From Acidobacteriota bacterium (GTDB lineage: Bacteria > Acidobacteriota > Terriglobia > Terriglobales > Acidobacteriaceae), in NCBI GenBank assembly GCA_003225175.1, contig QIBA01000038.1, positions 62,001 to 126,000 of the forward strand: a stretch of DNA of 64,000 nt, in the 5' to 3' direction. Below, piece after piece: positions 1 to 64,000 of the stretch; the stretch's first letter is position 1; the number at the start of each line of letters is the position of its first letter. A program made the translations under genes and the position numbers. Under the pieces are notes generated by a model, which was given only the letters and a program-made list of their open reading frames with translations, did not search any database and had not been told where the DNA came from.

Positions 1-723
1 GCGGATGCATGCAAATACGAGATAACAGGAGAACCGGCCGCCCCCGGCCGTGTGTTTGCCTGGAACTGCGTAACGGCAGGAATCGCGCTCCAGCGTTAAG
101 CCCCCGGAAGCATAGCAGCTGCAGACAAACACACGGCCGGGGGCGGCCGGTTCTCCTTAACTTTATGTCCTTGTTTATCTCCTCTTATCTCGTGTTCGTT
201 ATCTCCTCTTCCGGAGTGCTGCGGCACGAGTAGTTCAACGACTTCCGTTTTGGGACGAAGTTACACGCGCGTTTATGAGCAGGATCTTCAGGAATTAGAG
301 ACTGCATAGCAGTTCGCAGCCAACACACTGCCGGGGACGGCCGGTTGTCCTTACTTGAGCGCGGCATCATTGAATTGTTTTTGGAATTGAAACAAAGAAA
401 ACCCACCCGCTTGTCCCGGTTTTCCTGCGTCCCGTCTCCTCCAGCTTATTTCCCGGCGATTTTGGTGTGATACGACGGCCAATTGTTCTCAAGAGATGAT
501 CGACCCTTCAGACATACTACTTACGTTTTCCCGCTTCGGGAATTAGCTTGCCCAAAAACCGGCAACCACACGCATCCATTACCCCGGTAACCTTGTGCAC
601 TTAAATAAGGATGGTCAATAGTATCGGCACGAGATTCCAACCTTTTTCCAATCTGGGATTGGGTCTTCAGTAGGCTCGGCGCGCACGCCGAATATCTCCG
701 CACCGGTTGAGGGAAAGCACACT
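1..723. repeat. Gene-poor region with three copies of a GC-rich repeat
   Basis: I see no convincing gene here. A roughly 35-base GC-rich segment at about 28-62 is repeated as its reverse complement at about 123-157 with one mismatch, so the pair could form a long stem around a 60-base loop. A third, more diverged copy lies at about 306-354 in the same orientation as the second and shares the flanking motif gcatagcag. The core of each copy is the near-palindrome cggccgggggcggccg. The short open frames in this stretch lie inside the repeats or have no recognisable content. The last 60 bases carry the leader of the gene that starts at 724, including a gaggga ribosome-binding sequence. Confidence 0.7.
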
Positions 724-3700
724 ATGAAGCTCAGAACCAGTATTTCGTTGCTGGCTATCCTCTTTTTACTTCCGCAGTTCATGATGGCTGCAGAAACTCA
801 CAAAGCTAAGCATGGACCCATGGCCACAACGGCATTGGCTAAACTGCCAATGAGCTTCGAGCCTGCGCAAACCTCAGGTCGTTTTATCGCAAACGGCGGC
901 AGCTACAGGGTCTCCATCGGCGCTGGCGATTCTTATATCGCCATTAACGATGGCGTCGCCGGGCCGAAATCCACGCTGCACTTTGCATTCGAGAACGCGA
1001 ACCCCGCGGCTTCATTACAAGCTATGGACCCGCTGCCCGGAGTCATCAACTATTATCGCGGTCAGGATTCCCGAAATTGGCGGCTGGGAGTTAAGCCCTA
1101 CGCAAAAGTTCAGGCGAAGGCGGTCTATCCCGGCATCGATGTTATTTATTACGGAGATGGTCGTCGCCTCGAATTCGACTTTGTCGTGGCAGCCGGCGCT
1201 GATCCGAAGGCAATCGCATTCAAGGTGGATGGGGCGGATGAGCTCTCACTGTCGGACCAAGGCGACCTTGTTAGCGGCCTCAGTGGACAAGAATTTCGAT
1301 TCCACAAACCGTATGCCTATCAGTTAATCCGAGGTAAACGGGTTCCTGTCGCCGTGGAGTATGCACTTAACGCGGCCAACAAGGCCAATCTACGGTTGGG
1401 TAGCTACGACAAGAGCAGGAAGTTAATTATCGATCCAACGCTCACTTACTCCACATTCCTCGGCGGCAGCCAGGCCGATACGGGAAATGGAATCTCCGCC
1501 GATAGTACCGGCAATGCTTATATCGCCGGGAAGTCCTGCTCGAGCGACTTTATTGGCGGCGCCAGCTTCAAGGGCACGCAAAATGCTTGTGATGCCTATG
1601 TGACGAAACTCGACCCAACCGGACAAACCGTGCTGTGGACTACTTTCATCGCGGGCGCGGCACCGGTGCCGAATCCAGCGACAGCTGCGGCAAATGGCGT
1701 GGCGATCGACGCCGCCGGAAACGTGTATGTCATCGGCACTACCAACTTCTTCGATCTGCCGTTGCTTACGACACCGGGTGCAACCGATCACAGCTCCGCA
1801 TACAACGGAGGTGACAGCGATGCGTTTCTCTCGATTCTCAGCTCCACCGGCACCTTGCTTCGCGAGACTTATCTTGGCGGCAGCAACATCGACCAGGGCT
1901 TCGGAATAACCGTCGATCAGCAACAGAACGTCAGCGGTGTGGGACAGACATGTTCTCCAGACTTTCCCGCCTATAACTCGATTCAGCCAATGGTCGAAGA
2001 CTGCGTGGCGTTCATCACAAAACTTGACTTTGGATTGCATATCGCAGGACCGATTCTTCCGGGCGCTTCACCTCTTTCGCCCAGACCCGTCTCGCTTACC
2101 GATACAAGCTGCAGTACCGGCGCACTTTGTCCGGCTACGCCCGACGCTACACAAACCTACTATTTCTTTTCCGCATTGTTTGGAGGACAGCCGTTGCCGC
2201 CAGAGGGGAGCTGGCCGAGTTTAGGGGGGCCGAGTTATCAGTCGGGGGTGCAAGTTCCGCTAGGAGCCATTACGATTGGCACTCCCAATTGCGGCTTGAC
2301 GGATCAAAAGCCACCCCAGGTTCTAGTAGCGGAAGGCACGGGAACCGCTGCAGGTTTGACGTGGCCCTGCGGGTCGATCAAGCCCAAAGCGGGAATCCCC
2401 GATGGCGCAGGGTTCGCGTGGCTTGACCTTGGTGACGTTCCGCCGGCGCACATCTTTGCAACGACTTCAGCCTACGGAGTGGCGCTCGATCCTGTCGGTG
2501 ACGTTTTCGCCGTTGGTGGAACCAGTACCGCTGATTTAACTCCATTCATGTTTTATGCAGGTTACGCGGGGATCCATTTCGGAAAGACAGGCGCCTGGGT
2601 ACTCAAGCTAAGTGGCCTCGACGGCGCCCAAATTTACGCTACTGCGCTTACAACCGGTGCGGACACCGATGCTGCTCCCAATTCCGCCAGGGCAATTGCT
2701 GTTGATACCTCCGGACAGGCCTACATTACCGGAGTGTCGTCAGGCAGTCTGATGACGACTCCGGGTTCGGCTAACTCGGGTGCACTAGGCGGGAAGGATG
2801 CCTTTGTAGTCAAACTAGACATTCCCGCTTCTCATTTTCTGTACAGCACCTACCTGGGCGGTAGCGGAGACGACCAGGGACTTGGGATCGCGATCGATAA
2901 CGGTGGCGCCGCTTACGTTGCGGGCAGCACTACTTCACCGAACCTGAAGGTCATCAACCCCTTGCTGGATTTGGCGGGCAATGCCGAGACATCGCTCCTT
3001 GGTCCTCAGGATGCCTTCATTGCAAGACTGAACCCCAGCGGTTCGGCATCGACGATGATGGCATACCTGGGTGGAGCTTCTTCTGATCAGGCAAACGGAA
3101 TCGTATTGGACCAGAAAGGGAATATTTTCCTGGCCGGAACCACGCAGTCGCTGGATTTTCCCATCGTGCCGGCCGCGGCTGGTGCGGCTGGGAAAACGAC
3201 CTTTGGCGGCGGCACAAGCGATGCGTTTGTGGCGCTGATTAATGGAGCAACCTTCCCCATCGCGGCAATGACTCCGCCGGCTCTGAACTTCGGCAACCAA
3301 AATGTCGGCGCAACCTCCGCAACTCAGACGGCGACATTGAAGAATACGGGCACCGGCATACTGAACATCACTTCGATTGGTTTCGCCGGCGCCAGCGGTG
3401 ACTACACCCAAACCAATAACTGCGGCTCGCAACTTACGCCGGCGGGAGGGGCAAAAGACAACTGTACGATTACAGTTACATTTGCCCCGACGGCTGCGGG
3501 ATCGCGTCCTGACATCATCCAAATCGCGGACGATTCCGCTAACAGTCCTCAAGCCGTTGCGTTGGCCGGCACCGGTGTCGCCGTCCAGGGTACGATCCAG
3601 CTTTCGCCCACGACCGTGGCCTTTGGCAATCAACCGACCGGCACAACCAGCACAGCGAAGACGGTTACGTTAGCAAATACTTCTTTGACCTTTCCGCTAA

Positions 3701-4449
3701 CCATCTCCAGCATCACAACCGGAAATGCCGCATTCAAGCAGACGAACAACTGCCCAGTCAGTCCGGCGACTTTGGCCGCCAACGCTAACTGCGCGATTCA
3801 GGTGACCTTTGCGCCTAGCGCCGCGGCCAACCTCACTGCCAGCCTGACAGTTACGGCGGTAGCGGCAAATTCACCGCAATCAGTCTCGCTGACCGGCACT
3901 GGCACTTCAGCGGGAGCTTCGGGTGCTCCGGACTTTACGCTGACCAGTTCCCAGCAGTCGATCACCGCGCCCTCGACAGGCGGGACAGCTTCGTTCCAGG
4001 TTAGTGCAGCTCCGCTCAATGGCTTTAATCAGGCATTGGGTCTAACGTGCGCGGCTCCTTCTGGAGCAACCTGCTCGGCCTCTCCCAGTTCGTTAGCTAT
4101 GGACGGCACATCGGTTCCATCAGCAGCAGTGACCGTGTCCATCGCGTCAGGGAGCAGCGGAGGAGGAATCAATCCGAGAACAGAGCTGAGGTTCGGAGCA
4201 CGACCGATCTTCGCTTCCATTCTTCCCTTCGGCATGTTGGGTGTGGTGGTGGCGGGAAGAAGGCGCCGAGTAATGTTTGTGCTGTTGCTGGTTCTGCTTG
4301 GGACAGTCTTGTTCTCCGTCAATTGCGGCGGAGCCAATACAAGCGGCGGCGGCATGGCCCCTGGGACGTATCAGGTGACGGTGACCGGTGCGGCCAGCGG
4401 AACTAACGCCATCAGCCACTCGGCAACAATTACCCTGACGGTGAATTAA
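724..4449 (+). CDS. Secreted SBBP-repeat protein with two choice-of-anchor-D domains
   Basis: This 1241-residue exported protein begins with a signal peptide (about residues 1-22, hydrophobic core SLLAILFLLPQF). Residues about 50-235 resemble the domain that precedes SBBP repeats (motifs INYYRGQD and YPGIDVIYYG). About 240-840 holds repeated beta-propeller units with signatures such as YSTFLGG, YLGGSGDDQG and DAFVVKLD. Two ASH/choice-of-anchor-D domains follow at about 845-950 and 956-1065 (LNFGNQNVG, VAFGNQPTG). Near residues 1168-1200 an Arg-rich stretch is followed by a strongly hydrophobic segment, which suggests a C-terminal membrane anchor or sorting signal. Such proteins are typical of Acidobacteriota; no enzymatic function is established, and a cell-surface or adhesive role is inference. 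The start is supported by an upstream gaggga, and a strong terminator follows directly. Confidence 0.9.
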   Translation: MKLRTSISLLAILFLLPQFMMAAETHKAKHGPMATTALAKLPMSFEPAQTSGRFIANGGSYRVSIGAGDSYIAINDGVAGPKSTLHFAFENANPAASLQAMDPLPGVINYYRGQDSRNWRLGVKPYAKVQAKAVYPGIDVIYYGDGRRLEFDFVVAAGADPKAIAFKVDGADELSLSDQGDLVSGLSGQEFRFHKPYAYQLIRGKRVPVAVEYALNAANKANLRLGSYDKSRKLIIDPTLTYSTFLGGSQADTGNGISADSTGNAYIAGKSCSSDFIGGASFKGTQNACDAYVTKLDPTGQTVLWTTFIAGAAPVPNPATAAANGVAIDAAGNVYVIGTTNFFDLPLLTTPGATDHSSAYNGGDSDAFLSILSSTGTLLRETYLGGSNIDQGFGITVDQQQNVSGVGQTCSPDFPAYNSIQPMVEDCVAFITKLDFGLHIAGPILPGASPLSPRPVSLTDTSCSTGALCPATPDATQTYYFFSALFGGQPLPPEGSWPSLGGPSYQSGVQVPLGAITIGTPNCGLTDQKPPQVLVAEGTGTAAGLTWPCGSIKPKAGIPDGAGFAWLDLGDVPPAHIFATTSAYGVALDPVGDVFAVGGTSTADLTPFMFYAGYAGIHFGKTGAWVLKLSGLDGAQIYATALTTGADTDAAPNSARAIAVDTSGQAYITGVSSGSLMTTPGSANSGALGGKDAFVVKLDIPASHFLYSTYLGGSGDDQGLGIAIDNGGAAYVAGSTTSPNLKVINPLLDLAGNAETSLLGPQDAFIARLNPSGSASTMMAYLGGASSDQANGIVLDQKGNIFLAGTTQSLDFPIVPAAAGAAGKTTFGGGTSDAFVALINGATFPIAAMTPPALNFGNQNVGATSATQTATLKNTGTGILNITSIGFAGASGDYTQTNNCGSQLTPAGGAKDNCTITVTFAPTAAGSRPDIIQIADDSANSPQAVALAGTGVAVQGTIQLSPTTVAFGNQPTGTTSTAKTVTLANTSLTFPLTISSITTGNAAFKQTNNCPVSPATLAANANCAIQVTFAPSAAANLTASLTVTAVAANSPQSVSLTGTGTSAGASGAPDFTLTSSQQSITAPSTGGTASFQVSAAPLNGFNQALGLTCAAPSGATCSASPSSLAMDGTSVPSAAVTVSIASGSSGGGINPRTELRFGARPIFASILPFGMLGVVVAGRRRRVMFVLLLVLLGTVLFSVNCGGANTSGGGMAPGTYQVTVTGAASGTNAISHSATITLTVN

Positions 4450-4465
4450 CAAAAATGGGAAAGCT

Positions 4466-4501
4466 CTTCAGGCCACCTTCGGGTGGCCTGAAGTTTTTTT
4501 T
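4466..4501 (+). terminator. Intrinsic terminator after the SBBP gene
   Basis: A 12-base-pair perfect stem (4466-4477 with 4482-4493) closed by a ttcg tetraloop is followed by eight T residues. It lies 16 bases after the stop codon at 4449. Confidence 0.95.
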
Positions 4502-5011
4502 GCTGGATCGGCGTGCGTCGCAAGTCTGCGGTAAAGAAGCCCCTCCCCTTCCTCCGTGACTTCCGTGTTCAATTTTTTGGGTTTCGTAGTTTACTCGGCG
4601 AAAAAAAGACTGAACACGGAGGTCACGGAGATTGGGGAGGAAAAACGCCGAAACCGCCGCTAAGTCCGCAATCTCACATTTCATCTGAATGAGGGCATAC
4701 GCGTTGTAAATGGCCCCAATCTAAAATTGCCCAACCGGTATCCACGATCGTAAGGAAGCCCTCCCCACTCTCCGTGACCTCCGTGTTCAAATTTTTTGGG
4801 TTTCGTAGTTTACTTCGAGCCCGCGGTCCCATCCGAATGAGGGCATTCATCGCGTTGTAAATGGCCCAAATCTAAAATTACCCAACCGGTATCCACGACG
4901 GTTATCCGCGTGAGTAGTTGGTATTGACGGTTTACGTCCAATCGACCGTCACCCAGCGGCTACCCATCCTGGCAACAAAAACGGCGCTGCCGGGATCCCG
5001 ATTGCCGCTGT
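4502..5011. repeat. Gene-free region with direct and inverted repeats
   Basis: No gene is seen. A unit containing ctccgtgacctccgtgttc followed by ttttttgggtttcgtagttt occurs at about 4553-4596 and again at about 4771-4815. A second unit, containing gaatgagggcat and cgttgtaaatggcc and ending near ccaaccggtatccacga, occurs at about 4682-4757 and 4828-4900. The first copy is also followed by its own reverse complement at 4611-4630, which can pair with 4554-4573. This is a nested repeat cluster between the terminator of one gene and the 3' end of the opposite-strand phosphoesterase gene. Confidence 0.75.
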
Positions 5012-6910
5012 TCAGAACGTGGGTCCGACCTCTTGCGATGGGTCACAGACGCCGCTTGTTGGCTGTGTGGGTAATGCAGGCGGGATCTTCCAGGGCGGCG
5101 GCTGCGTGAAATCGAAGAACTCGGTCATGTCGTCGGCCCAGGCGTCGCGCCTGGTTAGGGGAGGCACGTTGAAGGTTGTTTCGACCAGCTTCAGGATCGA
5201 GGTCAGCTCGCGCGGTTTATGAGAGACGAAGTGCGGCTTCACCCAGGGCGAGATTACCATAATGGGAATGCGCAATCCGGAGAGGTTGAACCGGCCTTGT
5301 ACGTCGCTTGATGCCAGGATCGGCGCGATGTCGTCGGGCGGCGGAACCTGGAACGGCGGAACGTGCTCATACAGTCCGCCTCCCTCGTCGTAGGTCAGGA
5401 CAAATGCCGATGACTGCCAGGCGGTGCTCTTCATCAGTGCAGAGAGAATCTTCTGTACCAGAGCCGCGCCGCTCTGAATGTTGTTCTCCGGATGTTCGTC
5501 GAGGCCGGTGCTGCCGGCGCGCTCGATAAAGACGAACTGCGGAAGATCGTCATCGGCCGTGGGCGACGACAGCACCGAGTACAAGTTGCTGATGTTATAG
5601 ACCTTCGGCTTCACATCGCTGCGATAGTAGTCGGCAAAGTCGCTGAGATAGATGTCGCTGTCCTGGTAGTAGTAACGCCAGCTCACTCCTGCCTCGTTCA
5701 ATGCCCGGAAGATCGTCTTCTGCGACCAGCCTGCTGAGCCGGGAGTGTCGTCGTCTCTGTGCCCGAACGACGTGCCGGTAAACATGTACATGCGATTAGG
5801 ATTTGTATTTGTGGGCACGGACGAGAAGAAGCGATCGCTGGTGGCAAACTGCGTTGCCAATTCGTAGTAGTAGGGCAGGTCCGTCTGATCGTAGTGTCCC
5901 ATCTGCCGCGTGCCGTCGGGATCCTTCGTGGTCAGGTTGACGTTCTGCGGGAACTTGTCCATCAGGAACTTGGCATTACTGAAGTCCGTATTCAGGAAGG
6001 TATCGGGCGGCTGCAGATCCATATATGCATGGCTTTCATTCCATGCAAACACGAAGGCCTCGGTGCAAACGGTTTTGTAGTGATACGGCTTGACCAACTT
6101 TCCCGTTTTGGTCTTCAGGGCGAGGTTGGGGTCGAAGCCGTCAATGTCCGCCGCAGTGGCTCCAGGGACTCTCGCGGCGCGATATGCTCCCAGCACGCCA
6201 AAGTAATTGTCGAAACTCCGGTTCTCCTGAAGCATGACGATGATGTGCTTAATGGGATGGGTCGGGACTGGAGGCTGCGCCACACTCACTACAACCTGCT
6301 GTGTCAGCTTCGCGCCGCTCTGAGCCGTCGCGGTCGCTGTGTACGTGGTGGTTGCTCCGGGCGACAGCTTGAGCGATCCATTGGGCAACAAAGAACTCAC
6401 GTCGCCGACGCCTTGGTCGATGGAAAGTGAAGTGATGCCTTGGGAGGCCCAGCTTAGAGTGGCGGTGCCTCCGGGCTGAATCGTGTCGGGCTCGGCGGAG
6501 AAGTCGAACTGGACCGGCAAGACCGTGATAGTCAAGTTGGCGCTGGCCTGCTGTCCGTTGGAATTCGTAACGGTGGCAACGTATGTCGTCGTGCCGCTCG
6601 GCGGAAATGTCTCTGAGCCTGTGGGCAGCGTGAGTTGACGCTCTTCAGGCGCAGGCAGCGCGGGAGCGAAGCTGATGCTGGACGCATTGCTGGCGGTCCA
6701 ACTCAGAGTCGTAAGCTGGCCGGCGACAACTGTCTGTAGGTTCGCCGAAAGCAAAATTGTTGGCGAGCCCGGAGGCGGGGCTGCGCCTTTTCCTACCGAG
6801 CTCGTCTCTGGGGCTGCGGACCCGGCGGCTCCACATCCGACACAAAGAGCAAGAACAAAAACGGCGGCAACAATCAGCAGCGACTCGAATGTGCGACGGC
6901 GAAGATTCAC
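5012..6910 (-). CDS. Secreted phosphoesterase (phospholipase C/acid phosphatase family) with Ig-like N-terminus
   Basis: The 632-residue product has an N-terminal hydrophobic segment ending in LCVGC, a plausible though not perfect lipobox, so it is probably an exported lipoprotein. Residues about 45-210 look like two Ig-like beta-sandwich repeats (TLSWTASNASS, ATLSWASQGIT). The catalytic domain begins near residue 217 with HIIVMLQENRSFDNYFG, the hallmark of the PF04185 phosphoesterase family of phospholipase C and acid phosphatases, and continues with MYMFTGTSFGH, VFIERAGS and FVLTYDEGGG to about residue 600. Expected activity is hydrolysis of phosphate esters in the periplasm or at the cell surface; the substrate cannot be read from sequence. 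The start codon is GTG. The gene stands alone, divergent from the gene at 7206. Confidence 0.88.
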   Translation of the reverse strand: MNLRRRTFESLLIVAAVFVLALCVGCGAAGSAAPETSSVGKGAAPPPGSPTILLSANLQTVVAGQLTTLSWTASNASSISFAPALPAPEERQLTLPTGSETFPPSGTTTYVATVTNSNGQQASANLTITVLPVQFDFSAEPDTIQPGGTATLSWASQGITSLSIDQGVGDVSSLLPNGSLKLSPGATTTYTATATAQSGAKLTQQVVVSVAQPPVPTHPIKHIIVMLQENRSFDNYFGVLGAYRAARVPGATAADIDGFDPNLALKTKTGKLVKPYHYKTVCTEAFVFAWNESHAYMDLQPPDTFLNTDFSNAKFLMDKFPQNVNLTTKDPDGTRQMGHYDQTDLPYYYELATQFATSDRFFSSVPTNTNPNRMYMFTGTSFGHRDDDTPGSAGWSQKTIFRALNEAGVSWRYYYQDSDIYLSDFADYYRSDVKPKVYNISNLYSVLSSPTADDDLPQFVFIERAGSTGLDEHPENNIQSGAALVQKILSALMKSTAWQSSAFVLTYDEGGGLYEHVPPFQVPPPDDIAPILASSDVQGRFNLSGLRIPIMVISPWVKPHFVSHKPRELTSILKLVETTFNVPPLTRRDAWADDMTEFFDFTQPPPWKIPPALPTQPTSGVCDPSQEVGPTF

Positions 6911-7205
6911 AACCAGGCTCGACCCAGCAGCTTGGATTCAGCAACTCCGGCGAGAGTTGCCGGTAAATCGTCATTGCCATCCTGGCCTATTCGCGTTGCT
7001 TATGGCCCCATAAGCGAGGCCTATTTTGGGAACCGCGATTTATGCGGTTACGGGGCGTTCACGTTTTGCGAATGACAGAGCGCTCAGGCCGCGGTTTCTG
7101 TGGGTTGCAGCCGGTCTTAAGACCTGGCAACTCGGAATAACACAACCAGCATCTGTGGCTCTGGCCTAAGGCATCCGCACGCGCAACGGCCAGGAGAAGA
7201 GTCCG
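6911..7205. promoter_or_regulatory. Divergent intergenic region
   Basis: About 295 bases separate two divergently transcribed genes for exported proteins, so promoters for both must lie here. The only element I can point to is the aggaga ribosome-binding sequence just before the ATG at 7206. I see no clear -35/-10 pair or strong operator. Confidence 0.4.
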
Positions 7206-9548
7206 ATGAAAAAGCTGCTGTTCATGCTGTGGTTGGGGAGCACTCTGCTTTTTGGCGCAGCGTCGCTGGCGGCGCAGAACACGGTTGACGTTCTCGGCGG
7301 CGGGCCACAGCCTGGGAACACCATTGGCTGTGCGGTCAATCCGAATTGCATTCCCGCGGTTTGGTCAACCACCTCGAACGCGGGCTCCGATATTTCTTCG
7401 GCGATTGCGGCGAACTTTGTCTTCGCGAAGAATGGCGGCGCACTCGCCACAGACTTTTCCGATTCCACAAATGGGCAAATCTGTCTGGCCGATACTCGCG
7501 ACCTCACCGGAACTACGCTGTTCGCGCAGATCGCCGCGAATTGTCACGCCAAGGGAGGCCGCGCGCTTCTGCTCATACGCGACAGCGGAGTCACTGCGCC
7601 GTCGGCGATTCCGGTATTCACCATATCCACGACGAACGGCGATTTTCTAAAAAACGGTGTGGGATTCAATACGACTACCGGAGTCTCTAACGATCAGATT
7701 CGGATCAATGTGGCTGTCGCGACACCGCCGGCGAATCCTACCGGTCAGCATAATTGCCCGGATGGGCAAGCGACTGCTGCATACGCTGGTCCGGGCACGG
7801 CGACCTACACGCCGAATGAGAGTCTGTGCCTGCCTGCCGGAGCAGGGCAGGCGGTGGAGCCGAGCATGACCGTCGACTCGCAGGGCACGATTTACATCGA
7901 GTCGATTCGCGGCGTGCCGGGAGGCCTTGATCTGTGGCGCTGGTACAAAACTGCTGATGGCGGTCCCAATGCCGACGGAACGTTGCCCTTCAAGTATGAA
8001 GGCCAGCCCGATTGCGGAATCTTCTTGAGCGATTTCTGCCGCGAAAGCGGAGTGGTTCCGGGAGGAGGCGATGGCGATGTTGCCTTCAACGGTCCTGATC
8101 CCGCGAACATGAGCATTCCCAATTTGGCCGTGGTCAGCCTGAGCGCTGCAGAGGTCACGGGCAGCAACTCCACGAATCGTGCAGATACGTTCAGCACTCC
8201 GAACCCGGCTACAGCGGCAGTTCCCTTCGATGATCGCATGTGGATCAATGGCTTCAATGACCCGAACCACGTGTACATGGAGTACCACGATTTTGGAACG
8301 ACGTCGCAGATCTTTGTACAACGATCAAGCAATGGCGGCCAGAGTTATACCGACGCTACCGGAGTAGCAATTGACGCGGCCACGGAGCCGAGTGTTGGTC
8401 CGCCGACCGGCAATATCGCCGGACAGATCAAAGTGGACAACAGCAGTTGCTCGAGTCACGGCAACCTGTACCAGATCTTTGTTGGTCCAGACAATCCCAC
8501 CGACAATTCGCACAACAGCAGCGCTTATATGAATGCAGCTTATGTGGGCGTCGCTGCAGGCGTGAGCCTCGCGAATCCGGCGCTCACGTTCAAGGACTAC
8601 AAGATCTTCAGCTGTGGCGCGGGATCGACGTGTTCTACCGGGTTGGGATTGGGCAACCTGTTTCCCGCGTTAGCCGTGGATAACTTCGGCAACGTTTACG
8701 CCACGTGGTCGGACAACGCCAACATTTATTACTCGTACTCAAACACGCTCGGGACGCGATGGTCTCCGGCGATCAAATTGACTCAGGGCACTTCCCAAGC
8801 TGGGAAGTCAAACCTGTTTCCCTGGATCGCTGCCGACGGCAATGGACACGTCGCCGTCGCGTGGTATGGGGCGGACCAAAGCGGGAATTCGAATACCGTT
8901 CCCGCAGCCAGCACTCACTGGAATGTTTTTGTCTCAGAGAGTGTGAATGGCCACGCGATGTCCCCGGCCTTCACCATGAGCCAGGCCACGGACCATTCCA
9001 ACCACACCGGGCAGATCTCAACCGGAGGCCTGCTCGGCAGCTCCGATCGCAGCCTGGCAGACTTCTTCCAGATTGGCATTGATCCGAATCATCTCGTCAA
9101 TATCGCCTATGCGGATAACCATGCCGGTCCCTCGGTCTCGTACTTCACCCGGCAAAGGACGGCAGCCGCAGGCATCGCCACGAAAGGGAAATGCGCAGGC
9201 ACGTCGCATGAGGCTGGCGGCAAAGGCCACGTGAACAGCAAACGCAGTGGACAGGCGACGTTCAGTTTCGGCTACGACGATTCCGTCCAGCCAACCGGCA
9301 GCGCCTCCTACAGTGATTCCGGATCTGGGATCAACTTTCAGTCCACCCAACTTCCTACAGCAACGTTTGACGAAGCGGGGCACATCGTGAGCCTTACCGG
9401 ATCGGGGACCAACAACGGTTCGCCGGTGACCTACAGCATTAGTGCTGCGGACAGCTCGCTGGCCGCTCCAGGGCTGTTCACCATCACTCTGAGCAATGGC
9501 TACAGCAACACCGGTACGCTGCTCGACGGAAGCATCACGGTGTATTGA
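7206..9548 (+). CDS. Secreted sialidase-like (BNR-type) beta-propeller protein of unknown function
   Basis: This 780-residue protein has a clear signal peptide (MKKLLFMLWLGSTLLFGAASLAAQ). Several segments resemble exo-alpha-sialidase/BNR propeller blades: EPSMTVDSQGTIYIES (about residue 220), PALAVDNFGNVYATWSDN (about 485), FPWIAADGNGHVAVAWYG (about 540) and LADFFQIGIDPNHLVNIAYAD (about 620). The last 120 residues form a separate beta-rich domain. A catalytic Arg triad cannot be assigned, so glycosidase activity should not be assumed. An aggaga ribosome-binding sequence precedes the ATG, and a strong terminator follows. It is monocistronic. Confidence 0.82.
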   Translation: MKKLLFMLWLGSTLLFGAASLAAQNTVDVLGGGPQPGNTIGCAVNPNCIPAVWSTTSNAGSDISSAIAANFVFAKNGGALATDFSDSTNGQICLADTRDLTGTTLFAQIAANCHAKGGRALLLIRDSGVTAPSAIPVFTISTTNGDFLKNGVGFNTTTGVSNDQIRINVAVATPPANPTGQHNCPDGQATAAYAGPGTATYTPNESLCLPAGAGQAVEPSMTVDSQGTIYIESIRGVPGGLDLWRWYKTADGGPNADGTLPFKYEGQPDCGIFLSDFCRESGVVPGGGDGDVAFNGPDPANMSIPNLAVVSLSAAEVTGSNSTNRADTFSTPNPATAAVPFDDRMWINGFNDPNHVYMEYHDFGTTSQIFVQRSSNGGQSYTDATGVAIDAATEPSVGPPTGNIAGQIKVDNSSCSSHGNLYQIFVGPDNPTDNSHNSSAYMNAAYVGVAAGVSLANPALTFKDYKIFSCGAGSTCSTGLGLGNLFPALAVDNFGNVYATWSDNANIYYSYSNTLGTRWSPAIKLTQGTSQAGKSNLFPWIAADGNGHVAVAWYGADQSGNSNTVPAASTHWNVFVSESVNGHAMSPAFTMSQATDHSNHTGQISTGGLLGSSDRSLADFFQIGIDPNHLVNIAYADNHAGPSVSYFTRQRTAAAGIATKGKCAGTSHEAGGKGHVNSKRSGQATFSFGYDDSVQPTGSASYSDSGSGINFQSTQLPTATFDEAGHIVSLTGSGTNNGSPVTYSISAADSSLAAPGLFTITLSNGYSNTGTLLDGSITVY

Positions 9549-9578
9549 CCCGTAACGAAAGACGGAGTCTGCATTGAA

Positions 9579-9608
9579 AAGCCCGCGCAGTTTGCGCGGG
9601 CTTGCTTT
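9579..9608 (+). terminator. Intrinsic terminator
   Basis: A GC-rich stem (9581-9589 with 9593-9601, extended by an A/T pair on each side) with a three-base loop lies about 30 bases after the stop at 9548 and is followed by tgctttt. Confidence 0.85.
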
Positions 9609-9872
9609 TACTGTCCTTGATCATGCGCATGTCTGGGTAAGAGCTGCAGAAATTCAAGGAGAGCATCTAAACCCCTGCACTTGCGATAGATGGCCAACCT
9701 TCCGCTGATTTGTGGAGTCCGCAGCTCTCGAAATCGACTCTCGAAAGGCGTCTTCTCCCGGATTTAAGGGTTCTAAATAAGTACAGACTTCGGAGATACC
9801 AAATGGGAGCAGCTGCGGTAGATCCCGTGTTGGTACAGGTGTGAAGAAGGACTTCACTGGAGGGAGAAGCCA
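9609..9872. other. Intergenic leader of the Gly/Asn-rich protein gene
   Basis: The gap between 9548 and 9873 holds the terminator and then about 260 bases with no gene I can support. It ends in a good ribosome-binding sequence (ctggaggga) before the ATG at 9873. Two overlapping minus-strand frames of 67-68 codons have no recognisable content. Confidence 0.5.
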
Positions 9873-10487
9873 ATGAAATTATTCAATAAGCACTTAGCGT
9901 GGACTCTTGCCGTGGCCCTCGGAGGATCGGTGGGCGCAATGAGCGCAGCTGCCCAGGATCGCGACTGGCGTGACCATGATCGCTACGGCCAAGATGGTTA
10001 TCAGGACTCGTCGAACAATCGTGCCTACCAGGATGGCATGAGGGATGGGCAGCGCGACCGCGCCAGCAATCGCGGTCAACGGTACCGGGGAAGGTACAGC
10101 AACGATCCCTCGTATCAGGCAGGGTACAACCGCGGCTACGGCCAGATGAGCGGCAACGGTCGCTGGGACCGTGACCGAAACCGAGCTGGCAACGGCGGAT
10201 ACTACGGGAATGGTGGCTACACCAATGGCGGTTACGGCAATGGGGGCTACAACCGTGGCAATAACCCAGCCCAGCAGGTTGGCTATCAGGATGGTGTGAA
10301 TGACGGCCAGCAGGATCGCCAGACCGGACACAGCTTCCGTCCGACTCAGCAGCAGGCCTACAAGAACGCTGACCACAACTACAGCCAGGCTTATGGCGAC
10401 CGTCAGCAATATAGGGACGCGTATCGTTCAGCGTACCAGCAGGGCTATCAACAGGGATACAACGGCGGCGGATTCTATCGCCGTTAA
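9873..10487 (+). CDS. Secreted low-complexity Gly/Asn/Tyr/Gln/Asp-rich protein
   Basis: The 204-residue product has a signal peptide ending near AMSAAAQD. The mature part is almost entirely hydrophilic low-complexity sequence: Asp/Arg-rich at first (RDWRDHDRYGQDGYQ), then a Gly/Asn/Tyr-rich stretch at about residues 90-135 (NGGYYGNGGYTNGGYG), then Tyr/Gln-rich repeats (YQDGVNDGQQDRQ, AYQQGYQQGYNGGG). The related units YQDGMRDGQRDR and YQDGVNDGQQDR suggest an internal duplication. There is no catalytic motif. It may be an extracellular or periplasmic structural or stress protein, but that is inference. The start is supported by ggaggga six bases upstream, and a strong terminator follows. No cysteines are present. 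Confidence 0.8.
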   Translation: MKLFNKHLAWTLAVALGGSVGAMSAAAQDRDWRDHDRYGQDGYQDSSNNRAYQDGMRDGQRDRASNRGQRYRGRYSNDPSYQAGYNRGYGQMSGNGRWDRDRNRAGNGGYYGNGGYTNGGYGNGGYNRGNNPAQQVGYQDGVNDGQQDRQTGHSFRPTQQQAYKNADHNYSQAYGDRQQYRDAYRSAYQQGYQQGYNGGGFYRR

Positions 10488-10507
10488 GAGTTAAGCAGAG
10501 GCGAACG

Positions 10508-10537
10508 AAAATGCCCCGCTGCGGCGGGGCATTTTTT
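10508..10537 (+). terminator. Intrinsic terminator
   Basis: A perfect GC stem (10513-10519 with 10524-10530, extended by flanking A/T pairs) with a tgcg loop is followed by six T residues. It lies about 20 bases after the stop at 10487. Confidence 0.95.
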
Positions 10538-10711
10538 GCTGGTAGGCAGATAACGGTCGGCATTCGGGTGCGGCCTCAGATCATCCGTCCAGAGCCAATC
10601 GAGGGCAAAAAAGACCCAAACTGCTGCATAACAGTGCAAAATTTGCCTAGTTCCACGGTCTTCGACATGCCGTGATTCCACGGATTCAGAGACTTAGCCT
10701 TGGCTCTATAG

Positions 10712-11221
10712 ATGCACAACTTTAAGTTCTTCCCCCAAACACAACGAGGCTATATGTTGCACTCGAGCGCACAGGTTCGGCCAATCAGGGTGGGTATCGA
10801 CTGGGAACGGCGCCGGCAGCCTCGCCTGTATCTTCCGGTTTCGGTTCGCGTCTCCTGCTTAAGTTCCGTGAGCGATTCGCGGATAGCGGTTATGCGAGAC
10901 GCAAACATATGCGGCGCCTTCTTCTTTTGTGATCTGGACGTGGCCATCGGGCAGACCGTCTATATACAGCTTGCCAGTCAACAGGCAAAATCTCGCCTCA
11001 CTGTGAATTGCGAAGCGAGCGTTGTGCGAGTAGAGAAGCCGGCGGTGAACGGCCTCACCGGTGTAGCCGTCGAGTTTTATCGCTTCGAAGTCGAGGATCC
11101 CGCGCATGCCAGCGCACCCCTAGGACCTCTTGCCGACTGGAGTGTCGACAGCTTCGACCGGATGTTTGCGCAAAGGCTCGAACTGGAAACGTGCGCGTTC
11201 CGCATCCAGGGCGCAGCCTAG
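10712..11221 (+). CDS. PilZ-domain protein
   Basis: The 169-residue product carries one PilZ-like domain at about residues 28-130. It has the basic RRRQPRLYLPV start, which fits the RxxxR c-di-GMP-binding motif only loosely, and DANICGAFFF where the canonical second motif D/NxSxxG lies. The expected role is binding cyclic di-GMP and passing the signal to a partner; the departures from the canonical residues make binding uncertain. No other domain is visible. An alternative start at 10754, with gagg upstream, would remove 14 residues and may be the real one. The gene is convergent with the TonB-like gene, with only 26 bases between them. Confidence 0.75.
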   Translation: MHNFKFFPQTQRGYMLHSSAQVRPIRVGIDWERRRQPRLYLPVSVRVSCLSSVSDSRIAVMRDANICGAFFFCDLDVAIGQTVYIQLASQQAKSRLTVNCEASVVRVEKPAVNGLTGVAVEFYRFEVEDPAHASAPLGPLADWSVDSFDRMFAQRLELETCAFRIQGAA

Positions 11222-11247
11222 CCGGTCTCTCCGGCACGACCTTGATG

Positions 11248-12336
11248 CTAGTTGTTGGCAGCGTTTTCGTTGGCGGGAAGAAAACGAACTGTAATCGCGT
11301 CTGGTCCTAACACCGTAAAAATCATGTGGGTCTCGACCTCGACCGCCTGCCCGTTCCTCATGTAAGGCTCATATCGCCACTGTCTGACGGTCTTGGCGAT
11401 CGCCGTGGCGAGAACGGAAGCCTGGCCTGGAACCTGGACGTCGTCAACCATCCCCTCGCCGTTGACAATCGCCTTTACGAATATCTGCTTTTTCTCATTT
11501 CCGGAAAGTCCTGAATCGGGAATCGAAGGATAAATGACCCTTCGCGGCGCGAGAAATACGCGAAGGCGAGAGCTCGTGTCTGCTGCGGCATCAGCGATTG
11601 CTGCATCGCCCAGCACCGATGTCGGGCGAATCGCTTTACCTTTGTCTGGAGACGAGATTGCTGGACGCATTTGCAATGCTGCTGGCGTTACCCCATTGCC
11701 AGGAACCGTTTCCCTGGCTGGTGATGTAGCTGCCGCAGCGGCTGACTGGATTCCCGTTGCGGTATGAGCTTGCTCCGACGTATCCGGGCTTAAAGGCTGG
11801 CTGACGGGGAGAGGTTCGCGGTGCTTGATCCAGAGGCGTTGTGCCAATGCGCCGCTGAGTGCGACTAGAGACGCTGCGGCCAGAGCTAACGTTAAAGAAT
11901 ATCGGGCAGGCTTTCTCATTGCTCGAGCAGAATTCGCAGCCGCCTCGGCGGCGTGGTGCGCTATCACCCGTGGGAGCTTCCCTAACCGATGCACACTGTT
12001 CAGTGACCGCATGCGAGACAAAACGTGCTGCATCATTGCGCCTGGCGGGGCAGATTCGACGATCAAAAGCTTTCGCGGAGGGAAGGCGGCAAACTCTGCT
12101 CTTCCAATGACTGGTGCTGGATTCGTCTTTTTATTCGCGGCCCCATAAGCTGTTTGCGAGAGGCACTCCACCATTTTGAGCTGTGTTTGATTCAATATGC
12201 GCACGGAGAGACGGCGGAAGTTGCGGAACGTCCAGATAAGATATGCGCGTTGCAAGAAGGATGGTTCTGCATAGCGACATTCGTCGCCGGCAGCGAGTTC
12301 CACCACACCACGGCGCAGCTTATCCAAGACCTTCAC
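11248..12336 (-). CDS. TonB-like energy transducer with long cytoplasmic N-terminus
   Basis: This 362-residue protein has a single membrane-spanning segment at about residues 147-168 (YSLTLALAAASLVALSGAL), preceded by a basic cytoplasmic region and followed by a Pro/Ser/Ala-rich linker. The last 85 residues match a TonB C-terminal domain: YPSIPDSGLSGNEKKQIFVKA, then VRQWRYEPYMRNGQAVEVETHMIF. TonB-like proteins couple the proton-motive force to outer-membrane receptors, but no ExbB/ExbD genes are nearby. The N-terminal block with LIWTFRNFRRLSVRILN appears to be an acidobacterial-type extension of unknown function. The start is GTG. Confidence 0.8.
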   Translation of the reverse strand: MKVLDKLRRGVVELAAGDECRYAEPSFLQRAYLIWTFRNFRRLSVRILNQTQLKMVECLSQTAYGAANKKTNPAPVIGRAEFAAFPPRKLLIVESAPPGAMMQHVLSRMRSLNSVHRLGKLPRVIAHHAAEAAANSARAMRKPARYSLTLALAAASLVALSGALAQRLWIKHREPLPVSQPLSPDTSEQAHTATGIQSAAAAATSPARETVPGNGVTPAALQMRPAISSPDKGKAIRPTSVLGDAAIADAAADTSSRLRVFLAPRRVIYPSIPDSGLSGNEKKQIFVKAIVNGEGMVDDVQVPGQASVLATAIAKTVRQWRYEPYMRNGQAVEVETHMIFTVLGPDAITVRFLPANENAANN

Positions 12337-12443
12337 TGGAACGACCTTGCTGGGGAGGGGCCTAGAATTCTAGCAAAAACCATGCCGTAATTAGATAGCT
12401 AACGTCGTATGTTCCGACCTAGCAGTTTTGACGGTTCTTGCGA

Positions 12444-13316
12444 TCAGGCCACGGCCAGACAAATCTCAACAAAGTTCCTTACCAGGGCAGATTCGTGGAG
12501 CTTATGCCAGGCCACCCCCACGTCCCACTCAGCTTCGCGCCGGTTGATGTCGCTGAAGCGTACGCCGCTCACGCGCATTTGCCTTGCAGATCGGGGCACG
12601 AGTGCAACACCGATGCCGGCGCGCACCAGATTGAGCAGCGTAAACGTGTCTCGCGCCTCCTGCACGACGCGCGGGCTGAAGCCGGCGCTGCCGCATAGCC
12701 TGATGCAGTGGTCGTAATAGGTGGTCGATACTTCCCGGCCGATCACGATGAACGGTTCGTGTGCGATCTTCTCCAGCGTTAGCGCGCCGCGAAAACTGCT
12801 GGAGGCTGCGATGGTCAGTTGCTCCTTGAGGACCTTTTTCACTGCCAATTCCGCCCGGCGGATGGGTAGACGGAGGAAGCCTACGTCCACCTCGCCGGCG
12901 AGCAGGGCCTCGATTTGCCTGGGCGTGGACATGTCCCCGATCTGGATCTCCACACGGGGATGCGCCTCGCGAAATTTGCGCAGCGCGGGAGGAACCAGGC
13001 TATGTATGGTCGCGATGCCTACCGCCACACGAAGGCGTCCGGCTTCTCCGCGGACTGCAGCCTGCGTCGCGTCGAAGAGCGAGTCGAGATCGCGAACGAT
13101 ACGACGGGCTTCGCCATACAGAAGAGTGCCGGCGGCCGTGAGGCGAACATCGCGACGGTTGCGTACCAACAGCGGGCCGCCAAGCTTCTCCTCCACACCT
13201 TTGATTTGTTTACTTAGCGCCGGCTGCGAAATGTGCAGCAAGTTCGCCGCGCGGCCAAAATGCAATTGTTCCGCCAGCACGAGAAAAGAACGCAGTTCTC
13301 GATCCTCCAGTGCCAT
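12444..13316 (-). CDS. LysR-family transcriptional regulator
   Basis: The 290-residue product has the standard LysR plan. The N-terminal winged helix-turn-helix (about residues 1-60) contains LRSFLVLAEQLHFGRAANLL and ISQPALSKQIKGVEEKLG. An effector-binding domain (about 90-290) begins RLRVAVGIATIHSLVPPALR. The effector is unknown. I place the start at the ATG ending at 13316 rather than a TTG two codons upstream. It is divergent from the SemiSWEET/nucleotidase gene at 13418, the usual arrangement for a LysR regulator and its target, and a perfect T-N11-A palindrome overlaps its start. Confidence 0.9.
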   Translation of the reverse strand: MALEDRELRSFLVLAEQLHFGRAANLLHISQPALSKQIKGVEEKLGGPLLVRNRRDVRLTAAGTLLYGEARRIVRDLDSLFDATQAAVRGEAGRLRVAVGIATIHSLVPPALRKFREAHPRVEIQIGDMSTPRQIEALLAGEVDVGFLRLPIRRAELAVKKVLKEQLTIAASSSFRGALTLEKIAHEPFIVIGREVSTTYYDHCIRLCGSAGFSPRVVQEARDTFTLLNLVRAGIGVALVPRSARQMRVSGVRFSDINRREAEWDVGVAWHKLHESALVRNFVEICLAVA

Positions 13317-13329
13317 AACCAATAGTTAT
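13315..13329. promoter_or_regulatory. Candidate LysR operator (ATAAC-N5-GTTAT)
   Basis: A perfect 15-base inverted repeat, ataaccaatagttat, overlaps the start of the LysR gene and fits the T-N11-A rule of LysR boxes (T at 13316, A at 13328). Its position is consistent with autoregulation and control of the divergent gene. Confidence 0.45.
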
Positions 13330-13417
13330 CACACGTTGAATTAAGTTTCATTGGAATTATCGAGCAGGGAAGCTTCTAATTGAGAGTTGAGGGTTGTTTC
13401 GGGAACAGGAATTAGTC

Positions 13418-14305
13418 ATGACTAGTGCAGGCTTAATTGGGCTCATCGGTACTGTTGCAGCGCTGTGCACGACCGGGGCCTTCGTTCCGCAGATCGTCAA
13501 GATCAAGAAGCAGGGCGGAGAAGACATCTCCTTCGCGATGCTCATCGTGTATCTGGTCGGGGTGCTGTTGTGGCTGGTCTACGGGCTGATGTTCCACGCT
13601 CCGGCGGTGATCTGGGCAAATGTGGTTGCTGCGATTCTGGTTGCTACTGCTTTAGTACTGAAAGTCACGTGGAGAGGACCTGCTGGGGAAAGCAGCCGCG
13701 CCCGCCGCTTACGTGTTGCCGTTGATATGGACGAAGTGATTGCTGACGCGCTAAGCCGTCACCTCAGCCTGTACAACCGCGCGACTGGAGAGAACGTTAC
13801 CCCTGATGTGATCCGGCAGAAAGGACTGGACGCAGCGATTCCTGCCAAATATCGCGCGGTCTTTGAGAGTCTGCCGCATGAGGATGGATTCTTCGACGAT
13901 CTTGCAGTGATTCCGAACAGCCAGCATGCATTGCAACTGTTGTCGTCGGAGTTCGATGTCTTCATCACCAGCGCGGCCATGGAGGTGCCGCGATCGTTTG
14001 ATTCGAAGTTCCGTTGGCTGCGTGAGCACTTTCCGTTCATTCCTACCAGCAACATCGTTTTCTGCGGCGACAAGGAAATCATCGATGCCGACTACCTAAT
14101 TGACGACCGCCCACGACACTTCGCCGGTTTTCGCGGAACGGGCATTCTCTTCACCGCACCGCACAATGCGCGGGAACATGCTCCGGTTCGTGCAGACAAT
14201 TGGGATGAAGTACTGGCGATATTGATGAAAAGCCGCTCAGCACTCGGCGTTCAGCATTCAGTTAAGACCGACATCCCTGAGACTCAGGAGCTTGCAATCA
14301 GCTAG
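13418..14305 (+). CDS. SemiSWEET-like membrane domain fused to 5'(3')-deoxyribonucleotidase
   Basis: The 295-residue product joins two domains normally found apart. Residues about 1-88 form a three-helix PQ-loop/SemiSWEET unit (CTTGAFVPQIVKIKKQGGED, then two more hydrophobic helices); SemiSWEETs are small sugar transporters that work as dimers. After a short basic linker, residues about 97-285 form a HAD-type NT5C (cytosolic deoxyribonucleotidase) domain: VAVDMDEVIAD carries the catalytic DxD, FITSAAMEVP the second motif, and CGDKEIIDADYLIDDR the last motif. The HAD domain should face the cytoplasm. The start is the ATG at 13418 with caggaa upstream, not the TTG 24 bases earlier. The C-terminal tail (about 275-295) is encoded partly by a dispersed-repeat sequence. 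Divergent from a LysR gene. Confidence 0.8.
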   Translation: MTSAGLIGLIGTVAALCTTGAFVPQIVKIKKQGGEDISFAMLIVYLVGVLLWLVYGLMFHAPAVIWANVVAAILVATALVLKVTWRGPAGESSRARRLRVAVDMDEVIADALSRHLSLYNRATGENVTPDVIRQKGLDAAIPAKYRAVFESLPHEDGFFDDLAVIPNSQHALQLLSSEFDVFITSAAMEVPRSFDSKFRWLREHFPFIPTSNIVFCGDKEIIDADYLIDDRPRHFAGFRGTGILFTAPHNAREHAPVRADNWDEVLAILMKSRSALGVQHSVKTDIPETQELAIS

Positions 14306-14627
14306 ATTATCTCGGCTTGCGCAAGCGAACTTTCATTTCCAAATAATCGTTGAGATGCGCTTGAGCCGCGCACTGAGGAAGAATCCAAAACAGGCGCCAG
14401 ACGAAATGATGGTCTTCGCTACGGTGCTCCCAGCCACTTGAAGGTCCTGATGAAGCTGCGCCCCATTCTTGACACCCCTGCTTCACAATCCTTATCCTTA
14501 AGTTTTGCCCTGCTGGTCGTATTCTGTGCTGTGGGCTCCTGCGCGAGCCGGCAACCTTACGTGGAGTCGGAAATCCGACGCTGTGGATTATCTCTGCGAA
14601 GATCGAAAAGTCTAGGGTAAGCTGGCG
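14306..14627. other. Intergenic region before yceD
   Basis: About 320 bases without a gene I can support. A 60-codon plus-strand frame (14438-14620) with a hydrophobic stretch and an overlapping 112-codon minus-strand frame have no recognisable domain. The promoter of the yceD-rpmF-plsX operon should lie here, but I cannot place it. Confidence 0.5.
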
Positions 14628-15176
14628 ATGTTCATCAGTCTTCAAGAGCTAGAAGCAAGAGAAGTCGAGTTCTCTCAGCAACTTGCGCCGGGAACGGTGG
14701 AATTGCTGCCGGAACTGCGGCAATCTGGCGTCCTCAAAACCAGGGGACGGGCGGAGCTGCTGGCTGAGCATCGCGGCGGCAAGAATATCGTCAAGGACAT
14801 CCGCGTTAAGGGCCACTTTTCGACTGAGGTTGAGGCTCGGTGTGCGCGTTGTGTCGAAGCGGTTCCGACTAAAGTCGGAGGCGATTTCGACCTGCTCTAT
14901 CGTCCGCTGGGCGTTGATGCCGGAAAAGATGAGCGTTCGATCTCAGAGGCTGAGACCGAGATTGGCTATTACTCCGGCAACGGCATCGAACTCGAAGACG
15001 TCCTGCGCGAGCAGATCCTTCTGGCATTGCCGGCGAAGATCGTTTGCAGCGAGAGCTGCCGCGGACTGTGTCCCAGATGCGGAAAGAATTTGAATGTCGA
15101 GTCCTGCGACTGCGAGGAACAGTCGCCTGATCCGCGATGGGCGGCGCTGGCGGACCTCAAGAACAAACTGAAATAA
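14628..15176 (+). CDS. yceD: YceD/DUF177-family protein
   Basis: The 182-residue protein fits the DUF177 (YceD) family. It has an N-terminal region of mixed strands and helices, a central RVKGHFSTEVEARCARCVEAV segment, then LEDVLREQILLALP and a Cys-rich tail (CSESCRGLCPRCGKNLNVESC) that could bind zinc. YceD is needed for normal 23S rRNA accumulation in bacteria and plastids. It is first in the conserved yceD-rpmF-plsX operon, with 50 bases to rpmF, which strongly supports the call. Confidence 0.93.
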   Translation: MFISLQELEAREVEFSQQLAPGTVELLPELRQSGVLKTRGRAELLAEHRGGKNIVKDIRVKGHFSTEVEARCARCVEAVPTKVGGDFDLLYRPLGVDAGKDERSISEAETEIGYYSGNGIELEDVLREQILLALPAKIVCSESCRGLCPRCGKNLNVESCDCEEQSPDPRWAALADLKNKLK

Positions 15177-15226
15177 ATTTTGCGCGTGCCCGCCTGGCGG
15201 ATACGCCGAAGTAAGGAAAAGATCCA

Positions 15227-15412
15227 ATGCCTAATCCAAAACGGCGGCACTCTAAAGCTCGCACCGGACGTCGCCGCGCTCACGACTTTCTCACTCCCCA
15301 CTCGCTCTCCGAGTGTCCCAACTGTCACGAGAAGAAGATGCCGCACCGTGTATGTCCCAAATGCGGACACTACAAGGGACGCGAGGTTCTCGACACCGAA
15401 AAGGCCAGCTAG
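15227..15412 (+). CDS. rpmF: 50S ribosomal protein L32
   Basis: The 61-residue protein begins MPNPKRRHSKARTGRRRAHD, the typical L32 start, and carries the zinc-binding CPNC...CPKC pairs (about residues 31-34 and 44-47). This is a Cys-plus form of L32. It lies between yceD and plsX as in most bacteria, and an aaggaaaag ribosome-binding sequence precedes the ATG. Confidence 0.98.
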   Translation: MPNPKRRHSKARTGRRRAHDFLTPHSLSECPNCHEKKMPHRVCPKCGHYKGREVLDTEKAS

Positions 15413-15433
15413 GTTACAATCGCCCTTCCGCGA

Positions 15434-16501
15434 ATGCCAACCGTAGTCGCCGTCGATGCGATGGGTTCCGACCGGGCTCCGAAGCCCGAAGTCGAGGGGG
15501 CGATTCTCGCCTGCCGTCATTACGACGTTCAAGTTGTGCTGGTTGGCCGCGAAGCGGAGATTCGCGAAGAGCTCAAGCGTGAGATCGAGAAGCACCCAAC
15601 AGTAAAGAATCTGCCGATCGACGTGGTCCATGCCACGGAAGTGATCGGCATGGGCGAGAAGGCTGCCACGGCGGTCCGCAGCAAACGCGATTCTTCCATG
15701 CGCGTTGGGCTGAGACTCGTTCGCGAAGGACGCGCTGCCGGATTCGTTACGGCGGGAAACACCGGCGCCGCGATGGCAACCGCCAAAATGGTGCTCGGCG
15801 CTTTGCCCGGTGTCGATCGTCCAGCGCTGGCTGCGGTATTTCCAACATCTGCAGGCAAAGCCGCCATTCTTCTCGATGTCGGCGCCAATGTCGATTGCAA
15901 GCCACAGAACCTTGAGCAATTCGCAGTCATGGGCGAAATCTACTCCCGCAGTATCTTCGGAACACACAGGCCCAGAGTGGGACTGCTCTCGATCGGCGAG
16001 GAAGAAGGCAAAGGCAACGAGCTTACGCGCGAAGCCTATGGATTGCTGCGGCAGCTTCCGCTGAATTTTGCCGGAAATGTGGAAGGGCGCGACCTCTATA
16101 ACGGCACGGTCGATGTCATTGTCTGCGACGGATTCATCGGCAACGTGGCATTGAAGGTCTCTGAAGGTTTGGTCTCGACCGTGCGGTTCCTCCTGAAAGA
16201 GTCGCTGAAATCGACTATCAGCTCCCAGGTAGGGTTCTTGCTCTCCCGCCGCGCCTTCGAAGATTTCAAGAAGCGCCTCGATTACGCGGAATATGGAGGC
16301 GCTCCTCTTTTGGGAATTAAGGGCGTTTGCATCGTCGGGCATGGGTCGTCGAATTCCAATGCGTTGAAGAATGCGATTCGTGTAGCCGCACAATTCGCGG
16401 AAACTAAAATCAACGACAAGATCGAAAAAGGCCTGAACTCGCAAGGGGCACGCCAGTCTCTCCCCGGTGAACCCTTAGGAGCGGGCAGCGCTCCCATCTA
16501 A
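15434..16501 (+). CDS. plsX: Phosphate acyltransferase PlsX
   Basis: The 355-residue product makes acyl-phosphate from acyl-ACP, the first step in acyl transfer for phospholipid synthesis by the PlsX/PlsY route. Diagnostic segments are [19 protein letters not shown] at the N-terminus, [72 protein letters not shown] and the C-terminal [19 protein letters not shown]. Length is normal for the family. It starts 21 bases after rpmF and is probably cotranscribed. Fatty-acid synthesis genes that often follow plsX are missing here; instead a convergent gene follows after 17 bases. Confidence 0.97.
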
Positions 16502-16518
16502 CTTCCTGTTGTCTGCCA

Positions 16519-16965
16519 TCATTTCTTCGGCGTGATGTCCGTCACGGGCAGATCCCAATGCGCCAGAAGGATCTCGAACCTTCTGCCTTCCTCACGTTTG
16601 TACGTCGCCTGGTCGGGCCAAAGCTGCTTAATGACAGACTCCTCGTCGGGATCCGAGGTGGTGGCCACCGTTGAATTCTTGAATTTGATGGTGACGCGAT
16701 AATCCCAACGCGCATCTTCGGTCATGTGGTTGGCCGGAGTTTCGATCTTCACCGAAACCATTCGCCCGCTCTCAATACCTTTCTTGAGCAGGGGGTAGTG
16801 ATTCTTCAGGAAGAGATCGAGGAACTCCTGCTGGTGTCCCCATTGCACTTTGTAGTAGTACTCCATGGTGTACGGCTGGTTAGCTCCGCCTTGAGGCGGC
16901 GCGCCCTGGGCGAACATGGGAAGCGTGAGCACTGCAAACAAGAATGGAATGAGTGAATTCTTCAT
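16519..16965 (-). CDS. Secreted protein of unknown function
   Basis: The 148-residue product has a signal peptide (MKNSLIPFLFAVLTLPMFAQ). The mature part (YTMEYYYKVQWGHQQEFLDLF, ending FEILLAHWDLPVTDITP) has alternating strands and amphipathic helices reminiscent of dimeric alpha-beta barrel proteins. I recognise no catalytic residues and assign no function. It is convergent with plsX, and a ggaggg ribosome-binding sequence precedes its ATG. Confidence 0.75.
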   Translation of the reverse strand: MKNSLIPFLFAVLTLPMFAQGAPPQGGANQPYTMEYYYKVQWGHQQEFLDLFLKNHYPLLKKGIESGRMVSVKIETPANHMTEDARWDYRVTIKFKNSTVATTSDPDEESVIKQLWPDQATYKREEGRRFEILLAHWDLPVTDITPKK

Positions 16966-17007
16966 CGACCCTCCGGTGGTGAGGAGTGAATTTTAGCGCG
17001 AGCACGC

Positions 17008-17979
17008 ATGTTCACCTGCACTGATGCCGAACTGGAAGCCCTGCTCGATCCCCTCCAGGTGATCGGCGCCATGCGCGCAGCATTTGCGGGTGGTCTTGAG
17101 AAGGTCAGCATGCCGCAACGGTTACATCTTGAAACCGATACGGGCACATTGCTGATCATGCCGTGTGCGATTGCCGGAGACGAGGTCTGCGGAGTGAAGA
17201 TGGTGAGCGTCAGCCGCGAGGCTCGGCCCGAAGGGCGTGTGAAGGCCTCCTACCTGATGTTTGAAACAAGCACGAGCAGGACGATCGCTGTTTTTGAAGC
17301 GAACCATCTCACTGATCTCAGGACTGCAGCGACCACGGCCCTTGCTACTGAGATACTTGCGCGCTCTGATGCGGTTACACTCGGTATTTTCGGAACCGGA
17401 CGCCAGGCCAAGGCGCATCTGGCAGTGCTGCCGCGAGTCAGAAGTTTCCGGCGGATCCTCATCTCGGGCACAAGTGCGACAAAGACAGAAGCATTCGTGC
17501 AGCAAATGCGGCAGCAATGCGAATGTGAGATCAAGGCGGCAGACGCGGAGACATGTGCACGCAGCTCGGATGTGATCTGTACGTGCACGAGTTCCGTCGA
17601 GCCTTTATTTTCTGGGGAACGAATTCAACCCGGTACACACCTCAATCTGATCGGCACCTTTCAGCCCTGCGCGCGAGAAGTCGACTCCGCTCTGATTCGC
17701 CGCGCCCGGGTTTTCGTCGACACGTATGAGGCTGCTTTCGCCGAAGCCGGGGAGATCCTCGTGCCGCTGCATGCAGGCGAGATTGGGCGCGAGCACGTCT
17801 TGGGCGATCTGCACGAAATCGTATCGGCCGTGAAAGCCGGCCGTAGAAGCCGCGACGAGATTACCGCGTTCAAGAGTGTCGGTTGCGCTCTGGAGGATTT
17901 AGTGACCGCCAAGCTCGCACTGCGAACGATCCGGAGCCGAGCTTCCGAAACTGCAGGCCGGCGATCCGTCACATCATGA
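17008..17979 (+). CDS. Ornithine cyclodeaminase/mu-crystallin family protein
   Basis: The 323-residue protein belongs to the NAD(P)-dependent OCD/mu-crystallin family. It shows LEALLDPLQVIGAMRAAFAG at the N-terminus, the family motif LTDLRTAATTALATEILA at about 99-117, and a Rossmann dinucleotide site LGIFGTGRQAKAHL at about 128-141. Members include ornithine cyclodeaminase, alanine dehydrogenase and ketimine reductase, and the substrate cannot be chosen from sequence. The stop overlaps the start of the next gene by four bases (ATGA), so the two are translationally coupled. Partnership with an amine/amino-acid oxidase suggests that one enzyme makes an imine and the other reduces or cyclises it. 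Confidence 0.9.
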   Translation: MFTCTDAELEALLDPLQVIGAMRAAFAGGLEKVSMPQRLHLETDTGTLLIMPCAIAGDEVCGVKMVSVSREARPEGRVKASYLMFETSTSRTIAVFEANHLTDLRTAATTALATEILARSDAVTLGIFGTGRQAKAHLAVLPRVRSFRRILISGTSATKTEAFVQQMRQQCECEIKAADAETCARSSDVICTCTSSVEPLFSGERIQPGTHLNLIGTFQPCAREVDSALIRRARVFVDTYEAAFAEAGEILVPLHAGEIGREHVLGDLHEIVSAVKAGRRSRDEITAFKSVGCALEDLVTAKLALRTIRSRASETAGRRSVTS

Positions 17980-19130
17980 AAGCCGTCAACTCAGATTTCG
18001 TGGTGGTAGGAGCTGGAGTGTTCGGCACCTGGACGGCACGCGCGCTCCGCAGTAAAGGGCATTCCGTTACGTTGATCGAGGCACACGGCGCGGGAAACAG
18101 TCGTTCGAGTTCGGGAGACGAGTCGCGCATCATGCGTATGGGATACGGCGCCGACGGGCTCTACACGCGATGGGCAGCACGCTCCCTTCAGCTTTGGAAG
18201 GCGCTGTTCCAAGCGACTGGCCAACCGTTGTTCGTGAATACAGGCGTCTTGTGGCTCTGCTCGGAGCTGGATCGCTACACGCAGGAGCTTCTGCGCATGC
18301 TCGCGACCGAAAGCATTGCCTGCGAAGAGCTCTCAACGACTGAGATCAGCGCTCGGTTTCCTCAGATGAATGTCGATGATATTTCTTTTGGCATTCTGGA
18401 GCCGGAAAGCGGAGTCCTGCTGGCGCGTCGAGCGGTGCAGACAATACTCGAGCACGCCGTACGAGAAGGTGTGCGCTATGTGCTCGATGCAGTAGCCCCG
18501 CCGGAATCTCAGAACAGGAAGCTCGAGTCTGTCCCAACCACGCGCGGCGAAGCCGTGAGCGGAGGAACGTTCGTCTTTTGTTGCGGCGCATGGCTTCCGC
18601 AACTCTTTCCCGAACTGTTGGGCAACCGGATATTTCCCACTCGACAGGAAGTGTTCTACTTTGGGACCCCGCCCGGCGCCCGCGAATTCAGGCCACCACA
18701 GATGCCGGTCTGGCTGCACCACCAGGAGAATATGTATGGTCTGCCCGATATCGAGAATCGAGGAATCAAGGTTGCCAGCGACCGGCACGGCTATCCCTTC
18801 GATCCTGAAACCGGCAATCGCAGGGTAAGCCAAGCGGGCGAAGAGGAAGTCCGAGCCTATCTTTGTCGAAGATTCCGCTCATTAAGGAATGTGCCTCTGC
18901 TTGAAAGTCGTGTATGTCAGTACGAGAACACCTCGAACGGCGACTTTCTGATCGATCGCCATCCTGAAATTGAGAACGTCTGGCTTGTCGGCGGAGGTTC
19001 CGGCCATGGCTTCAAGCACGGTCCGGCGCTCGGAGAGTATGTAGCTGGGCAAATTCTACAAACGACTGCTGCAGAAAATCGTTTTTTGCTTGAGCGAAAG
19101 TTGCTGGTGCAGCAAAGGACGGTGTACTGA
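17976..19130 (+). CDS. FAD-dependent oxidoreductase (DAO / sarcosine-oxidase-like)
   Basis: The 384-residue product begins with a classical FAD-binding fold (FVVVGAGVFGTWTARALRSKGHSVTLIE, about residues 7-34). GNSRSSSGDESRIMRMGYG follows, characteristic of the monomeric sarcosine oxidase/N-methyltryptophan oxidase (SolA) group. The C-terminus has WLVGGGSGHGFKHGPALGEYVA, the second flavin-contacting motif of the DAO family. Such enzymes oxidise secondary or primary amines of amino acids to imines with release of hydrogen peroxide. I set the start at the ATG at 17976, inside the stop of the OCD-like gene, rather than an upstream in-frame start. An aromatic or N-methyl amino acid is a guess for the substrate. 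Confidence 0.9.
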   Translation: MKAVNSDFVVVGAGVFGTWTARALRSKGHSVTLIEAHGAGNSRSSSGDESRIMRMGYGADGLYTRWAARSLQLWKALFQATGQPLFVNTGVLWLCSELDRYTQELLRMLATESIACEELSTTEISARFPQMNVDDISFGILEPESGVLLARRAVQTILEHAVREGVRYVLDAVAPPESQNRKLESVPTTRGEAVSGGTFVFCCGAWLPQLFPELLGNRIFPTRQEVFYFGTPPGAREFRPPQMPVWLHHQENMYGLPDIENRGIKVASDRHGYPFDPETGNRRVSQAGEEEVRAYLCRRFRSLRNVPLLESRVCQYENTSNGDFLIDRHPEIENVWLVGGGSGHGFKHGPALGEYVAGQILQTTAAENRFLLERKLLVQQRTVY

Positions 19131-19163
19131 GAAGCGCTTACCTGAATCAGGGGGATTCGCGGC

Positions 19164-19264
19164 GTAGGGGTGCAGCATGCTGCGTATTGGCGATGCTTCG
19201 CGATTACCCGGAAATGCCGGGCGTCCTAACTGCATGGAGAAGACGCAGCATGCTGCGTCTCTAC
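19164..19264. repeat. Pair of palindromic dispersed repeats
   Basis: The perfect 20-base palindrome agacgcagcatgctgcgtct lies at 19241-19260, and a partial copy (gtgcagcatgctgcgt) at about 19170-19185. A third copy with one mismatch is found at 23240-23259 upstream of tdh. The spacer between two genes on opposite strands is made mainly of these units, which resemble REP-type elements. Confidence 0.7.
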
Positions 19265-19272
19265 GAAAGACA

Positions 19273-19971
19273 TTAGTAATCCAGCTTCATGGGCAGACGA
19301 TGCATCACTGCTTGCTCTGTCAAGCCCATCAGGACCGCCATACCGAAACGCGCTGAGGTCTCAAATGGGGCATTCTTTGGTCCCCCATCGAGCTTCCATT
19401 GTTTGAAGTTCTCAGGTGTGGCTTTCAGAGTCTTTGCATTCAATTCGCGAAGTTGGCTGAGCAGCGTTGTGCTCCATCCCATCCAGAGTTCTTTGCCGGT
19501 AATGTATCCCGCCTTGAATACAAATTGGTTATCGCCCGGTAGCCAGAGTTCAGGGAACAGTATCTGCGAGTATTTTGTTTTGAACCCCTCCGCCGTGCAT
19601 TTCCTATAAGCCTCATCCTTTTGGAGATCCTCGGGAACGACATCGGGTAATTTCAGTTCTCGATGTTCATCGTGAGCGGCAAGGACAGCGACTGCTGAGT
19701 AGCAATCCCAAGCCGGCTTTTCCGTGAAGTAGTCGGAAGAATTATCTTCGCTCCACTTCAGCGGCTGCTTCAGCGCTTCTGCAAGTCCTGACTGCCACGC
19801 GAGAACAGCTTCTCGAATCTGATCGGCAGAGAGTCGCGGCGAACTATCCGTAGAAGGCGGCCGAACTACTTGGCATTTCAGGCCATTCAGCCGGGCATAC
19901 TGCTGAACAAGGGTTTCCCAATTGCCGCTGTGATAACGAGTAAGCGGACCGACGTAGATGTCGAGGCCCAT
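19273..19971 (-). CDS. Conserved hypothetical protein
   Basis: This 232-residue soluble protein starts MGLDIYVGPLTRYHSGNWET. It contains a Trp-rich central section (PLKWSEDNSSDYFTEKPAWDC), a conserved-looking ELWLPG motif and KELWMGWSTTLLSQL. There is no signal peptide or membrane segment. I recognise the MGLDIYVG opening as recurring in uncharacterised bacterial proteins but know no function. It starts three bases after the MerR stop codon and is probably cotranscribed with that regulator. Confidence 0.72.
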   Translation of the reverse strand: MGLDIYVGPLTRYHSGNWETLVQQYARLNGLKCQVVRPPSTDSSPRLSADQIREAVLAWQSGLAEALKQPLKWSEDNSSDYFTEKPAWDCYSAVAVLAAHDEHRELKLPDVVPEDLQKDEAYRKCTAEGFKTKYSQILFPELWLPGDNQFVFKAGYITGKELWMGWSTTLLSQLRELNAKTLKATPENFKQWKLDGGPKNAPFETSARFGMAVLMGLTEQAVMHRLPMKLDY

Positions 19972-19974
19972 GCT

Positions 19975-20421
19975 CTATCTTTTAGCGGAGAGAATGCCCA
20001 ACACGTCGCGCAGTCCTTGTTTGATGCTGCGCAGATCAGTGCCGTTCGAGGCCACTGGCGCGAATGGTAGCGCTGTTTGGGAGCGGTCGCGCTTGGATTC
20101 AGCCTTGATGAACTGACGTGCGCCGTTGATCGTGTAGCCCTCTTCGTAGAGAAGCTTTTTTACGCGCACGATATTCTCGACGTCCTTGCGACGGTAGAGG
20201 CGCTGGCCGGTATTGCTTTTACTCGGCTTGAGCTGAGGGAATTCCGTCTCCCAGAAGCGCAGCACATAGGCAGGTAAAGAGCAGAGCCTGGATACTTCAC
20301 CGATGCGGAAGAAAAGCTTTTCCGGGATCACGATCTCTTCCGCTGGCTTTCGCTTGCTTCGAGAGATTGCTGCCCTTGTACCCACGAGCGCATAGTATGT
20401 CGGGCTGTAGTCAAAGGTCAA
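19975..20421 (-). CDS. MerR-family transcriptional regulator
   Basis: The 148-residue protein carries a MerR-type winged helix: FFRIGEVSRLCSLPAYVLRFWETEFPQL, then RLYRRKDVENIVRVKKLLYEEGYTINGARQF. The region after the DNA-binding domain is short and lacks the metal-binding Cys of classical metal sensors, so an inducer cannot be proposed. Basic residues precede the domain. The start is uncertain: the frame opens with TTG at 20421, and an in-frame GTG at 20385 would shorten it by 12 residues. It leads a two-gene unit with the hypothetical gene downstream. Confidence 0.88.
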   Translation of the reverse strand: MTFDYSPTYYALVGTRAAISRSKRKPAEEIVIPEKLFFRIGEVSRLCSLPAYVLRFWETEFPQLKPSKSNTGQRLYRRKDVENIVRVKKLLYEEGYTINGARQFIKAESKRDRSQTALPFAPVASNGTDLRSIKQGLRDVLGILSAKR

Positions 20422-20442
20422 TCAAAACTCGAGGCGATTCTC

Positions 20443-20641
20443 TTGTCATTCCGAACCGCGGTTGGTGCGGTGAGGAATCCCTACGAGTTCCGACTCGGTA
20501 GAGCTGGTCGAGGATCGCCGAGCTTTCTGAATTGCGTGCGAGAGATAGTTGAACGTCACGTTTTGGAGGATCGCATGCGCCGGCATGGTAACAGTTCGTA
20601 GGGATTCCTCTCCGCCACACAGCGGCGGTTCGGAATGACAA
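20443..20641. repeat. MITE-like element with 45-base inverted ends
   Basis: About 200 bases are bounded by imperfect inverted repeats. The left end (20443-20486) starts ttgtcattccgaaccgcgg and contains gaggaatccctac; the right end (20596-20641) reads back the same as gtagggattcctc...ttcggaatgacaa. The inside holds no gene. A shorter relative with the same arms lies at about 38053-38163. The size and ends suggest a small non-autonomous mobile or palindromic element. Confidence 0.7.
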
Positions 20642-20654
20642 CGGGACCACCGAA

Positions 20655-20684
20655 AATGAAAAAGGCCTTCGAGATTCGAAGGCC
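20655..20684 (-). terminator. Intrinsic terminator of the Lys-rich peptide gene
   Basis: On the minus strand a nine-base-pair stem (20676-20684 with 20664-20672) with a three-base loop is followed by five T residues. It lies 26 bases after the TAA of the small gene at 20710-20760. Confidence 0.85.
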
Positions 20685-20709
20685 GCAAATCAGTTTGCCT
20701 GGCAGCAGG

Positions 20710-20760
20710 TTATTTCTTTTTCGCTGCTTTCTTCTTTGTGGCCTTCTTTTTCATAGGCAT
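20710..20760 (-). CDS. 16-residue Lys-rich microprotein
   Basis: A very short gene encodes MPMKKKATKKKAAKKK: ten Lys in 16 residues, no acidic residue, net charge about +10. The support is its control signals. A perfect aaggagg Shine-Dalgarno lies nine bases before the ATG, and a strong intrinsic terminator lies 26 bases after the TAA, so this is a complete small transcription unit. The sequence resembles the Lys/Ala-rich tails of histone-H1-like bacterial proteins, suggesting nucleic-acid binding, but function is unknown. It could also be the remnant tail of a longer protein, although the ribosome-binding site argues against that. Confidence 0.65.
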   Translation of the reverse strand: MPMKKKATKKKAAKKK

Positions 20761-20908
20761 GGTTATGTTCCTCCTTGTGGAACGTTCTCCCTTGGTTTGG
20801 AGAAGCTGTACAAGCTGCTCCGCTGATTGCATGGGCCTACTAACTACCACAAGATATTGTGCTCACTGATTCGTGATGTCAAGAATTATTCACAAAAGTT
20901 CCGGCTCA

Positions 20909-20914
20909 TATAAT
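20909..20914 (+). promoter_or_regulatory. -10-like TATAAT just before hyuB
   Basis: A consensus TATAAT ends nine bases before the ATG at 20924. If used, transcription would begin almost at the start codon and give a leaderless mRNA, consistent with the absence of a ribosome-binding sequence. No good -35 was found. Confidence 0.35.
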
Positions 20915-20923
20915 CGCATTCGC

Positions 20924-22681
20924 ATGCCTGATCCGGTAGAACTGGAAATTTTTCGCGAACTCTTTCACTCGATCGCGGAAGAGATGGGAGCATCGTTGCG
21001 GCGAAGCGCGTTTTCTCCCAACATTCGTGAGCGGCGTGATTACTCGTGCGCGGTATTCGATCGAAGTGCGCAGGTAATTGCAATGGGCGATCACATGCCT
21101 GTGCATCTCGGCTCGATGCCCATGTCGGTGCGAGCAGCCATCGAGCGCCTTGATCTTGGTCCAGGCGACGTTGCCATGGTGAACGATCCGTTCGCCGGCG
21201 GCACGCACCTGCCGGACATCACGTTAGTGGCTCCTGTGTATGTCGACCGCGATCGAACGGAAAACTCTCAGCGGCTAAATCTTCGTGAAAAAAGCTTTAA
21301 GGAGGGCCACGACTTCAGTCGTGCCGTGCAAGAAAAAAAAATCAAGCTAATGTCTAAGAGTCTTCTTGTGCCTCAAGTCGACACCGCTAAAGCCGTGCTT
21401 CTTCCTAAATCAAGGAAGCCTGATTTCTATGTTGCTTCCCGAGCTCACCACGCTGATGTGGGCGGGGCAGCGGCCGGTTCCATGGGACTCTCGCGTGAAA
21501 TCTATCAGGAGGGATTACGCATTCCTCCGGTTTTTCTCGTGCGCAGCGGGACGATGCAGCGCGATGTTCTGCAGATGGTTCTGGCCAATGTGCGTACGCC
21601 CGAGGAGCGTGAAGGAGATTTAGGCGCGCAGATCGCCGCCTGCAACACCGGAGCACGACGCCTGCAGGAAGTTTGCGATCGTTATGGCTTGTCGCGCATG
21701 CATCGGGCAAGCGAGGAACTGCAGGATTACGCTGAACAGATGACCCGATCGCTGCTGGAGGGAGTCCCTCCCGGCACGTATTCGGCAGAGGATTTTCTCG
21801 ACAACGATGGCATCAGCGATCGGCCAGTTCGCGTTATTGTGAAAATTCGCATCGAGAAGCGAAACCGACGAAGCTCGCAACCGTTGGTCACGATTGACTT
21901 CAGTGGCAGCGATCCTCAAGTTGAAGGCAGTATCAACGCTGTCGAAGCGATCACTTACTCCGCGTGCTTCTATGTCTTTCGTTGTCTGCTGGCTGAGGAT
22001 GTTCCCGCAGCGGCTGGCATCATGCGTCCGATCCGCGTGATTGCGCCGGAAGGGACTGTGATAAATGCGCGTCCTCCCGCTGCGGTAGCGGGAGGCAATG
22101 TTGAGATGTCCCAGCGCATTGTGGACACACTTTTTCGCGCGCTTGCCCGAGCAATGCCGGAGCGCATTCCTGCTGCATCGTCGGGGACGATGAATAATCT
22201 CACCATCGGCGGGCTCTTCCCTCCTGGCCACGCTCGCGCAGGCGAGCCCTTTGCTTATTACGAGACGATCGCCGGCGGAATGGGTGCGCGGCCCACACAA
22301 GATGGAATCTCAGGTGTGCACACGCACATGACAAACTCGCTGAACACTCCCGCGGAAGCGCTCGAGTATGCATATCCATTTCGAGTGACTCGGTACTCCC
22401 TCCGTCCAAATAGTGGAGGCATTGGAAAGCAGCGCGGCGGCGATGGCATTGTGCGCGAGCTGGAGCTGCTGTGCGATGCCGATGTCACGTTGCTTGCAGA
22501 TCGACGGGTGCGTGGCCCTTACGGTCTTGGTGGTGGAAAGGATGGCATGCCGGGACGCAATGCTGTTGTTAAGAGTGACGGAACCGAGATTCCGATCCCG
22601 CCAAAGGGGAGTGTTCGTCTACGCAGAGGCGACAAGATCAGGATTGAATCCCCGGGTGGCGGTGGTTGGGGCGAGAGTTGA
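20924..22681 (+). CDS. Hydantoinase B/oxoprolinase family protein with in-frame repeat insertion
   Basis: The 585-residue product matches the HyuB family (ATP-dependent hydantoin or 5-oxoproline hydrolysis, normally with HyuA). Markers are GASLRRSAFSPNIRERRDYSC, MPVHLGSMPMSVRAAIE, GGTHLPDITLVAPVYV, VASRAHHADVGG, EGLRIPPVFL, GGNVEMSQRI and the Gly-rich end SPGGGGWGES. Between APVYV and VASRAHHADVGG, where the family has only a short loop, sit about 48 extra residues rich in Lys (about 115-164). Their DNA contains the palindrome cacgacttcagtcgtg and reads as an inserted dispersed repeat that preserves the frame. I chose the ATG at 20924 because a TATAAT lies just upstream of it. No hyuA is in the window, so the enzyme may be orphan or pair with a distant subunit. 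Confidence 0.88.
   Translation: MPDPVELEIFRELFHSIAEEMGASLRRSAFSPNIRERRDYSCAVFDRSAQVIAMGDHMPVHLGSMPMSVRAAIERLDLGPGDVAMVNDPFAGGTHLPDITLVAPVYVDRDRTENSQRLNLREKSFKEGHDFSRAVQEKKIKLMSKSLLVPQVDTAKAVLLPKSRKPDFYVASRAHHADVGGAAAGSMGLSREIYQEGLRIPPVFLVRSGTMQRDVLQMVLANVRTPEEREGDLGAQIAACNTGARRLQEVCDRYGLSRMHRASEELQDYAEQMTRSLLEGVPPGTYSAEDFLDNDGISDRPVRVIVKIRIEKRNRRSSQPLVTIDFSGSDPQVEGSINAVEAITYSACFYVFRCLLAEDVPAAAGIMRPIRVIAPEGTVINARPPAAVAGGNVEMSQRIVDTLFRALARAMPERIPAASSGTMNNLTIGGLFPPGHARAGEPFAYYETIAGGMGARPTQDGISGVHTHMTNSLNTPAEALEYAYPFRVTRYSLRPNSGGIGKQRGGDGIVRELELLCDADVTLLADRRVRGPYGLGGGKDGMPGRNAVVKSDGTEIPIPPKGSVRLRRGDKIRIESPGGGGWGES
21270..21415. repeat. Palindromic repeat inserted in the hyuB frame
   Basis: The insert contains a 16-base hairpin (21308-21323) and, near its ends, cagcggctaaa and accgctaaagccgtgcttcttcc, which look like fragments of a second palindromic motif. 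The A-rich run of nine A residues at 21333-21341 is unlike the surrounding codons. Insert boundaries are approximate. Confidence 0.65.
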
Positions 22682-22778
22682 TTCGAAACGGAGCGCCAGG
22701 CGGAAGTGCCTTTCCCGAAACGGAATAGGACTTTGCGGCTTCTTCAGAAGTGACTCAATACTATAGCGAGACAATACG

Positions 22779-23156
22779 ATGACTAAGATTCGCACCATCC
22801 GAGTGTTTTCGGCAGCCAAGGTGAACGCGCTGCTCTATGGAATCCTGGGATTGCTGATCGCTCCCTTCCTGGTGCTAGGACCGGGACTCGCCATGATCGG
22901 CGGAGAGAAGCGAACTGCCGGATTTGGCGGCGTTATTGCGGTTGCCGCGATTGCTCCGATTATTTACGCGGTGATTGGCTTTATTGCGGGGGCGGTGATG
23001 GCGTTTATCTATAACGCGATTTCGCATTCTGTGGGCGGAATTGAGGTGGAACTTGATTTGCCCTCTCCGAGTCCGAGCCTGCCTGTGCCAGTGTCTAAGG
23101 TTCCGGCTCCCGCTCCAAGCGATATTCCTCCAGCGATCCGTCCGGAATTCGAGTGA
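22779..23156 (+). CDS. Small membrane protein, DUF3566-like
   Basis: The 125-residue protein has two strongly hydrophobic segments (about residues 18-42 and 48-78), followed by YNAISHSVGGIEVELDL and a Pro/Ser-rich tail. The topology and the YNxxxxxxGGIEVEL ending resemble DUF3566 membrane proteins, whose role is not known. No enzymatic motif is present. It lies about 100 bases after hyuB on the same strand and may be cotranscribed, but no functional link is evident. Confidence 0.7.
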   Translation: MTKIRTIRVFSAAKVNALLYGILGLLIAPFLVLGPGLAMIGGEKRTAGFGGVIAVAAIAPIIYAVIGFIAGAVMAFIYNAISHSVGGIEVELDLPSPSPSLPVPVSKVPAPAPSDIPPAIRPEFE

Positions 23157-23239
23157 TAAACTGAGAAGTTTGCCCCACGCTGCCGTAAACACGTCTTTGT
23201 TACGGGCAGCAGCTTTCAAGAATGCGGGCTGCATGGTAA

Positions 23240-23262
23240 AGACGCAGCATGATGCGTCTCTA
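23240..23262. repeat. Copy of the agacgcagca palindromic repeat
   Basis: This copy matches the palindrome at 19241-19260 with one mismatch and lies 25 bases before tdh. Confidence 0.6.
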
Positions 23263-23287
23263 GCATTGAAGTGAAGGGTTTTGTTAC

Positions 23288-24343
23288 ATGCCTGAAACAA
23301 TGCAGGCCATCGTAAAACCGCAGGCAGGACCCGGGTCCGAACTTCGGGCCGTGCCGCGGCCGGAGGTTGGGCCTGGCGATGTTCTCGTTAAGGTTCAAGT
23401 GGCCTCCATTTGCGGTACCGACCTGCACATTTATGAATGGGATGCGTGGGCGCAGAAGCGCATTCGTCCTCCGCTCGTGCCCGGGCACGAGTTCTGCGGG
23501 ACAGTGGCTGCCATTGGTCGAGAAGTTACCAGCGTGAAGGAAGGTGACTTCGTCTCAGCCGAAATGCACGTGAACTGCGGCAAATGCCTGCAGTGCCGTA
23601 CCGGCGAGGCGCATATCTGCCAAAACGTGAAGATCATCGGCGTCGATGCTGACGGAGCATTCGCTGACTACGTCAAGATTCCCGAATCGAACATCTGGAA
23701 ACTCGACCCTTCCATTCCCGCAGACTACGCTTCGATCCTCGATCCTTTGGGAAATGCTGTGCACACCGTGCTTGCCGGCGAAATCGCCGCGAAGACGGTC
23801 GCCGTAATCGGTTGCGGTCCCATCGGATTGTTTTCAATTGCCGTTGCGCGCGCCGTCGGAGCTTCCCAGGTCTTTGCACTCGAAGTGAACGAGCATCGGC
23901 GCAAGCTGGCAAAGGCCATGAAGGCCGAGCACGTTTGCGATCCGAGCAAGGGCAACGTGAAGCAGTTTGTGCTTGAACGTACGGATGGCACCGGCGTGGA
24001 CGTAGTGCTTGAAATGTCCGGACATCCCGACGGTATCAAAACCGGATTCGATATTTTGCGGCTTGGCGGCCGTGTCTCATTGCTGGGCATCCCTTCTGTG
24101 CCGATCAAGATGAACTTCGCGGAAGATCTGATCTTCAAGGGCGCAATCGTGCAGGGTATCAATGGTCGATTGATGTATAAGACCTGGTATCAGATGCAGG
24201 CGCTGCTCAGAGCCGGAAAACTCGATCTTTCTCCAGTCATTACCGATCGCATGCCGCTGAAAGATTTCAGTAAGGGCATGGAGCGGTTGAAGACGGGCGA
24301 AGCCAGCAAGATCCTGCTGTATCCGAACGGAACGGGAAGATAG
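23288..24343 (+). CDS. tdh: L-threonine 3-dehydrogenase
   Basis: The 351-residue zinc alcohol dehydrogenase oxidises L-threonine to 2-amino-3-ketobutyrate using NAD. Catalytic-zinc ligands are visible as Cys42 in SICGTDLHIYEWD and His67-Glu68 in VPGHEFCG; the structural zinc site is NCGKCLQCRTGEAHIC. The Rossmann motif VAVIGCGPIGLFSIAVARA follows at about 162-180. HIYEWDAWAQKRI and GINGRLMYKTWYQMQALL are characteristic of Tdh rather than of other alcohol dehydrogenases. The usual partner kbl (2-amino-3-ketobutyrate CoA ligase) is not in the window. Confidence 0.95.
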   Translation: MPETMQAIVKPQAGPGSELRAVPRPEVGPGDVLVKVQVASICGTDLHIYEWDAWAQKRIRPPLVPGHEFCGTVAAIGREVTSVKEGDFVSAEMHVNCGKCLQCRTGEAHICQNVKIIGVDADGAFADYVKIPESNIWKLDPSIPADYASILDPLGNAVHTVLAGEIAAKTVAVIGCGPIGLFSIAVARAVGASQVFALEVNEHRRKLAKAMKAEHVCDPSKGNVKQFVLERTDGTGVDVVLEMSGHPDGIKTGFDILRLGGRVSLLGIPSVPIKMNFAEDLIFKGAIVQGINGRLMYKTWYQMQALLRAGKLDLSPVITDRMPLKDFSKGMERLKTGEASKILLYPNGTGR

Positions 24344-24392
24344 CCGCTTGTTCGCATTCTGATTGTCGTTAAAACAAATCGTGCAATTTCGA

Positions 24393-25934
24393 ATGTCATC
24401 GTCTGCGCCATTCAAGAAGATCCTCATTGCCAATCGAGGAGAGATTGCGGTGCGCGTAATCCGCGCCTGCCGCGAGATGGACATTGCTACGGTTGCTGTG
24501 TTTTCTGATGTAGATCGCGGGGCACTGCATGTGATGAAGGCCGACGAGGCGTATCACATTGGTCCTGCCGCAGCGGCCGAGTCGTATCTAAACATTCCGC
24601 GGATTCTCGAGGTCGCCCTGCGGAGCGGCGCGGATGCCGTACATCCGGGCTACGGATTTCTCTCTGAGAACCCACAGTTCGCCCGAGCTTGTGCTGATGC
24701 CGGCGTGAAGTTCATCGGGCCATCGCCATCAGCGATGGAAGCGATGGGATCGAAGACGCGCGCGCGTGAAGCTGCAGATCGCGCTGGACTCCCGCGTGTT
24801 CCCGGTTCGGTACGCGCGTTGGAATCTGCTGCGCAGGCCGAAGAGGTTGCCGCATCGCTCGATTATCCGGTGATGCTGAAAGCGGTGGCGGGTGGAGGCG
24901 GCAAGGGAATGCGGCGCGTTGATACTCGTCAGGAATTGCCTTCGGCATTCACAGCGGCCCAAAGCGAGGCGCTGCGTGCGTTTGGCAACAGCGACGTGTA
25001 CATCGAGAAGCTGATCGTCCAGCCTCGCCATATAGAGATCCAGGTTCTCGGCGACGAGCACGGCAATCTTGTATATCTCGGGGAACGTGAATGCTCGGTA
25101 CAAAGACGCCACCAGAAGGTCATTGAAGAGGCGCCTTCCGCCGTGGTCGATGCGGCCATGCGTCAAGCGATGGGTGAGACCGCTGTGGCTCTGGCGCGAG
25201 CGGCCGGATATTCCAACGCGGGTACAGTCGAGTTTCTGGTTGATCAGGACAAGAAGTTTTACTTCCTGGAGATGAACACTCGGCTGCAGGTGGAGCATCC
25301 GGTGACGGAGCTGGTTACCGGCCTGGATCTCGTTCACCTGCAAATTCTGATTGCCGCAGGCGCGAAGCTCCCGTTTACGCAAAGCGATCTGCAGTTGCGC
25401 GGACACGCAATCGAAGTGCGGATCTACGCAGAGGATCCTGACAATAACTTCTTTCCCTCGCCGGGAAAGATCACTCGCTTGCTGCTTCCTTCTGGTCCGG
25501 GAATCCGGGAGGACAGCGGCATTTACGAAGGCTGGACTGTGCCGCTGGATTACGATCCTATGCTGGCAAAGCTGATTGCGTACGCGCCTACACGCGAGCA
25601 GGCGATCCGGCGATTGCAGCGGGCATTGAACGAATACTTCGTTGGCGGAATTGCCAGCAACCTGGGATTATTCCGAGAGATTCTCGAGGAGAACGATTTC
25701 ATCGCCGCAAAAATCGATACAGGGTATCTCGATCGTCTTATCGAAAATCGGCGTAAGGCGGTGTCGCCCTTGAACGGCAACGGCGAGAGAGTCGCCGCTA
25801 TCGCTGCGGCGCTGATGCAATCGACGCGCAATGGCAAAGCTTCAAGCACAAATAACGGCGTGAATGGCAGCCATCGTTCGGCGGGCAATGGATGGAAGCG
25901 CGTCGCCCGCCACGAGGCGCTGCGCGAGCGATGA
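24393..25934 (+). CDS. accC: Biotin carboxylase subunit of an acyl-CoA carboxylase
   Basis: The 513-residue protein carboxylates biotin with ATP and bicarbonate. It shows FKKILIANRGEIAVRVIRACRE, VHPGYGFLSENPQFARAC, the ATP-grasp Gly loop KAVAGGGGKGMR, ERECSVQRRHQKVIEEAPS and EMNTRLQVEHPVTE. It is about 60 residues longer than AccC of the acetyl-CoA carboxylase because of a low-complexity Asn/Gly/Ser-rich tail (NGNGERVAAI to the end). The start is the ATG at 24393; a TTG upstream would add ten residues. It overlaps the biotin-carrier gene by four bases (ATGA). The symbol is given by similarity; with no carboxyltransferase gene in the window, the substrate (acetyl-, propionyl- or methylcrotonyl-CoA) is unknown. 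Confidence 0.9.
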   Translation: MSSSAPFKKILIANRGEIAVRVIRACREMDIATVAVFSDVDRGALHVMKADEAYHIGPAAAAESYLNIPRILEVALRSGADAVHPGYGFLSENPQFARACADAGVKFIGPSPSAMEAMGSKTRAREAADRAGLPRVPGSVRALESAAQAEEVAASLDYPVMLKAVAGGGGKGMRRVDTRQELPSAFTAAQSEALRAFGNSDVYIEKLIVQPRHIEIQVLGDEHGNLVYLGERECSVQRRHQKVIEEAPSAVVDAAMRQAMGETAVALARAAGYSNAGTVEFLVDQDKKFYFLEMNTRLQVEHPVTELVTGLDLVHLQILIAAGAKLPFTQSDLQLRGHAIEVRIYAEDPDNNFFPSPGKITRLLLPSGPGIREDSGIYEGWTVPLDYDPMLAKLIAYAPTREQAIRRLQRALNEYFVGGIASNLGLFREILEENDFIAAKIDTGYLDRLIENRRKAVSPLNGNGERVAAIAAALMQSTRNGKASSTNNGVNGSHRSAGNGWKRVARHEALRER

Positions 25935-26425
25935 CATTCGAGGTAACCGTCAACGGCCACGACTACCGCGTCGAGCTGGAGCAGACCGAAACAGGAAGCT
26001 GGACAGGCCGTGTGAACGGCGAGGCTGTCGCTGTCAACGCTGCAAACACCGCTGCCGGCGTGCTGTCCATGCTGATGGGCGGAGAGTCTTACGAGATCGT
26101 TGCCAATCCTGCACAGCAGCAGGTCGCCATAGGAGGCATTCGCTATTCCGTCGAGGTACGCGATCCCCGATCCTGGCGCACACGGCGTGCTCGCCTTGGA
26201 GCGCACGATGGGGCCAGGAAGATCACTGCTCCAATGCCGGGAAAAGTAGTTCGCGTAGTTGCCCCGCTGGGTACCGAAGTAGAACAAGGCGCAGGCATCA
26301 TCGTAATTGAAGCGATGAAGATGCAGAATGAATTGAAATCACCCAAGAAAGGTCGAGTTGCGAAGGTGCTTGCGGCTGAAGGAGCAGCCGTGAACGCAGG
26401 CGATGTGCTGGCGGTGATTGAGTGA
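25931..26425 (+). CDS. Biotin carboxyl carrier protein
   Basis: The 164-residue product ends with a biotinyl domain: ITAPMPGKVVRVVAPLGTEVEQG and EAMKMQNELKSPKKGRV, where Lys130 in the MKM motif is the biotinylation site. The N-terminal 90 residues begin TFEVTVNGHDYRVELEQ and resemble the linker region between the carboxylase and carrier domains of propionyl- or methylcrotonyl-CoA carboxylase alpha chains. Together with the preceding gene it looks like such an alpha chain split in two. The start lies within the stop of the biotin carboxylase gene, so translation is coupled. Confidence 0.9.
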   Translation: MTFEVTVNGHDYRVELEQTETGSWTGRVNGEAVAVNAANTAAGVLSMLMGGESYEIVANPAQQQVAIGGIRYSVEVRDPRSWRTRRARLGAHDGARKITAPMPGKVVRVVAPLGTEVEQGAGIIVIEAMKMQNELKSPKKGRVAKVLAAEGAAVNAGDVLAVIE

Positions 26426-26476
26426 GCGTTTCGCCTCTCTGGTCCTTCACCAGCAACAGTTGAAAGTATGCGAGAT

Positions 26477-27472
26477 TCACAACACTTCGCGTGTCCCCTT
26501 CTTAATGCTCGTGTACGCTGCGTCGAGCACTCGTTGATTCCGTAATCCTTCAATTCCCGGCGCTACAAAGGGAATCCCGCGCTCCACATGAAGTGCAAAC
26601 GCATCCACCTGGTCCGCATAGGTTGTGTCGTTGGAAATATGTTCGGTGGAGAGTTGGCCGCCAATAGGCTGGGTGTGCAAGGAGATCGCGTGGTCGACGG
26701 TAAGAGCATCTTCGGCGCCGGCGAGTCCCTTCTCTCCTGTGATCCATAGCGGCGTGCGATACTCGGCGCGGGTAGAGACGGTGACATGGGCGAGCGTTCC
26801 AATTTGAAACTCAAGCAACAACGTCGCCGCCGATTCGACGGCTCCGGAGTCTTTGTCGTAGAGTGCGCGAGCGAATACCGCGCGCACTTCATCCTGCAGA
26901 ATGTAGCGAAGCGCGTCGATGCAATGCACGGCCACATCGCCCACCGGACCGCCGCAGGCAAGGCTCGGATCGGTAATCCATGTTCTTGGATGCTGGCGCA
27001 TATAGTAATGAAATTCGGAACGAGCCAGCAAGGGCTTGCCGATCGTGCCGGCGGCAACAATCTCGCGAAGTCGATTGACGCTGGGCTCGAAGCGAAAATT
27101 CTGCGCGACTCCCAATGGCACGTGAGCACGTTCCGCCGCAGCTACCATGTGCTCGCACTCTGCGGAGTTCATCGCCATCGGCTTCTCGCACAGCACTGGC
27201 TTGCGGTGGTCGAGCGCAATGAGCACATGCGGCAGGTGGAGGGCGTCGGGGGAGGCGACGAAGATTGCATCAACTTCCGCCGACGAGCAAAGAGCTTCCG
27301 GAGAGTCGTAGGACCGAAGTGGGAATTTACTGTATTGCTTTACCGCTTCCTGGGCCTTCCGCTGATCTCTCCGCCACAGGCCGGTGACGGTGCAGTGCTT
27401 GGCCTGCGAAAAACCGGGCATGAGGCGCCTGACCGCATGCAGGCCGAAACCAAGGATTCCGTAGCGGATCAC
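26477..27472 (-). CDS. Gfo/Idh/MocA family oxidoreductase
   Basis: The 331-residue protein has an N-terminal NAD(P)-binding domain (RYGILGFGLHAVRRLMPGF), the family EKP motif (KPVLCEKPMAMN, about residues 93-104) and the second-domain motif GGPVGDVAVHCIDALRYIL with the catalytic-region His. Family members oxidise or reduce sugars and other polyols; the substrate is not predictable. The GTG start overlaps the stop of the SurA-like gene (GTGA), so it is the last gene of the lptD unit and translationally coupled to it. Its link to envelope assembly is unclear, although a nucleotide-sugar or polyol role would fit. Confidence 0.9.
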   Translation of the reverse strand: MIRYGILGFGLHAVRRLMPGFSQAKHCTVTGLWRRDQRKAQEAVKQYSKFPLRSYDSPEALCSSAEVDAIFVASPDALHLPHVLIALDHRKPVLCEKPMAMNSAECEHMVAAAERAHVPLGVAQNFRFEPSVNRLREIVAAGTIGKPLLARSEFHYYMRQHPRTWITDPSLACGGPVGDVAVHCIDALRYILQDEVRAVFARALYDKDSGAVESAATLLLEFQIGTLAHVTVSTRAEYRTPLWITGEKGLAGAEDALTVDHAISLHTQPIGGQLSTEHISNDTTYADQVDAFALHVERGIPFVAPGIEGLRNQRVLDAAYTSIKKGTREVL

Positions 27473-28542
27473 TTGACGTTCTTCAGCAGGTCGTCAGCGT
27501 AGTAGTTGGAAATCTTCGCTTCATTGTGCACGACGTCGTAGTAGGCCGCCTTGAGCAACTGCTCGCGCCCATCGCGCAATTGCTCGCGGATGAACTGCTG
27601 CACGCGCGGATCGTTCAATTCGCGCTGACCAGCAGGTTCTTTCGAGATCAGGCGGACAATGCTGTAGCCGATCGTCTTCTTCGTGGCGGGATCGACCATG
27701 GGAAGAGGATGACTTATCTCGCCCGGCTTGAGCTTTGAAACCGCAGCGTAAATTTCCGGATTCGTGCGCAGCTGCGATTCCGAGATCATGCCCATATCGC
27801 CGCCATTGCCTGCCGTGTCGGGTTGCTCCGAGTAATTCATCGCAACTTGCGAAAAGTCGTCGCCGCTTTCCAGCCGGTTCTCGATCATCTGGATCTTTTT
27901 GTGCGCGTCACCTTCGTTCTGCGCTTTGTCGTTCTTCAGATTGCTGACCTGCTGCGCCGGCTGAGAGGTGACGACGATCTGCGCCAGATGGTAGCGCGGC
28001 TCAATCAAGTTGAACTGCGCCTTGTTGGCGTTGTAGAAGTCGGTAATCTCTTTGTCGCTGATGTTGATCTTCGACGTGATCTCTTTGTTCAGGACCTTGT
28101 CAATGGTGAGATTGCGCCGCACATCGCGTCTAAGATCGTCCAGCGACATGTGGCTGTCCTTCAGCTTCTGATCGAACTGCTCTTTGGTATAAGGAGCCTT
28201 AAGCTCGTTCAGCTTGCGGTCAACTTCATCGTCGGTAGCGAGCAGACCAAGCTTTTCTGCACGCTGCATCATGATCTCCTGATCGATCAGCTGTTTCAGG
28301 ATATTCAGCCGAAGGCTCTCAGACTGTTCGCCGATTGGCTTTTGCCCGGCGTTGGCCGATTGGTTCTGGTAGTACTTCTCCACCTCAGACCGGCTGATGG
28401 CCCGCCCGTTTACTTTTGCCATCATGTCAGAGCCATGCTGCGAGTCACCGCAGCCAGAGAGAATCGCGCACAAAATCAGGACTGGAAAATAAAACTGGAC
28501 GGGAAATTTCAAAGGTCGAGCTCCACACTTTGGAGGTTCCAT
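27469..28542 (-). CDS. SurA/EpsD-like peptidyl-prolyl isomerase lipoprotein
   Basis: The 357-residue protein has a lipoprotein signal with lipobox LSGC (Cys31). An alpha-helical SurA N-domain follows (VNGRAISRSEVEKYYQNQ, then LRLNILKQLIDQEIMMQRAEKLG), and a parvulin-type isomerase domain begins near residue 175 (EPRYHLAQIVVTS, SQVAMNYSEQPDTAGNGGDMG, SKLKPGEISHPLP). It is expected to act as a periplasmic chaperone for outer-membrane proteins, tethered to a membrane by its lipid. It lies downstream of lptD and the DsbA-like gene on the same strand; in Escherichia coli surA also neighbours lptD. EpsD-type relatives occur in polysaccharide clusters, so that alternative remains open. Confidence 0.9.
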   Translation of the reverse strand: MEPPKCGARPLKFPVQFYFPVLILCAILSGCGDSQHGSDMMAKVNGRAISRSEVEKYYQNQSANAGQKPIGEQSESLRLNILKQLIDQEIMMQRAEKLGLLATDDEVDRKLNELKAPYTKEQFDQKLKDSHMSLDDLRRDVRRNLTIDKVLNKEITSKINISDKEITDFYNANKAQFNLIEPRYHLAQIVVTSQPAQQVSNLKNDKAQNEGDAHKKIQMIENRLESGDDFSQVAMNYSEQPDTAGNGGDMGMISESQLRTNPEIYAAVSKLKPGEISHPLPMVDPATKKTIGYSIVRLISKEPAGQRELNDPRVQQFIREQLRDGREQLLKAAYYDVVHNEAKISNYYADDLLKNVK

Positions 28543-28679
28543 GGGACGAATGAGGGGAATTGTACAGAGCGGTTCTGGAATTGTGTAATTTGCGACCGCG
28601 TAATCGGCCGGGATCTCGGTCGCGATATTTCGCCCCTCATTACTCCATTACAAATTATCAGAGAGCCTGAGATTGCCGC

Positions 28680-29648
28680 CTATTGATCGCTGTTCTTAGG
28701 CACAGGATTAGCCGAAGCCGGCGGGGATGAAGCGGCGGCAGTCGGCGCGGGCGCCGGTGGAGGTGTCTGTCCAGCGTCCTTCAGGGCTCGATTGATCACA
28801 TCGCGCAACACTGCCTCGGGCTGAGCTCCGGCAAGCTGTTCCCCATTCACGAACAGAGTAGGCGTTGCTTCCACGCCCATCTTGTCGGCCTCGGCCATGG
28901 AGGCGCGTACCTGCGCCTCATCTTGCTTTTTCACGCACGCATTCAGTTGGGTCGCGTCCAGTCTGTGTTTCTTGCCGATGTCGGAAGTTATCTGGTCGAG
29001 CTTTGCGTACTCTTCCTTGACATCCCGTTTTTCGCCGCTGATCTCCTTCTGATTAGCGTGAGTGTAGTCGGCGAACTCCCAGTAGGCGTCGTTGTTCTGC
29101 TCAGCCAGGCAATTGGAGTTAACGGCGGCATGCATCGCCCAGGGATGGAGTGAAATCAGAGGATAATCCTTGTAAATGATCTTCACCTGATTCCCATAGG
29201 TCTTCATCAGCTCAGGGAATAGTGTCTGATGCATCTTCGAGCAAAACGGACACTGGAAGTCGTCGTAGTTAACGATGACGACCTTAGCTTCTTTGTTGCC
29301 GCGCTCCGGACGTCCAGCAACGTTGATGGATTCCATCACGTCTTTGCTGATGTCGAGCTTCTGCCACTCGATCAGCGTCTTGTTGTCCTTAGACACTAAG
29401 AAATCGTGCGAGCTGGTGCGGCCATCACGCGAAAGCGTCACTGGAACTTTGTCATAGCCCGGCATCTCGCTGGCTTCTCGTTTGCCAATGCCCACCTGGA
29501 TGGATGGCGGCAGGCTGAAGGTGCTCCGAACCTTTTGTTCGATCCGGCGATTTACCGCCGCGTTTTCGTCCGCGGGCTTAGCCGACTGCGCAGAGCAGCC
29601 GAGCGTGCATAACAGAGTAGAGACAGCAAATAGTCGAAATTTGAACAA
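28680..29648 (-). CDS. DsbA-like thiol:disulfide oxidoreductase lipoprotein
   Basis: The 322-residue product has a short signal with CTLGCSAQ, a likely lipobox. After about 100 residues of N-terminal domain comes a thioredoxin-fold DsbA domain: VVIVNYDDFQCPFCSKMHQ carries the redox-active CPFC (residues 133-136), followed by KIIYKDYPL and the cis-Pro loop GVEATPTLFVNGEQLAGAQP. The C-terminal 30 residues are Pro/Ala/Ser-rich. It probably forms or rearranges disulfides in exported proteins. It lies between lptD and the SurA-like gene; LptD is the obvious substrate candidate. The start appears to be TTG. No DsbB is nearby. Confidence 0.9.
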   Translation of the reverse strand: MFKFRLFAVSTLLCTLGCSAQSAKPADENAAVNRRIEQKVRSTFSLPPSIQVGIGKREASEMPGYDKVPVTLSRDGRTSSHDFLVSKDNKTLIEWQKLDISKDVMESINVAGRPERGNKEAKVVIVNYDDFQCPFCSKMHQTLFPELMKTYGNQVKIIYKDYPLISLHPWAMHAAVNSNCLAEQNNDAYWEFADYTHANQKEISGEKRDVKEEYAKLDQITSDIGKKHRLDATQLNACVKKQDEAQVRASMAEADKMGVEATPTLFVNGEQLAGAQPEAVLRDVINRALKDAGQTPPPAPAPTAAASSPPASANPVPKNSDQ

Positions 29649-29705
29649 ACGACGGACCTCAAAGATGGCAGAGCGCCTCTTCGATTATCTCATGCAGAAA
29701 ATGCG

Positions 29706-32141
29706 CTAAAAGACGCGCTCCTGGCGCCTGAGGTTACCAAAGGTCCCGATGTTGGCGAGACTGAAGGCGAAGCGGTACTGACTTTCATTGCGCACCGGTC
29801 CCAGCACGAACCGGCGGTATTCAAAGTTGAGTCCGCAGCAGTCCCAGTTGTAGGAGGTTTGCACCGCGGTGTACTGGAGCGACGTAAGGTTCAGATCATA
29901 GCCAACGTTGCCGGCCAGGCTGATCCCACGGCGCGAAGGATGACCGAATCCTGCGGTGAGTCGAAACTGATTGAACTTCTCTACTGTGGGGGTTGGGCTG
30001 GAGAGAAACACCTCGCCGGGAGCATGCAAGAGTGCGTGGTTCCCGCCAAAAAAATAGGGGCCAACGTGATAGTCCAGGAATACATCGCTCGCGTTAATGC
30101 GTCCCTTTTTGGGATCGTAATCGAAGAGCCACTGAAGATCAGTGTGTTGACTGGTGCGAATGTGCAGCCTCGACGTAACCGGCGAGAGCACTCTCGTTTC
30201 GGTGAGGAAGGCGATGCCTGAAAACTCGACTGTCGTCTGTAGAACGTTGCGTACTCCGGGCACCAAGGCGCCGCCAAAATATGGGTCGATAAAGTACTTC
30301 TGCGCAACTTCCCAAGTCAGGAGTTCTGTGGGAACACGGGAGCAGGGCGCGTCCGGATCATTGTTCTCGCATTTCTGATTTCGGGGCTTCACATAAATGC
30401 GATTCGTGAGCCCATACTCCACTTCGTTTGTATCGCTGACGATGTCGGTGCTGTCGAAGCGGATCACGCCGAGGAAGTTGTTCACTCCCGACACATAGTG
30501 GTAGGTCATGCTCGGCTCAATCGTGTGCTTCAGGGCTTTGCCAAAGATGCCTTTTTGATAGATCTTTTCCAGGCGCGGCGGACGGACTTCCAATTCGCCT
30601 TCGAAATCCTTGCGGTTCAAGGCATCGTTGATGGTGGAGCCGATGGCAAAGGCGGTTTCCGGAGTCTTGTGCTGCGTGTAGAACGTGTCGCGTACAGCAA
30701 CTCCCGGACGGAATGTCCAGCCTCGCAGAAACACCGGCAGAGCAAGCCGGGGATGTGCATCCAGCCGCGCCACAAGGTTTGCCGAACTGAAAGTCGGACT
30801 GCGGCGAGAAAGCCCGGTCGCGGCAACGTCGAATCCGTACAGGAGAGGCGTGCCAAACAGCGGCCGATCAACTGAGGAGGCATCGATGCTCGGCACGTGC
30901 AGGATGCTGAACGAGTCTCCGTTATTCGTGCTCTGAAAATTCTGGTAGCGCTGGGCAAGGATTCCCAGCGCGTAGCCATTGTCGTTGCGACTGGCAAAGA
31001 CGTCGGACTTCACCTCGGAATTAACGGCTGTTTGGAAGTTCTCAGCAAAGGCGACGCGGAATAGATAGCTGCTCAGGTATTCCACGTTCGCTACGGCTCG
31101 CACATTCTGAGGAAAATACTGTTCCGCCTGGATCTTGACGTCTTCGCCGCCCTGATCGATGTGCGTCGGCCCCAGGCCGCGATCGATGACTCCGAAATAC
31201 GTGGCTGTGATATGAGAGTTGTCGCTGGTGAGCGCGCGAAAATTTGCATGCTGAGCGAAGCCGCGTTTCGAGAAATATTCCAGGCCGAGCGTGGCATCCA
31301 TGCTGCGGTTGATAGCCCAGAAATAGGAGTCCCCGAAGATTGTTCCTTTCACCGATGACTGCCCGAAGCTGGGAATCAGGAATCCCGATTGTCGGCCAAG
31401 TTGCTCTACCGGATGCTCGGCAAACGGCAGGTAAAGCACAGGGACGCTGCGCAAGCGGAAGGTGGAATGGTGAAGCTTCGCCAGTCCGCCGATATCAAAA
31501 TTGATGCGTTCGGCCGTGAAGGTCCACTTCGGATGCGGCAGCTCGCAGGAAGTAACCGAACCATGGTGAACCACGAAGCGATTCGGTCCGACTTTATCAA
31601 CCACTTTTCCAGAAAAAGTAAATGGATTCGAACTGGTGAGAATCGCGCGGCGCGATCCCAGCTTCAGTCCTGTGGTTCCGTGCACGTCGTAGAACTTGCC
31701 GGTGGCATCTGGAATGTTGTATTCGGCCCGCGACGCTTCCATGTGGACGTTGTACTCTCCACCCTGCAATTTCACATGGCCCGTGGCCGTGGCTTCTCCC
31801 GAATTTGAGTTATAGCTAATCTCGTCTGCGTAGAGGACGTAATCGCGAAAATCTATCTGCGCGTCACCATGCAGCATGTAAGTCGTTCCCGACTGCTCGA
31901 ACTGATCGGCCACGATATAAACGAGTTCGTCTCGATATTTCAGTGTTGCTGCCGCGCGACCTTTGGCCTCGGGTGGTTGGGCTTGTGGGTGTGTCTGGGT
32001 GGATTGGGGATCCGTCGCATTTCGCGCGCCCGCCGGAGAACCGGAGGCGGCCAGCGAGTCGCTTCGCATGAACGGAACCAGCAGTAGCACCTGACAAACG
32101 GCTAGTGCCGTGTTAACAAAGACATTGCGGCGGAAATTCAT
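29706..32141 (-). CDS. lptD: LPS-assembly outer-membrane protein LptD
   Basis: The protein of about 811 residues inserts lipopolysaccharide into the outer leaflet of the outer membrane. After a signal segment (TALAVCQVLLLVPF) comes an OstA-type periplasmic domain (about 65-210: YMLHGDAQIDFRDYVLYADE, ATATGHVKLQGGEYNVHMEASRAEYN), then a large beta-barrel (PVLYLPFAEHPVEQLGRQSGFLIP onward). Mature cysteines are near 199 (TSCELPHPKW), 591 and 600, and an adjacent pair at about 768-769 (NWDCCGLNFEYRR). The positions parallel the disulfide-forming cysteines of E. coli LptD. I chose the ATG at 32141; another at 32162 is possible, and the frame stays open upstream to 32432. It is first of a four-gene minus-strand unit. 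Confidence 0.93.
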   Translation of the reverse strand: MNFRRNVFVNTALAVCQVLLLVPFMRSDSLAASGSPAGARNATDPQSTQTHPQAQPPEAKGRAAATLKYRDELVYIVADQFEQSGTTYMLHGDAQIDFRDYVLYADEISYNSNSGEATATGHVKLQGGEYNVHMEASRAEYNIPDATGKFYDVHGTTGLKLGSRRAILTSSNPFTFSGKVVDKVGPNRFVVHHGSVTSCELPHPKWTFTAERINFDIGGLAKLHHSTFRLRSVPVLYLPFAEHPVEQLGRQSGFLIPSFGQSSVKGTIFGDSYFWAINRSMDATLGLEYFSKRGFAQHANFRALTSDNSHITATYFGVIDRGLGPTHIDQGGEDVKIQAEQYFPQNVRAVANVEYLSSYLFRVAFAENFQTAVNSEVKSDVFASRNDNGYALGILAQRYQNFQSTNNGDSFSILHVPSIDASSVDRPLFGTPLLYGFDVAATGLSRRSPTFSSANLVARLDAHPRLALPVFLRGWTFRPGVAVRDTFYTQHKTPETAFAIGSTINDALNRKDFEGELEVRPPRLEKIYQKGIFGKALKHTIEPSMTYHYVSGVNNFLGVIRFDSTDIVSDTNEVEYGLTNRIYVKPRNQKCENNDPDAPCSRVPTELLTWEVAQKYFIDPYFGGALVPGVRNVLQTTVEFSGIAFLTETRVLSPVTSRLHIRTSQHTDLQWLFDYDPKKGRINASDVFLDYHVGPYFFGGNHALLHAPGEVFLSSPTPTVEKFNQFRLTAGFGHPSRRGISLAGNVGYDLNLTSLQYTAVQTSYNWDCCGLNFEYRRFVLGPVRNESQYRFAFSLANIGTFGNLRRQERVF

Positions 32142-32222
32142 CCGAATCGCTGAAATTAGCATGCCGGATGAGACGCGTGCAAAAACTGGCACGCGTGCCT
32201 GCCGCAACCTCCAACACCCAGT

Positions 32223-33251
32223 ATGGCCTGTCCGCGATGTGGTAGCGATTGCTCTTGCGCCTGCTCCGGCGCTCCGGTGCCCTCGCAGGATTGGCGCCGC
32301 CAGGTTTCCCTCCAGGTCCGCGCTCACAAAGTTCGGAAACGGCAGAGACTCGATCCCAACTCGCCACAGCTCGAGTTCGATGAACAAAGTCCACTGCAGA
32401 TTGGAGAGCCTTCGACCGCCAGTGCGCGTCATTCAAGCTGGCGTTGGGAAGAAGGCATGCTCGCAACCGCTCCTGCGCCTGCTTCAACCGCCGCCATTGA
32501 GAATTCGCGCAGCGCAGAACCGAAAGCGGTTTCTCGCCAGGCCGAAGAAGCCCCTCTTCCGCCCGCTTCCCAGATCCATGAGACCAGCGACTCATTGGCC
32601 GCTACGCTCTCCGAACGTCCGCCACTCGCGCCTTTCCCGCGAATCAACGGGCCTGTGCCCAAGATCATCCAGTTCCCGCGCATGCAACCGCGGCAATATG
32701 AGTTAGCCGAGCCGGTCGTTGATCAGTTGAGAATCTTTGAGGCAATGGAGGAATTGCCGCCTCCGCCCCCAAGTCATCTGATTGAGATCGAGATTGCTCC
32801 TGCCCAGCCAACGCATTTTTCACTCGACGAACTCGAGACTCCGCTGCAGACAGCTCCACTCGAACAACGCGCATACGCAGCCGCTGTGGACTCTGCGATC
32901 CTGATCGCGGCTATGGGACTTTTCGGAATCACGGCCGAGTTCTTCGCGAACTCGTTGCCAATGACGAAGCCTCTGATCGAGAGCATCGCCATCTGCGGCT
33001 CCCTGCTACTGACGATTTACTACTTGCTCACGCTCTCTCTCGGACGCGGGACCGCAGGAATGCGAGCCTCTGGATTGCGAGTCACTACTTTCCTGAATCA
33101 GACTCCCTCACGAAACCGCATGCGCTGGCGTGCGCTGGCGACTGTCCTATCGTATGCCGCAATGGGAATGGGATTTGCCTGGGCACTGATCGACGAAGAT
33201 CGCCTCTGCTGGCATGACCGCATCACTCACACGTATCTCACTTCCAAATAA
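32223..33251 (+). CDS. RDD-family membrane protein with Cys-rich N-terminus
   Basis: The 342-residue protein opens with a compact Cys cluster, MACPRCGSDCSCACSG (five Cys in 16 residues), that could bind zinc. A hydrophilic Pro/Ser/Glu-rich region of about 190 residues follows, without predicted fold. The C-terminal 130 residues form an RDD domain (LEQRAYAAAVDSAILIAAMG, two membrane helices, LGRGTAGMRASGLRV, LCWHDRITHTYL). RDD proteins are membrane proteins of poorly known function, some proposed as ion transporters. It is divergent from lptD with about 80 bases between the starts. Confidence 0.85.
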   Translation: MACPRCGSDCSCACSGAPVPSQDWRRQVSLQVRAHKVRKRQRLDPNSPQLEFDEQSPLQIGEPSTASARHSSWRWEEGMLATAPAPASTAAIENSRSAEPKAVSRQAEEAPLPPASQIHETSDSLAATLSERPPLAPFPRINGPVPKIIQFPRMQPRQYELAEPVVDQLRIFEAMEELPPPPPSHLIEIEIAPAQPTHFSLDELETPLQTAPLEQRAYAAAVDSAILIAAMGLFGITAEFFANSLPMTKPLIESIAICGSLLLTIYYLLTLSLGRGTAGMRASGLRVTTFLNQTPSRNRMRWRALATVLSYAAMGMGFAWALIDEDRLCWHDRITHTYLTSK

Positions 33252-33304
33252 ATAGCTAAATTCATCGGAACCGCCTTCCTCAAACTGGTGTCTATGGCTC
33301 TCAT

Positions 33305-34069
33305 ATGCTCGAAGTTCGCAATCTCACGAAGCGTTACTCTGCGATCTCCGCGGTTGAGAATGTGAGCTTTACCATCCGTCCGGGTCAAATTCTCGGATAC
33401 CTGGGCCCGAACGGATCGGGCAAGAGCACCACTGTAAAGATGTTGACCGGATTGATCGAACCCTCTGAGGGAGAGATCTTCTTTCGTGGTGAGAACGTCT
33501 CAAAAAACCGGCTCTGGTTCAGCCGCCTCTTCGGCTATGTTCCCGAAGAACCCTATCTGTACACACATCTCACAGGATGCGAGTACCTGCAGCTGGTCGG
33601 TCGTTTGCGCGGAATGGAAAAGACAACTCTCGAGCGCAAGATCGACGCGATGCTCGATCTCTTCGGACTGTCGGAATTCCGCGACACGCAGATGTCGTCG
33701 TATTCGAAAGGCATGCGGCAGAAGGTACTACTCTCAGCAGCGCTCCTTCACGATCCCGAAGTCCTGATTCTTGACGAGCCCTTCTCCGGGCTTGATGTGA
33801 CTGCAGCTCTTATCGTTCGCACTCTTCTTCAGGCTCTGGCGGCGGAAGGGAAGATGATCCTTTACAGCTCGCACGTGCTGGAGGTTGTCGAGAAAGTGTG
33901 CTCGGAGGTTGTGATTTTGCATCGCGCGCGGGTTGTCGCCCACGATTCGGTCGCACGCCTTCGCGATTTGCGATCGTCTGCTTCACTCGAGGACGTTTTT
34001 GCGCAACTCGTGATGCATGAAGATGCGAGTGCCGTGGCTTCGCAGATGATTGCAGTAATGCGGGGTTAA
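33305..34069 (+). CDS. ABC transporter ATP-binding protein
   Basis: The 254-residue ATPase has Walker A GPNGSGKSTT near residue 34, a Q-loop region, an atypical signature SSYSKGMRQKV, Walker B VLILDEPFSGLD and the switch His in LYSSHVLE. Proteins of this group drive export by ABC-2 type permeases. The stop is two bases from the GTG start of the permease gene, which indicates a two-component exporter. The substrate is unknown. Confidence 0.95.
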   Translation: MLEVRNLTKRYSAISAVENVSFTIRPGQILGYLGPNGSGKSTTVKMLTGLIEPSEGEIFFRGENVSKNRLWFSRLFGYVPEEPYLYTHLTGCEYLQLVGRLRGMEKTTLERKIDAMLDLFGLSEFRDTQMSSYSKGMRQKVLLSAALLHDPEVLILDEPFSGLDVTAALIVRTLLQALAAEGKMILYSSHVLEVVEKVCSEVVILHRARVVAHDSVARLRDLRSSASLEDVFAQLVMHEDASAVASQMIAVMRG

Positions 34070-34071
34070 GT

Positions 34072-35799
34072 GTGCGCGAACGCTACAAAGCATGGCTCGA
34101 GGCTACCCATGGCGCTCTGTTTGAGCTGCACCGGCATTATGCGCGGCAGCTCTTCGAGAGCGATCTCATCACCTCGGCTGACGATCTGCGACGTGTGGTA
34201 ATCACGTGCCTGGCCGGCGTCGCCTCGATTGGTTTCATTGTTCCCAAGCTCTATTACAAGAAATATCAGTACCTGGCTCTTGGTCCGGACACTGACCTGT
34301 ATCGCCGGGCTGTCTATTCTGATCAGCTCTTCTTCGTGGTGATGACCATGCTGGGCATTGCCGCACTGGTTACATTCCGCTGGGATTCGTTGTTCCCCAA
34401 TCGGGAGGACTACCTGATTCTTCGTCCGCTTCCCCTCAAGCTGTCGCAGATCTACTTTGCCAAGTTGACGACCCTCTCGGCTTTGTCCTTCCTGGTAATC
34501 GGGTTATTGGCAGTTCCCTGTGCCTTCTCCTTCGCGTCTGTAATTTCAGGGAACCACGATCTTGCACCCGCGTGGCTAGAGATGGCAGCTCAGGTGATGG
34601 CAGCGTTCTGCTCCGGGATCTTCGTGGTTTTTGCGCTGGCGCTGCTGCAAGTGTTGCTGATGAACTGTGTGCCCCTGCGCTGGTATGCGAGGGTTTCGGT
34701 TTCGGCGCAGTCGCTGCTATTGGTTGCGATCTTGTGCGCCATACCCTGGGCCCTCGATTTGCCAAACGCGATTTCCTGGGTCGATTTTCGTCCAGCATGG
34801 AGCGTATACGCGCCGCCGCTCTGGTACTTCTCCCTATACGAAAAGTTGCTGGGCCGGGCGGATGCTTACGACAGTCTTCTTGCCGCACGCGGCGCAGTAG
34901 CTTCGCTCTGTGTTGTCGCAGGCACGATCCTGGTCAGCGCTATTGCTCACCAGCGCTATGCGCGACGAATCTTCGAATCGGAAGTGCAGACACGGCGTTC
35001 GCGATTCAAGGCTATTGAGTGGATCGCCGAGCGAATGTCACGGGATTCCCGAGAGTCGGCCATATTGCTTTTTACGCTGCGATCGCTCGATCGTATGAAG
35101 CAGCACAGAATGATTCGTCTTGTCTATGCCGGCGTGGGCTGCGCGTTGGTGCTGGAGAGCGGTATCGGAGTCATTCTCAGCGGCGCTCTGAACAAAGGAC
35201 TGATTCATCGCGGAGCGGCCTTGGATGCTGTTTTTGCGCTCCCGCTGATGCTCTTCTTTTTCCTCTTTACCGGATTGCGTTATGCATTTCGCATTCCCGT
35301 AGATCTTCGTGCCAACTGGCTGTTTCGTCTGGCCGCGCAGAATGCGATTTCGGAACGAAGAAGAGCGGTCCGGCTCATCTATCTGGGATTTGCATTGTTG
35401 CCGGCTATGGCAGCAACGGCTCCGTTTCTGCTGGTCGCAATGGCGCCTTGGCGCGGTGTCTACGGCATTGCCTTTGCCGGACTCATTGGCTTTCTCATCA
35501 TCGAACATGAGCTGGAAAACAGCGACACCATTCCTCTTACCTGCTCTTATCTTCCGGGCAAACGAAACATCCTGCACACCGGGATCATTTACTGGTTTGT
35601 AGTCTTCGTAATCACGACGGTGCTGACGGCTCTTGAGGCTATCGGAGGAGCGAATCCAGTGCGGGCGACACTCGTGATTGCGCTGCTCGCGGTCCTGGTC
35701 TGGCGAGGCCGGCGCACCGCCACAATCGACGCGCCAGCGCTCCGGTTCGATGACCTGCCTGAGCCAGCCGTGGCGACGCTGGGCTTAGCCGGTGAGTAA
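34072..35799 (+). CDS. ABC exporter membrane subunit
   Basis: The 575-residue protein has an N-terminal cytoplasmic region and about twelve hydrophobic segments, including VVITCLAGVASIGFIVPKLYY, FFVVMTMLGIAALVTF and LTTLSALSFLVIGLLAVP. It has no ATP-binding motif. It starts with GTG two bases after the ATPase stop, so the two form one exporter. The size and helix number are larger than a typical ABC-2 permease, suggesting a duplicated core. No domain name could be assigned with certainty, and no substrate. Confidence 0.82.
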   Translation: MRERYKAWLEATHGALFELHRHYARQLFESDLITSADDLRRVVITCLAGVASIGFIVPKLYYKKYQYLALGPDTDLYRRAVYSDQLFFVVMTMLGIAALVTFRWDSLFPNREDYLILRPLPLKLSQIYFAKLTTLSALSFLVIGLLAVPCAFSFASVISGNHDLAPAWLEMAAQVMAAFCSGIFVVFALALLQVLLMNCVPLRWYARVSVSAQSLLLVAILCAIPWALDLPNAISWVDFRPAWSVYAPPLWYFSLYEKLLGRADAYDSLLAARGAVASLCVVAGTILVSAIAHQRYARRIFESEVQTRRSRFKAIEWIAERMSRDSRESAILLFTLRSLDRMKQHRMIRLVYAGVGCALVLESGIGVILSGALNKGLIHRGAALDAVFALPLMLFFFLFTGLRYAFRIPVDLRANWLFRLAAQNAISERRRAVRLIYLGFALLPAMAATAPFLLVAMAPWRGVYGIAFAGLIGFLIIEHELENSDTIPLTCSYLPGKRNILHTGIIYWFVVFVITTVLTALEAIGGANPVRATLVIALLAVLVWRGRRTATIDAPALRFDDLPEPAVATLGLAGE

Positions 35800-35915
35800 A
35801 TCCCAAACAAATTCTATTAATCCAGTCAATCTCGGAGCAGATCAAAGTCAATGCCGCCCCTTCGGCGCTCCTCGCATCGCTATACTGGCGTGAGCTTTGT
35901 AATTCAGGAGCCACT

Positions 35916-36374
35916 TTGACCATCTCCGAACGCATTACCCAGGACATTACTGCTGCGATGAAAGCCCGCGAGGAGCATCGCTTGAGCACGTTGCGCATGG
36001 TGAAGTCTGCGCTCAAGAACAAGGAAATCGACAAGCGCGGCCCGCTCGACGATCAGGAGGCCATGGCGATCCTGAATACGCTCATCAAGCAGCGCAAGGA
36101 CTCAATCGAGCAGTTTACTAAGGGCGGACGCAAGGAGCTTGCTGATAAGGAGGCTGCCGAAATCACCATGATCGAGGGATATCTGCCGAAGGCAGCGGGA
36201 GCGGAGGAGATCACGGCCGTTGTTCGTTCGACCATTTCCGAAATGGGATCGCCTACAATGAAGGACATGGGAACGGTGATGAAGAACGCGATGGCAAAGT
36301 TCGCTGCGTCGGGTACTCGCGTGGATGGAAAAGTTGTGAGCGAAACGGTGAAGAAGTTGTTAAGTGGCGGTTAG
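35916..36374 (+). CDS. YqeY/GatB-tail family protein
   Basis: The 152-residue protein fits the YqeY family: ITQDITAAMKAREEHRLSTLRMVKSALKNKEID at the N-terminus and YLPKAAGAEEITAVVRSTI, MKDMGTVMKNAM, GTRVDGKVVSETVKKLL at the C-terminus. It resembles the C-terminal tail domain of GatB, which contacts tRNA in the amidotransferase, and may bind tRNA; its role is not established. It starts with TTG at 35916 with a caggag ribosome-binding sequence six bases upstream; no ATG fits. Confidence 0.92.
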   Translation: MTISERITQDITAAMKAREEHRLSTLRMVKSALKNKEIDKRGPLDDQEAMAILNTLIKQRKDSIEQFTKGGRKELADKEAAEITMIEGYLPKAAGAEEITAVVRSTISEMGSPTMKDMGTVMKNAMAKFAASGTRVDGKVVSETVKKLLSGG

Positions 36375-36493
36375 ATCAAGAACTCATGTCGAAGGCACCG
36401 ACACGCGCACCTCGCGCGCGTTTTAATTACGTAACATCAATCTGCATCCCAAAAAAATATATTGTTGATTTCGATTTTTGGACGATCAGCAAA

Positions 36494-36509
36494 CGCCCGG
36501 CCCCGGGCG
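36494..36509. terminator. Possible terminator hairpin between yqeY and galT
   Basis: A palindromic stem (36494-36500 with 36503-36509) with a two-base loop lies between convergent genes. Only three T residues follow on the minus strand, so termination is a weak inference. An AT-rich stretch with a run of A lies at 36451-36479. Confidence 0.35.
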
Positions 36510-36532
36510 GCCGCAGGTGGTTCAAGAGAAAC

Positions 36533-37564
36533 TTACCGCGTTCCCGCCAGCTCCGCTGTCTCAACGACTGCTTCTCGCAGATACCTGGCTGCTTCCTCTG
36601 GCGACGTGGGATTGATATAGAAACCCGTCCCCCATTCAAATCCAGCAACCTTTGTCAATTTGGGAATCAGTTCTATGTGCCAGTGATAATAGTCGGCATG
36701 TTCCTGCGCTGCGAGCGGCGCCGTGTGGAGCACCATGTTGTACGCAGGACGTTCGAGCACCGCGTCCATCTTGCCGATGACCAGTCTGATCATCTGTGCC
36801 AGGCTGGCGAAGTCGCCCGAACTGATGTTCTCGAAGGATGCTTCGTGATTCCTGGGAAGGATGCAAGTTTCAAAAGGGAACCGGGAAGCATATGGCGAGA
36901 CAGTCACGAAGCCGCGGTTTTCGGCCACAAGACGCGCTTCATCGTCGGAGCTCTCCTCGTGAACGATATCGCAGAATATGCAGCGTTCCTTCAGATCGTA
37001 GTACTGCCTTGAGCCGTCAAGCTCCTCCAGCACGTGGCGAGGAACAATCGGCAGCGCGATCAATTGTGAGTGCGGATGTTCAAGCGTCGCGCCGGCCGGC
37101 TCGCCATGGTTCTTGAAGATGAGAATGTATTTGAAACGGCGATCCTGCTTGAGATCGACGATGCGATCGCGGAAGGCCCCGAGCACATTTTCGATGCTCT
37201 TTGCAGGCATGGTGGTGAAGGTCTCGTAATGATTCGGCGTCTCGATGATCACTTCGTGTGCGCCGATGCCATTCATGCGGTCGTACATGCCGTCCGCACG
37301 GCGGTCCAGGTTTCCTTCGATCCCCAGTGCCGGATACTTGTTGGGAACCACGCGGACAGACCAGCCGGGCTTGTCCCGTTCGCCTTGCCCATGACGAAAG
37401 GCGAGGATCTCAGGCGGAGTCTTGGATTCATTGCCAGGACAAAAGGGACAGAATCCACCCTTGAGAACTACGGTGTGTCGGATGAAATCAGTTGGTCTGC
37501 GCGCGCGATCGGTCGCGATAATGACCCAGCGTCCGGTGACGGGGTCCTTCCTCAGTTCGGGCAA
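36533..37564 (-). CDS. galT: Galactose-1-phosphate uridylyltransferase
   Basis: The 343-residue enzyme of the Leloir pathway swaps UMP between UDP-glucose and galactose-1-phosphate. It begins PELRKDPVTGRWVIIATDRARRP, typical for GalT, with a zinc-binding CPFCPGNE pair, FKNHGEPAGATLEHPHSQLIALP, and the active-site His motif HADYYHWHIELIP (His294-Trp-His296). Length is normal. The start is TTG with an agagga ribosome-binding sequence. No galE or galK is nearby; the neighbouring YraN gene on the same strand is 33 bases upstream. Confidence 0.95.
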   Translation of the reverse strand: MPELRKDPVTGRWVIIATDRARRPTDFIRHTVVLKGGFCPFCPGNESKTPPEILAFRHGQGERDKPGWSVRVVPNKYPALGIEGNLDRRADGMYDRMNGIGAHEVIIETPNHYETFTTMPAKSIENVLGAFRDRIVDLKQDRRFKYILIFKNHGEPAGATLEHPHSQLIALPIVPRHVLEELDGSRQYYDLKERCIFCDIVHEESSDDEARLVAENRGFVTVSPYASRFPFETCILPRNHEASFENISSGDFASLAQMIRLVIGKMDAVLERPAYNMVLHTAPLAAQEHADYYHWHIELIPKLTKVAGFEWGTGFYINPTSPEEAARYLREAVVETAELAGTR

Positions 37565-37596
37565 ATCGGGTCCTCTCCCAGAAGCGAAGGTTCATT

Positions 37597-38040
37597 TTAT
37601 GACATACGGAACGCGTCTCTGAACAGAGTTATCCCGCTGCGGTTACTTTCGAGGTAAACGCTTATTACATCGAAACGGAACTCCGGCGACTTTTGTTGCA
37701 CATGAACAAGGTTGCGCAGGAATTCGCGGGCCAGGGCGGAGAGCGTCTCGCGCTTCTCCTCATCGACTGCGGCCTCAGCCGGCATGAAGCTGCGGCTGCT
37801 GCGCGTTTTGACTTCGACGAAGCAGAGGGTTTCCTTGTCCCAGGCAATCAGGTCGATGTCGCCGGGACGTCTCGGAGAGCGGTAGTCGCGGGCGACGATC
37901 GTGTATCCAAGCTTGCGGAGGTGGAAGTAGGCTTCGTCTTCGCCGCGTGCGCCTGCGACGAGGTGCGCAGGTCGTTCCGGCGTGCGGCCCAAGCGGGCGG
38001 TGAAGTTGTCGAGAGCGCGGAGTGTGGAGCGAAGGAGCAT
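37597..38040 (-). CDS. YraN/UPF0102-family nuclease-like protein
   Basis: The 147-residue protein belongs to UPF0102 (YraN), a PD-(D/E)XK-type fold of uncertain function: GARGEDEAYFHLRKLGYTIVARDYRSPRRPGDIDLIAWD, then LCFVEVKTRSSRS. The Asp in GDIDLIAWD and the Glu-Val-Lys of VEVKTR are the expected nuclease residues. I place the start at the ATG ending at 38040, which has aaggga five bases upstream; a TTG at 38061 would add seven residues encoded by a flanking repeat. It lies upstream of galT on the same strand. Confidence 0.88.
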   Translation of the reverse strand: MLLRSTLRALDNFTARLGRTPERPAHLVAGARGEDEAYFHLRKLGYTIVARDYRSPRRPGDIDLIAWDKETLCFVEVKTRSSRSFMPAEAAVDEEKRETLSALAREFLRNLVHVQQKSPEFRFDVISVYLESNRSGITLFRDAFRMS

Positions 38041-38052
38041 GTATTCCCTTGC

Positions 38053-38163
38053 GTCATTCAACCATCCGCTGCGGCGGACGGAGAGGAATCCCTACATTAA
38101 CTCATGCTGCGTGGGTTCAGTAGGGATTCCTCGCCGCAACCGCAGCGGCTTGGGAATGACAAG
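38053..38163. repeat. Second copy of the MITE-like palindromic element
   Basis: The arms gaggaatccctac (38083-38095) and gtagggattcctc (38120-38132) are those of the element at 20443-20641, and the outer right end ends with tgggaatgacaag as there. Only about 110 bases long, it has lost the interior. It lies between the aminotransferase stop and the YraN start. Confidence 0.65.
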
Positions 38164-38166
38164 AAA

Positions 38167-39531
38167 CTAGCCTACCTGCCCGAGGCACTTCTCAAGCACA
38201 TCCAGCGCGTAATCGCCCTGCTCTTGCGTAATGATTAGCGGCGGCGACAGCCGGATGGATGTCTCGCCGGCACCGAGGAGAAGCACTCCATTTTCAAACG
38301 CAAGCTCTACGATGCGATCGCGCACTTTCGATACCGGAGCTTTGCTTTGCTTGTCCTTCACGATCTCGACAGCAAGCATGAGTCCTTTTCCGCGAACATC
38401 TCCGACTATCGGATACTTCTGGATCCACGTAGACATCCGCTGCTTCAGCTTTTCGCCCACGCTGGATGCGTTGCGCATGCCTTCGCGCTCGATCACATCC
38501 ATGCTGGCCAACGCGGCCGCGATGGCTACGGGATTGCCGCCGAAGGTGGACGCGTGCGATCCGGGAACCCAGTCCATGACGCCGGCGCGGCTCATTGTGA
38601 TTCCGAGCGGCATGCCTGAAGCGATGCCCTTGGCGATGCAAACGATGTCAGGCTGGACTCCAGCATGCTCGATGGCCCACCACTTGCCTGTGCGTCCGGC
38701 TCCTGATTGCACTTCATCGGCGACCAGCATGATTCCGTTCTCGTCGCAGATGCGCCGGAGTTCGCGCAGGAACTCCGGAGGCGCGGGAACGTATCCGCCT
38801 TCGCCCTGGATAGGTTCGACGAAGATCGCCGCGACATCCTCAGGCGGCATCGTGGTTTTGAACAGGCGCTCTTCAATAAACTTCGCGCAGGCCAGTCCGT
38901 ACTCGCGTTCGGTCTTTCCTTCGCCGAAGCGATAGGTGTAAGGGTACGGAACATGTGTCACTCCGGGAACGAGCGGGGCGAAGCGGCGACGCTGCTGCGG
39001 CTTCGACGCTGTGAGCGAGAGCGATCCCATGGTGCGTCCGTGGAAGGCGCCATAGAAGGCGATGAGCCCTTGGCGCTTGGTGTGATAGCGAGCCAGCTTG
39101 AGCGCGCACTCCACGGCCTCGGTTCCCGAGTTCCCAAAATAGAACTTATGCGGACCGGGCATGGGCGCGATCCGGCTGAGGCGTTCGGCGAGCTGCGTCA
39201 TGGATTCGTAGTAGAAGTCAGTGCCGGACATGTGGATCAGCTCACCAGCCTGGCGCTGAATGGCGCCCACCACGTCAGGATGACAGTGGCCCGTGGATGT
39301 GACGGCGATGCCGGCGGAAAAGTCGAGGAATTCGTTTCCATCGACGTCTTCGATGATCGCTCCGCGGCCACGCTTTGCGACCAGCGGATACGAACGGGTG
39401 TAGCTGGGCGAAATTAGACGATCATCTGCAGCGATGATGCGCTTCGCATTCGGCCCGGGAAGGGTGGTCTTGAGATTTGGTAGACCCGGTTTTGCCGCAG
39501 TTGCAGGACGGCTGAGGGTTTCGGTTGGCAT
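38167..39531 (-). CDS. Class-III aminotransferase (4-aminobutyrate/ornithine type)
   Basis: The 454-residue PLP enzyme shows EDVDGNEFLDFSAGIAVTSTGHCHP, GNSGTEAVECALKLARYHTKR, YGAFHGRTMGSLSLTASKP, the cofactor-contact segment VADEVQSGAGRTGKWWAIE, the Schiff-base Lys301 in IAKGIASGMPLG, and TFGGNPVAIAAALA. The best fit is a 4-aminobutyrate aminotransferase or an acetylornithine-type enzyme; sequence does not decide the substrate, and a gab symbol would be an over-call. There is an N-terminal extension of about 20 residues before the conserved part. It is alone on its strand, with a dispersed repeat after its 3' end. Confidence 0.92.
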   Translation of the reverse strand: MPTETLSRPATAAKPGLPNLKTTLPGPNAKRIIAADDRLISPSYTRSYPLVAKRGRGAIIEDVDGNEFLDFSAGIAVTSTGHCHPDVVGAIQRQAGELIHMSGTDFYYESMTQLAERLSRIAPMPGPHKFYFGNSGTEAVECALKLARYHTKRQGLIAFYGAFHGRTMGSLSLTASKPQQRRRFAPLVPGVTHVPYPYTYRFGEGKTEREYGLACAKFIEERLFKTTMPPEDVAAIFVEPIQGEGGYVPAPPEFLRELRRICDENGIMLVADEVQSGAGRTGKWWAIEHAGVQPDIVCIAKGIASGMPLGITMSRAGVMDWVPGSHASTFGGNPVAIAAALASMDVIEREGMRNASSVGEKLKQRMSTWIQKYPIVGDVRGKGLMLAVEIVKDKQSKAPVSKVRDRIVELAFENGVLLLGAGETSIRLSPPLIITQEQGDYALDVLEKCLGQVG

Positions 39532-39635
39532 TGGAGTTCTCCTCGCAAGAAAAGCACGGAATCGTGCGGTTTTGGTCGCGGGCTGAAACGAGCAATCTTC
39601 GAGATGCTTCTCAGCCCAGGCGAGCGAGGATCGAG
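39532..39635. other. Short spacer upstream of the aminotransferase
   Basis: About 100 bases between the aminotransferase start (39531) and the stop of the small minus-strand frame at 39636. The promoter of the aminotransferase should lie here; no consensus element stands out. Confidence 0.4.
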
Positions 39636-39782
39636 CTAGTCGCCGGCGAAAAGGTTGGCGCGAACGTTAGACGGGAGCATGGCTAGATAGCGTCGCGGAC
39701 CAGCAAGGTAATTCAGCCAGCACGGCGGAGTGCCGTGAACGGTCAGCCCGACGAGCGACGGATTGTAGTCAGCCGCGTACAT
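39636..39782 (-). CDS. Possible 48-residue protein of unknown function
   Basis: A 49-codon frame encodes MYAADYNPSLVGLTVHGTPP followed by a Trp/Tyr/Leu-rich stretch and the end SNVRANLFAGD. A consensus TATAAT lies 12 bases before the ATG (39794-39799 on the minus strand), which would give a nearly leaderless transcript; the only ribosome-binding candidate is a weak ggga. It matches nothing I know and has no signal peptide. Support is limited to the -10 box and a plausible amino-acid composition; it may be noise. Confidence 0.35.
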   Translation of the reverse strand: MYAADYNPSLVGLTVHGTPPCWLNYLAGPRRYLAMLPSNVRANLFAGD

Positions 39783-39838
39783 ATTCCCATTCGATTATAG
39801 CTGCGTTGCGCAAGTCACCTGTACAGGCCGATGACTAC

Positions 39839-40279
39839 TCACGCTACGTGCGCTGATTGAGCAGAGGTAGAGTCATCGTCGGTCGCTTCGCGCTCTTTCC
39901 GATCAACCAGTCCTGGCTCCTGAATATGCAGCAAGTCATTCAGCTTAGTGAGCAGGAAGCTGAGGCTTCCTTTGGGAAGGGTACAGCTGACATTCGCGAG
40001 CAAGGGATCGTGAATCTCCTTATATCCGGTGTGCAGGATGATGGGAACCGTCTTATCCTGCTCGCGCAGCATCCTGGCAACTTCGCCGCCGGACATTCCC
40101 GGCATGGCGTAATCCAGAATCACAGCAGCGCACTTGATCTGACGGAACAATTCAATGGCAGATGGGCCGTCCTTGGCGCTCAACACACGAAATCCGCGCC
40201 GTTGCAGCATGATCCCCAGGGGCTGAAGAACCGCCGCCTCGTCGTCGACACAAAGAATTACATGGTTGTTTTCGGCCAT
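39839..40279 (-). CDS. Single-domain response regulator
   Basis: The protein of about 146 residues is a CheY-like receiver: VILCVDDEAAVLQPLGIMLQ carries the acidic pair, VILDYAMPGMSGG has the phospho-acceptor Asp56, and VPIILHTGYKE matches the Thr/Ser region. The expected late Lys appears in LPKGS. After the receiver come about 25 polar residues without an output domain, so it acts by protein contact or is an orphan. I chose the ATG at 40279; upstream starts would add a non-conserved segment. No histidine kinase is adjacent. Confidence 0.85.
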   Translation of the reverse strand: MAENNHVILCVDDEAAVLQPLGIMLQRRGFRVLSAKDGPSAIELFRQIKCAAVILDYAMPGMSGGEVARMLREQDKTVPIILHTGYKEIHDPLLANVSCTLPKGSLSFLLTKLNDLLHIQEPGLVDRKEREATDDDSTSAQSAHVA

Positions 40280-40530
40280 CTGGTCCCCGATCGCGGAATA
40301 ACCCAAGAATAAAGCCCGGTAGAAGTTGGGTACAAGGAACAAGAGGTCATGTACTGTTTCGGATTTCGTGCAATTATTTTTGAAGCGTGACACGACTTTT
40401 GTCGCTCTGATGTGGTGTACCGCAGTTCGCTTCATTTCGACGTTTTTGTGGGATGAAGAATTCCGTCGAAAAGCGGATAGTGGCGAGCGCGCAAACTCCC
40501 TAATATCAACAAGTCTCAGCTGATCAAGAA

Positions 40531-41514
40531 ATGGCCACTCTTACCCAAGTCACGGCGCCACAAGAGCAGGAGCAAAGTCATCGCCTGAAGGTTGGCATCA
40601 GTTTTGGCCTGGTCTACTTCTTTTGGGGATCCACTTACCTGGCCATCATGATCGCGGTCCGGCACTTCCCGGCACCGGTGCTGGGAGCGCTGCGCTTCCT
40701 GATCGCGGGGGCCCTGATGCTGGGCTGGTGCGCATTCACCAGAAAGAAGATCACCATCTCGCGCGGGGACTTCTTGCGATTGCTGTTGGTAGGTGTGCTG
40801 TTGCTTAGCGGCGGAAATGTGATACTCGCCTGGGCGGAGGAGTACATCAACAGCGGCCTGGCGGCGATGATTGTTGCCGTAGTGCCAATTTGGATCGCGA
40901 TGATCGAAGCTCTGTTCGGAGGCGATCGCCTGAACCGGCTTGGCTGGACTGGCCTGCTGCTCGGAATCGGCGGACTCCTCGTTCTGCTCTGGCCTGATAT
41001 CGCGAATGGAAGCACCCTCGGCCGCAGAGACTTATTTGCCTCGCTGGGCCTGATGCTCGGTTCTTTGAGCTGGGCTTTGGGATCCGTTCTCTCACGGCGA
41101 TTCCAGCTCAGCGTTGGTCCTTTTGCAGCCACGGGGTGGGAGATGACGCTCGCAGGCATTGTCAACGCTCTGCTCGCGCTTTCCCTCGGCAGCTTTCATC
41201 GTGCAGATTGGTCGCGTACCGGATGGCTTGCGATTGCTTACCTCGTCACATTTGGTTCGCTGGTCGGCTTTACAGCTTATATCTGGTTGCTTGAGCATGT
41301 ACCGACACCCAAAGTTGCAACCTACGCATACGTGAATCCCGTAGTTGCCGTATTCCTAGGATGGCTTCTCGCAGGCGAGCATATTGATCGCTACATGCTG
41401 CTCGGAATGGTAGTGATCATCGCCGCCGTCATTCTTGTAACCAGCTCCAAGCTGCGCTCAGGGAAAATGCAGACGCGGCGAGAAATGTCTGGGTGCGAAG
41501 CCGGAGCTGATTGA
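40531..41514 (+). CDS. EamA/DMT-family exporter
   Basis: The 327-residue inner-membrane protein has ten hydrophobic segments in two five-helix EamA repeats: FGLVYFFWGSTYLAIMIAVR starts the first, DLFASLGLMLGSLSWALGSV the second. YVNPVVAVFLGWLLAGE near the end is a common motif of the YedA/RhaT-like drug/metabolite transporter group. Substrate is unknown. A basic tail of about 20 residues follows the last helix. It stands alone. Confidence 0.92.
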   Translation: MATLTQVTAPQEQEQSHRLKVGISFGLVYFFWGSTYLAIMIAVRHFPAPVLGALRFLIAGALMLGWCAFTRKKITISRGDFLRLLLVGVLLLSGGNVILAWAEEYINSGLAAMIVAVVPIWIAMIEALFGGDRLNRLGWTGLLLGIGGLLVLLWPDIANGSTLGRRDLFASLGLMLGSLSWALGSVLSRRFQLSVGPFAATGWEMTLAGIVNALLALSLGSFHRADWSRTGWLAIAYLVTFGSLVGFTAYIWLLEHVPTPKVATYAYVNPVVAVFLGWLLAGEHIDRYMLLGMVVIIAAVILVTSSKLRSGKMQTRREMSGCEAGAD

Positions 41515-41632
41515 GAAAAGCCGCTTTCAGCACTCCCCTGTCGGCGTTGGTCCGTTAAGCCTTCCGGATTCTGACGGTTTTGCTGATTTGCCGCATTCCG
41601 TTTACTCTGAATGCGGAACTCCGCAATCGCGA

Positions 41633-42313
41633 ATGGCTCTGCGCACTTCCTTGCTCTGCATGCTGCTGTCGTTCGCGACAGTCTCCTCGCACGCGCAATC
41701 CCCTTACACGGACGCGTTTCATACCGGCGCTAACGAATACCAGGCGTGGGCTGGATATTCTCCCGGGTCGATTACATGGATCGGAAAGTCCGAAGCTCGG
41801 CGGATGTTTCAGGCAGGAGCTGGCTGGCGTCGTGTTCTGCTGGCCAACGATTGGATTGCGTGGAAATATACGATCGATATCATTCCAGTCGCTCTGGTGT
41901 CTCAGCCCACCGTAAATGGTATTGAGGTCGTGCAGGATCCGAAGCACTTGTTCTTTCCGGCAGTGTGTGGACCTACTTCCTGCGGAATCACAATCGGCAG
42001 AAGAACAACCTATGGCGCGGGCTTCGCTCCTATCGGATTTGAGTTCAATTTCCGGCGCAGGCATCGTGTGCAGCCGGTAGCCGGAATCAACGCAGGCTTG
42101 CTGCGCTTCTCGCGCGAAGTTCCAATTCCGAACTCGGCGTCGATAAACTTCACCTTCTCGCTATCAGCAGGGGTGCAGATCTTTACCAGCGAGTCCCGGT
42201 CAGTGGTGATCAGTTATCGTTACCATCACACCTCGAATGCCGATTCGGGAACACCGTTCAATCCCGGAATTGACTCGAATTTCATCAGTGCGGGATACAG
42301 CTTTCACCGATAG
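41633..42313 (+). CDS. PagL-like acyloxyacyl hydrolase (lipid A 3-O-deacylase)
   Basis: The 226-residue exported protein has a signal peptide (LLCMLLSFATVSSHAQ) and a predicted outer-membrane beta-barrel. Its C-terminal segment VVISYRYHHTSNADSGTPFNPGIDSNFISAGYSF matches the PagL/acyloxyacyl-hydrolase family, where the His and Ser of the HxSN-type motif are catalytic; here His-His-Thr-Ser-Asn is seen. It would remove an ester-linked acyl chain from lipid A in the outer membrane, fitting the LPS-export gene lptD elsewhere in the window. The start is taken at the ATG at 41633, which begins the signal peptide. Confidence 0.85.
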   Translation: MALRTSLLCMLLSFATVSSHAQSPYTDAFHTGANEYQAWAGYSPGSITWIGKSEARRMFQAGAGWRRVLLANDWIAWKYTIDIIPVALVSQPTVNGIEVVQDPKHLFFPAVCGPTSCGITIGRRTTYGAGFAPIGFEFNFRRRHRVQPVAGINAGLLRFSREVPIPNSASINFTFSLSAGVQIFTSESRSVVISYRYHHTSNADSGTPFNPGIDSNFISAGYSFHR

Positions 42314-42365
42314 CATCTATGGGGGCCTATCGCGGGGCTAACTTCGGGCCACCTGCAGCGCGGGC

Positions 42366-42692
42366 TTATTCCTTTGCGGGAGAGCTGCTCTTCGTTTCGC
42401 TCTTCGTTGCGCCCTTAGTTTCGCCCTTGCTCTCGCTCTTAGTCTCGCTCTTATTATCCGTCTTGGTCGTCTCCGACTTGTCGCCCTTAGCTTCAGACTT
42501 CCCTTTATCGTGGCCTGATTTCGCGTAGTCGGTTGCATACCAACCACTGCCTCGAAATTGGACGGCCGGGGCGTGGAGCAGGCGTTCGACCTCGTCTCCG
42601 CATTTCTCGCATTTGGGATCAGGAGCCGATACGCTCTGAATCTTCTCGAAGCGATGATGACACTTCTTACACTCGAACTCGTAAAGAGGCAC
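42366..42692 (-). CDS. FmdB-type zinc-ribbon protein with Lys/Ser/Glu-rich tail
   Basis: The 108-residue protein has an N-terminal FmdB zinc ribbon (YEFECKKCHHRFEKIQSV, then CEKCGDEVERLLHAP). From about residue 62 on, the sequence is a charged low-complexity tail with repeats of the type KSETK/KSESKGETK. FmdB-type proteins are putative regulators of amide or other metabolism; the role here is unknown. The tail repeats lie in DNA made of imperfect short tandem units. The start is GTG with a good gaagga ribosome-binding sequence. Confidence 0.88.
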   Translation of the reverse strand: MPLYEFECKKCHHRFEKIQSVSAPDPKCEKCGDEVERLLHAPAVQFRGSGWYATDYAKSGHDKGKSEAKGDKSETTKTDNKSETKSESKGETKGATKSETKSSSPAKE

Positions 42693-42824
42693 GGTTCTCC
42701 TTCAGCTGGACAAAACTATTGCGATTCTAGAGGGTGACAAAAAATTGCGTCAATGTGAGTGTGGGATAGGCAGTTATAGTGTGCTGATTTCCAGAGTGAC
42801 TGGCCGCGCGGTAACATATGTTCT

Positions 42825-43235
42825 GTGAGAATCACTGGGAACTGCTTCCTATTGGGCTCGCTCCTCCTCACTGCGATTCTCTCTGGGTGCGGGGGGAAAA
42901 CCTCTCAAGACTGCGCTTTCACGACATTGAATGTCATACCACAAAGTGCGAGTGCTGATCACACCGCTTCTCCTCCGGCGAATTCTCAACAGTTCTTGGC
43001 TTTTGGCGCTGGGTTGCCGTCGGGTTGCGTAAGCATCCTGTCCAATCTGCTGAATGTCACATGGTCGCTTTCGGACTCAGTCAATGCCAAGATCAGCAAT
43101 GCTCAAGACCAGACTTTTGGAGCAGCAACTTGCACGGGAGCAAGCTCGACACCAATAACGGTAACAGCAACTCTGGATGCCGGACACAACAATGGAAAGG
43201 CAGTCAGCGGGTCAGCTTCCTTGACTTGCAAATGA
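42825..43235 (+). CDS. Small lipoprotein with Ig-like beta domain
   Basis: The 136-residue protein starts with GTG and has a lipoprotein signal peptide with lipobox LSGC. The mature part (about 115 residues) is Ser/Thr/Ala-rich with sequence NVTWSLSDSVNAKISNAQDQ and ITVTATLDAG, which resembles the Ig-like repeats that decorate acidobacterial exported proteins. Cys pairs (Cys at about residues 30, 69, 112 and 135) could form disulfides. No function can be assigned. Confidence 0.7.
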   Translation: MRITGNCFLLGSLLLTAILSGCGGKTSQDCAFTTLNVIPQSASADHTASPPANSQQFLAFGAGLPSGCVSILSNLLNVTWSLSDSVNAKISNAQDQTFGAATCTGASSTPITVTATLDAGHNNGKAVSGSASLTCK

Positions 43236-44222
43236 CCCCTCGTCCGCGTCACTTCCGCCGCACCGGAATCTCCAATATGCGTTTAGCGAAGTGGAGGTTG
43301 AAACCGTTCGCCGGTCTGCCGAGATGAGGAATTCCTTAGGCTTGCACTGTTGAGCAGGGTTGCATAACTCGTAGCGAGGGTCCTGAGTGCGCGGGGTTGC
43401 ACTTTTCGCGGTTGCTATCTCCTAACCCGTCAATGTGAGTGCAGATAAGGCAAAAGGCTTCACCCACCCGATTCAGGACCGCCTTGCCCTGGTATGGACA
43501 AGACCGAGGTGGTTCAGAAGCCTTCGTCTTCCGGCACAAGTGCCGGCTTTCCGCGCGGTGCAACCTCTCCGAACTCTATGCCGCCCGGGCCACTGCGTCT
43601 GCGTGACTTGCAGCCGGGTAAGCTCTTGCCGGATTCTCACTCCTGCGTTGCCTTATCCAGCGCAGAGCAAATGCGCAAAAGATGAGTGCACCCATCGCGA
43701 GTGGATCCGGCACAAGCGCCACTTTCAGCGACGAGCGCACCGCACGCTCCGTCGCCTGTGGACCATACAGATCAAAAGTTCGTCCGGGATTCGCGGCAAT
43801 TCTTCGCGGCGCATGTCCGCTTAATTGAGCAGGCACAAATTTCGCAGTCGGAGTTGGAACATTGGCGTACGGATCTCCGACAGCGCTGCCCCAAAGAGCG
43901 CACGCAAAGACAACAACTGCGACAAAAACCCTGCAGGAACTCACAGGAACGTTAGATGCCCTGGTGTGCTGCAGGTTGGACGAAATCTGCGAAACCATCT
44001 GAGAAGCGGTTTGGAGTAGATGGTCTAAGGCTAGCGCCAGGCGATGAACCGTGTGCACTTGTATCCAAGTTGCTGGTACTTATGTCACTTACGTTCATGG
44101 AAATGCTCATCGTCGAGTAGCCGAGTTATCATGTCGTGTTTCTCCGCAATATGTGAGCGTCGGGGCCGTACTGAAAATATGCGCCATCCAAACGTTCGTG
44201 CGATGAGCGCTCTGGAGCATAC
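43236..44222. other. About 1 kb intergenic stretch with no certain gene
   Basis: I see no well-supported gene. Only the low-confidence minus-strand frame at 43576-43998 is worth noting. Small palindromes occur (for example ccggcacaagtgccgg near 43530), but no riboswitch or other RNA could be assigned. The promoter of the M13 peptidase gene must lie toward the right end. Confidence 0.5.
43576..43998 (-). CDS. Doubtful small PEP-CTERM-like protein
   Basis: A 140-residue frame has a hydrophobic N-terminal segment (CRVFVAVVVFACALWGS) like a signal peptide and a C-terminal VPDPLAMGALIFCAFALRWIRQRR, close to the VPEP-hydrophobic-Arg layout of PEP-CTERM sorting signals. It lacks a good ribosome-binding sequence and the start is uncertain (a GTG at 44058 is another option). 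It may be a degraded or very small exported protein. Confidence 0.3.
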   Translation of the reverse strand: MVSQISSNLQHTRASNVPVSSCRVFVAVVVFACALWGSAVGDPYANVPTPTAKFVPAQLSGHAPRRIAANPGRTFDLYGPQATERAVRSSLKVALVPDPLAMGALIFCAFALRWIRQRRSENPARAYPAASHADAVARAA

Positions 44223-46256
44223 ATGCGTCTATTAAAAGCTGTACTTCTGATGTTCTCGTTCGCCACGGGAGTTTTCGCCGCCGATACTTCGGCGCTGCAT
44301 GGCGTCTACGTTGGCGACATAAATAAATCCGTCAACCCGTGCGTGAATTTTTTCGATTATGCCAATGGCGCCTGGCGTAAGCAGAATCCCATTCCGGCAA
44401 GCATGGTGCGCTGGAGCCGCCGTTGGGAATCGGGTGAGACAAACAAGGACGTGCTGCACGGCATCCTCGAAGAGACCGCCACACAATCGGCGAAAGCAAA
44501 GCGCGGCTCTACCGATCAACTTGTTGGCGACTACTACGCGGCCTGCATGGACGAAAAGGCGGTAGAGCAGAACGGCATTGAACCCATACATCGCGATCTT
44601 GATCTGATCAAGTCCGGTAAGTCCCGCGCCGACCTGCAGAAAGTTATTACTCATCTGAATGAAGAGGCTCTGTTCGCTCCCTTTGCGTTTGGTTCAAATC
44701 CGGACCGGCACGAACCTACAAATGTGATCGCCGACTTCGAAGCGTCTGGGCTCGGTTTGCCTGACCGCGACTACTACTTCAAAGACGACGAGAAGTCGAA
44801 GGAGACCCGCCAGAAGTATCTCGAGCACGTCGCAACAGTCTTCCATCTTGCCGGATCGAACGCAGCTGAGGCTAATGCTGCCGCGCAAACGGTAATGAAA
44901 ATGGAGACGGCACTCGCAGGAGCATCGTTGACGAATGTCGAACTGCGCGATCCTAAAGCCACAGATCACAAGATGACTATGGCGGAGGCTCAAAAGCTCA
45001 GTCCAAATTTTCAGTGGCAGCGCTACTTTTCCGATCTGAAAGTCAACAGCAAAGTTCCTTTCAACATCGGAGAGCCGAAGTTTCTTGCGGAAGTCGACAA
45101 GCAACTCACAACTGCTCCGATTGCAGACTGGAAAACTTATCTCACCTGGCACGTTCTGCGGACGGCATCGCCCTATTTGTCTTCGAAGTTCGTCGACGAA
45201 GATTTTGCCTTCAATCAAAAATATCTGAATGGCGCGCAAGAGATGAAGCCGCGCTGGAAGCGCTGTGCCGAGTCCGAGGACAGTCTGCTGGGCGAAGCTT
45301 TGGGCAAAAAGTACGTGGAGAAAGTCTTTCCTCCCGAGGCAAAGACGCGTGTGCAGGAGATGGTGAAGAACATCCGCGCGGCTCTCCATGACGACATCGA
45401 GCAACTCACCTGGATGAGTCCCGAAACGAAACAGAAAGCGCTGCTGAAGCTTTCGACGTTCAATCCGAAGATCGGCTATCCCGACAAGTGGAAGGACTAC
45501 TCCAGCGTAAAGATCACTCGCAACTCTTATATGGGCGATGTCATCGAGGCTTCGAAGTTCGCTGTCCGCGACGACCTCAACCTGATCGGTAAACCAGTCG
45601 ATCGCGGTCGCTGGGGCATGACGCCGCCGACTTCGAATGCCTACTACAATCCGCTGCTGAACGAGATCGTCTTTCCTGCCGGGATTCTTGTTCCCCCACT
45701 TTTCGACGTGAAAGCCAACGACGCGGTGAACTACGGCTCGATTGGTCCGATCATCGGGCACGAGATATCGCATGGCTTTGACGATCAGGGCGCGCAGTTC
45801 GATGAGGTTGGCCGGCTCCACGATTGGTGGACGCCTGCCGATTACAAGACCTTCCAGACGCGAGCGCAATGTGTCGTCGATCAATTCAACAGCTATACCA
45901 TTGAGGGCGGTATGCACCACAATGGGAAGCTGGTGCTCGGCGAGAGTATCGGCGATCTGGGAGGCCTACGTCTTGGCTACCTTGCTTTGGAAAAATCCAT
46001 GGAAGGGAAGCCGCGTCTGCCAGACGTTGATGGCTATACACCTGAGCAGCAGTACTTCATCGCCTGGGGTCAGGCGCGTGGAGATGAGATTCGACCGGAG
46101 ACACAGCGGCAGATGGTGCTCACCGATCCGCATCCCATTGGCAAGTATCGCGTCATAGGGCCAATGAGCAACATGCCCGAGTTCCAGAAGGCATTTTCCT
46201 GCAATGAAGGGGAGCCCATGGTTCGGCCGCCGGATCAACGCTGCGCAATCTGGTAA
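44223..46256 (+). CDS. M13-family (neprilysin-like) metallopeptidase
   Basis: The 677-residue exported zinc peptidase has a signal peptide (LLMFSFATGVFA). NPCVNFFDYANGAWRKQNPIP opens the M13 fold, NAYYNPLLNEIVFPAGIL precedes the active site, IGHEISHGFDDQGAQFD carries the HExxH zinc motif (513-517), and LGESIGDLGGLRLGYLAL supplies the third zinc ligand (Glu574). The C-terminal RVIGPMSNMPEFQKAFSC is the family end. It should cleave peptides in the periplasm or at the surface. The gene is followed by a GC-rich hairpin shared with the convergent gene. Confidence 0.97.
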   Translation: MRLLKAVLLMFSFATGVFAADTSALHGVYVGDINKSVNPCVNFFDYANGAWRKQNPIPASMVRWSRRWESGETNKDVLHGILEETATQSAKAKRGSTDQLVGDYYAACMDEKAVEQNGIEPIHRDLDLIKSGKSRADLQKVITHLNEEALFAPFAFGSNPDRHEPTNVIADFEASGLGLPDRDYYFKDDEKSKETRQKYLEHVATVFHLAGSNAAEANAAAQTVMKMETALAGASLTNVELRDPKATDHKMTMAEAQKLSPNFQWQRYFSDLKVNSKVPFNIGEPKFLAEVDKQLTTAPIADWKTYLTWHVLRTASPYLSSKFVDEDFAFNQKYLNGAQEMKPRWKRCAESEDSLLGEALGKKYVEKVFPPEAKTRVQEMVKNIRAALHDDIEQLTWMSPETKQKALLKLSTFNPKIGYPDKWKDYSSVKITRNSYMGDVIEASKFAVRDDLNLIGKPVDRGRWGMTPPTSNAYYNPLLNEIVFPAGILVPPLFDVKANDAVNYGSIGPIIGHEISHGFDDQGAQFDEVGRLHDWWTPADYKTFQTRAQCVVDQFNSYTIEGGMHHNGKLVLGESIGDLGGLRLGYLALEKSMEGKPRLPDVDGYTPEQQYFIAWGQARGDEIRPETQRQMVLTDPHPIGKYRVIGPMSNMPEFQKAFSCNEGEPMVRPPDQRCAIW

Positions 46257-46276
46257 AGCAATCTCGGAAAAGGGAG

Positions 46277-46298
46277 CGCCGGGCGTCCTCGCCCGGCG
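46277..46298. terminator. Shared hairpin between convergent genes
   Basis: A nine-base-pair GC stem (46277-46285 with 46290-46298) with a four-base loop lies between the M13 gene and the minus-strand gene that ends at 46331. The following sequence is T/A-rich but without a clean T run on the plus strand. It may terminate in both directions. Confidence 0.5.
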
Positions 46299-46330
46299 TT
46301 CGAAATATTATTTAACTTCTTAAATTGCGG

Positions 46331-46711
46331 CTATCGGCCGTGATGCTTCTGATAGTCCGCTTTCTTCGTCTGACCCGGAGGCATGGGATCGCCGTGCCAT
46401 CCTTCTTTCTTTCCTTGCTGCCATCCGGAGCGCCGATCGTGATCACGATCACGGAAGCCATCGCGGTGCTCGCTACGATGCTCGCGGCGCCAGCGCACTT
46501 CGCGTTCACGACGTAATCTTATCTCGCGCTCTTCACGTTCCCGACGGATGCGCCGTTCGCGTTCTTCGCGCAAATGCTGTTGTGCGCGAACACGGTCGCC
46601 ATCGCGCATATGTTGACCGCTGTTGTGCTCGCTCTGCTGGGCACGAGCTGAAGCTGGCATGGCACATAAGGCCAGAAACAAAGGGGCGGCTAAAACGTAG
46701 GAAAGTTTCAT
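46331..46711 (-). CDS. Secreted Arg/Glu-rich small protein
   Basis: The 126-residue product has a signal peptide (LAAPLFLALCAMPASARAQQ). The mature part is dominated by Arg and Glu in an uninterrupted charged helix-like stretch (REERERRIRREREEREIRLR), ending with a His/Gly/Lys-rich segment (KKADYQKHHGR). It probably forms a single long helix or coiled coil. No function can be assigned. Confidence 0.72.
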   Translation of the reverse strand: MKLSYVLAAPLFLALCAMPASARAQQSEHNSGQHMRDGDRVRAQQHLREERERRIRREREEREIRLRREREVRWRREHRSEHRDGFRDRDHDRRSGWQQGKKEGWHGDPMPPGQTKKADYQKHHGR

Positions 46712-46904
46712 AGGTTCTCGTCAACTATCAACGAGCATTCTTCATGCCGACTGCGGTTGATTCAGAATGTGAGACTTACGTTGTCAACGGCTCGCCGAGA
46801 CTGAAATTTTTACATCGGACGCCGCGCAATGTTCACAGTACTGAAGTACATGAACCGTCGGTAGAAACGCTGCACGCTGCAGTTCCACCGCGGGCGGCGC
46901 AGTT

Positions 46905-49580
46905 TCATTCGTACCGCAGTGCGACTATCGGGCTCACTTTCGTCGCGTGGTGTGCCGGAACGAAGGTGGCCAGGAAGGCTACGGCCGCAAGTATCAGAAT
47001 CACGGCGAGGAATGTAAGAGGATCAGTAGCACTGGTCCCGTACAGCAGGCTTGTCATCAATTGCGTCAGGCCGAGAGCCGCGACGATTCCAATTCCAACA
47101 CCAACTAGCGTAAGCCGCGTTCCCTGTCCGAGCACTAGACCCAGCACATTGCCACGCTGCGCTCCGAGAGCCATGCGGATCCCGATCTCATGCGTGCGCT
47201 GCGCCACGCCATAGGCGATAACTCCGTAGATTCCAACCGCAGTTAGCGCCAATGCAATCGCAGCAAACACTCCGAGCACAAACATCATGAATCGAGAGCG
47301 CGACAATGAATCGGAAAGCAGCTGATCCATGGTGGCGATGGAAGACATTGGCAACTCCGAGTCTATTTGCGCTAGCTCGTAGCGAATCGGCGACACGAGT
47401 GACAATGGATCGGATGAGGACTTAACGAGAATTGTCATCGTTGAGTACGGCAACTCTGGCATTGGCCAGTATGCATTTGGCTTAGCCTCTTCTCCCGGAC
47501 CCATCTGACGAACCGAACCAGCCACGCCGATGATTTCTGATGGATTCTGGTCATCCACCTTATCGTCGTGCATATAGATCGACGCCTTCTTGCCTAACGG
47601 GTTTTCTCCGGGCAGATACTTGTCTACAAATGCCTGGTTAACAATCACTACATGGTGAACATCGTTCAGCTCAGCTTCAGTAAACGTGCGACCCGCCAAC
47701 AAAGGTATTTCCATAGTGCGGAAATAGTCTTGGCCGACAACCCTGCTTCCAGTAACAAGACTCTCCGACGCAGGAAGGCGAGGTTGACCGAGAATGTGAA
47801 CGCCAGTGGCCGCTCCCAAACCGGTCAAGGGTGGATAATTTTCCATGCTCACCGAACGAACGCCAGGAATCCGGCGAATCCTTGCCAGAAACTCATTGAA
47901 GAAATTCACCTGGAGAGCATCCTTCCCATACTTTCTTCTCGGCAATGACACTTGGAACGTGAGCAAGTCACGACTGTCGAATCCAGGGTTAACACCAGCC
48001 AGGCGCACAAAACTTCGAATGAGCAGTCCTGACCCCGCGAGTAAAACAAGAGCAAGTCCCATCTGACCTACGACCAGCGCATGCCGCATGAATCCTCGGC
48101 GTCCGCTTAAGGAAGAGCCGCGCGTCTCATCTTTCAACCCCTCGGCAAGCGAAGAGTGGGATGCTACATAGGACGGCAGAAATCCGAAGACCAAACTCGA
48201 AAGCATCGTCGCAGCCGCAGCAAAGCTCAGTAATCTGAGATCAACAGAAACAGAACTCAAGCCCAGCAAACCCTTTGGACTCGCCGCTAAGAGGACATTT
48301 GTGCCCCAAAGGGCAAGCAGGAGTCCCAAAGCTCCACCGACTATCGCCAGCAGCAGACTTTCAGTGAGTAGTTGCCGCGCAACGCGCCAGCGGCTTGCGC
48401 CGATAGCGGTGCGAATCGCGATCTCCTTTTCACGCCTTGCCGCACGAGCCAGCAACAGGCCGGAGACATTGGCGCAGGCAATGAGCAGCACGAAAGCAAC
48501 TGCGCAAAAGAGAGTAACGAGCGCGGGCCTCAGATCGCCTGACAGCTGTTCCCGAATAGGGACCACGGTAGCGCCCCAGTGCGCATTAGTGTCAGGATAT
48601 TGCTGCTGCAGTCGCGAGGCTATGGTATTCATCTGATCTTGTGCTTGCCTTACTTTCCCACCTGGTTTCATGCGCGCAACAACCGTGAGATAGCGGCCCA
48701 TACCCTGTTTACGATCGCCAAAGGACTCAGGAACGGCCCAGGGAGACCACATTTGCGGTTTTGCGCTAGTGAGGGTTCCGTCTTTCACGTAAAGTGAAAA
48801 ATCCTTCGGCGCAACCCCGACAACGACCTGAGGCTTGCCATTGATGCTGATTGTTTTCCCGATCAGGTTCGGATCGCCACCAAAACGCTCTTTCCAGAAT
48901 CCATAATCCAGGATGACGACATCATCCTTGCCCTGCTTCCAGTTCTCCTCTGTGAAGCCAGCACCTAAAATGGGATTTACACCGATGACATGAAAGAAGC
49001 CGGCCGTTACGTTCTGAACGACAACTTGTCGAGGATCGCCGATGCCCGTGAGGTTCGCGCGCGTGTCCGCCATCGCGGCCATGCTTTCGAACACAGAGTT
49101 CTGGCGTTGCCAATCGACGAAATTGGCAGGTGCAACCACGTTGTGCGGATGCGAGTGCTTAATGCTGTTTTCCCAAACGACCACCAGGCTGGATGGATCA
49201 CTGTAGGGCAGAGGTCGCAGCAGGAGAGCATCGACTACTGAAAAGATCGCGGTAGTAGCTCCCATTCCGAGTGCCAAAGTGAGAATGGCTACGACGGCGA
49301 AGCTAGGATTTTTGCGCAGCATTCGAGCGCCGTAGTGGAGATCCTGAAGCAGGGTCTCGATGAAGCCTACCCCACGCGCCTCGCGAATCTCTTCCTTAAC
49401 TTTGTCCTCTCCGCCGATCACGAGTCGAGCACGGCGTTCGGCCTCAGCGCGCGAGAGTCCGCCGGCCACGTACTTCTCTACCTGGCGCTCGAAGTGGAAG
49501 CGGAGTTCTTCACTCATCTCCGTTTCCACCTGCTCGCGGCGAAATAGTGCGCGTAAGCGAAAAAGCAAATCGTTGAGCAT
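46905..49580 (-). CDS. ADOP-type duplicated-core ABC permease
   Basis: The 891-residue protein has the acidobacterial duplicated orphan permease layout. An N-terminal helical region (FRREQVETEMSEELRFHFERQVEK, GLSRAEAERRAR) precedes two MacB/FtsX modules, each with a periplasmic domain and a membrane part. Markers are KNPSFAVVAILTLALGMGATTAIFSVVDALLLRPLPY, RREKEIAIRTAIGASRWRVARQLLTES and the closing THEIGIRMALGAQRGNVLGLVLGQG. The number of hydrophobic segments (about eight) fits. ADOPs lack an adjacent ATPase gene, as here, and are usually next to a PadR gene. The substrate is unknown; a MacB-like mechanotransducing role is a family inference. Its aggag ribosome-binding sequence overlaps the stop of padR. 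Confidence 0.92.
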   Translation of the reverse strand: MLNDLLFRLRALFRREQVETEMSEELRFHFERQVEKYVAGGLSRAEAERRARLVIGGEDKVKEEIREARGVGFIETLLQDLHYGARMLRKNPSFAVVAILTLALGMGATTAIFSVVDALLLRPLPYSDPSSLVVVWENSIKHSHPHNVVAPANFVDWQRQNSVFESMAAMADTRANLTGIGDPRQVVVQNVTAGFFHVIGVNPILGAGFTEENWKQGKDDVVILDYGFWKERFGGDPNLIGKTISINGKPQVVVGVAPKDFSLYVKDGTLTSAKPQMWSPWAVPESFGDRKQGMGRYLTVVARMKPGGKVRQAQDQMNTIASRLQQQYPDTNAHWGATVVPIREQLSGDLRPALVTLFCAVAFVLLIACANVSGLLLARAARREKEIAIRTAIGASRWRVARQLLTESLLLAIVGGALGLLLALWGTNVLLAASPKGLLGLSSVSVDLRLLSFAAAATMLSSLVFGFLPSYVASHSSLAEGLKDETRGSSLSGRRGFMRHALVVGQMGLALVLLAGSGLLIRSFVRLAGVNPGFDSRDLLTFQVSLPRRKYGKDALQVNFFNEFLARIRRIPGVRSVSMENYPPLTGLGAATGVHILGQPRLPASESLVTGSRVVGQDYFRTMEIPLLAGRTFTEAELNDVHHVVIVNQAFVDKYLPGENPLGKKASIYMHDDKVDDQNPSEIIGVAGSVRQMGPGEEAKPNAYWPMPELPYSTMTILVKSSSDPLSLVSPIRYELAQIDSELPMSSIATMDQLLSDSLSRSRFMMFVLGVFAAIALALTAVGIYGVIAYGVAQRTHEIGIRMALGAQRGNVLGLVLGQGTRLTLVGVGIGIVAALGLTQLMTSLLYGTSATDPLTFLAVILILAAVAFLATFVPAHHATKVSPIVALRYE

Positions 49581-49589
49581 CGCGGTCTC

Positions 49590-49922
49590 CTAGGTGGTCT
49601 CCAGAATCTGTGCGACAGCAGTCGTGAGTTTCCGCCATGAATCTTGCTCACTCTCTAACTGTTTGCGTCCTGCTCGCGTTAGTTCGTAGTACTTCGCCCG
49701 GCGATTGTTCTCCGACGTTCCCCATCGCGCTTTGATCCAACCGCGCCGCTCCAGCCGGTGCAGGGCGGGATATAAGGAACCCTGCTGCACCTGGAGCACT
49801 TCGTTGGAAATCTGCTGGATTCGCTCGGAAATCGCCCATCCATGGAGTGGCTGGAGATTGATCGTTTTCAGAATCAATAAGTCCAATGTGCCCTGGGGAA
49901 GATCGATATGACGGTCCGGCAT
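49590..49922 (-). CDS. PadR-family transcriptional regulator
   Basis: The 110-residue protein is a PadR-type winged helix: [31 protein letters not shown], then [43 protein letters not shown], with a short C-terminal helix typical of the PadR-s2 subgroup. It lies directly upstream of the ADOP permease on the same strand, sharing the ribosome-binding region; this is the standard acidobacterial pairing. A perfect inverted repeat upstream of its start is a candidate operator. Confidence 0.95.
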
Positions 49923-49937
49923 TGTTCTCCCTGTGTA

Positions 49938-49972
49938 CTTCTACAGGAAGACTATCGTGAGTCCTGTAGAAG
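49938..49972. promoter_or_regulatory. Candidate PadR operator
   Basis: The perfect inverted repeat cttctacagga/tcctgtagaag (49938-49948 and 49962-49972), with a 13-base spacer, lies 16 bases upstream of the padR start and also upstream of the divergent DinB gene. Its position fits autorepression of the padR-ADOP unit. Confidence 0.5.
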
Positions 49973-50034
49973 CGCAAGAGGAGAGGTTCCTGTATCGTTC
50001 AACGCGCACAGTGCTTTCTGCTACGCTTTTGCCC

Positions 50035-50514
50035 ATGGATTTTCCAGCGATCGCCAATGAACTCTCCGAGGCCGTTCAGGCGTGCGAACCCTTGCTACGA
50101 CAAGTTCGCAATGCTGACGCGACCTTTCGTCCAGCTCCGGGAAAGTGGAGTAAGAAGGAGATCCTGGGACACCTGATTGATTCAGCAGCCAACAATCATC
50201 AGCGCTTTGTGCGCGCTGCGTCGCATGGCAGCCTGGACTTTCCTGGTTATGAGCAAGAAAAGATGGTAGGAGTGCAAAACCCTAACGTCGCCGGCTGGGA
50301 ATTGTTGGTCGAGTTGTGGTCCGCTTACAACCGCTATCTCGCCTATGTTGTCGGTCAGTTGCCAGCGTCATGTGCCCAGGCGCAGTGCGTAATCGCCGGG
50401 CGTCCTGCGGTTACGCTTCAATGGCTGGCATTCGACTACGTTGAGCACATGAAGCATCACCTCAACCAGATCGTTGGCAATCATTTTCCGACTGCTTATG
50501 GCGCGAAGGCATAG
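50035..50514 (+). CDS. DinB-family protein
   Basis: The 159-residue protein has the four-helix DinB/YfiT fold: FPAIANELSEAVQACEPLLRQV, FRPAPGKWSKKEILGHLIDSAANNHQRFVRA, and LQWLAFDYVEHMKHHLNQI. Three His at the expected metal-binding positions (in GHLIDSAANN, and His-Met-Lys-His-His) suggest a bound metal and thiol- or metal-dependent transferase activity. No substrate is known. The start is taken at the ATG at 50035, which begins the conserved part. Confidence 0.88.
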   Translation: MDFPAIANELSEAVQACEPLLRQVRNADATFRPAPGKWSKKEILGHLIDSAANNHQRFVRAASHGSLDFPGYEQEKMVGVQNPNVAGWELLVELWSAYNRYLAYVVGQLPASCAQAQCVIAGRPAVTLQWLAFDYVEHMKHHLNQIVGNHFPTAYGAKA

Positions 50515-50632
50515 CTGCCAATGGAAATGCGATCTTTTTAGAACCACCGCAAGAAGCGCCACTGACTAGCAACGTGCAGCCATGCAAGACTTGATGCAGG
50601 TTTACAATGCTCTCCCGATCTTGCGAGGCTAA

Positions 50633-52165
50633 ATGGCGACGGCAGCGATAGCCAACCTGGAAGACGAGTTCACTCCGACCGACAAGCCTGCGGGTCCATG
50701 CGTAATGGTGGTCTTTGGGGCTGCAGGCGATCTCACCAAACGCAAGCTGGTCCCTGCACTCTTCAACCTCGCGAAAGACAAACTGCTGCCGGCTAACTTC
50801 GCCGTGGTCGGCGTTTCCGTCGACGACCTCGGTCCTGATGCATTCCGCGAACACGTTACTCAGTTTCTCGATAAGGAAGACCACACCAGCGAAGCATGGA
50901 GCTGGTTCAACGAACGCCTTTACTATGAGCGCGGCGATTTTGCTAACGACGACACCTACCTTTGCCTGGCCAGGCAGCTCGGCGAAATTGATGCCCGTTG
51001 TGGAACTCAGGGAAACTATCTTTTTTATCTGGCAACCGCTCCAAAATTCTTTGCTGAGATCGTTCAGAGACTGGGACGCCACAATCTGGCGCAGGAGGAG
51101 AACGGAAGCTGGCGTCGCGTGATCATCGAGAAGCCGTTCGGACACGATCTGGAATCGGCGAAGACTCTGAATGCGCAGATTCAGAGCGTGCTCGCCGAAG
51201 ATCAGATCTATCGCATCGATCATTATCTCGGCAAAGAGACAGTGCAAAACCTGCTCGTCTTCCGCTTCAGTAACAGCATTTTTGAGCCTCTTTGGAACGG
51301 TCACTATATCGATCACGTGCAGATCACCAATGCCGAGACTGTCGGTGTCGAACGGCGTGGGGGCTACTTCGATAATGTCGGGACTATGCGCGACATGGTG
51401 CCGAACCATATCATGCAGCTCATCAGCCTTACGGCGATGGAACCGCCTGCATCATTCAAGCCTGAGGCGGTTCGCGACGAGCAAGCAAAGGTTCTGCACG
51501 CGATGAAAGCGTTTCAGCCCGATGATGTTATTCACGACACTGTGCGTGGCCAGTATGGCGAAGGCAGAGTTGGCGAGCTTATAGCCCCTGCGTATCGCAA
51601 CGAGCCTGGTGTCTCGCCGGAGTCGCGCACCGAAACTTTTGTAGCGATGAAGCTTGCGATCGACAATTGGCGCTGGGCCGGTATTCCCTTTTATGTTCGC
51701 ACCGGGAAGCGTCTGGCCGCACGTCATACCGAGATCACGATTCAATTCAAGAAGACGCCCCTGCAAATTTTTCAGGACACTGCTGGACACAAATTGAGGA
51801 CTAACCAATTAGTGATCGAGATCCAGCCCGAAGAAGGAATGATGCTGACCTTTGGGGCAAAGATTCCTGGATCCACTGTGCGTGTCGGCTCAGTGAATAT
51901 GAGCTGCGAGTACGCCAAGTATTTCAAAACGGAACCAAAGACCGGCTACGAGGTCTTGCTGTATGACTGCATGATCGGTGATCCCACGCTCTTTCAGCGC
52001 GCGGACATGGTCGAAGCCGGATGGAGCGTTGTCGATCCCGTGCTCGATGTGTGGCGCGCGGTTTCGCCACGTAAGTTTCCAAACTATGCGGCGGGAAGCT
52101 GGGGACCCAAAGAGTCCGACGACCTGCTGGAACGCGATGGCCGTAAGTGGAGGAAAATCTCATGA
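50633..52165 (+). CDS. zwf: Glucose-6-phosphate 1-dehydrogenase
   Basis: The 510-residue enzyme oxidises glucose-6-phosphate to 6-phosphogluconolactone and starts the oxidative pentose phosphate route. It has the NADP-binding [21 protein letters not shown] and the active-site [19 protein letters not shown] with its catalytic His; [21 protein letters not shown] follows, and [12 protein letters not shown] lies near the C-terminus. Length is normal. The stop overlaps the glucokinase start (ATGA), so the two first steps of glucose oxidation are produced together. Confidence 0.97.
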
Positions 52166-53166
52166 TTCTCGCTGGAGACATCGGGGCGACGCATAGCCGC
52201 GTTGCGGCATTTCGTCCGGAGGGCAACAAGCTGCCGCTGGTTGTCGAGAAGGTCTATGACAGCCAGGGCTACAGCGGGCTGACCGATATTGTCGGCGACT
52301 TCGTTCGCAGCGAGGGAATTCCCGCGCAGAATGCCTGCTTCGCCGTCGCTGGACCTGTGCGCAGTGGGCGCAGCAAAATTTCGAATCTTCCGTGGACAAT
52401 CGATTCCAAGGACATTGCCAAGCAACTCAATCTCAAAGCGGTCGGACTCATCAACGATCTCGAGGCCTACGCTTACGGTCTCGATTCGCTTGCCTCGAAA
52501 GATTTTGTGACGCTCTATGAAGGATCGGAAAACGCCGAAGGCAACACTGCCGTCATTTCGGCTGGAACGGGTCTGGGGGAGGCGGGACTGCTCTGGGACG
52601 GATTTCGCCAACATCCCTTCGCCTGCGAAGGCGGGCACTGCGATTTCGCTCCACGCAACGAAGTCCAGATTGAACTCCTGAAGTTTCTCCTCACACGGCA
52701 CAAGACCGTCAGCTACGAGCGAGTACTCGCTGGACCAGGAATCAAGAACATCTACGAATTTGTGCGCGATACTAAACGCGCGGAGGAACCTGCGTGGCTT
52801 CATGAACAGATGAGCGCGAGCAAAGATCCGCCAGCGTTGATCTCGCAAATGGCGCTTGAAAAGAAAGCTCCAATCTGTGAGCAGACGATGTCCATCTTCG
52901 TCAGCATTTACGGAGCGGAAGCCGGCAACTGCGCACTTAAGTTCATGTCGCTCGGGGGAATGTTCATTGGTGGCAGCATTGCCGCCAAAAATATTCCGCT
53001 GATGAAAGGACCAGAGTTTCTGGAAGCGTTCTTCGATAAAGGACGCATGCGACCGTTGCTCGAATCGGTGCCGATCAAGATCGTGCTCAACGATGATGCC
53101 GGATTGCTTGGCGCCGCGCGGTACGCTTGCATACAGAAAGCATTTGGCAGCGCCCAGTGGGCATAA
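52162..53166 (+). CDS. glk: Glucokinase
   Basis: The 334-residue enzyme phosphorylates glucose with ATP. It shows the phosphate-binding [16 protein letters not shown] at the start, [22 protein letters not shown] and [12 protein letters not shown] (typical of the Glk-type glucokinases rather than ROK proteins), and [16 protein letters not shown] near the C-terminus. The ATG overlaps the zwf stop by four bases. Its product, glucose-6-phosphate, is the substrate of the upstream zwf. Confidence 0.95.
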
Positions 53167-53185
53167 GCTCTGGTGAGGCGGGTTG

Positions 53186-53992
53186 ATGGACAACGCTACA
53201 CAATGCGACTTCCTGCTGATGCGTTATGTTCCTGATCCGTTCAAGAACGAGTTCGTCAACATTGGGGTGCTGCTATTCACGCGTGAAGATGATTTTGCGG
53301 ATGTGCGCTTCACGCGCGACTGGGCAAGAGTGCGCTGCGCCGATCCGCAGGCTGATGTCGAAATTCTCGAGGCGCTTGAGTCCGACATTCGGCAGCAATT
53401 GCAAAGCGGCTCCAAATCTCGTGAGCAACTTGTCTATCGTTTGCAGGACACTCTGTCGAACGGATTGCAACTAAGCGAGTCGAGTGCGCTACTCTCGGAG
53501 TCTCCCGTACAGGATCTTCAGCGGCTGGCGCAGACGTATCTAGAGCGGCCGAAACTGCAACGCGAGCCGCGTCTCGGAGCGCGGCAACGGGTCTTCGCCG
53601 AGATGCGCAACGCCTTCGAAGCTGCCGGAGTGTGGGATGCGATGAGCAAGAAGATCAAGGCAGCGAAGTACACACATCGCGGCGATCCATTGAAGATCGA
53701 CTGCGGCTATCGCCCGAATGGCGTCATCAGGCTCTTCCATGCAGTCTCGCTTGCCACTGAACCCGACAACGCAAAGATCATCGCATTCAGTTATGCAGCG
53801 CTCTCTGAAGGAATCGCACGCGTGGAGCATGCCAAGACAGATTTAACAGCGATTGTTGAGGATGGTCTAAGGCGGGAAGATGACGTGATCCAATTCGCGA
53901 TTCGAACTTTGGAACAGATTTCGATCAATGTTGCTCCTGTGAGCCAGTTACCGGGGTTAGCGGAACGGGCTCGCCATGAGCTGCGCCTCTGA
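53186..53992 (+). CDS. DUF3037-family protein
   Basis: The 268-residue protein begins NATQCDFLLMRYVPDPFKNEFVNIGVLLF, the DUF3037 signature, and continues with DDFADVRFTRDWARVRCADP. The last 130 residues are not conserved in an obvious way. Proteins of this kind often pair with a HipA-like or small unknown neighbour, but none is present; here it follows glk by 19 bases and may be cotranscribed. Function is unknown. Confidence 0.85.
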   Translation: MDNATQCDFLLMRYVPDPFKNEFVNIGVLLFTREDDFADVRFTRDWARVRCADPQADVEILEALESDIRQQLQSGSKSREQLVYRLQDTLSNGLQLSESSALLSESPVQDLQRLAQTYLERPKLQREPRLGARQRVFAEMRNAFEAAGVWDAMSKKIKAAKYTHRGDPLKIDCGYRPNGVIRLFHAVSLATEPDNAKIIAFSYAALSEGIARVEHAKTDLTAIVEDGLRREDDVIQFAIRTLEQISINVAPVSQLPGLAERARHELRL

Positions 53993-54017
53993 TCGAAATA
54001 AAGTTCCTTAATGGGAA

Positions 54018-54260
54018 TTACTCAAAGTCCTTCATCATCTCGCGAAGGCGCATGGCGGCCGTCTCATTGCCATCGGCGCGCCAGCTGTGCTTGTCTTTCA
54101 CGTGAGCTTCAAAGACGCTTTTAAGCTCACGCTGGCCGGCAAGAGGGTCCATAGTCGCCGCTGTGCTTAGCGCGAAAGTCTGATGGCACGCCGAGCACTT
54201 GGCAACCAGCGAGGAGCTTCCATCAGGAACCGAGATTATGAGAGTGGGGTTCTTCTCCAT
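54018..54260 (-). CDS. Small CxxC/His protein (possible zinc-binding)
   Basis: The 80-residue protein has SLVAKCSACHQTF, then about 25 residues later FEAHVKDKHSW. The Cys-x2-Cys and His-x4-His spacing suggests one zinc finger. The layout closely matches the last 60 residues of the receiver/PilZ protein at 58837. A good aaggag ribosome-binding sequence supports the ATG at 54260; an upstream start at 54293 would add 11 residues. Function is unknown. Confidence 0.7.
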   Translation of the reverse strand: MEKNPTLIISVPDGSSSLVAKCSACHQTFALSTAATMDPLAGQRELKSVFEAHVKDKHSWRADGNETAAMRLREMMKDFE

Positions 54261-54366
54261 TCGGACTCCTTTAACACCTGTCACGTCTAACACCCAACCT
54301 ATCCAGTTTCTTCTCTATTTCTAAGCCTCACAAGTTCCAGTGGTAACACCAAGGTAACCAGCCGCT

Positions 54367-55506
54367 TCATAACGCTGCTCGCGCCTTGAGCACCCGATGC
54401 ACCGCCTCTTGCGCAGTGTCTCCAATAGCCGAAAGGTGCCCCATCTTTCGTCCCGGGCGCGGCACGCTCTTCTCATACAAGTGCAAACGCACGCCGGGAA
54501 TTGCCAGGGCGCGATCGAAAGCCGGTGGATGGTGACCTAGCCAAACGTCGCCCAGCAAGTTCGAGATCGCTGCCGGCTTGATCAGGCTGGCGTCGCCAAG
54601 CGGAAGATCACATATCGCGCGCACCGCCTGCTCAAACTGGCTGGTGACACATGCGCGTTCGCTGGCGTGGTAGCTATTGTGAGGACGCGGCGCAAGCTCG
54701 TTTACGAGCAGCCTTCCGTCCTTTAACAGAAACATCTCAATGACGAGCAGGCCGACAATCTGAAGCTGTTGGGAAATCTGTAACGCCAGATCGCTTGCCT
54801 GCTTATGCAGATCTGGCGATAGCGAAGCCGGAATCGCGGACCAATCCAAAATCTGTTCCTCATGATGATTCAGTGCCGGTGGATAGACAACCGCTTCGCT
54901 ACCTGGACGGCGCGCGACCAAAACGGAAATCTCCTGCTCTAAGGGGAGCGCAAGCTCCACAACGCAAGGTCGTGAGCCCAGCGCTTTCCAGAGTTCGTCC
55001 GCCGAAGCGGAAGCAGAGCTCGGCTGCACGCGGATTTGGCTGCGGCCATCGTACCCGCCTGACCTGGATTTAATGAAGCAGTCACGAGCAAACCGCTGGA
55101 CAGCAGCGCCAAGTTCCTGCGCACTCGCCGCCGGGCTCCATTCCCCAATCGGGAATCCACTGCTTTGCAACCAGCTCTTCTGGCGTATCCGGTCCTGCAC
55201 GATCTTCAAGACAGCAGCCTCCGGACGAACCGGAGCATGCCGGGCCGCCTCTTCCAGGCTTGCGAGAGAGATCTGTTCGATCTCGAGCGTCACTACATCA
55301 GAGCCGCGCGCCAGGTCGGCGGCCGCATGGGCATCGTCGAACGACGCCGTGAAGCAGCTATCGACGACGAAGCTCGCGGGGCAGGAACGATCGGGATCGA
55401 GTACCTGTACGCGGTATCCCAAGGAACGAGCAGCCATGGCAGTCATACGTCCAAGCTGTCCGCCACCGAGAATCCCGATCGTCGCGCCAGGGAGAATGGC
55501 GCTCAC
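54367..55506 (-). CDS. purK: 5-(carboxyamino)imidazole ribonucleotide synthase
   Basis: The 379-residue ATP-grasp enzyme carboxylates AIR to N5-CAIR in purine synthesis. It shows [24 protein letters not shown] at the N-terminus, [18 protein letters not shown] (the ATP-grasp region), and [33 protein letters not shown], a PurK hallmark. I place the start at the GTG at 55504-55506, which overlaps the stop of purE by four bases (GTGA). The pair purE-purK uses the N5-CAIR route. Confidence 0.95.
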
Positions 55507-56003
55507 GAAGGCAGCTCCATACTGAGCACTTCTTTTTGTCGCGCGAGCCGCCATGCGCGAATCCGCTCGCGCAGTTCAGGATTGTGCAGGGCGCAAATCG
55601 ATGCTGCGAGCAGAGCCGCGTTGGCGGCTCCCGGTTGTCCGATGGCGAGCGTGCCCACCGGAACCCCCTTCGGCATCTGCACAATTGAAAGCAACGAATC
55701 AACGCCGTTGAGCATAGTTGCCGGAACGGGAACTCCCAGAACGGGAAGGATAGTTTTTGACGCCACCATGCCGGGCAAATGTGCCGCGCCGCCAGCGGCC
55801 GCGATGATCACCTGCAGCCCTCGCTTCTCTGCACTCGAAGCATATTCGAACATCCAGTCCGGCGTGCGATGAGCGGAGACTACTCGTTTTTCGTGTGGCA
55901 CCTGCAATTCGCGCAATATCTCAATCGCGGGTTCCAGCACTTGATAGTCGCTGCGACTGCCCATGATTACGCCGACCAGCGGCGGAGTGGAGGTCATTCG
56001 CAA
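55503..56003 (-). CDS. purE: 5-(carboxyamino)imidazole ribonucleotide mutase
   Basis: The 166-residue enzyme converts N5-CAIR to [28 protein letters not shown] opens it, [21 protein letters not shown] carries the active-site His, and [40 protein letters not shown] complete the class I PurE pattern. It is translationally coupled to purK, and starts upstream in the same minus-strand unit. Confidence 0.97.
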
Positions 56004-56031
56004 ATCCTAGCATCTGCGTGTGCGGGCGTTC

Positions 56032-56170
56032 GGCACTCAGCGTTCGGCATTCGGCCACTGACCAGTTGCGGCATTCCAAGCATTGTTCTGATGTTCACAA
56101 ACAATTCGACTGCCCCTGTTTCTACCGGCGGAAAGACACGTTCGTGGCCGAACGCCGAATGCTGAACGCC
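56032..56170. repeat. Imperfect 27-base inverted repeat between purE and mnmG
   Basis: The segment at 56032-56058 (ggcactcagcgttcggcatt onward) reads back as 56144-56170 with a few mismatches and could form a stem around about 85 bases. The element fills the gap between the two genes, and related sequence occurs at 14240-14262. Confidence 0.6.
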
Positions 56171-56173
56171 TGC

Positions 56174-58159
56174 TCATCCAACCTGCTGCATCCGCTTTCC
56201 CTGAATTTCGATATACACATTGATCAGCGAAATGGCCGCCGGCGTTACTCCTGGAATCCGGCTGGCGTGGCCCAGGGTTCGCGGACGCACGCGCGTGAGC
56301 TTCTCGTTCATCTCGCGCGACAGGCCGCTTACCTGCGAGTAGTCGAACCATTCCGGGATTGCGCGCTCCTCGGCTTTCTTCAGCCGCTCGATTGAGCGCT
56401 GTTGCTGCTGCAGATAGCCAGCGTATTTGATTTCTGTTTCGACGGACTTTAGCTCATTGCGAGCTTGCGAGGAAAGCTGCGCTCCAGTCGAGTCACAGGC
56501 TTCGAAGAACGTGGACATCAGTTCGCGCAGTGCAGGCACAAAATCCTCGATTGCCAACTCAGGACGCTTGAGCAGCTGTGCATAGGTTTGCCCAGAGGCA
56601 TTGCTAAACGAATTAGCCTTTTCCGGTGTGACTTGCGCCAGCTTCTCGAGATTGGCCTTTGTTGTCTCCAGCAGTTTATGTATTGCCGATGCGCGATCCT
56701 GCTTGGCGAGATAGTCACGCCATGCTTCGTCCGAAATCAGGCCGAGCTTGCGTCCGTAAGGAGTGAGCCGGCGATCGGCGTTGTCGATTCGGAGTTGCAG
56801 GCGAAACTCCGCTCGCGAAGTGAACATCCTGTACGGCTCGTTCGTGCCTTTGCTAATCAGGTCGTCGATGAGAATCGCAGTGTAGCCTTCCGTGCGGTCG
56901 AGGATGAATGGTTTCTCACCCTTAACTTTCAGGGCGGCATTGATGCCGGCCATGATTCCCTGACACGCCGCTTCTTCATAGCCGGACGTGCCGTTGATCT
57001 GTCCGGCCAAAAACAGCCGCGAGATCTTCTTCGTCTCGAGCGTGCGCTCCAGTTCGGTGGGATCGATAGAGTCGTACTCGATTGCATATCCCGGACGCAG
57101 CATCTCCGCCGTTTCCAATCCGGGAACGGACTTGACTACGGCGAGTTGCACGTCGATGGGCATCGACGTGGACATGCCGTTTACATAAATCTCATGCGTG
57201 TTCAGCCCCTCCGGCTCGAGGAAGAGTTGGTGCTGTAGCTTGTCCGGAAACTTGACGATCTTGTCTTCAATCGACGGGCAGTAGCGCGGACCGATGGACT
57301 TGATCTGTCCCGAGTACATCGGCGAGCGATGGACGTTGTCGCGGATGATGCGATGCGTCTCCTCGGTGGTAAATGCAACGTAGCACGGCACCTGCTTCTG
57401 ATGAATTTTCTTCGTGCGGAAGCTGAACGGAGTGGGATCTTCGTCGCCGGGCTGTTCAGCGAAGCGCGACCAGTTGATCGAGCGACCGTCGAGACGGGGC
57501 GGTGTGCCGGTCTTCAGACGGCATCCACGCAATCCAAGCAGCTTCAGCGACTCGCCCAGTAATTGTGATGGGGGTTCACCTGAACGTCCAGCAGGATAGG
57601 TCTGCTCTCCGCAGTGGATCAGGCCGTTGAGAAATGTTCCAGTGGTGATAACGACTGCATCGGCGCGAACGCGGCGTCCATCGCGGAGCTTGATTCCTGT
57701 GGCGACTCGTCTTGGCTCGGTATCGGGGACACTCTCAGTGTGTGGCGAAGACAAAGCATCCTGCGTCTCCACGATGAGCTCCGCTACTTCCGCCTGCTTG
57801 ATGTAAAGATTGGGCTGACTCTCGAGCACTTCGCGCATCTTGAGCCGGTACTGCTGCTTATCGCACTGCGCGCGTGGAGACCAGACTGCCGGTCCGCGCG
57901 AGGTGTTCAACAACCGAAACTGGATACCTACTGCGTCAGTAACCTCACCCATTACGCCGCCCAGGGCATCGACCTCGCGAACAAGGTGCCCCTTGGCAAT
58001 ACCGCCAACTGCCGGATTGCAAGACATTTGGGCGATCAGGTCCACATTCAACGTGAATAGCGCGGTTCTCAGGCCCATGCGCGCACAGGCCATTGCTGCC
58101 TCACAACCGGCATGCCCGGCGCCTACCACCACCACGTCGTAATATTCGGTGAAAGACAT
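56174..58159 (-). CDS. mnmG: tRNA uridine 5-carboxymethylaminomethyl modification enzyme
   Basis: The 661-residue FAD protein, with MnmE, modifies the wobble uridine of several tRNAs. It has [22 protein letters not shown] (FAD site), [69 protein letters not shown] and [23 protein letters not shown]. Length is normal, and the C-terminal [19 protein letters not shown] is the expected end. It is not next to mnmE here. A repeat sits before purE, so transcription across both is unclear. Confidence 0.97.
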
Positions 58160-58836
58160 CTGTATCTATTTTAGGTTACAGGGGATAGGGAACACGAGAC
58201 AGCGGGACAAAGGCTCCTTAGTATTTCCTCGCTGTCCGACTTATCTCTAAGCGACCCGCTGAATTCTCAAGTCTCCTGAGTTGATATGAACCTTAAAATT
58301 CTCAAGATTCACCCAGTTTCCCGGCGTCTGCACCAAAATTGAAGCGTGGAGCGGGCATTCGATACAGGAAGTATGTTGACGATATGTTGCTAAGTTCCTT
58401 CGGGTCCCTTCAGGTCCCATAAGATCCCTAGGGATATCCCTCGTTGATCCCTAGGATTTCGATGGGATGTCCCAGCCGATCCCATCGCTCATCGAAGGAG
58501 CAGTGCCATTTCCATAGTTTCTGACAGCTCTAAATTGAGCGAGTACTTTAAAAGGCATGGGGATAATCCAAGTTCCGTGACGCGGCTGTTGTTGTCGCTA
58601 CTGTCCCGAAATGGCAGTGTAGCGAACAAATAGCGAATAGTCAAGGCATTACTACCTCATAGCGAATAGTCAAGGCATTACTACCTCATTTTTCTTTGTC
58701 TTCGCGTATCGGATGTCACTTTCCATACTTTCGTGCTATTACGTCGGTAATTCTCGTAAGCCGGTTTTCGGCCGAGGCTCAAAATCGTCGGGATAGCATT
58801 GGAGGAGCTATATCCCCCCCGAGGATGTCGGAGTAG
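58160..58836. other. Structured, repeat-containing intergenic region
   Basis: About 675 bases contain no gene. Notable items are clustered repeats of gatccctag/ctagggat around 58425-58455, a nine-base-pair stem at 58460-58468 with 58479-58487, and an imperfect hairpin near 58593-58626 (tcgctac...gtagcga). A perfect 29-base tandem duplication (58631-58659 and 58660-58688) follows. Promoters for mnmG (minus) and the receiver/PilZ gene (plus) should be here. Whether the structured part is an RNA cannot be judged from sequence alone. Confidence 0.55.
58631..58688. repeat. Perfect tandem duplication of a 29-base unit
   Basis: The unit tagcgaatagtcaaggcatt followed by actacctca occurs twice without a mismatch (58631-58659, 58660-58688). 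Upstream, tagcgaaca (58620-58628) looks like the remnant of another copy start. Confidence 0.9.
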
Positions 58837-59823
58837 ATGACGCCCGAAGCCCTCATCTTAAGCAGCGATTCCGAACTGTCTCACATGGTTCGGGCCGCAG
58901 TGGAGCGCTTCGGAATCACCGCCGGCATTGCGTTAGGCGCGAGCGACGCACTCAAGCATCTCGAACGCAACAAATTCGACCTTGTGATCGTGGACTGTTC
59001 CGACCTCGATCAGGGCTGCGCAGCTTTGCGCAAGATGCGGTTGAGTCGGACGCATCGCTCGGCGGTGTCGATCGCGATCATCGGGGATCGAGGGCATACG
59101 AAGTATGCCTCTGACTCCGGTGCCAACTTCGTAGTTTCGCACGCCAACTATGAAGTTGAGATCATGGGGACCCTGCGCTCGGCCTACGGGCTGGTGCTTC
59201 GCGAGCGCGGTCGTTACAACCGGTTCCCCTCAACGTCGGCAGTAACGGTTCGCTTGGGGGCTTTGGTCGCAGAAGGAAGAATACGAAATATCAGCCAGGG
59301 TGGGCTTTGCATTAGTGGGATCCGCGATAGCTTGCAGGGTCAGGTGCAACTGGAATTCGCGCTAGAGGAAAGAGGCGTACCTGTACACGCAAGCGGGAGA
59401 GTCGCATGGCAGCGAGAGGGCCTTTTCGGGATCGAGTTTGTAAGCATGACTAAGGCTAGCCGCTCGGAACTGGAGCAATGGTTAGCGGAACAGTTTGAGA
59501 TACAGAACAAAGTGAGACCCAGGATTAATCTTACGAATCGCGACGAGAACATCATCCCAATCGAGAGCGCCCGAACAAGCGCAATGCATAATGCTGGAGA
59601 AATTCATCCGATCGTGACCGCCATCATTCGTGGCGGACCGGTTCGCGCCAGATGCTCGTCTTGTCAGACGACAATTACGTTTGGGGATACCATCAACGCG
59701 CCCTTGGAACAAGAGCGCAAGCTTCGCGAGGCCTTTGTAGCGCACTTGCATGAAAGGCATGAAGGCGAGATGGAACGTGCGTCGGCCGACTACAAGGAAT
59801 CTTCCTCCAGCAAACAGAATTAA
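58837..59823 (+). CDS. Degenerate receiver-PilZ protein with CxxC/His tail
   Basis: The 328-residue protein has three parts. Residues about 1-118 look like a receiver domain (ALILSSDSELSHMVRAAVERFG; NKFDLVIVDCSDL with a central Asp), but the N-terminal acidic pair is reduced to SD and the late conserved Lys is missing, so phosphorylation is doubtful. Residues about 121-225 form a PilZ-like domain (RYNRFPSTSAVTVRLG, GRIRNISQGGLCISG) with an imperfect RxxxR motif. The tail, about 265-310, carries Cys273-x2-Cys276 and His303-x-His305-x2-His308, a likely metal site. This resembles the small protein at 54018. It probably acts as a c-di-GMP or protein-interaction adaptor; this is inference. Confidence 0.78.
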   Translation: MTPEALILSSDSELSHMVRAAVERFGITAGIALGASDALKHLERNKFDLVIVDCSDLDQGCAALRKMRLSRTHRSAVSIAIIGDRGHTKYASDSGANFVVSHANYEVEIMGTLRSAYGLVLRERGRYNRFPSTSAVTVRLGALVAEGRIRNISQGGLCISGIRDSLQGQVQLEFALEERGVPVHASGRVAWQREGLFGIEFVSMTKASRSELEQWLAEQFEIQNKVRPRINLTNRDENIIPIESARTSAMHNAGEIHPIVTAIIRGGPVRARCSSCQTTITFGDTINAPLEQERKLREAFVAHLHERHEGEMERASADYKESSSSKQN

Positions 59824-60020
59824 CTTTCCCAAGCAGGCCGATTTTGCTTACGGGTTGCGGCCGTCCTCGGCCGTTACAGAGGCTGACAAGACGAGCAACG
59901 CCTCCTGAAAGAAACTTTCTAACGCAAGTTTTAAGCGGGTGAATCGGAGTCTTGCTCAAGAGCATAGACATGTCGGCCTTGTACCGGCTGAAGGCGGCCG
60001 GAACCACGTAAGCAAAATCT
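59824..60020. other. Convergent intergenic spacer
   Basis: About 200 bases between convergent genes with no gene. A short GC hairpin (cggccgtcctcggccg, near 59860) is visible; no clear terminator follows it. Confidence 0.4.
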
Positions 60021-61226
60021 TCAGACTTCCGTGCGCAATGCTTCCACAGGACTCAGACCGGCTGCGCGGCTGGCTGGTTGGTATCCGAAGAGCAGTCCCA
60101 CTGCGCTGGAGACTAACAGCGCGAATGTGACAGAAGTCCAGGAAATATCGAGATTCACAAAATCCCTGAAGAAGGCTGCTGCCGAAACTACGAGCGCAAC
60201 CGCACAGAATGCTCCCGCAATGGAACCCGCCGAACTGATGAAGATCGCTTCCATCAAGAACTGAAGACGAATCTCCGATGATCTAGCGCCGAGCGCTTTG
60301 CGTAGCCCAATTTCCTGCTTACGCTCGGCGACATTGGCGAGCATGATGTTCATAATTCCAGTTCCGCCCACGGTTAATGTCACCAAGCCGACGGCAAGCA
60401 GTACCAGAGTCATGGCCAACGAAATGTCTCCCGCGGTCTGGAGTAGTGAAGAAAGATTGTCCACATCATAGCGAGCCTCGCGACGATGCCGTGACTGGAG
60501 CACACTCTTGATATCCGAGGTCAATGCGTGGACCTCAGTAGAGGACGATGCTTGAGCATAGATGACCTGCAGAAAAGCTTCGCCCGTAACCAGCTTTGCC
60601 ACAGGAAAGGGAACCAGAATGGTCTCCTTCTGAATCTCCGACTGACCAAAAGTAGGAACTCCCTCACTAAATGCGCCAATCACGGTGCAACGAAACTGAT
60701 CGATGCGCAGCACTTCTCCCAGTTGCAAAGTGGGATTCCGCTGCATAATCGGATCGGTTACGAGACAGACTTTGGATCGCCATTGATAATCCTGTTCGTC
60801 GAAGTAGCGGCCCGACGTGATTTGCAGGTTTCGAATCCTGAGAAAATCGCGCGTCGCTCCCACGAATCGAGCGTGTCGGGGCCGGCCGCTGACTTGAAAA
60901 TCAACTGGGGCATCGTAGGTTCCCGCGGCTGCAAGTACGTTTGGTAAATTCCGAATTGCTTCAAGGTCGCCGAAGGTGAGTTCGTCCTGAAGGATGACCG
61001 GACTTCCATTCCGATTCAGGGTCGCATAGGCAAGATTCGCGCCGATTCCCTCGATGCGAGAAACGATATATCGCTTTCCTGTCCCGGCAATCGTCAACAC
61101 CAGCACGAGTGAGGCGCTTCCGATCAGAACACTTAACGTGGTGAGAGATGCCTTCACCTTGTCGGCTCTCAGCGCCGCCACAGCGAGACGAAAGCATTCC
61201 AGCCACTGCTGCATAGGTTCACTCAT
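60021..61226 (-). CDS. MacB/FtsX-like ABC permease
   Basis: The 401-residue membrane protein has an N-terminal helix (KVKASLTTLSVLIGSASLVLVLTIAG), a periplasmic domain of about 220 residues, and a C-terminal FtsX core (MTLVLLAVGLVTLTVGGTGIMNIMLANVAERKQEIGLRKALGARSSEI). It resembles a single MacB permease unit. No ATPase gene is present in the window, so its partner lies elsewhere. The ATG start overlaps the stop of the GT39 gene by four bases, which suggests cotranslation and a link to glycan or envelope work. Confidence 0.9.
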   Translation of the reverse strand: MSEPMQQWLECFRLAVAALRADKVKASLTTLSVLIGSASLVLVLTIAGTGKRYIVSRIEGIGANLAYATLNRNGSPVILQDELTFGDLEAIRNLPNVLAAAGTYDAPVDFQVSGRPRHARFVGATRDFLRIRNLQITSGRYFDEQDYQWRSKVCLVTDPIMQRNPTLQLGEVLRIDQFRCTVIGAFSEGVPTFGQSEIQKETILVPFPVAKLVTGEAFLQVIYAQASSSTEVHALTSDIKSVLQSRHRREARYDVDNLSSLLQTAGDISLAMTLVLLAVGLVTLTVGGTGIMNIMLANVAERKQEIGLRKALGARSSEIRLQFLMEAIFISSAGSIAGAFCAVALVVSAAAFFRDFVNLDISWTSVTFALLVSSAVGLLFGYQPASRAAGLSPVEALRTEV

Positions 61227-63088
61227 CGAATGGGCAAATTTGTCAGCAAATAATTACCAGCGTTGCGCGCGACAATGTGCAGTCTTGAGGCGCCAACCAA
61301 CTCCTCGAGATGCGGCACATCTGTGCCATAGGCGAGCAGGTACCATCGCGATGGCTGTGACCAGCGCGATTGGAACGCCTGATCGTCGATAAAAACCTGC
61401 GGAGCACGCGGAGCGTAGGAGCCGTACTCCAGATTGTCTCGACGTCCATTCAGCAAGAGCGCAGTGCGATTTGTGTAAAAGAACACAGAAGAAAATGCGT
61501 AATAGGCATCCGCCTCGATCAGCTGACCAGGGGGACTCTGTTCCAACGCGCGCGCCAGTGGATACGAACCGAGGTAGGAATCGAAGCGAACGAGCGCCAC
61601 TCGTGCCGCTTGGAAAAATAAGATCATCGAGGCCGCAATCACAACGACGGCTCTCTTGGCCGAGGTCGCCGCTCGGAAGATCATCAAACCCAACACTCCC
61701 ATCGCGAAGGCGGAAGCCGCAATCGCCAGCGGCAGCTTCAGATCGGCGAAAGCTCGCAGAGTGAGATCGCCGAAGTGGCCCAGAGAAAGCGTGTATAGCT
61801 CGGGATGTTGAGTCAGCGCCTGAGAGATATCACCCGACGCAGGAATTCGCCATACCATTACCAGCACGGCAGCAAGCACGACAAAGAGCAAGCCGAAAAT
61901 GACCTGCAAGGTGCGAATCCCATGGCGAATGTGTGAATCTTCGGTTGCCAGCGCCGAGCCCATCAACAACGCGATCGCGGGGTAGATCGGCATCGAGTAG
62001 TACTCCTGCGTGGTTGAGAACGTGAAGAAAACCATCACGCTGCCAATCCAGCAAAGTGCCATCAGTCGGGCGCGGCCGGAGCGTGTAGCCGGGCTGTAAG
62101 AAAGTTTCGCCGCCGCCGGCAAGAAAGCTGTCCAGGGAAACAGCCATATCAGATTCAAGAGCCAGAACAGAGCGCGAGGCACTGTGTTGTAATCGCGCGG
62201 ATAACGCAAATTCAAGAAGCGCAGCAGGTGCTCATTAAAAAAGAAGAACCAGAAGAACCCTCTGTACTCGCCGGGACCGCTGTGCAGCGAAAAAGCCAGA
62301 TACGGCGGATTGCGCAGGGTAGCCAAAATATGCCAGGGAGCAGCGATGACGGCTGCGATTCCCAAAGTGGAAAGAGGATGTAAGCGGCGCCACGAAAGTC
62401 GTGCGAATAGCTGTCGCGTGCAGGCCATATACGCAAGGCCGGCGATAATGGGAAAAACAACTGCAATCAATCCTTTGAGCAGGAGTCCAACCCCGAGACA
62501 GACGCCAAGCAGAACCCTGTCCCGCTGCCGCGGACTTTCATCGGGATCGAGCAAACGCAGCCATGCCCAGATCGCTCCGGTGATGGTGAGCGTCAAAATT
62601 GCATCTGGAATCAGAATGCGAGTGAAGAGGAAGAGTCCAAGGCATGTAGCGAGCGCAATGCCAGAGTACATCGCGGCTGACTCATCAAACGCCCAGCGTG
62701 CGAAGCGATAAGTGACCCAGCACAGCAGGATCACGCTAAGAGCGAGAGGCAGGCGCGCAGCCCAATCATGCACGCCAAAGACGCGGTATGAAGCCGCCAT
62801 CATCCAATAGACAAGCGGTGCCTTCTCGAGGTAGGGAACACCGTTGAGACGCGCGGTGACATAGTCACCGGAGGCGAGCATGTTGCGGGCGATTTGCGCC
62901 TGGACGGCGTCGACGTCGTCCATGAGCCGCGGGGGACTGGCGATGCTTATGAGGAAGACAAGGCTAGCTGCGGCGACGACGATTCCGCCAGCTCCAAATC
63001 TTCGACGAGCACCTCGGATACCTGCTCCGTTGCCGGCAGCTCGATATTCCAGCGCTTCATCCACATCAATAACACCATGAGTCCCCAT
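61223..63088 (-). CDS. GT39-family (ArnT/PMT-like) glycosyltransferase
   Basis: The 621-residue membrane protein has about twelve hydrophobic segments. The first, GIVVAAASLVFLISIASPPRL, is followed by MDDVDAVQAQIARNMLASGDYVTARLNGVPYLEKAPLVYWMMA, the conserved beginning of GT39/ArnT-like enzymes that transfer sugars from polyprenyl-phosphate donors. The final 120 residues are periplasmic (DNLEYGSYAPRAPQVFIDD and on). The donor sugar is unknown. The reading frame requires the ATG at 63088 or an unconventional start, giving a 142-base overlap with the end of the asparagine synthetase gene. It is coupled to the permease gene downstream. Confidence 0.9.
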   Translation of the reverse strand: MGTHGVIDVDEALEYRAAGNGAGIRGARRRFGAGGIVVAAASLVFLISIASPPRLMDDVDAVQAQIARNMLASGDYVTARLNGVPYLEKAPLVYWMMAASYRVFGVHDWAARLPLALSVILLCWVTYRFARWAFDESAAMYSGIALATCLGLFLFTRILIPDAILTLTITGAIWAWLRLLDPDESPRQRDRVLLGVCLGVGLLLKGLIAVVFPIIAGLAYMACTRQLFARLSWRRLHPLSTLGIAAVIAAPWHILATLRNPPYLAFSLHSGPGEYRGFFWFFFFNEHLLRFLNLRYPRDYNTVPRALFWLLNLIWLFPWTAFLPAAAKLSYSPATRSGRARLMALCWIGSVMVFFTFSTTQEYYSMPIYPAIALLMGSALATEDSHIRHGIRTLQVIFGLLFVVLAAVLVMVWRIPASGDISQALTQHPELYTLSLGHFGDLTLRAFADLKLPLAIAASAFAMGVLGLMIFRAATSAKRAVVVIAASMILFFQAARVALVRFDSYLGSYPLARALEQSPPGQLIEADAYYAFSSVFFYTNRTALLLNGRRDNLEYGSYAPRAPQVFIDDQAFQSRWSQPSRWYLLAYGTDVPHLEELVGASRLHIVARNAGNYLLTNLPIR

Positions 63089-64000
63089 AATTGGTAACCA
63101 GCGTTTTCTCTCCTCTCTAAGTGTCTCTGTATCAAGCCTTCAATGGCCGGCCAGCGAAAGAGGCCGGTGGCCTCAACTGCATCGCGAGTGACCGTATCGA
63201 GCAGGAATTGCCGCAGCGATCCGCGGAACCAGTCGTGGACCGGAATATCAAATCCCATTTTGGAACGATGCAAAACACGTGCCGGAAGCTTATCGGCCAT
63301 TAGGCGGCGCAGCACATACTTCGAGGTACGTCCGTTGAGCTTGAAATTGTCCGGTAAGCTCGCGGCAAAATCGACGATCCTGGGGTCCAGAAATGGCGGC
63401 CTGATCTCTAGAGCGTGCGCCATGCTCATACGGTCGACTTTGTACAGAATGTCATCGGCCAGGTAGTACCGTTGATCGAAATCGAGATAGCCCTGTAGTC
63501 CGCGATCGGGTCGCATCTCAGAAACCCAGCTTCCCACTTGACCGGAATTTGCGAATAAATAGATCGACTGTTTTTCCTTCTCGGAATGAGTGCCATTCCA
63601 GAAGACATGTGCCATTTCGGGAGAGAGCAGGCAGCCCTCAAAGAAGCGCTTGGCCTTGTAGTCAAAACTGATCCGGCCGTCCTGGACAGGCAATCCGGTT
63701 GCACAGGCGAGCGCCGCACGTCGCAGGAAACTGGGTAAGCGGCGAACGATTGCGCTGTACTGATTGGCTTGGTAGGTGAGATATCCGGCAAAAAGCTCGT
63801 CGGCGCCTTCTCCGCTCAAAGCGACTGTGGCATCTCGTCGCGTAAGTTGCGAAAGAAACCAGGTGGGCAAAGCACCCGCGTCGGCGCCCGGTTCGTCGGA
63901 GTAGTACGCCATCTCCTCAATCGCTTCCGCGAGATCGGCGTCAGGATGAAGATCGAACTCGACGTGCTCCGTTCCGTAATGCTCGCTCACATGACGGATA
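62947..64000 (-). CDS. asnB: Asparagine synthetase (glutamine-hydrolysing), C-terminal part
   Basis: The window cuts this gene: about 350 residues are visible and the N-terminal glutaminase domain lies beyond 64000. The visible synthetase domain shows HVSEHYGTEHVEFDLHPD, ALSGEGADELFAGYLTY (typical SGGxGxDE-like loop, here SGEGADE), DILYKVDRMSMAHALEIRPPFLDPRIVDFAASLP, and a C-terminus ending in a Glu/Ser-rich tail. AsnB-like proteins of this type are common in polysaccharide or peptidoglycan clusters, where they amidate acidic groups; the neighbouring GT39 enzyme fits that. The frame overlaps the GT39 gene by 142 bases. Confidence 0.93.
   Translation of the reverse strand, partial: IRHVSEHYGTEHVEFDLHPDADLAEAIEEMAYYSDEPGADAGALPTWFLSQLTRRDATVALSGEGADELFAGYLTYQANQYSAIVRRLPSFLRRAALACATGLPVQDGRISFDYKAKRFFEGCLLSPEMAHVFWNGTHSEKEKQSIYLFANSGQVGSWVSEMRPDRGLQGYLDFDQRYYLADDILYKVDRMSMAHALEIRPPFLDPRIVDFAASLPDNFKLNGRTSKYVLRRLMADKLPARVLHRSKMGFDIPVHDWFRGSLRQFLLDTVTRDAVEATGLFRWPAIEGLIQRHLERRENAGYQLWGLMVLLMWMKRWNIELPATEQVSEVLVEDLELAESSSPQLALSSS

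Follow-up and report, generated by a model that had tools for sequence, protein, structure and literature searches.

Is an open reading frame that reads as a SemiSWEET transporter unit followed by a 5'(3')-deoxyribonucleotidase a real protein and, if so, what could a nucleotidase do at the end of a small passive pore? A preliminary description of the 64-kb stretch of acidobacterial DNA analyzed here (the window) had proposed such a fusion beside a divergent LysR gene. Both component families are known. SemiSWEETs (4rng, 4qnc, 4x5m/4x5n, and 9kax) are described as standalone units, and members of the NT5C family (PF06941; 3bwv, human cdN and mdN, and Dtm of phage PBS1) as soluble or organellar enzymes. 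In the open-access literature we found no published SemiSWEET-nucleotidase or PQ-loop/haloacid dehalogenase combination, although architecture databases may list it uncommented, and nothing relevant on YorS. The passages found by keyword in two reviews on SemiSWEET diversity deal with SWEET-unit repeats and gene neighbors, not with enzyme fusions; they record an inositol-phosphate phosphatase gene adjoining one archaeal SemiSWEET. The features of the locus are collected in Table 1.

Table 1. Features of the fusion locus, in window coordinates
Feature	Position	Strand	Basis and remarks
LysR-type regulator gene, divergent	12444..13322	-	Likely ATG 13316, listed ORF start TTG 13322; Pfam domains
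Extended LysR operator ATAACCAATAGTTATC-N15-TTTCATTGGA (predicted)	13315..13355	+	First part overlaps lysR start codon; shared spacing at six fusion loci
SemiSWEET-NT5C fusion gene, 295 aa	13418..14305	+	One open frame; Pfam/NCBIfam/PDB domains; ten homologues with both halves
SemiSWEET unit, residues 6-84 (three TM helices, P24-Q25, pocket W52 and N68)	13433..13669	+	Pfam, AF2/Foldseek, conservation
Variable linker, residues 85-96	13670..13705	+	Fast-evolving; ca. 60 to 70 aa longer in L007
NT5C/HAD phosphatase domain, residues 97-272 (D103, D105, T184, K219, D229, D230)	13706..14233	+	Pfam, AF2, Foldseek, conservation
C-terminal tail, residues 273-295, poorly conserved	14234..14302	+	Low pLDDT, relaxed dN/dS

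A SemiSWEET unit and a nucleotidase domain in one frame

The frame runs uninterrupted from 13418 to 14302 and ends in a stop at 14303-14305, so that a SemiSWEET unit and a complete NT5C domain are indeed joined through a short linker, as had been claimed. Searching both halves against domain databases bore this out, with three matches above the curated Pfam cutoffs: MtN3_slv (residues 6 to 81, E value of 4.3e-7, 30.3 bits against 23.7), PQ-loop (residues 9 to 62, 27.5 bits against 22), and NT5C (residues 100 to 273, E value of 5.6e-41, 140.8 bits against 24.8, covering profile positions 4 to 178 of 180). The NCBIfam model SemiSWEET_2, which covers one subfamily rather than the whole family, scored 71.6 bits, below its cutoff of 80. 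Among PDB sequences, the membrane half matched several SemiSWEETs (9e-14 and weaker), and the entry nearest to the enzyme half was 3bwv, an NT5C protein (5e-40, 39% identity). No second NT5C or MtN3_slv match was found in the 5.7-Mb, 268-contig assembly of this genome.

Structure prediction, which had been suggested as a check, recovered both folds as models. AF2 run on the whole protein with 36 aligned sequences gave block-mean pLDDT values mostly of 92 to 98 over the enzyme domain and of 56 to 58 over the last 15 residues of the tail. The membrane half was modeled poorly in this run (pLDDT of about 66 to 87) because only five aligned rows covered it, and it was therefore folded apart. Residues 1 to 92 alone yielded predicted helices at 3-32, 39-58, and 62-84 (mean pLDDT of 71.7), and the top Foldseek matches of this model were the SemiSWEET crystal structures 4rng, 4qnc, and 4x5n (TM of target up to 0.81). 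The SemiSWEET assignment is backed by the sequence profiles independently of the weak whole-protein model. For the enzyme half, Foldseek placed 3bwv first (TM of target 0.94, rmsd 1.5), followed by the human deoxyribonucleotidases.

The residues expected of each family are in place. P24, Q25, W52, and N68 align with P21, Q22, W50, and N66 of EcSemiSWEET and are invariant in the 11 distinct fusions known to us (see below). In EcSemiSWEET, the N66A substitution lowered sucrose uptake, the role of W50 varied with the sugar tested, and the TM1-TM2 loop is cytoplasmic (PMC4309421). Thus, the fusion shares with known SemiSWEETs the three helices, the PQ motif, the pocket Trp and Asn, and the predicted fold, and differs from them in its C-terminal enzyme and in its TM1-TM2 loop, which is one residue shorter than in solved structures and carries G33 in all 11 fusions and GG in 10. 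Among the standalone SemiSWEETs listed, only L154 (positions 1483 to 1758, from G492) has the GG loop, and it is also the nearest standalone relative in the tree. The DxD (VDMDEV) and LIDDR motifs of the enzyme lie where the preliminary description had put them. Far from lacking catalytic residues on alignment, the domain keeps D103, D105, K219, D229, and D230, which are invariant in the 11 fusions and in 36 aligned NT5C sequences; T184 is present in the window's protein, in a column that varies among fusions. The complete HAD domain and its catalytic residues are therefore common to the fusion and the known NT5C enzymes, whereas the tie to a membrane transporter unit sets the fusion apart.

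Recurrence and history of the fusion

Recurrence in other Acidobacteriota had been put forward as a check, and the fusion does recur there. Counting the window, we collected 11 distinct fusions, the other ten at 42 to 79% identity and all from Acidobacteriota. Seven of them, with both halves in one frame, came from a search of 398 genomes of the family (46 to 79% identity), two (G633 and G745) from a phylum search that extended the set to two other families, and one (L007) from a genome-contig search covering the best 80 of 488 candidate relatives, whose score favored close NT5C matches, so that fusions outside Acidobacteriota may exist. Loci L003, L004, and L005 were counted with the fusions of G135, G009, and G084, given their identical identity values and endpoints. 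The L007 fusion (4995-6041) has a far longer, alanine-rich linker.

Since the same two-domain frame is found in ten other distinct proteins, chance is excluded, and an assembly or frameshift artifact is ruled out because independent genomes share it, the single-contig G216 among them. Related genomes could instead have carried two separate genes with a stop between them; a scan of 181 loci with a profile for each half turned up no adjacent, unfused SemiSWEET and NT5C genes. The SemiSWEET-NT5C architecture is thus real and conserved in some soil Acidobacteriota. A phage or plasmid origin was also discarded, as matches there were of the unfused NT5C type only. In a census of 386 genomes of the phylum, 42 had a SemiSWEET-like match, three of which were fusions (the window, G633, and G745). 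Most members of the family with a match have a standalone NT5C, and some a standalone SemiSWEET. Two genomes of the window's genus (G108 and G171; loci L138 and L139) are without the fusion; their SemiSWEET belongs to a different lineage, and the order-level search gave no NT5C match in them.

Within the window's genus, dN/dS was 0.05 to 0.08 for both halves, values that are only approximate because dS exceeds 1 (near saturation) for both domains, and roughly 0.3 to 0.6 for the linker and tail where computable. Domain values were higher in the L086/L087 pair (0.22 to 0.26). These ratios indicate strong purifying selection on both halves and drift in the linker and tail.

A single branch (support of 97/93, present in 96% of bootstrap trees) sets the fused SemiSWEET halves apart as a group, which makes a single origin likely. 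In a rapidly built NT5C tree, the fused enzymes did not stay together, but the fit improved by 27 log-likelihood units when they were grouped with L006 (p-AU of 0.89), and a clade of the fused enzymes alone was not rejected (p of 0.30). The NT5C of L006 (4992-5567), which falls among the fused enzymes, is standalone, with neither a SemiSWEET nor a LysR gene adjoining it; in the simplest view of these trees, it represents an apparent loss of the membrane half. One fusion origin and one loss probably account for the data, with G633 and G745 on long branches.

The LysR gene and its putative operator

Both the divergent LysR gene and the perfect operator-like palindrome that had been pointed out are present at the locus. 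The regulator matches HTH_1 (1.1e-19) and LysR_substrate (1.9e-43), and a perfect dyad, ATAAC-N5-GTTAT, at 13315-13329 overlaps its likely ATG. With its HTH and substrate-binding domains and a T-N11-A dyad at the divergent promoter, the locus fits a LysR-type system. In the window, the pattern ATAACNNNNNGTTATC is matched exactly at a single site.

The association of this gene with the fusion, whose recurrence had been suggested as a check, held in part. A divergent LysR adjoins seven of the 11 fusions, those of the window, G054, G135, G009, G084, G216, and G146 (genera g1, g10, g9, and g28), and none was seen next to those of G078, G633, G745, and L007; moreover, the LysR and its operator also flank other genes. 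The remaining neighbors of the fusion differ between genera. The regulators share 54 to 89% identity within the g1 and g10 set and 69% between G216 and G146, and 37 to 44% across sets. The intergenic arrangement ATAAC-N5-GTTATC-N15-TTTCATTGGA, with one spacing, is common to the window and five other fusion loci, with one mismatch to the pattern in g10 and three in G146. In G135, the LysR (L142:8801-9526) is missing the HTH at its N terminus, and the first half-site of the operator is missing as well; a true deletion or a faulty assembly would explain this.

When 393 genomes of the family were scanned for the operator, allowing up to three mismatches, 11 matched, and the reversed control gave zero in every genome listed. 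Six matches were at fusion loci and the others in G309, G129, G078, G203, and G199. In G309 and G129, a related LysR with the same operator faces a GH1 glycosidase (by Pfam in G309; the G129 frame is closely similar). These GH1 genes (L183 and L190) have a twin-arginine-like N terminus, Pfam having been run on L183. In G078, whose fusion is on a different contig, a related LysR with the operator faces a VOC-type gene. A VOC/3-dmu-9 gene occurs both there (L189:1666-2106) and 3' of the fusion in G146 (L147:2795-3208), and may be a shared partner. A LysR exclusive to the fusion is therefore ruled out. Because the operator also lies beside GH1 and VOC genes, it appears to belong to a LysR subfamily of which the fusion gene is likely one target, and the inducer need not be related to nucleotides.

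Possible roles of the fused protein

What the protein does has to be reasoned from its parts. By analogy with EcSemiSWEET, whose TM1-TM2 loop faces the cytoplasm, and given an odd number of helices (three), the C terminus and its phosphatase would lie on the cytosolic side. The chain would dimerize, since dimers are the working form of SemiSWEETs and are also formed by NT5C enzymes, with one pore and two active sites per homodimer. We tentatively favor, at somewhat less than an even chance, an inducible nucleotidase of the inner membrane, with substrate and direction inferred: it would strip the phosphate from a (deoxy)nucleotide or comparable phosphate ester in the cytosol and let the product out through the passive pore of the same protein. 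dTMP, dUMP, or another pyrimidine (deoxy)nucleoside monophosphate would most likely serve as the ester, whose dephosphorylated, neutral form would exit by facilitated diffusion through the adjoining pore. Since a SemiSWEET is a uniporter, dephosphorylation at the pore mouth would bias the flow outward. A metabolite would act through the divergent LysR to switch on the gene, and the fusion would serve as an overflow or detoxification valve.

Two known systems make such a sequence of dephosphorylation and release worth proposing. dTMP and dUMP are substrates of PF06941 enzymes both in phage PBS1 and in human mitochondria (PMC12697855). In E. coli, surplus UMP is removed by a different HAD phosphatase, UmpH, in a directed overflow of pyrimidines (Reaves et al. 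2013, cited in PMC8475336). UmpH thus resembles the fusion in the role proposed here, degrading an excess nucleotide to the nucleoside, but it belongs to another HAD subfamily and is soluble, with no transporter attached. PnuC-type uptake offers a second parallel. There, a passive SWEET-like pore works with phosphorylation trapping, and a cytosolic-side enzyme sets the net direction of the pore, as we propose for the fusion. In PnuC systems, however, the enzyme is a kinase and a separate protein, whereas the fusion has a phosphatase in the same chain, so the expected direction is the opposite and the arrangement would be a mirror image of that uptake. A stricter version, in which a homodimer feeds the product of its cytosolic nucleotidase straight into its own SemiSWEET pore, mirroring phosphorylation-trapped uptake as the first nucleoside-moving SemiSWEET, strikes us as somewhat unlikely.

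In favor of a valve, an intact SemiSWEET and an intact NT5C have, by sequence and predicted fold, been kept together in one chain over long divergence. Against it, we know of no SemiSWEET that carries nucleosides, those tested carrying sugars, and among the fusion loci compared no nucleotide-metabolism neighbor is conserved. Four fusions have no LysR neighbor, and the enzyme does not need membrane attachment, since standalone NT5C proteins are common in the family. A different reading is that the SemiSWEET is only an anchor and dimerizer placing the enzyme near the membrane, with transport irrelevant. The loss of the membrane part in L006 and the quite divergent, long-branched SemiSWEET halves of G633 and G745 agree with it, but a mere anchor would not need a pocket, and the PQ hinge and pocket Trp and Asn are invariant in 11 of 11 fusions, in a half about as constrained as the enzyme; we regard it as rather unlikely. 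The substrate might, on the other hand, be a sugar or polyol phosphate, the SemiSWEET letting the free sugar out. The SemiSWEETs studied so far transport sugars and the fusions retain the pocket, HAD phosphatases are often promiscuous (PMC8475336), and the related LysR with its operator adjoins a GH1 glycosidase in two genomes, which keeps a sugar phosphate among the candidate substrates. However, the catalytic half resembles the deoxyribonucleotidases most closely in sequence and fold, rather than known sugar phosphatases, and those PF06941 members that have been tested use pyrimidine deoxynucleotides (PMC12697855), so that we hold this route, too, to be unlikely.

A regulated gate, in which the state of the phosphatase or a bound nucleotide opens and closes the pore so that nucleotide levels control sugar flow, would make use of the short G33/GG loop, which would face the enzyme. 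This seems improbable to us, as a pure sensor could do without the catalytic residues, all of which are conserved, and the loop may reflect mere ancestry, L154 being the nearest standalone relative. Neutral gene fusions do occur, and two unrelated functions could have come together by chance and persisted uncoupled; with both parts deeply conserved together, no adjacent unfused pair in any locus examined, and one apparent loss only, this is very improbable and the least likely of the explanations.

What prokaryotic SemiSWEETs do in the cell, and on which natural substrates, is still unproven (PMC5972207). An enzyme joined covalently to such a unit gives a strong hint of the substrate and makes the question testable with a single small protein. 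The fusion suggests production and release of a compound at the same site and, if the coupling holds true, would show how an attached phosphatase can give a passive pore a direction.

Follow-up and report, generated by a model that had tools for sequence, protein, structure and literature searches.

The window, a 64,000-nucleotide stretch of an Acidobacteriaceae genome, carries on its minus strand a complete small transcription unit (20655–20882, as read in the window sequence), in which a promoter, a ribosome-binding site and a terminator of its own serve the coding sequence of a 16-residue, mostly Lys peptide, MPMKKKATKKKAAKKK. We read it as an independently transcribed gene, from a family absent from the libraries searched, for a free-standing polycationic micropeptide that acts by its charge on polyanions; the probability of this whole reading, whose functional part is inferred, is about 0.56. 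Comparison established a conserved unit of promoter, Shine-Dalgarno sequence (SD), ORF and terminator, purifying selection, two unlinked gene types and recurrence in other phyla. It is very probably a real translated gene, a conclusion that is well supported by comparison and untested by experiment.

The transcription unit and its conservation in the genus

The coding sequence (20710–20760, minus strand; stop TAA at 20712–20710), which reads ATGCCTATGAAAAAGAAGGCCACAAAGAAGAAAGCAGCGAAAAAGAAATAA from 20760 to 20710, specifies 16 amino acids, ten of them Lys. The ribosome-binding site AAGGAGG (20770–20776, minus strand) lies nine bases before the ATG (20760–20758). Downstream, a small hairpin, GCAAA-CTGA-TTTGC (20685–20698, minus strand), stands between the stop and an intrinsic terminator (20659–20684, minus strand), GGCCTTCGA-ATC-TCGAAGGCC-TTTTT, whose 9-pair stem spans 20684–20664. 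The terminator was supported by terminator search, folding and the genus alignment and is the best in the region. The initial annotation had proposed a 16-codon Lys-rich frame with AAGGAGG nine bases upstream and a strong terminator 26 bases beyond the stop, and all of these elements are present on the minus strand at the correct distances. The promoter, which it had not listed, consists of the −35 box TTGACA (20877–20882, minus strand), the same in six of six genus genomes, and, 17 bases further on, the −10 box CAATAT (20854–20859, minus strand), which is invariant in the genus and lies inside the motif CAATATCT. Transcription is expected to begin near 20847, and the start has not been mapped. 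The 5' leader of about 85–90 nt (20761–20853, minus strand), delimited from the genus alignment, the fold and a leader-only model, contains GTTCC/GGAAC arms, and pairing around the SD is possible in the genus. Only 1 of 200 dinucleotide shuffles folded better than the window unit (z −3.5).

All six genus genomes contain the unit, and its peptide is identical in every one of them. All changes in the coding sequence are synonymous third-position substitutions (CCN, GCA/GCG, AAA/AAG), apart from TAA/TAG at the stop. Promoter hexamers, SD, reading frame, peptide and both 3' stems are constant, while the hairpin and terminator loops and the sequence past the terminator vary; the small hairpin keeps its stem with a loop altered in one genome (G005), and the core of the terminator stem is likewise invariant around a variable loop. 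The conservation of frame, SD and terminator, for which the initial annotation had suggested looking in related genomes, thus holds across the genus (n = 6) and supports its claim that a tiny, highly basic peptide has a genuine gene here, organized as a separate transcription unit.

Two protein-coding genes flank the unit. A hydantoinase B/oxoprolinase gene (20924–22681, plus strand; Pfam PF02538, E = 4.7e-202) is divergent and lies outside it, and a gene for a MerR-type regulator (19975–20421, minus strand; Pfam PF13411, E = 6.4e-19) follows downstream on the same strand. At 21260–21440, about 50 residues (..FKEGHDFSRAVQEKK..) are inserted in frame in the hydantoinase B gene. The insertion holds a short palindrome, CACGACTTCAGTCGTG, at about 21310 and is absent from the three other genus copies compared (L004, L005 and L007); it is possibly a REP-like element translated in frame. 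Just past the terminator, 20444–20641 forms an imperfect palindrome of roughly 200 bp with the ends GTCATTCCGAACCGC and GCGGTTCGGAATGAC, and its end motif has no second occurrence anywhere in the window. A search of Rfam with the window unit gave nothing at the gathering score, and the flanks gave only tRNAs and one sub-threshold match outside the unit (MIR3454, E = 0.13), which is most likely just this palindrome.

Two unlinked gene types in Terriglobia

A simple pattern, in which an SD and an ATG are followed by KK, a gap of at most 30 bases, a second KK, one further codon and a stop (8–18 aa), matched 71 of the 399 genomes of the class, against two genomes for a reversed-pattern control, and a version with a longer middle matched 42 genomes versus one. 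A few of the matches are out of frame or count one unit twice, from two SD positions. Because the matches far exceed the reversed control, a chance origin is excluded. The family is defined by a Lys-rich ORF of 11–32 aa with an adjacent SD and, no more than about 80 nt from the stop, an intrinsic terminator, and the window unit meets this definition.

The class has two unlinked, single-copy gene types, and many genomes contain two units. Type A has a TTGACA-17-TATACAT promoter, a leader with two hairpins and an SD set in GGGAGAATAG, and its terminator takes the form GGGGACGC..GCGTCCCC. Type B, to which the window unit belongs, has the promoter TTGACA-17-CAATATCT(TG), and its leader and terminator are unlike those of type A. 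The window unit conforms to the type B signature, TTGACA-17-CAATATCT...AAGGGA...GGAGG. The motif CAATATCT around the −10 box is kept across all type B units, most of which continue ..TTG, and the −35 box TTGACA is present in every type B leader read (the search pattern itself demanded TTGAC). The genome under study has both types; its type A copy lies outside the window (G000:C65:21187-21250) and encodes MATKKKAAKKSAKKKK. Trailers of both types fold far more stably than shuffled sequences, with a mean z of −4.6 for 60 type A units and −3.5 for 19 type B units. In genus g35 (L113–L124), the type A terminator hairpin is often longer and has lost the T-run, for example CAGAAGGGGGACGC..GCGTCCCCCTTCTG, and the peptides are extended to 19–23 aa. 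Units of family f4 (L035 and L103–L105) have a distinct conserved leader, with TTACCCGGAAGAGGTGAGCAATAGT in three of them.

Substitutions between units of equal length fall mainly at third positions, which account for 1134 of 1643 differences in 143 type A pairs and 167 of 278 in 38 type B pairs. Synonymous and non-synonymous codons number 835 and 417 in type A and 123 and 85 in type B, whereas the expected synonymous share is 18–33%. Across 90 units of 11–30 aa, Lys makes up 53% and Ala 26% of the residues, and the charge ranges from +7 to +15. The choice of Lys codons is ordinary (AAG 71%, compared with 70% in nine genes of the window). In 52 of 62 genomes, the two unlinked copies end in the same residue (H, K or R), against a mean of 25 after shuffling, with relatedness uncorrected.

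In two bacterial families, type A loci often adjoin rmuC, a UvrD-like helicase gene or both, usually in convergent orientation, and the gene after a type A unit is mostly convergent. The hydantoinase B neighbor is common to 13 type B loci and the MerR neighbor to 10; the latter was not found at L005, L070, L095 and L099. This sharing of neighbors points to vertical inheritance from before those families split, but synteny is incomplete.

The longest family members had no match in Pfam or NCBIfam, so no curated H1-like model covers them; a 16-aa member is too short to scan. Neither the exact peptide strings nor any description of the family was found in the literature searched, which did not extend to most subscription journals or bioRxiv. 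In an earlier survey of mini-proteins, the shortest acidobacterial protein annotated, in two genomes, has 37 aa (PMC2602986). Four loci of this bacterial family (L403, L405, L408 and L411) encode long proteins (about 280–340 aa) that are acidic in the N-terminal part and carry an H1-like tail rich in Lys and Ala. As possible replacements of lost tiny genes, such proteins match in 10 of 15 genomes without the tiny genes (losses in genera g32, g45, g64 and g44) and in 3 of 10 with them, but their relatives occur also in genomes having tiny genes, which leaves replacement unproven.

Leaders without coding bases and peptides outside Terriglobia

To separate the peptide from the RNA, we built a covariance model of type A leaders that contains no coding base (R1) and a corresponding leader-only model for type B (R2). 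Both were trained on ORF-bearing units and are biased to the family, though they lack coding sequence. R1 matches 104 of 120 family genomes, at one place each except in one genome, and a Lys-rich ORF of 12–32 aa follows the SD at all 70 places read, about 40 of which are units not read before. R2 matches 58 of the 120 genomes and recovers the window unit, which was one of its seeds, at E = 7e-15; an ORF is present at 51 of 53 places read, so that 121 of 123 leaders of both types carry one. In the type A leader hairpins, pairing is kept through changes on both sides in a narrower alignment with a named structure. In a broad alignment of type A leaders, RNAalifold found no structure, apparently owing to rows in which stem 1 had been misplaced by MAFFT.

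Retention of the terminator with loss of the peptide would, according to the initial annotation, refute the gene. This was seen in only two genomes, both of genus g32 (G036 and G220), in which promoter, SD-like site and terminator are kept, the ORF is lost and there is no type A match. At these loci (L396 and L400), an ORF-less type B remnant lies upstream of the MerR gene, a natural loss of the peptide.

We also scanned contigs of GTDB representatives. Among the matches listed, an 11–17 aa pattern, MA(A/T)KKKAKKK..KKK, recurs in Alpha-, Beta- and Gammaproteobacteria, Omnitrophota and others. In Betaproteobacteria, MAAKKKAKKKTAKKK-like peptides are encoded downstream of a lysA-type decarboxylase gene, in units with their own leader hairpin and the terminator GAGCGGGAGC..GCTCCCG; the unit is present in 14 of the 15 nearest relatives and in few of the other 105, a patchy occurrence. 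In Alphaproteobacteria, most of the 23 genomes nearest to G501 encode MAAKKKAKKKAAKKKK, with synonymous differences between them, and plasmid records searched with an alphaproteobacterial unit gave no match. Similar units were seen, again among the matches listed, in Gammaproteobacteria, Omnitrophota, a few Bacillota and DPANN-archaeal bins. Three close Woesearchaeota-like genomes have clean units, and most other matches in this AT-rich group look like chance. Two gammaproteobacterial units (L174 and L211) follow, at a distance of about 60 bases, a replication initiator gene of the Rep3 plasmid type; a ParA-like gene is close by.

Leaders and terminators are wholly different between these groups, while the peptide pattern stays. 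The peptide is therefore the constant element, and this is the strongest argument that it is the product; together with the leader-only searches, it adds to the case made in the genus. Descent, transfer and convergence could not be separated from 12–16 residues of low complexity, and convergence is possible. Contamination of bins cannot be excluded for single MAG hits outside Terriglobia.

Possible roles and relation to known systems

Sigma-70-like promoters and structured short mRNAs would give steady and probably high expression, an inference made without transcript or peptide data. The disordered peptide would act by its charge, binding polyanions as the Lys/Ala-rich tails of H1-like bacterial proteins do; among experimental precedents, the KPAA tail of AlgP/PhaF comes nearest (PMC9239181). 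Given a real gene, we consider such charge-driven binding moderately likely, by inference and in the absence of binding data. The initial annotation had compared the peptide with tails of histone-like proteins as a possible binder of DNA, RNA or membranes; the likeness is fair as a description of composition, and no data bear on the binding partner. The target would most likely be nucleoid DNA or RNA, possibly polyphosphate, and the peptide may serve as a diffusible protamine- or polyamine-like counter-ion. No evidence here separates DNA, RNA, the ribosome and polyphosphate as the partner.

Several rival explanations were weighed. The polycation might pack or space polyphosphate, as the tail of AlgP does, rather than bind nucleic acid. 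A precedent for this role is AlgP/PhaF, in which peptides of the KPAA repeat bind DNA and polyphosphate granules depend on the tail for their spacing (PMC9239181), and the hosts are environmental and often starved. The neighboring ORFs that were identified show no link to polyphosphate genes, however, and we regard this role as rather unlikely. A micro-protein bound to the ribosome or rRNA, working like eukaryotic eL41, would account for the size, the charge, the expected strong constitutive expression and the single copy of each type. A bare Lys/Ala repeat that varies from 11 to 30 aa nevertheless does not resemble a peptide enclosed in a defined pocket of rRNA, and the patchy occurrence outside Terriglobia also makes a ribosomal role improbable.

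The hairpins of type A leaders that covary, the conserved 3' hairpins and the g32 leaders without an ORF would suit a small regulatory RNA with an incidental ORF. The synonymous substitution pattern, the near-universal ORF behind the leaders and the same peptide elsewhere with unrelated RNA parts leave this account very unlikely as a whole; the RNA may also act, because leader and terminator are themselves strongly conserved. In an attenuator, ribosome stalling at Lys codons of a leader peptide would set terminator read-through into the downstream gene, and a short ORF rich in Lys codons before a terminator has this form. Type B units often precede the same-strand MerR gene, and units in Betaproteobacteria are close to lysA, though on its downstream side. 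Against this, type A mostly faces a convergent gene, several type B loci lack MerR, and the next gene in Proteobacteria is in most cases convergent or varies; inspection of the folds, by eye only, showed no alternative antiterminator. As a general explanation, Lys attenuation was rejected from the neighbors, which include no conserved same-strand downstream gene of a cognate pathway, and only a slim chance remains for it. A secreted or membrane-active cationic peptide (antimicrobial or cell-penetrating) is scarcely tenable: the net charge is of the cell-penetrating type, but the peptide is almost only K and A, without a signal sequence or a hydrophobic face, and no linked export or immunity gene was noticed among the neighbors examined.

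Returning to the polycationic micropeptide gene, we propose more tentatively, at somewhat less than even odds, that it represents a purely charge-based family (11–30 aa) missed by annotation and expressed from dedicated strong units, a polycation made from a gene, which would buffer or compact nucleic acids or polyphosphate in most sampled genomes of one large bacterial family, recurrently in other bacterial phyla and perhaps in DPANN archaea. Annotation and standard proteomics would be blind to it, because the genes fall below the usual size limits and a half-Lys peptide has no useful tryptic fragments; a similar trypsin bias was noted for AlgP (PMC9239181). The family would rank among the shortest conserved protein families of bacterial genomes, and its units are single-copy and regular enough for immediate tests in cultured soil bacteria. 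Should it bind nucleic acid or polyphosphate, it would offer a minimal model, accessible to genetics, of how charge organizes the nucleoid, RNA or granules.

Among known systems, attenuator leader peptides of the hisL and thrL type are short ORFs rich in one amino acid and followed by a terminator, whereas the micropeptide units have no conserved downstream biosynthetic gene and the type A terminator usually faces a convergent one. Eukaryotic eL41, of about 25 residues, is very basic and Arg-rich, with a fixed sequence and a stand-alone gene; the micropeptide is alike in tiny size, high basicity and stand-alone gene, and a sequence relation is not testable. Protamines and polyamines are small, strongly basic counter-ions of nucleic acids, from which the micropeptide differs in being Lys/Ala rather than Arg-based, ribosome-made in bacteria and without a demonstrated packaging role. 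The long acidic/Lys-Ala-rich proteins (L403, L405 and L408, about 330 aa) share a KA-rich tail with similar repeats and differ in their large size and acidic N-terminal part. AlgP/PhaF of Pseudomonas and H1-like tails have the same Lys/Ala(/Pro) composition, disorder and high positive charge, and Hc1-type and Bordetella-type H1-like proteins are further bacterial relatives in kind. H1-like proteins, however, have 100 or more residues or are tails of larger proteins, whereas the micropeptide is a whole protein of 11–30 residues with its own promoter and terminator.
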